Made by a program: the position numbers and the translations under genes. DNA of 15,013 bases from Myxococcales bacterium UBA5297. Its GTDB lineage: Bacteria > Myxococcota > Myxococcia > Myxococcales > UBA5297. Location: positions 11,177 through 26,189 of the forward strand of contig DHSB01000210.1 in assembly GCA_002408385.1 (NCBI GenBank), written 5' to 3'. The notes below the pieces were generated by a model. It saw only the letters and a program-made list of their open reading frames with translations. It was not told the origin of the DNA and did not search any database. How positions within the stretch are numbered: the stretch's first letter is position 1; every line of letters starts with the position of its first letter. Positions 1 to 15,013 of the stretch are shown one piece after another.

Positions 1-279
1 GGGCGCGGCGCCATCGCCGCCCCGGATCTCTTCGCCCGCCTGCGCGGCGAGGCGCCGTTCACGGCGGAAGGCGACGCCCGGGCCTCCTCCCTGCGCCGCT
101 ATTTCAGCGAAGTGCTCGAGCAGTACGAGCGCGTCTTCTGTGGCGAGGCCCACGTGCTCGCCAACGCGAAGTCCATCGTCGGCTTCGTCGGCGGCGCCGA
201 GTACCCGAAGACCTTCAAGCGGCTGATGAGGGCCAAGTCGCTCGGCCTCTTCCGGGAGGCGCTCGAAGAGTGGGCGTAA
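1..279 (+). CDS. tRNA-dihydrouridine synthase, C-terminal part (5' truncated by window)
   Basis: The frame is open from base 1 and ends at TAA 277-279, giving the last 92 residues. The fragment opens with GRGAIAAPDLF. This matches the GRGA(x)xxPxLF segment that binds the FMN phosphate at the end of the TIM barrel in dihydrouridine synthases. The rest (RRYFSEVLEQYERVF, then KTFKRLMRAKSLGLFREAL) fits the helical C-terminal tRNA-binding domain. These enzymes use FMN and NADPH to reduce uridine to dihydrouridine in tRNA D-loops or neighbouring positions in the cytoplasm. The subfamily cannot be decided from the tail alone. The gene converges on the MYG1-like gene, with 81 bp between the two stop codons. 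Confidence 0.75.
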   Translation, partial: GRGAIAAPDLFARLRGEAPFTAEGDARASSLRRYFSEVLEQYERVFCGEAHVLANAKSIVGFVGGAEYPKTFKRLMRAKSLGLFREALEEWA

Positions 280-360
280 GGCAAGCGATTCCGCGCTCGA
301 GACGGCCTTTGCGGCGAGCTTGGGCTGCGCCGTAGACCGCTCGGGCTTCGCGCGCTCGCG

Positions 361-1221
361 TCAGCCCCACGCCGCGCAGAGCAGCGCCTGCAGCCTCTCC
401 GGCGCCGTCGCCGAGGTCTTGCAGAGAAACCCGCTCTTGTGGGCGAAGCGGACGTCCGGCTCGGCAGCCACCCGGCAGAAGTCGAGCTTGGGGTGGTCGT
501 CGAACCGGGCGATGCCGAAGCCCGTCGAGCGGCTGTCCGGGTAGACGATGGCCGCGACGCGCTCGCTCAGGCCGGCGACCCGGACGTACTGCTCGGTGTC
601 GCCCGAGGGATCGGCAGGAAGAGGCTCGGTCCGAGGCACGAAGAGCGCCTCGAACACCTCGCCGCGCGCCTCCAGCCTCCAGAGCGTGGCGCGCTCGCCG
701 ATGAGGTCGATCCGCCCGCGCGCCGTCGTCAGGTAGTCGATGAGGTCCTCGCCGACATAGCGCATCACCTCGTAGAGAGGCTCGCCCGGCGACAGCTCCG
801 AACAGCGCCCGAAGCGGCGCAGCAGCGAGAGGTCGACCGGAGAGGAGAGCCGGTCGAGGACCGCGGTGGCGACGCCGAGCCACTCGGCCGTCTTCTGCGG
901 TCCGCGCACGTCGAGCCACTCGGCGCATTCGAGCCAGCCGCACAGCAGCCGGGCATCCTCGTCGAGGCCGAGGTGGCGCAGCACCAGGCTTATCGAACAG
1001 GTGGGGACGTGGTCGCGCGGAAGCTGGTGGTGGTCGAAGTTCATCCGCTCGGCGCAGTGCTCGTCACCGACATCAACCACGCAGACGCTCGGGTCGAGGA
1101 GCTCGGCGGACGTCGGCGCACGCCTCGAGACCGGGACCCGATACTTCGCGATCAGCAGGCAGACCGCGAGGAAGTCGTCTTTGTGAGCGCTGCCGGGGTG
1201 CGTGACGATCTGGGAAACCAT
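361..1221 (-). CDS. MYG1-like (UPF0160) DHH-superfamily metal-dependent nuclease
   Basis: This predicted 286-aa protein begins MVSQIVTHPGSAHKDDFLAV. It shows the MYG1 signatures: T7-H8-x-G-x-x-H13-x-D15-D16 at the N terminus, VVDVG at 48-52 and DHHQ at 63-66. These would form a two-metal centre like that of DHH phosphoesterases. The C-terminal FAHKSGFLCKT corresponds to the conserved F(V/A)HxSGF segment of MYG1. Eukaryotic MYG1 is a 3'-5' RNA exonuclease; bacterial members are barely studied, so the substrate here is inferred. The frame stays open upstream to 1446, but the first conserved residues fall just after the ATG at 1221. The 75 upstream codons are Arg/Ser-rich and cross a palindrome, so the shorter start is preferred despite a weak AGGG ribosome site. 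It is transcribed towards dus. Confidence 0.72.
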   Translation of the reverse strand: MVSQIVTHPGSAHKDDFLAVCLLIAKYRVPVSRRAPTSAELLDPSVCVVDVGDEHCAERMNFDHHQLPRDHVPTCSISLVLRHLGLDEDARLLCGWLECAEWLDVRGPQKTAEWLGVATAVLDRLSSPVDLSLLRRFGRCSELSPGEPLYEVMRYVGEDLIDYLTTARGRIDLIGERATLWRLEARGEVFEALFVPRTEPLPADPSGDTEQYVRVAGLSERVAAIVYPDSRSTGFGIARFDDHPKLDFCRVAAEPDVRFAHKSGFLCKTSATAPERLQALLCAAWG

Positions 1222-1407
1222 GGCCCGAACCCTAACCGAAACGGCGCGCGGCTCGTGAAGAAGTACCGAGGGAGAGCGCCGGCTAGGCGGGCGGGCGCTC
1301 GGCAAGAACCGCATGATGGCGTCCGGCCCGGCTCGCGCCGCGCTGTCGCGCAATCTCTCTGACCTCGGCCCTCCGCTCACCCCGTCCGGAGCCTCCCGAG
1401 AAACGAA

Positions 1408-1442
1408 GAGGGCGAAGTCGAGCGGCCCTCGACTTCGCCCTC
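1408..1442. repeat. Perfect 15-bp palindrome (REP-like)
   Basis: GAGGGCGAAGTCGAG (1408-1422) and CTCGACTTCGCCCTC (1428-1442) pair perfectly around a five-base CGGCC loop. It is not followed by a T-run on either strand, and it lies upstream of both flanking genes, so it is a poor terminator candidate. The same core, GCGAAGTCGA with its complement, recurs in the hairpin at 3122-3149, which suggests a dispersed palindrome family. Confidence 0.75.
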
Positions 1443-1732
1443 GCAAGCTCGGCCTACGCTCGGGCCGACCGGTTATCGCTCGAGGGATTGCTTCGAGGCA
1501 TCTTCAGGTTCCCCGGTACGCTCGGGCGCAGACCCCGCCGCGCCAACCCTCGACACAGCTTGGGGGTTCGCAAGATGGCGCCCTCGACTCCCCTCGAGCT
1601 CATCGGCACCGGCCTTGTCGGTTTGAGACGGAGCTTTGCCAGGCACACCTCTGGACCCGCGACGCCGAGTGAGCCGCGCCGGCCCGACTTGCTCAAGAAG
1701 CGGCGCGCCGAGCTCGACGGCGCCAGCGCGCG

Positions 1733-1770
1733 CCCATCGAAAGCCGCGGCTGGGCGCCTCGTTCGATGGG
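1733..1770. repeat. Nested inverted repeat upstream of the lipoprotein gene
   Basis: CCCATCGAA (1733-1741) is repeated in inverse as TTCGATGGG (1762-1770). The 20-base interval contains a second palindrome, AGCCGCGGCT (1742-1751). The structure ends about 130 bp before the lipoprotein start codon, so it could be an operator or leader hairpin. No function can be read from the sequence. Confidence 0.55.
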
Positions 1771-1899
1771 AAGAGAAGCTCATTCGCATTCGTGCGCAAA
1801 AACCAAGCAAGCAAAGGCCAGCGCGCTTGTTGACGTTCCATCCACTCTCTGAAAACACGAGACAACCCACTATGGGCAGGCAGGAGGATGGAGGAAGAC

Positions 1900-3015
1900 A
1901 TGAAAAGAGCTGTGAGGAGTATTGGAGCGTGGCTGCCCGTCTCGGTGCTGATTTCGTCCCTCGCGTTGTTCGCCGTGGCGTGTGGTCCGATGGACGAGAG
2001 CGAGCTCGCCGCTGACGAAGAGATGGCAGCCATCGACGAAGAGTACGCTTCCGCCGAGGGGGAATTGCGATTCTGCGTCTGGAAGTGGTGCAGGGACTTC
2101 GACAAGTGGAGCTGGCGCCCTCGCGACCCGGGGACCAGCGATCCGGGCACGGACGAACCCGGGACCGATGATCCGGGCTCCGACGACCCGGGTACCACCG
2201 ACCCGGGAACGGACGATCCTTCCGCGCCGAGTCCGACGCTCCTTCCGCGGCCCACCGGAATTTGCCCGAGCTTCGCGACTGGCGACGTGACCTTCTCGCC
2301 CGCCGGAACCAAAGCTCGCAAGGTGCGCATTTGGATGAACCCCGCGGCCGCGGCGAGCCTCGACGGCCCGGTCGTCTTCTACTGGCACGGCACCGGCAGC
2401 TCGCCCTCCGAGGCGCTCAGTGGCCTGGGCCAGACCATCATCGACCAGGTCACCGCGCTTGGCGGCATCGTCGCCGCGCCCTATTCGGACCCTGACGCGG
2501 GCTTCTTCCCGTGGTTTCTGACCTCCTCGCGGACGCGGCTCGATGACCTGATGGTCGCCGACGAGGTCGTCGCCTGCGCAAAGGAGCAGATAGGGATCGA
2601 CGTCCGCCGGATCCACAGCCTCGGCATGAGCGCCGGCGGCCTGCAGACCACGCAGATGAGCTACCGGCGCTCCGGTTACATCGCGAGCGTGGCGACCTAC
2701 TCTGGCGGACTGAACCTCAGCGCACCCGCATCGCAGGACCCGAGCAACCACTTTGCGGCGCTCATCTTCCACGGCGGCGCAAATGACCGCGTCTTCATCA
2801 ACTTCCAGTCGGCAAGCGAGCGCTACTGGCAAGACCTCGATTCGCGCGGCAGCTTCGCGGCGATCTGCGACCACGGACGGTCGCACTCGATCCCCACCGA
2901 TGCCCGAGCCAGCGTCTGGGAATTCTTCAAGGCCCATCCGTTCGGCGTCGAGCCGTCTCCCTACGTCAACGGCCTGCCCGCAGGCTTTCCAAGCTACTGC
3001 GACCTGAGCCCGTAG
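1900..3015 (+). CDS. Lipoprotein esterase, PHB depolymerase / feruloyl esterase type (alpha/beta hydrolase)
   Basis: The protein is 371 aa. It starts with MKRAVRS, has a hydrophobic stretch and then the lipobox LFAVAC, with the lipidated cysteine at residue 28. An acidic region and a pentapeptide linker (residues 76-108) tether a hydrolase domain. That domain shows VVFYWHGTGSS (oxyanion HGTG at 163-166), the nucleophile elbow GMSAGG (Ser244), HGGANDRV (Asp296 as acid) and CDHGRSH (His325 or His329 as base). Secreted esterases of this type cleave polyhydroxyalkanoates, acetyl- or feruloyl-polysaccharides; the true substrate is unknown. The ATG at 1900 has GGAGGA four bases upstream. An ATG at 1888 touches its AGGAGG directly and would add MEED before the signal peptide, so it is less likely. 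It appears to be a single-gene unit. Confidence 0.82.
   Translation: MKRAVRSIGAWLPVSVLISSLALFAVACGPMDESELAADEEMAAIDEEYASAEGELRFCVWKWCRDFDKWSWRPRDPGTSDPGTDEPGTDDPGSDDPGTTDPGTDDPSAPSPTLLPRPTGICPSFATGDVTFSPAGTKARKVRIWMNPAAAASLDGPVVFYWHGTGSSPSEALSGLGQTIIDQVTALGGIVAAPYSDPDAGFFPWFLTSSRTRLDDLMVADEVVACAKEQIGIDVRRIHSLGMSAGGLQTTQMSYRRSGYIASVATYSGGLNLSAPASQDPSNHFAALIFHGGANDRVFINFQSASERYWQDLDSRGSFAAICDHGRSHSIPTDARASVWEFFKAHPFGVEPSPYVNGLPAGFPSYCDLSP
2125..2223 (+). repeat. Pentapeptide (DPGTD) linker repeat within the lipoprotein gene
   Basis: About six to seven 15-bp units encode DPGTS, DPGTD, EPGTD, DPGSD, DPGTT, DPGTD and DPS. The units differ at synonymous sites, so the protein pattern is better conserved than the DNA. 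Such Asp/Pro/Gly/Thr linkers are common spacers between the lipid anchor and the enzyme domain in myxobacterial surface proteins. Copy number may vary between strains. Confidence 0.85.
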
Positions 3016-3022
3016 CCGACCC

Positions 3023-3048
3023 GAGAGCCTCCGCGCTCTCATTTCGAC
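3023..3048 (+). terminator. Possible terminator hairpin of the lipoprotein gene
   Basis: GAGAGC (3023-3028) pairs with GCTCTC (3035-3040) around CTCCGC, starting 8 bp after the stop codon and followed by ATTTCGACC. The stem is only 6 bp and the T-run is short, so this is a weak intrinsic terminator at best. The trailing motif recurs behind the hairpin at 3268-3293. Confidence 0.35.
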
Positions 3049-3120
3049 CGACCGAGATCCGTCCGAGAAAATCCTTCTTCGATTCCGTCCGGTTCCGCTC
3101 GCGTAGCTCCCGAGGTGCGA

Positions 3121-3150
3121 GGCGAAGTCGAAGGCCCCTTCGACTTCGCT
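3121..3150. repeat. GCGAAGTCGAAG palindrome (REP-like)
   Basis: GCGAAGTCGAAG (3122-3133) and CTTCGACTTCGC (3138-3149) form a 12-bp perfect stem around GCCC, with a G-T pair outside. CGAGGTG occurs as a direct repeat on both sides (3111-3117 and 3151-3157), so it could be a target duplication or part of the unit. The core is shared with the palindrome at 1408-1442. Confidence 0.7.
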
Positions 3151-3215
3151 CGAGGTGACCGGGGCGGTCCGGGCCGAGTTCAAGGAGGTTTCCCGACAAC
3201 TCTTGAGGTCATCGC

Positions 3216-3245
3216 GCCCGGCCAGCCTTCTCGTGCTGGCCGGGC
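3216..3245. terminator. Strong GC stem-loop, possible bidirectional terminator
   Basis: GCCCGGCCAGC (3216-3226) and GCTGGCCGGGC (3235-3245) form an 11-bp perfect stem with an 8-base loop. No T-run follows on either strand, so intrinsic termination is uncertain. It lies 200 bp beyond the lipoprotein stop codon and may act as an RNA-stabilising hairpin. Confidence 0.4.
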
Positions 3246-3267
3246 GGCTGTGTGCCTGGGGCATCGA

Positions 3268-3302
3268 GAGGCGCCCGTTCCTCTGAGCGCCTCATTTCAA
3301 CC
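3268..3302. repeat. Hairpin followed by CTCATTTCAACCG
   Basis: GAGGCGC (3268-3274) pairs with GCGCCTC (3287-3293) around a 12-base loop. The final CTC begins CTCATTTCAACCG (3291-3303), nearly identical to CTCATTTCGACCG at 3038-3050, which also follows a hairpin. The two copies therefore share a hairpin-plus-tail layout although their stems differ. Confidence 0.5.
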
Positions 3303-3576
3303 GCCTGTGCCGCCAGCCGAACGCAGAAGGCCGCGACCGATGCGCGCCCGAGACCGCGCAGACTCTCAAGAGGGGGCGCACAGTCTCCGTAAGCTCGGTG
3401 CGCTCACCCTGAGCCTCAGCCTCCCGAGGGATGCGGAAGACTCAGTCGAGGTTGCTTCGACTCCGGCCTCGCTTCCCCTCGCGGCGCTCCGCGGCGTGAT
3501 GGGCGTGCTACCGCTCGCCAGCAAAGCTCCGAAAGCGCCGCAATTCCTCGGAGCGGGCGGCTGAAGCGCTCCCGAA

Positions 3577-3596
3577 GCGTCGCTTCTTCGCGACGC
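3577..3596. repeat. Short hairpin
   Basis: GCGTCGC (3577-3583) pairs with GCGACGC (3590-3596) around TTCTTC. It lies just past the operon terminator candidate on the minus strand and could be a second, backup stop. There is no T-run. Confidence 0.4.
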
Positions 3597-3611
3597 GCCC
3601 ACAATCAAGGA

Positions 3612-3656
3612 GAAGGCCGCCGAGGGAGCCGGAATTCCGACCCCGCGGCGGCCTTC
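3612..3656 (-). terminator. Terminator of the pilus operon
   Basis: GAAGGCCGCCG (3612-3622) pairs perfectly with CGGCGGCCTTC (3646-3656) over 11 bp. The structure starts 25 bp after the pilY1 stop codon in the direction of transcription. On the minus strand it is followed by TCCTTGATTGT, a modest T-rich tail. The loop is 23 bases long and holds a small GGAATTCC palindrome. Position and strength favour transcription termination for the operon. Confidence 0.6.
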
Positions 3657-3681
3657 GCCGACTGGCTTGAAAGACTGCCTG

Positions 3682-6600
3682 CTACTGATCACACCGCCCG
3701 CGGTGGCGGCATTCGTGGACGTTGCGCGGCACCTCGACGGTGCCGAACTGGCGCATCATGTCGAAGGTCTCGATGCTCGCCGGAGGAGCCTCCATTCCCG
3801 GCGCCGGCGCTATCGAGGTCTTGTACTGACCGTAGGTGTTGACCTGGATGATCTCCTGCGGCGGAGGCGGGGGCACCAGCACTCGAGTCTGGCTGCGCTG
3901 GGTGGAATTGCCCGTCAGGCCGCAGTCAGGACCGCCGGTCGTCGCGTTGGCCTGGTACAGGAACGAGGCCGTCAGCGACTGGGCAATCATGCAGGCATCG
4001 CGCGACTCCTCGTAGCAGCCGCCGCCGACGCAGGACTCGCTGCATTCCTCCTTGGCGGTGCACGGCTCGGTCGGCTGCAGGGTGCTCCAGAGGACGCAGC
4101 CGTTGTAGATGGTGGTGTTGGTGGCCGTCGCCTCGTCGATGGCCGGATAGGCGAAGTACCAGCCCATGTCGGTCTCCGAGGCGAGCTCGGGAGGATTGGC
4201 CGCGAAGGGCTCGAGCTTGCGCAGATCGGTCTCGGTCAGCCGCGCCTTTTCGTATTCTATCGCCTCGTTCTCGGTGACGAAGGGCGCTGTGCGGAAGACC
4301 CTGAAGCCGAGGAAGCGGTTGAACCACCCGCTGTTGGCGTCGATCTCCTCCTGGGTCGTCGTCGCGGTCAGGCTACTCGCGATCGTCTCCCGGTCGGAGA
4401 CCGCCGCCACGCAGCCCATCGCCTCCCCCTCCCCGCCGGTGCACTGCAGCCCGCTCGCGAAGTAACTGGTCCCGGTGGAGGTGCCGATCGAGGCGACCGC
4501 GCCGACGCTGACCGGCTCGGCGTGGCTGGTGCAGGCATTGGCCGTCCCCATGTAGGTCAAGGCCTCCGAGCGCGTCATTGCGCCATCCGAGTCCAGGTTC
4601 CAGGTGACGCTGAAGGTGTCGGAGTCGTGAGAGTAGGGGGCCGATTTGACGGACGGGGTCAGGTTTCCTTGGTTGTCCGAGGTGAACTCGAGCACTCCGG
4701 TCTCGGCCTTGACGTTGAACCCCTGACGAGCACAGGCCAAGGGGTTGTCGATGGTACAGAGGCCGAGGGTCGGGTTCTTCAGGTTGAAGCGGTCGCCCGA
4801 GCCCAGGTAAGCCTGCAGCCCGCCGCTCTGCGGCATGCGGATGGCGGCGGCCATCGAGAAGAACGGCGGCCTGCTCAGGGCATTGCCCGCCTTGGCCTCC
4901 TCGAAACCCCGGGCGACGAACCAATTGGTCACGATTGGGACGTCTTTGGCATTGTAGGGGTTGGCCCCCAGCTCGCCCGGCACGTGGAAGCGGGCGACCC
5001 AGACTTGGCCGCCGAGGTCGCCGACGATGGCGGTGTCGAAGAAGCCTCCGTTGAAGTCCAGGTTCTGCGTCGTCTCGCTCGCGCCCCAGGCCACCAGGGC
5101 GGGCGTCGCGACGATCGGGTACTTCATCTCGGCGGTCGTGCCGGACTTCATCCTCGCCTCCCAGATCTTGTCTCCGGTGTAGGCGTCGATCATGTAGAGC
5201 TGGTTGCCACGGACGCGCGCCGGGTCGAAGCCGCCGGGCAGCATGACTATCCACCGCTCCTCGAAGCTCTTCTCGTCTTTCTTGAGCTTCACCGGGCCGA
5301 TCGGCGGCGCGCCGGGGAGGTAGTCGGCCCACGTCTCGCCCATCGTCAACTCTTCGGGGGTTCCGAGCTTGGGGAACATCCACAGGAAGGTTGGCTTGGT
5401 CGGGTCGGTCACGTCGAGGGCGCTGTAGCGGGTGCCGCCGCGCCGTTCGCCGAAGATGGCGACGGTGCGGTACTCGTCGCAGGCCTTCTTGCCGTCCTTG
5501 ACCTGGCTCTCGTCCACCATTCGCGCCGAGTCGGTCCAGATGTCGCGGATCATCGCGGTCGAGTCGATCATGTACGGGTGGACGTTGCCGACGATGAGCT
5601 GCGAGAGCCGGTGCAGCAGGTCGGGCGGCACGAAGGCCCAGAGCTCTTCGCCGTTCTTGCGGCCGGTCTGCGCGCAGATGTTCTCGGGGTCCTCGTCGTA
5701 GATGGCCAGGCCACTGACCGGGTCGACGTCCTTGAAGCACGAGTACTGGAAGGCGTGGACCATCCCGTCGTTGGCACCGATGAGGATGGCCGAGGGGCGC
5801 TTCTTCTGGAAGGTCTGGTAGTTGACGTACCTCTCGTAGGGATGCCCGGTCTTGTAGTTGCCGCAGGCGGTCTCCTCGTCGGCCTCGGTGGAGGTCGAGT
5901 AGAGAGCGCGCAGGCACTGGTTATGGAAGCCGCGCTCGCACAGCGGCATCCGGGCGACCGGCGGATCGACACGTACTGCGCTCGCGTGGAAGATGTCGCC
6001 GAGCACGAATTGGCGGTGGGGCATGATCAGCGGCGTGGCGGCGAGGTTGTAATTGGTCGGGTCGAGCGCTCCGGAGGAGTTCAAGACGTCGAGCCCGTGA
6101 ATGAAGCCGAGGATGATCCGCGCGCACGTCCGCTCGTCGACGTCGACCCCGATGCCTCCGCCGCGCAGCTTCTCCTGAATCTTCTGGCAGACCGCCGGCT
6201 GCCCGGCCTGGTTCTGATAGCCGAGCCCCAGATACGGGATGAGCTTGTCGAGATCGGCTTGGGCCATGTTCGGGGCGATCTCCAGCAGCCCTCCAGTCCC
6301 GTCGTTGGCGTCGATGGTGTCGTTGCTGTCGGTATCGATGGCGGTGTAGATGGTGCGGGTCATCGGCGTGCGCTGGGTGAGCACCTCCCCGGCCGCCCAG
6401 ACCGGCCTCGCCGGAATCGACGCGCCGCCCTCGGTCGTCTTGATGGCGAAGTAGTCGGTGTCCTCGTCCCAGAGGTTCAGGTTGGCCTTGACCATCGCCC
6501 CGTCGTTGGGATCGGTGGCGATGATGTCGCCGTCGGCGTCGACGATCCACAGGCCGTCGCAGAGCCCTTCGCGACAGACGCACAGCGGCTCTTCGATCAG

Positions 6601-9529
6601 TTGGCCCAGCTTGTCGCGCTTCTTGCCCGTCTCGGCGCAGTCGACCGCGAACTCGCTGAACATGTTGAACTTGTACAGCTCGCCCTGCCACATCGGGTCG
6701 CGCGAGGGGATGAACCGCGGCACGACGACGGCCGAGCCGGACTTGGTCTGCACGGTGCTCAGCGAGGGCGCAGAGACGCTCATCGCCCTGCGGCCCACCG
6801 TCTCGAGGACGTCGCGCAGCGCCTTTTCGAGCTGTTCGCCGTTGTAGGCGGTGAAGTAGGCGCCGCCTCCCTGCTGTGCGATCGACTTGAGCAACAGGTT
6901 GTCGGTGCCCAAGGCGATGACGAAAGTCTGCGCGGTCTGCGTGCCCGGCAATCCGGCCTCGGTGCGCAGGTCGTTGGAGTTGAGCATCGCCGCCACCGAG
7001 GCCGCCCAGCTATCCGAGCCGTCGGCGGTCTCCTTGCAGCCCTGGAAACCGGGCTTGCAGGCGCCGGTCGCCTCATCGATCGGGCTCAGCTCCTTGAGCG
7101 GGCTGAGCAGCTTTGGCACCTGGCCGTCGTCCTTGGGCATGCCGTCGGTGAGCAGGACGATCGCGCTCTTCTGGCAGGTGCTACAGACCGAGACCTTGTT
7201 GTTGTTGGAGCCTTCGACGTAGGTGTCGGTATTCAGCTTGTTGTCGGAGACGACCCAGGTGGACTCGAACTTCGTCATGTAGAACGAGCTCTCGTTCTGC
7301 AGCAGTTGCCCGGCGTTGTAGAGCGCTTCGGCAACCGGTTTGCTGGCGATGTCGAATTTGAATTTGCTCGTGTTGTTGATGTTGTTGACGTACTGGGGCG
7401 GCTCGTGGCCGGGGATCCTATTGCACTGGTTGGGCCAGAAGCCCGAGAGCAGCGGCTCGACCCGCTGGCGCGCTCCGCTGCTGCTCGGAGCGTCCGCGGT
7501 CCTGAGGACGCTGTAGCGCACCTTGGTCTGGGAGATGAGGGTCTTGCTCTTGGCAAAGATCCGGGCGAGCACGCACTTCGGCGGAAAGACGTTGAGGAAG
7601 CCGCCACTCCAGACGCGCTTGCCGTCGGGACTCAGGAAGTAGCCCTCGGTATCGAGGCAGGTCGTGCACTTGCCGTAGTCGGGGTGTCCGTCGCTGCCCA
7701 ACGAGCTCTTGCAGGCCGCCGCGGAGCCGTCGATCGGGGTACTCGCCTCTTCACAGCCCTCCTTGACCCCGACGTCTGCGCCCGTCCCCAGGTAGAACCT
7801 GTCCTTCTTGAATAGTTTAGGGAACGTTGCATCTGGAGGCTCGCGCGTCTGCAAGGCTTGAAGGCCGCCCGGGCCCACCAGCGCCTCGATGACCTCGCTG
7901 TTGCACCCGGGCTCGACCACCGCACAGCCAGGGTCCATCGGCAATTGACGCATCGACGCGCTGTTGTCGATGACGATGACCATCGACGGCTGGCTCGCTT
8001 CGAGGAAGAAGAAGGACTGGTCCTCGCCCCTCTGGTTGTCGATGGTGCTCTGCGCGAGCGAGGCCGAGGAGAGGCGGCAGGCCACGTCGTTGCTTCGCGA
8101 CAGCGCCACCTCCGGCAACGCCCCGCCAGGCAAGCTCGAAAGGCAGGCCGAGGGCGTGCAGGTGCCGTGGTAGCACGAGTAGCCGGCTGCACAGACGTTG
8201 CCGCAGACCCCGCAGTTGGTGTGGTCGGTTTGCAGGTCCACACAGAGGTTCGAGCAGAGCGCCAGGTCCGAGGAGGTCTCGGTCGCCTGGACCGTAAGCG
8301 AGGCGAGCCCCAGGTCGAGGTCGTTGCCGTGACTGCAGTGCTGGTCGTTGGTGAACCAGATGCCGACGTAGTACGTGCCCGCTTCCGGAACGGCGTAGGT
8401 GAGCGAGTAGTTGCCCAGCGTCTTACTGGCGACCAAGACCGTCCCCATCTCCTTCCTCTCCCCGGTCTGAGCGTCCGCTATCCAGAGGCCCGCGGTCGGA
8501 CCCATGCAACTGCGCGAGGAGCGGGCACGGATCGTAAATTTGTAGCTCCCGGGGCTCGGGAAATGGACCATGGTGACGAGAGAGCCGTCGGTGCGGCGAA
8601 ACCACGCCACCTCGTTGCCTGTGCCATAGATGCTGAGGTTGTAGTCGATACGCACGCACTCCGAGGGGATGTTTATGCAGTCGGCCTTCGTCAGGTCCTT
8701 CTTGCGCGCGAAGTCGCCATAGGGGCGATAGGTGTTGCTGACCCTCTTCGCCGAGAAGGTGCACCCCTGGCTTCCGCAAGCCGGCACCGAGCAAGTCGGG
8801 CAGAGCACCGCGCTGTCCTGCAGCTCCGCATTCCAGCCGATGTCCGAGTAGCACCGGTCGGAGTTGGGCGTCGAGGTGATGCTCTTCCCGCAGCACCCGG
8901 TTCCGCACGAGGTGGCCGTACAGACGCACCCGTAACCGGCTCCCACGGTTTGGCACACGGTGCCCTCCGGGCAGGCCGCCCCGCAGCCGCCGCAGTTCTT
9001 GCTGTCGTCCAGGGGCACGCAGACGTTCGAGCACTCCTGCTCGCCCGCAGCGCAGGGCACCTTGCACTCGGTGCCGCCGATGCAGCGGGCCGCATCCCCG
9101 CCCTCGCAGACCTGCGAGCTGTCGCAGGTCGTTCCGCAGGCCAAGGCCGTCCCCAGGCAGGCCTGCGTAGCATCCTCCAACGCGCAGCAGCGCGCCCCGG
9201 TACAACAGGACGAGCCGCACTGCTGCTCGCCGACCCCGCAGCAGACGCTCGGCGTGCCGGCCGTGTTGCAGACATTCGAGGCGCAATCGGTGTCGACTGC
9301 GCACGGCGCTTCGGCCGGCTTCCCACAGATACCCGAGGCAAGATCGCAGTACCCGTAAACGCAGCAACGGTCCAAGAAGTTGATGCAATCCAGGCCGTTC
9401 GCCCTCTTGTCCTTATCCTTGGGGCACGGATCCGCTGGTGGCTTGCCCGCCCAGCTCGCCGCGGGAAGCCCCCCCCAGGATCAGCGCCGCCCAAGCGGCC
9501 AGCGCCAGTGGCATGGGCATCCGTCTCAT
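3682..9529 (-). CDS. pilY1: PilY1-family pilus-tip adhesin, very large, start out of frame at a poly-G tract
   Basis: PilY1 proteins cap type IV pili and act in adhesion, mechanosensing and pilus priming. The open frame runs from TAG at 3682-3684 up to about 9468. Its only non-CTG start is TTG 9375, which has no ribosome site and would lack a signal peptide. ATG 9529 has AGGAGG four bases away (9534-9539) but is one base out of frame because of eight G at 9469-9476. With seven G the product is 1948 aa with signal peptide MRRMPMPLALAAW...ASWA. Domains, numbered from TTG 9375: cysteine-rich 1-205; Ca-dependent CBM-like 238-363; NCGVCGNVC cluster 374-411; vWA about 463-860 with MIDAS D470-x-S-x-S474 and TDG 743-745; EF-loop 1014-1025; propeller about 1115-1750 with GANDGMVHAF and VGDLGGQVW. 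Pseudomonas PilY1 is only about 1160 aa. It is last in the operon, 17 bp after pilX. Confidence 0.85.
6301..6336 (-). other. EF-hand-like calcium loop in the pilY1 product
   Basis: Residues 1014-1025 (counted from TTG 9375) read DTDSNDTIDAND. Acidic or polar ligands sit at loop positions 1, 3, 5, 7, 9 and 12, as in a canonical EF-hand/dockerin loop. It lies between the vWA domain and the propeller. Pseudomonas PilY1 binds calcium through an EF-like site, and this controls pilus retraction, so the loop is likely functional. Confidence 0.6.
8287..8664 (-). other. Putative Ca-dependent carbohydrate-binding (CBM36/60-like) module in the pilY1 product
   Basis: Residues about 238-363 form a self-contained beta-rich segment: YKFTIRARSS, then PTAGLWIADAQTG, NYSLTYAVPEAGTYYVGIWF and finally FTND...GNDLDLGLASLTV. 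The order 'TIRAR - W.D/A - Y.v..GT..V.i.FTND - (R/D)(N/D)L.(V/L)' is the pattern I know from calcium-dependent xylan-binding modules, where FTND lies next to the calcium and sugar site. This is recognition by eye, not a profile hit. Confidence 0.5.
9469..9476 (-). repeat. Poly-G (8) tract in pilY1 signal-peptide codons
   Basis: Eight consecutive C on the plus strand read as G8 in pilY1, within the codons for ...LILGG. With G8, translation from ATG 9529 gives a 38-residue peptide ending at TAA 9413-9415. With G7, the frame joins the whole PilY1 frame. The other frame upstream is closed by a TGA just before the tract, so no in-frame upstream start exists. Homopolymers of this kind are mutable by slippage and also error-prone in sequencing. 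Confidence 0.85.
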
Positions 9530-9546
9530 GCGACCTCCTCGTGCGG

Positions 9547-10041
9547 CTAGAAGCCAAACTGCAGGGTGAATTCGAGCTCGTAGCGCCGACCGCTCGGGTC
9601 CTGGCAGACGATCACGTATTGGGTCGGCTGCGTCGCGCCCCCGCCGGACATCTTGTTGGCGATGTCCTCGGGCCCGCGCGAGGCGCCGGCCTGCTCGATG
9701 GGCTTAAACTCCATCGTCACCTCGGGCAGCGCGGCCGAGTCGTAGTGGCCGGTGGCGACGAGAAGGTCGCCGTCGGTGCCCGCGAGCTGCGCGTGGATGG
9801 TGTTGGGCATCTGGCTGCCGTAGCGAAACTGCGACAGCAGCAGGTTCTTGCCGCCGCGCGCGCAGGCGACGAGCACGTCGGCGTTCTTCTTCGACTGCGC
9901 CGAGCCGAGCTCGAGCCCCGAGAGCGTCATCGCCCCGCCGGCGAGCAGGGCGAGCAGCAAGAGCACGATCATCACCACCAGCAGGGTGCTGCCGCGCGGC
10001 GCCCGGCCGGCCTGGTGCCCATCCATCGAAACCTCTCCCAT
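9547..10041 (-). CDS. pilX: PilX-like minor pilin
   Basis: The protein is 164 aa. The N terminus reads RAPRGSTLLVVMIVLLLLAL, the PilX_N layout of basic residues, Gly and a long hydrophobic helix (about residues 18-42). As often in PilX, the Glu5 of ordinary pilins is absent. The C-terminal part is a small globular domain with ...GRRYELEFTLQFGF at the end. PilX joins the minor-pilin complex that primes pilus assembly and presents PilY1. Two starts are possible. ATG 10041 has GGAGG six bases upstream and is used here. ATG 10026 (MDGHQAG) has GAGAGG five bases upstream and would remove five residues. It lies 24 bp after pilW and 17 bp before pilY1. Confidence 0.8.
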   Translation of the reverse strand: MGEVSMDGHQAGRAPRGSTLLVVMIVLLLLALLAGGAMTLSGLELGSAQSKKNADVLVACARGGKNLLLSQFRYGSQMPNTIHAQLAGTDGDLLVATGHYDSAALPEVTMEFKPIEQAGASRGPEDIANKMSGGGATQPTQYVIVCQDPSGRRYELEFTLQFGF

Positions 10042-10065
10042 CGGTTGCCTCCGGGCCGCTTCCGG

Positions 10066-11424
10066 CTAGAACATGAAGTGCCCGCTCGTCTGCAGGTTCG
10101 GAATGTTGACGGTGGTCTGGACCACCTCGTAGCCGTAGCGCTCGCGCAGATCGGTCGTCGTCGGCAGGAACGGCTTGTAGCCCTCCGGCACGGCCGACAG
10201 CCCGAAGCCCTCGCGGTTCTCGAACCAGGCGTCGGGACCGGGCGGGAACAGCCTGGTTCTCGGTCCGTCGGGCATCGGCGTCGAGGTACGGGCGATGAGG
10301 GTGATGCGCACCGCGCGGGTGTTTCCCGGATGGGTCAATTGGCGAAGCCTGTGCTGCCGCCCCCCGAAGAGCCGGGGCATGTCGAAGCGCCCGAACGGCT
10401 GCGCCGTCTGCAGCTCCTGGGGGAAAGGCGACTCTATCGTCACCATGCCGATCGCCTCCAATGAGGCCTTGAGCGGCTCGCGAGCGACCTCCGCGGTCAG
10501 CTCGACCCCGCCCTCGGTCTCGCCGTGCACCGTGCCGTTGTTCAGCATGTAGGCGACCTGCAGGTCGATGATGTCCGGGGCGATCGGAATCAGGTCGGCC
10601 TCGTCGATAGTGCCGTCGAGGTTGCGGTCGGTCCCGGTATCGAGGACCAGGTAGGTTCGCGGCAGGCCGGTGGTGTTCCTCGCCTCGTCGGGGAGCCTGG
10701 AATCGCTGTCGGAGAAGATGAAGAAGTGCGACCGGTTCACCTTGTAGGCGATCGCCGTCCCGGCGCTCAGGCAGGTCGCAGCGGTCGCGCCGTTCTGCCG
10801 ATAGGGCGTCCCGTCCGCGGCGGCCAACGCCACCTGCTGCGGCCCCTCAGCCTCGGCCTGGACGCTCGCGCCGACGGTCACGTAGGTGTAGATGGCGCCC
10901 TGGGGACACAACAGATGAAGCACTTGGCCCATCGGCAAAGAGTCGCCGGCGCGCATCTGCAGCTCCAGCGCGCCGGCCGCGGCGGTTTTTATCACCCAGG
11001 CGTCGCCGAGCACGTTCGCCAGAGCGACCGTGGTGCCGACCTGGTAGTTCGTGCTGCGGCTCATCACCACCAACTCGTCGGGCGCGTCCTTGGAGTCGCG
11101 CACCGGGTTTGCTTCATTACAGCCGGCGCTCCCATAGACGAGGTTCGTTCCCGTGGGCGTCTGGCAGCGGTAGAAGTCGAAGTCGAAGGCGAACTGGGGG
11201 TCGACGCCGAAGCCCGCCTGGCGGACCGTGCGCTCGAGGTAGTCGAGCGCAAACCGCGCGCTGCTCTGCCGCTCGCGCAGCCGACGCCCGTTGCTGAAGC
11301 TCTTGCTCTGCGAGACCGAGATCCCCGCCACAGCCACGAGCACGATCGAGCCGACGGCCAGGCCGACCATCAGCTCCATCAAAGTCATGCCCTTGGCGGG
11401 CATCGCGCCCAAGCCTCGCCTCAT
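10066..11424 (-). CDS. pilW: PilW-like minor pilin
   Basis: The protein is 452 aa, starting MRRGLGAMPAKG. Prepilin peptidase (PilD) should cut after Gly12, leaving M1-T-L-M-E5 followed by a hydrophobic helix (MVGLAVGSIVLVAVAGI). Glu5 (Glu17 of the precursor) is present. The globular part is longer than in Pseudomonas PilW. It contains an EF-hand-like loop, DRNLDGTIDEAD, at 266-277. The ATG is seven bases after GGAGG (11432-11436), which itself overlaps the end of pilV. Only 3 bp separate the pilV stop from this start, suggesting translational coupling. It is a periplasmic/inner-membrane pilin subunit incorporated at the pilus tip. Confidence 0.82.
   Translation of the reverse strand: MRRGLGAMPAKGMTLMELMVGLAVGSIVLVAVAGISVSQSKSFSNGRRLRERQSSARFALDYLERTVRQAGFGVDPQFAFDFDFYRCQTPTGTNLVYGSAGCNEANPVRDSKDAPDELVVMSRSTNYQVGTTVALANVLGDAWVIKTAAAGALELQMRAGDSLPMGQVLHLLCPQGAIYTYVTVGASVQAEAEGPQQVALAAADGTPYRQNGATAATCLSAGTAIAYKVNRSHFFIFSDSDSRLPDEARNTTGLPRTYLVLDTGTDRNLDGTIDEADLIPIAPDIIDLQVAYMLNNGTVHGETEGGVELTAEVAREPLKASLEAIGMVTIESPFPQELQTAQPFGRFDMPRLFGGRQHRLRQLTHPGNTRAVRITLIARTSTPMPDGPRTRLFPPGPDAWFENREGFGLSAVPEGYKPFLPTTTDLRERYGYEVVQTTVNIPNLQTSGHFMF
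10594..10629 (-). other. EF-hand-like calcium loop in the pilW product
   Basis: PilW residues 266-277, DRNLDGTIDEAD, place D, N, D, T, D and D at loop positions 1, 3, 5, 7, 9 and 12. This is a textbook calcium-loop pattern. It follows VLDTGT and precedes a hydrophobic segment, so it is probably in the globular pilin head. Confidence 0.6.
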
Positions 11425-11427
11425 GCG

Positions 11428-12018
11428 TCAACCTCCCATGTTGGACGGGTCGAAGACCGCGGTCTGGGCGCCGACCCGATACCATCGGCCCCCCTGGTGG
11501 AAGCGCACGATCACGCCGATCCGCTTCACCGTCGGGGTCGCCGCCCCGCAGTCGAACTGCCAGGTGGCGCTCAGGGCGCAGTCGGCGACGTTCCAATAGA
11601 CCGCGAAATCCGGGTCGCCGTCGCCGTTGTAGTCGAGGGTGTCGCTCGCCGCGAAGCCGGCCAGGGGTTGCAGCGCGTTCGCGTTGACGGCCGTGGTCAC
11701 CCCGGGGACCTGAAGCTGATGGTCGGCGACGGCGGTCACGGTCTCCTTCCCGAACAGCCCCTCGGTGTCGGCGATGTCGGCGTCGTTCGGGTCGAGCGTG
11801 TCGGCGAGCCGCGGGTCGTTCCAGTCGAGCAGCTCGAGGCTGTGCAGGACGCGCTGCGCGAGCGCGCTCGCCTGCGAGACCCTTAGCCCCTGACCGTCGG
11901 CGCGCCTGGCGGCGATCTCGGCGCCCATCAGACCGAGCAGCCCGACCGTAATCAGCGCCATCGAGACCAGGGCCTCGATGAGGGTCGATCCATTCTGCCG
12001 GTGCGCAACTGCTGTCAT
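11428..12018 (-). CDS. pilV: PilV-like minor pilin
   Basis: The protein is 196 aa. MTAVAHRQNG is followed by the mature start STLIEALVSMALITVGLLGL, with Gly-1 and Glu5 and the IEALVS motif typical of PilV. The head domain contains DYNGDGDPD (129-137), a calcium-type Asp/Asn loop, and two cysteines (147 and 157) that could form a disulfide. ATG 12018 is preceded by GGAGG six bases upstream. It is 14 bp after fimT and 3 bp before pilW. With FimT, PilW and PilX it should form the priming complex under PilY1. Confidence 0.82.
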   Translation of the reverse strand: MTAVAHRQNGSTLIEALVSMALITVGLLGLMGAEIAARRADGQGLRVSQASALAQRVLHSLELLDWNDPRLADTLDPNDADIADTEGLFGKETVTAVADHQLQVPGVTTAVNANALQPLAGFAASDTLDYNGDGDPDFAVYWNVADCALSATWQFDCGAATPTVKRIGVIVRFHQGGRWYRVGAQTAVFDPSNMGG

Positions 12019-12032
12019 GGGCGAGCCTCCGC

Positions 12033-12680
12033 TCAGTACAAGAAAACCCGGACGAGGCCCGAGGGCGCGAGCACGCCCACGGCGCCCGTCCGCGTCTCCG
12101 CGGAATCGATGAGCGACCTGGCATAGACGAAGCCTCCGCCCAGGTTGTTGGCGGCTGGTATCTGGACTTCGCCGTCAGGCTGGATGCGGAGCCCCCCGCG
12201 CATCGCGGTGCCGACTTTCGTACAGAAGGTGCAGCCGAGGGCGTCGGTCGGCAGCGAGCCGTAGACGCCCTGGAACGGGAAGGGCATCGGGATCGCGATG
12301 TTCGGCAGCCCGGCGGTCACCAGCGTCGAGTTAAACCGGCGCCGCTCCAGGTGGACGATCTCCGCGTTTTCCTCGGGCGGATAGACCGCGACGGGGTTCA
12401 GAGCTATCCGCGCGTTTCCAGTCTCTACAAAGAGCCGATACTCGACCTCGCCCGGCGTCGCATTCAAGACGAGGACGACCGGAGCGCCTCGGCGGGCCGC
12501 GACCCAGCGGGCGTTCTCGATGTCGGCGCCGAGAGTACCGAGGAAGTTGTTTACGTCCGCTCTTCGCGTCGAGTCGCTGAGGTTGACTGCCGCCAAGCCG
12601 GCGATGATTCCGAGGATCGCCACCACGACCATAAGCTCGAGCAGGGTCATGCCACGGTCGGATTTCTGATACACGGACAT
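12033..12680 (-). CDS. FimT/GspH-type minor pilin (FimU-like)
   Basis: The protein is 215 aa. MSVYQKSDRG precedes the cleavage site, then MTLLELMVVVAILGIIAGLA with Glu5 and the classical type IV pilin helix. The head reads ADIENARWVAARRGAPVVLVL, matching the GspH/FimT fold, in which an N-terminal helix leads into beta strands. The frame is open to 12770, but the leader peptide fixes the start at ATG 12680, which has GAGGAG about seven bases upstream. It is the first gene of the operon, as fimU is in the Pseudomonas fimU-pilVWXY1 cluster. FimT homologues in some bacteria also bind DNA for uptake; nothing here decides that. Confidence 0.82.
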   Translation of the reverse strand: MSVYQKSDRGMTLLELMVVVAILGIIAGLAAVNLSDSTRRADVNNFLGTLGADIENARWVAARRGAPVVLVLNATPGEVEYRLFVETGNARIALNPVAVYPPEENAEIVHLERRRFNSTLVTAGLPNIAIPMPFPFQGVYGSLPTDALGCTFCTKVGTAMRGGLRIQPDGEVQIPAANNLGGGFVYARSLIDSAETRTGAVGVLAPSGLVRVFLY

Positions 12681-12705
12681 CGGGACACTCCTCAGCATGA
12701 GCACA

Positions 12706-12711
12706 ACTATA
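12706..12711 (-). promoter_or_regulatory. Possible -10 box of the pilus operon
   Basis: On the minus strand TATAGT (in CCGATATAGTTGTGC) stands 25 bp before the fimT start codon, giving a leader of about 20 bases that just includes the GAGGAG ribosome site. No good -35 is present at 16-18 bp (about CGGCGT), so an activator may be needed or the call may be wrong. Confidence 0.35.
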
Positions 12712-12858
12712 TCGGAAAAGGGAGGGGAACGCCGCTTTCCGGGCCACTTCGGCGGGAATACCGACCCCAACTCGATCTAATAAGCGGGATCCCGAGCCAT
12801 CCGGCGCCCTCGGGCTCGCTCGCCCGGAGTCGCCTAGGAGCCGCTCGTTCGAGGGGCG

Positions 12859-12924
12859 CTCGAATATCTATTTCGGCACTCTTTCCGCGCACTTGCGCGG
12901 CCACTGCGCGACTCCTCGAATATC
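12859..12924. repeat. Paired CTCGAATATC sites flanking a hairpin
   Basis: CTCGAATATC occurs at 12859-12868 and 12915-12924, 56 bp apart start to start. The hairpin CCGCGC/GCGCGG (12885-12900) lies between. The second copy is also part of CTCCT-cgaatatc-AGGAG. The AT-rich core stands out in this GC-rich sequence and lies 180-240 bp upstream of fimT, a distance suited to an activator site. Confidence 0.45.
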
Positions 12925-13027
12925 AGGAGCCTTCGACCCTGGACGCCGCCGCCCGGCAGCCTCCCGAGGGGCTAACGCCAAGTCGCCGGCGGTCACTAGA
13001 AGAGCCCCTTTGGCGGCGGCCTTGAGC

Positions 13028-13182
13028 TGATCCACTTTCGTCGGCGACGAGAGATCCAGTTGCAGCGCGGCAACGCAGTCCTTCGTCCCCCGTAAGTCCG
13101 CCTAATCGCTGGCGAAGGCGTCCTTCCGGGGGCCGAAGGACTGATGGGGAAGTGGATCTGGCTGGCCGCCGAAAGTGGATCA
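13028..13182. mobile_element. 155-bp inverted-repeat element, likely IS21-like relic or MITE
   Basis: The left end TGATCCACTTTCGTCGGC and right end GCCGCCGAAAGTGGATCA are inverted copies with one mismatch in 18. Each end carries a second, inner copy of the same motif about 25 bp in: GATCCAGTT on the left, AAGTGGATC on the right. A further inner arm pairs CAGTCCTTCGTCCCCC (13076-13091) with GGGGGCCGAAGGACTG (13128-13143), 15 of 16 matching. Multiple terminal GTGGATCA-type repeats are a feature I associate with IS21-family ends. No transposase is left and I see no target duplication. Family assignment is inference. Confidence 0.55.
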
Positions 13183-13508
13183 CTCCGAAACCGCCGCCGA
13201 GGGAAAGCCCGCCCTCGCGTGGTCTGGGCGCAGATATGCCGGCGCTCGCCTGCCGACCGGGCATGCGGGACTTGCCTTCGGGACCGGCAAGCTCACTCTG
13301 CCCGGAGTGCGCAGGCGCGCCTGCCCCCCACCGCCTGCTTCTTTCGAGGCGCGCCCCGGACCGGTCAGAAGGTCACAGCTTGCGCTCGAGACAGGGGTTG
13401 CCGCTTGTCAGGGCGACCCGTTGGGCAACGGCCTGACCGCACCTCGGCCGGCCAAGCCATCGCCAGGGAACAAGCCTCTTCGGGAGCCCCACGAGCTCAC
13501 CCCGCGTC

Positions 13509-13937
13509 TCAGTGCCGGCTCTCAGCGCTGCCCGTCGGCATGGCCTGCAAGGCCCGCGTGCACGCCTGCTCACAGCGCTCGCAGACCTCCCTGCAGACCC
13601 GGCAGTGCTCGTGCCGGTCCTGATGCTTTGCGCACTCGGCAGCGCAGCTCCGGCAGGCCTGGGCGCACGCCTCCAGCGTCGTTCGCCACAGCGAAGGATC
13701 GGGCCGAGCCTGCCGCGCGATGAGCCGGCCGGTGGCCGCACACAGATCGGCGCAGTCGAGGTTGTAGCGGATGCACTCGCGCAGCTCGGCCACCCGCTGC
13801 TCGGCGAGGCAGGCGTCCGCGCAGCCGACGCAAACCTGCTCGCATTCGAAGCAGGCCTCAATGCAGGCAGTGATTTCATCGAAGTGGTGCGTGGGCTTCT
13901 GCGGGTGGGTCTTCAACAGCTCGCTCATTGCGGTCAT
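13509..13937 (-). CDS. Four-helix-bundle copper-storage protein (Csp3-like, cytosolic)
   Basis: The protein is 142 aa with 18 cysteines, arranged in CxxxC and CxxC steps along four predicted helices: Cys25-43 (six), Cys55-66 (three), Cys91-102 (four) and Cys112-126 (five). This is the pattern of Csp proteins, in which cysteines line the inside of a four-helix bundle and store many Cu(I) ions as thiolates. There is no Tat or Sec signal, which places it with cytosolic Csp3 rather than exported Csp1. ATG 13937 has GGAGG seven bases upstream. ATG 13943 would be only one base from the same site. It is a single gene, convergent with nothing, next to an IS-like relic. Many such proteins are annotated only as four-helix-bundle copper-binding or DUF326-type proteins. 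Confidence 0.78.
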   Translation of the reverse strand: MTAMSELLKTHPQKPTHHFDEITACIEACFECEQVCVGCADACLAEQRVAELRECIRYNLDCADLCAATGRLIARQARPDPSLWRTTLEACAQACRSCAAECAKHQDRHEHCRVCREVCERCEQACTRALQAMPTGSAESRH

Positions 13938-14286
13938 CGACATCCCTCCGCCGGGAAACGTGGGTGCCGACCGACGATGCGCCAAGCATTCGAGAAGGAG
14001 AGGTGCCCGTCACAACGCTCTCGCCCCTGCCCGCGCGGCGCGTGCGGTGAGGTTTGAGCTCGCTCGTACGAACGGAGGCCGGACGCGCGAGACCTCGGCC
14101 CTTTGTGGCGCCCCTCGCCCGGCGCTCCCGACCCCCCTGCCGGCAGCGCCGCCGGGCTGCGACTGTGCCCACTGCATCGAGCGCCAGCAGGGACCGGCAC
14201 CGGGCGGGGCCGCCGTCCGGCCGCCGTCGAGCCCCAAAGCCCGTTCTGCGGCCTGTGCTAGCGTGAGGATCGCAAAGGAGACAAAC
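13938..14286. other. Divergent intergenic region
   Basis: This lies between the copper protein gene (-) and the broken membrane-protein gene (+). Translations in all frames are low-complexity Arg/Pro/Ala, so no gene is called. Apart from an extended -10 near 14255 and a CTGCCGGCAG palindrome at 14137-14146, I see nothing specific, and no copper-regulator operator that I recognise. Confidence 0.45.
14255..14264 (+). promoter_or_regulatory. Extended -10 promoter candidate
   Basis: TGTGCTAGCGT (14254-14264) contains TGnTAnnnT, the extended -10 form. Transcription would start near 14271, just before the AAAGGAG ribosome site at 14274-14280. No -35 is seen, which extended -10 promoters tolerate. 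Its fit with the following ribosome site supports a once-functional gene start. Confidence 0.4.
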
Positions 14287-14497
14287 ATTCAACTTCCCCA
14301 CGCCTCAACCCCTGCCGCCACGCAGAAGAAGACCAACGGCTGCCTTACGCCCTCGGCATCGTCGGCTGGGTCTTCCTTCTCGGACTGCTCGCCATCGGCA
14401 TCCTCCTCTGGCGGGTCGCGGGGAGCGAACAGGGGCAAAAGGCAATGAAGCCCATCGGCGGCTCGGTCTCGATAATCAAGAAGGCCACGACCGCGCC

Positions 14498-14696
14498 CCA
14501 GAGTTCATTCCGCGCAATGAGCGGGAACCCGCAAGTGCTCGAATTCACTGGCGAGGCGTCAGGGGGCTTCGTCCGAATCAGATTTGGGAGGCGAATCCGC
14601 GAATCCCTCGACTCCGCGGCTCCCTTCGGTCGCCTCTACGCTCGGGATGCCCGGGTTCGGCCCAAGTTGTTTGGACAGGGCCGGAATGAACTCTGG
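14498..14696. mobile_element. 199-bp MITE-like insertion
   Basis: The ends are perfect 15-bp inverted repeats: CCAGAGTTCATTCCG (14498-14512) and CGGAATGAACTCTGG (14682-14696). CGCC occurs immediately outside each end (14494-14497 and 14697-14700), consistent with a 4-bp target duplication. Inside are a GCGGG-aa-CCCGC palindrome (14521-14532) and CCCTCGACTCCGC...TACGCTCGGG, motifs also present in the gap at 1427-1464. It has no coding capacity, so movement would need a transposase elsewhere in the genome. It interrupts codons of the surrounding gene. Confidence 0.72.
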
Positions 14697-14739
14697 CGCC
14701 CGGCGCGGCCGAGCTTAGAAAGCTAGTTTCGAGGAGGCG

Positions 14740-15013
14740 ATGGTCCTCGACCTCAAGGAGCTCCAGGGGCTGATGGATCAAGCCAGGATAGTGCCCAGCG
14801 AGCCGCTCCCCGAGTTGCTGACGGTCACCTGCTCCATCGGCAGCTTCTCCGACTCGAAGCCGACGTGCGCGGAGGTCTCGCGCACCTACCCCGAGGCCGC
14901 CGGTCCGCGGGAGATGTTCCTCGTCATGGTCCAGCGCCCGAACCGCGACGACCCGGAGTGCACCGCGCTCTTCGACGCCTCGGGCAAGGAGCTCGTGTCC
15001 CTGCGGTGGGCGT
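14740..15013 (+). CDS. Surviving 3' reading frame of the broken membrane-protein gene (partial)
   Basis: From ATG 14740 the frame is open to the window end (91 codons), starting MVLDLKELQGLMDQARIV, with strong GC-rich third positions. GAGGAG stands just upstream and could serve as a ribosome site, but those same bases read E-E-A in frame with it. That fits an internal part of the older protein better than a true start. The segment LLTVTCSIGSF...PTCAEVSRTY...PECTALFDASGKELVSL has three cysteines and an alpha/beta look. It may still be translated as a soluble fragment, or be only a remnant. No function is recognised. Confidence 0.5.
   Translation, partial: MVLDLKELQGLMDQARIVPSEPLPELLTVTCSIGSFSDSKPTCAEVSRTYPEAAGPREMFLVMVQRPNRDDPECTALFDASGKELVSLRWA

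Follow-up and report, generated by a model that had tools for sequence, protein, structure and literature searches.

Is a run of eight G among the codons for the signal peptide of a pilY1-like gene a phase-variation switch, the outcome of a single slip in replication, or an error in the assembled sequence? The question arises from a 15,013-nucleotide stretch of DNA from Myxococcales bacterium UBA5297 (contig DHSB01000210.1, positions 11,177 to 26,189), hereafter the window. The initial annotation of the locus had proposed a switch like that of Neisseria PilC1 and PilC2, which phase-vary through poly-G in their signal-peptide codons (PMC13190605, crediting Jonsson et al. 1991). The PilC-type feature itself, a G tract in signal-peptide codons at which a change of length breaks the frame, is present here. 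We therefore consider below what the tract separates, whether an in-frame version of the gene exists, how far runs of this kind can be trusted in the assembly, and how unusual the tract is in this genome and among its relatives.

A G tract divides a signal peptide from a long open frame

Positions 9469–9476 of the plus strand read as eight C, that is, eight G on the minus strand (9476–9469), and form the sole G/C run of at least 7 within the window. The window holds no N, and the tract has no gap nearby. On the minus strand, an ATG at 9529–9527, 17 bases past the stop of the preceding gene, opens a frame of 38 codons in which hydrophobic codons lead into the eight G and a stop follows at 9415–9413. 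The other frame is closed on its 5' side by a TGA at 9483–9481 and then runs without a stop from 9477 for 1,931 codons, ending at the stop at 3684–3682; its first listed start is a TTG at 9375. The sequence confirms the early part of the initial annotation, in which a ribosome site and ATG 9529 lead through the eight G to a stop after 38 codons. As assembled, the window's copy would be expected to yield no exported PilY1. The remainder of the long frame contains no stop across its 1,931 codons, so the frame break would be either recent or held in check.

Table 1. Features at and upstream of the G tract, in window coordinates.
Feature	Position	Strand	Basis
PilY1-like long open frame (1,931 codons from 9477, then stop)	3682..9480	-	frame reading and domain/motif matches
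38-codon frame from ATG 9529 through the signal-peptide codons to an early stop	9413..9529	-	sequence
Run of eight G, where the ATG 9529 frame and the long frame diverge	9469..9476	-	sequence
GAGGAGG, ribosome-binding-like, upstream of ATG 9529	9534..9540	-	by eye
Gene at the pilX position; hydrophobic stretch close to the start, without a match in Pfam or NCBIfam	9547..10041	-	pilX from position
Minor-pilin-like gene (N_methyl), pilW position	10066..11424	-	pilW from position
Minor-pilin-like gene (N_methyl; TIGR02523 PilV weak, under cut-off)	11428..12018	-	profile match
Minor-pilin-like gene (N_methyl; GspH weak, under cut-off), fimU position	12033..12770	-	fimU from position

The long frame encodes a PilY1-like protein next to minor pilins

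Three of the four genes directly upstream, all on the same strand, match PF07963 (N_methyl) above its cut-off, placing a minor-pilin cluster beside the PilY1-like gene (Table 1). The true start of the most distant of the four probably falls inside its listed open frame.

The long frame has a Cys-rich N-terminal part with a STIG1 match just above threshold (24.7 bits, cut-off 24.1), and a pattern search in P0003, a database protein described below, found DNSAS, a MIDAS-type motif, and DTDSNDTID, which resembles a calcium loop. Its match to the PilY1 beta-propeller PF05567 is weak, at 21.8 bits under the Pfam cut-off of 28.1. However, two proteins of the same genome, encoded on contigs C88 and C156, are 35–37% identical to the long frame over 772–999 residues and exceed that cut-off (34.1 and 30.2 bits). 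The best match in the PDB is the P. aeruginosa PilY1 structure 3hx6, again weak (E 0.04). Given the adjoining minor-pilin cluster, PilY1 is the best name for the predicted product, with the propeller score alone lying below its cut-off. The full genes on C88 and C156 are in frame and begin with hydrophobic signal sequences; these two other pilY1-like genes with normal starts may still serve pili. With the domain matches, the minor pilins and the loss of frame at the tract taken together, the proposal of a PilY1-like gene that follows a minor-pilin cluster and is broken inside its signal peptide is supported.

Further pieces of pilY1-like sequence lie elsewhere in the genome. On contig C54, positions 9326–9922 resemble about the last 199 residues of the window's PilY1 and stand behind unrelated sequence; the piece is 78% identical to it in protein and 84% identical in DNA over 546 bases, and is either a pilY1 remnant or a silent 3' piece. 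Contig C213 (39–297) carries short fragments of another pilY1-like sequence at its end.

An in-frame counterpart in another assembly

We searched 5.8 billion proteins, from which 7,768 candidates were picked by words from the first 500 residues, and obtained 11 matches at E of at most 0.001, two of them close (P0003 and P0004). P0003 has 1,948 amino acids and the N-terminus MRRMPMPLALAAWAALILGGLPAASWAGK, and is in frame with what by eye is a complete signal peptide. Setting aside the first residue of the window's translation, which falls in the tract, it differs from the window's long frame only at residues 548 and 1306. Its cluster has five members on two contigs, the longest of 8,591 bases; we count these as contigs other than the window's, which has 26,189 bases. 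P0003 thereby matches the prediction that removing one G would give a frame of 1948 codons with an ASWA cleavage site. At the protein level, P0003 shows the same gene in frame in at least one other assembly, seemingly of the same species; its tract is read back from the protein. It may come from another strain, or from another assembly of related material.

P0004, labelled by NCBI as a 'Myxococcales bacterium' MAG, has 1,949 amino acids, is 77% identical, and is likewise in frame with a signal peptide as judged by eye. It carries Gly-Ser where P0003 carries Gly-Gly, and therefore cannot hold an unbroken run of 7–8 G there. Both proteins start upstream of TTG 9375 and in frame, which rules out that codon as the true start; a start there would omit the signal peptide.

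The two proteins also bear on whether the break might be bypassed, by +1 ribosomal frameshifting or by RNA polymerase slippage on the G run, to give a low and steady supply of PilY1. A +1 shift on consecutive GGG codons would join the two frames, and glycine codons can be read as four bases. However, P0003 and P0004 are in frame from their starts, so that bypass is not the norm for this gene, and no further signal for frameshifting was seen in the sequence. We consider this explanation very improbable.

At the DNA level, a pattern across the tract had no match in named genomes, a set from which the records nearest the window's genome may be missing, and no related locus in named genomes was confirmed. 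Four genomes of the same family gave no match to the PilY1-like gene, and the relatives compared included none of the same genus. The best-scoring match beyond the window's own genome was 36–37% identical, in comparisons over 60 and 145 genomes with its own included.

The assembly seldom breaks frames at homopolymers

An in-frame version in the databases is also what would be expected if the organism's gene were in frame like P0003 and the eighth G were a sequencing or assembly error. The genome is a draft of 7.65 Mb in 255 contigs, and the sample analysed here covers 1,708,209 bases (22%) with 153 runs of N. For each homopolymer of at least 5, we asked whether the coding frame was the same on both sides.

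Among 91 G/C runs of at least 7, 10 were intact, one was shifted and 80, including the pilY1 tract, were not scorable. G/C runs of 6 gave 59 intact and two shifted (245 tested, 184 not scorable), and those of 5 gave 761 intact, 14 shifted and 15 other (2,020 tested, 1,230 not scorable). A/T runs of at least 5 were intact in 60 cases, shifted in two and other in two (262 tested, 198 not scorable), and 6,000 random places yielded 2,925 intact, 33 shifted, 44 other and 2,998 not scorable. Shifts thus made up 1.1% of the scorable random places, compared with 1.8% of scorable G/C runs of 5, 3.3% of those of 6 and 1/11 of those of at least 7. This rise with run length runs against reading the tract as a slippage allele, on small numbers. 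The single shifted run of at least 7 (L175) looks like a gene junction, with one gene's end and the next one's start. Similarly, at 16 of the 19 shifts at runs of at least 5 the upstream frame ends before the run or no more than 50 nt after it, as at gene junctions; of the remaining three, two are at C runs on contig C54 and one is at L136.

We conclude that the assembly seldom breaks frames at runs; by our estimate, ten cases at lengths of at least 7 would still be compatible with errors at as many as about a quarter of such runs. Its runs are nevertheless not all trustworthy, given the draft state, the 153 N runs and the position of the longest G/C runs: all seven of at least 12, 11 of 13 of at least 10 and 17 of 44 of at least 8 are found no more than 60 bases from a gap or from the end of a fragment. 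Long C runs stand beside N runs at two loci, on C5 (10064–10092) and on C81 (near 3889–3896), and look like assembly artefacts. At the first, the protein sequence preceding the gap repeats beyond it, like overlapping ends left apart.

For the pilY1 tract, error is suggested by the existence of P0003, by the fragmented draft with long G/C runs, some of which adjoin broken sequence, and by the two apparent frame breaks at C runs on C54. Against it, none of the 10 scorable coding G/C runs of at least 7 outside junctions was broken, few of the shorter ones were, and the tract is not near a gap. The initial annotation had named a sequence error as the main alternative; the frame test, with 10 of 11 scorable runs intact, makes it less likely and leaves it a rival. 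We regard it as a somewhat doubtful but serious explanation.

Long tracts are rare in the genome and not kept in relatives

A selected switch, in which PilY1 is toggled by slippage at the G tract in the manner of Neisseria PilC, would be more credible if such tracts were kept at this locus or formed a set in the genome. We therefore counted runs in 943 predicted genes from the 1,708,209 bases, a set from which broken genes are absent and whose run counts are biased down for that reason. Within the first 100 bases of these genes, four G/C runs of 7 and none of at least 8 were found, with about 22 expected. Across coding sequence, G/C runs of at least 7 were about tenfold rarer than expected from codon usage (20 versus about 211). 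Extrapolating from the sampled rate, we estimate that tens of genes across the 7.65 Mb genome would carry a run of 7 close to their starts. In the sample as a whole, runs of 7 and 8 were rarer than a first-order expectation and runs of at least 12 commoner. We considered the long G/C runs of the genome as many switches and rejected the idea: lengths 7–8 are underrepresented, and all seven runs of at least 12 are at gaps or ends. The pilY1 tract is unusual for a named gene. One further run, ten G on the minus strand of contig C30 (12075–12084), keeps the frame; it lies 43 codons inside a gene whose first part, we presume, resembles a membrane-anchored folding helper (PpiD-like).

We then examined the pilY1 starts of 24 more distant loci. 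They were assigned by a simple rule based on hydrophobicity, which may have placed some wrongly. Sixteen came from a first set and eight from a second, with 13 of 31 and 3 of 17 loci left out where they extend past the fetched DNA. The second set comprised 19 loci (L184–L202) minus the window itself (L184) and L185, which is the same as L005 of the first; L198 gave no start, and five of the 13 starts were repeats, counted once. The own-genome gene on C156 yielded no start in the first set, though one was read for it separately. Only one of the 24 has a G/C run of at least 7; the other 23 do not, and the tract is not kept in relatives. The exception (genome G011, locus L005 on contig C127) is a pilY1-like gene whose signal-peptide codons include eight C without loss of frame. 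Base composition may account for it: overlapping matches to eight G or C number 155 in G011, against 11, 50 and 41 in three other relatives. In the G011 gene, too, a single slip would be enough to silence a pilY1.

P0004 and these 23 starts count against a dedicated switch. By the initial annotation, the switch would be refuted by relatives whose sequence at this place is non-repetitive and whose frame is fixed; P0004 is such a relative at the protein level, and it speaks against an old, conserved switch and leaves a recent one unaffected.

How far, then, might a selected switch be credited? The tract's position in the signal-peptide codons of a pilus-tip adhesin is that of the PilC1/PilC2 tracts (PMC13190605), both frames are seen across two assemblies, and a tract retained in a genome that avoids coding runs of at least 7 is unusual. 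Short tracts can vary: C6 in Bordetella pertussis bvgS is called phase-variable (PMC1891110), and in Campylobacter, where scans use a cut-off of at least 7, tracts of eight or more G mediate switches (PMC6321876). Deep sequencing of N. meningitidis found homopolymers of at least 8 to be mostly variable (PMC5084427). A switch would thus be possible at a length of eight G, which exceeds the Campylobacter cut-off. However, it falls under the cut-off of at least 9 G used in Neisseria scans and under the pilC range of 9–20 (PMC5953494). Also against a switch are the tract-free P0004, the single run among 24 starts, the absence of any sign of a wider group of similar loci (no run of at least 8 within the first 100 bases of any of the 943 predicted genes) and the presence of mismatch repair genes, MutS1 at 992 bits and MutL at 515 bits over one frame. 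What also stands of the PilC-like proposal is the in-frame version in another assembly; no result shows reversible switching. A selected switch is, in our judgement, unlikely. Equally improbable is that a PilC-like switch was independently reinvented here, with one of several pilus tips toggled in a bacterium that is probably free-living and possesses mismatch repair genes.

A one-base slippage allele as the favoured reading

We favour, tentatively and as something near an even call, a one-base slippage allele of a gene that is normally in frame; assembly error follows close behind. The myxobacterial PilY1-like gene has a G-rich stretch in its signal-peptide codons, with eight G and a frame lost after 38 codons in the DNA assembled here. 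Under this proposal, a single replication-slippage event at a short G run would have caused the loss, so that strains, or members of the sampled population, would differ in frame. The same slippage could restore the frame; frequent or selected reversal is not part of the proposal.

What is new here is P0003, the in-frame counterpart for a gene broken in the window. If both tract lengths recur in nature, the locus would be a convergent case, outside Neisseria, of a pilus-tip adhesin that is switched on and off, and would link myxobacterial PilY1 diversity to bet-hedging. A single frame mutation or an assembly slip would carry only a caution: automated gene calling at this locus would leave out the export signal.

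Comparison with known systems

Colony phase variation is known in M. xanthus; the text of PMC3986340 contains none of 'pilY', 'slipped' or 'homopolymer'. A literature search on pilY1, phase variation and homopolymeric tracts, over titles and the starts of abstracts, found no such tract reported for myxobacterial pilY1. In the passages found of a 2026 survey of myxobacterial PilY1 (PMC13190605), 'phase vari' occurs in the account of Neisseria and in a reference title, and no frame break in a pilY1 signal peptide is described.

Like Neisseria PilC1/PilC2, the locus combines a PilY1-type tip protein with a G tract in signal-peptide codons, where a change of one base breaks the frame. Unlike PilC, with its tracts of 9–20 and reported switching, it has eight G and a frame break read from sequence alone; it also has a 77% identical relative without the tract, in a setting where mismatch repair genes are present. 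It resembles C6 of B. pertussis bvgS as a short G/C run that can change length in a GC-rich genome (PMC1891110), although that is another gene in another organism, with lengths measured in a strain collection (PMC1891110), whereas here one length comes from DNA and the other from a protein. In gene content it is like the surveyed myxobacterial PilY1 (PMC13190605): several pilY1 copies per genome, each adjoining minor pilins, and long Cys-rich forms whose N-terminal parts differ.
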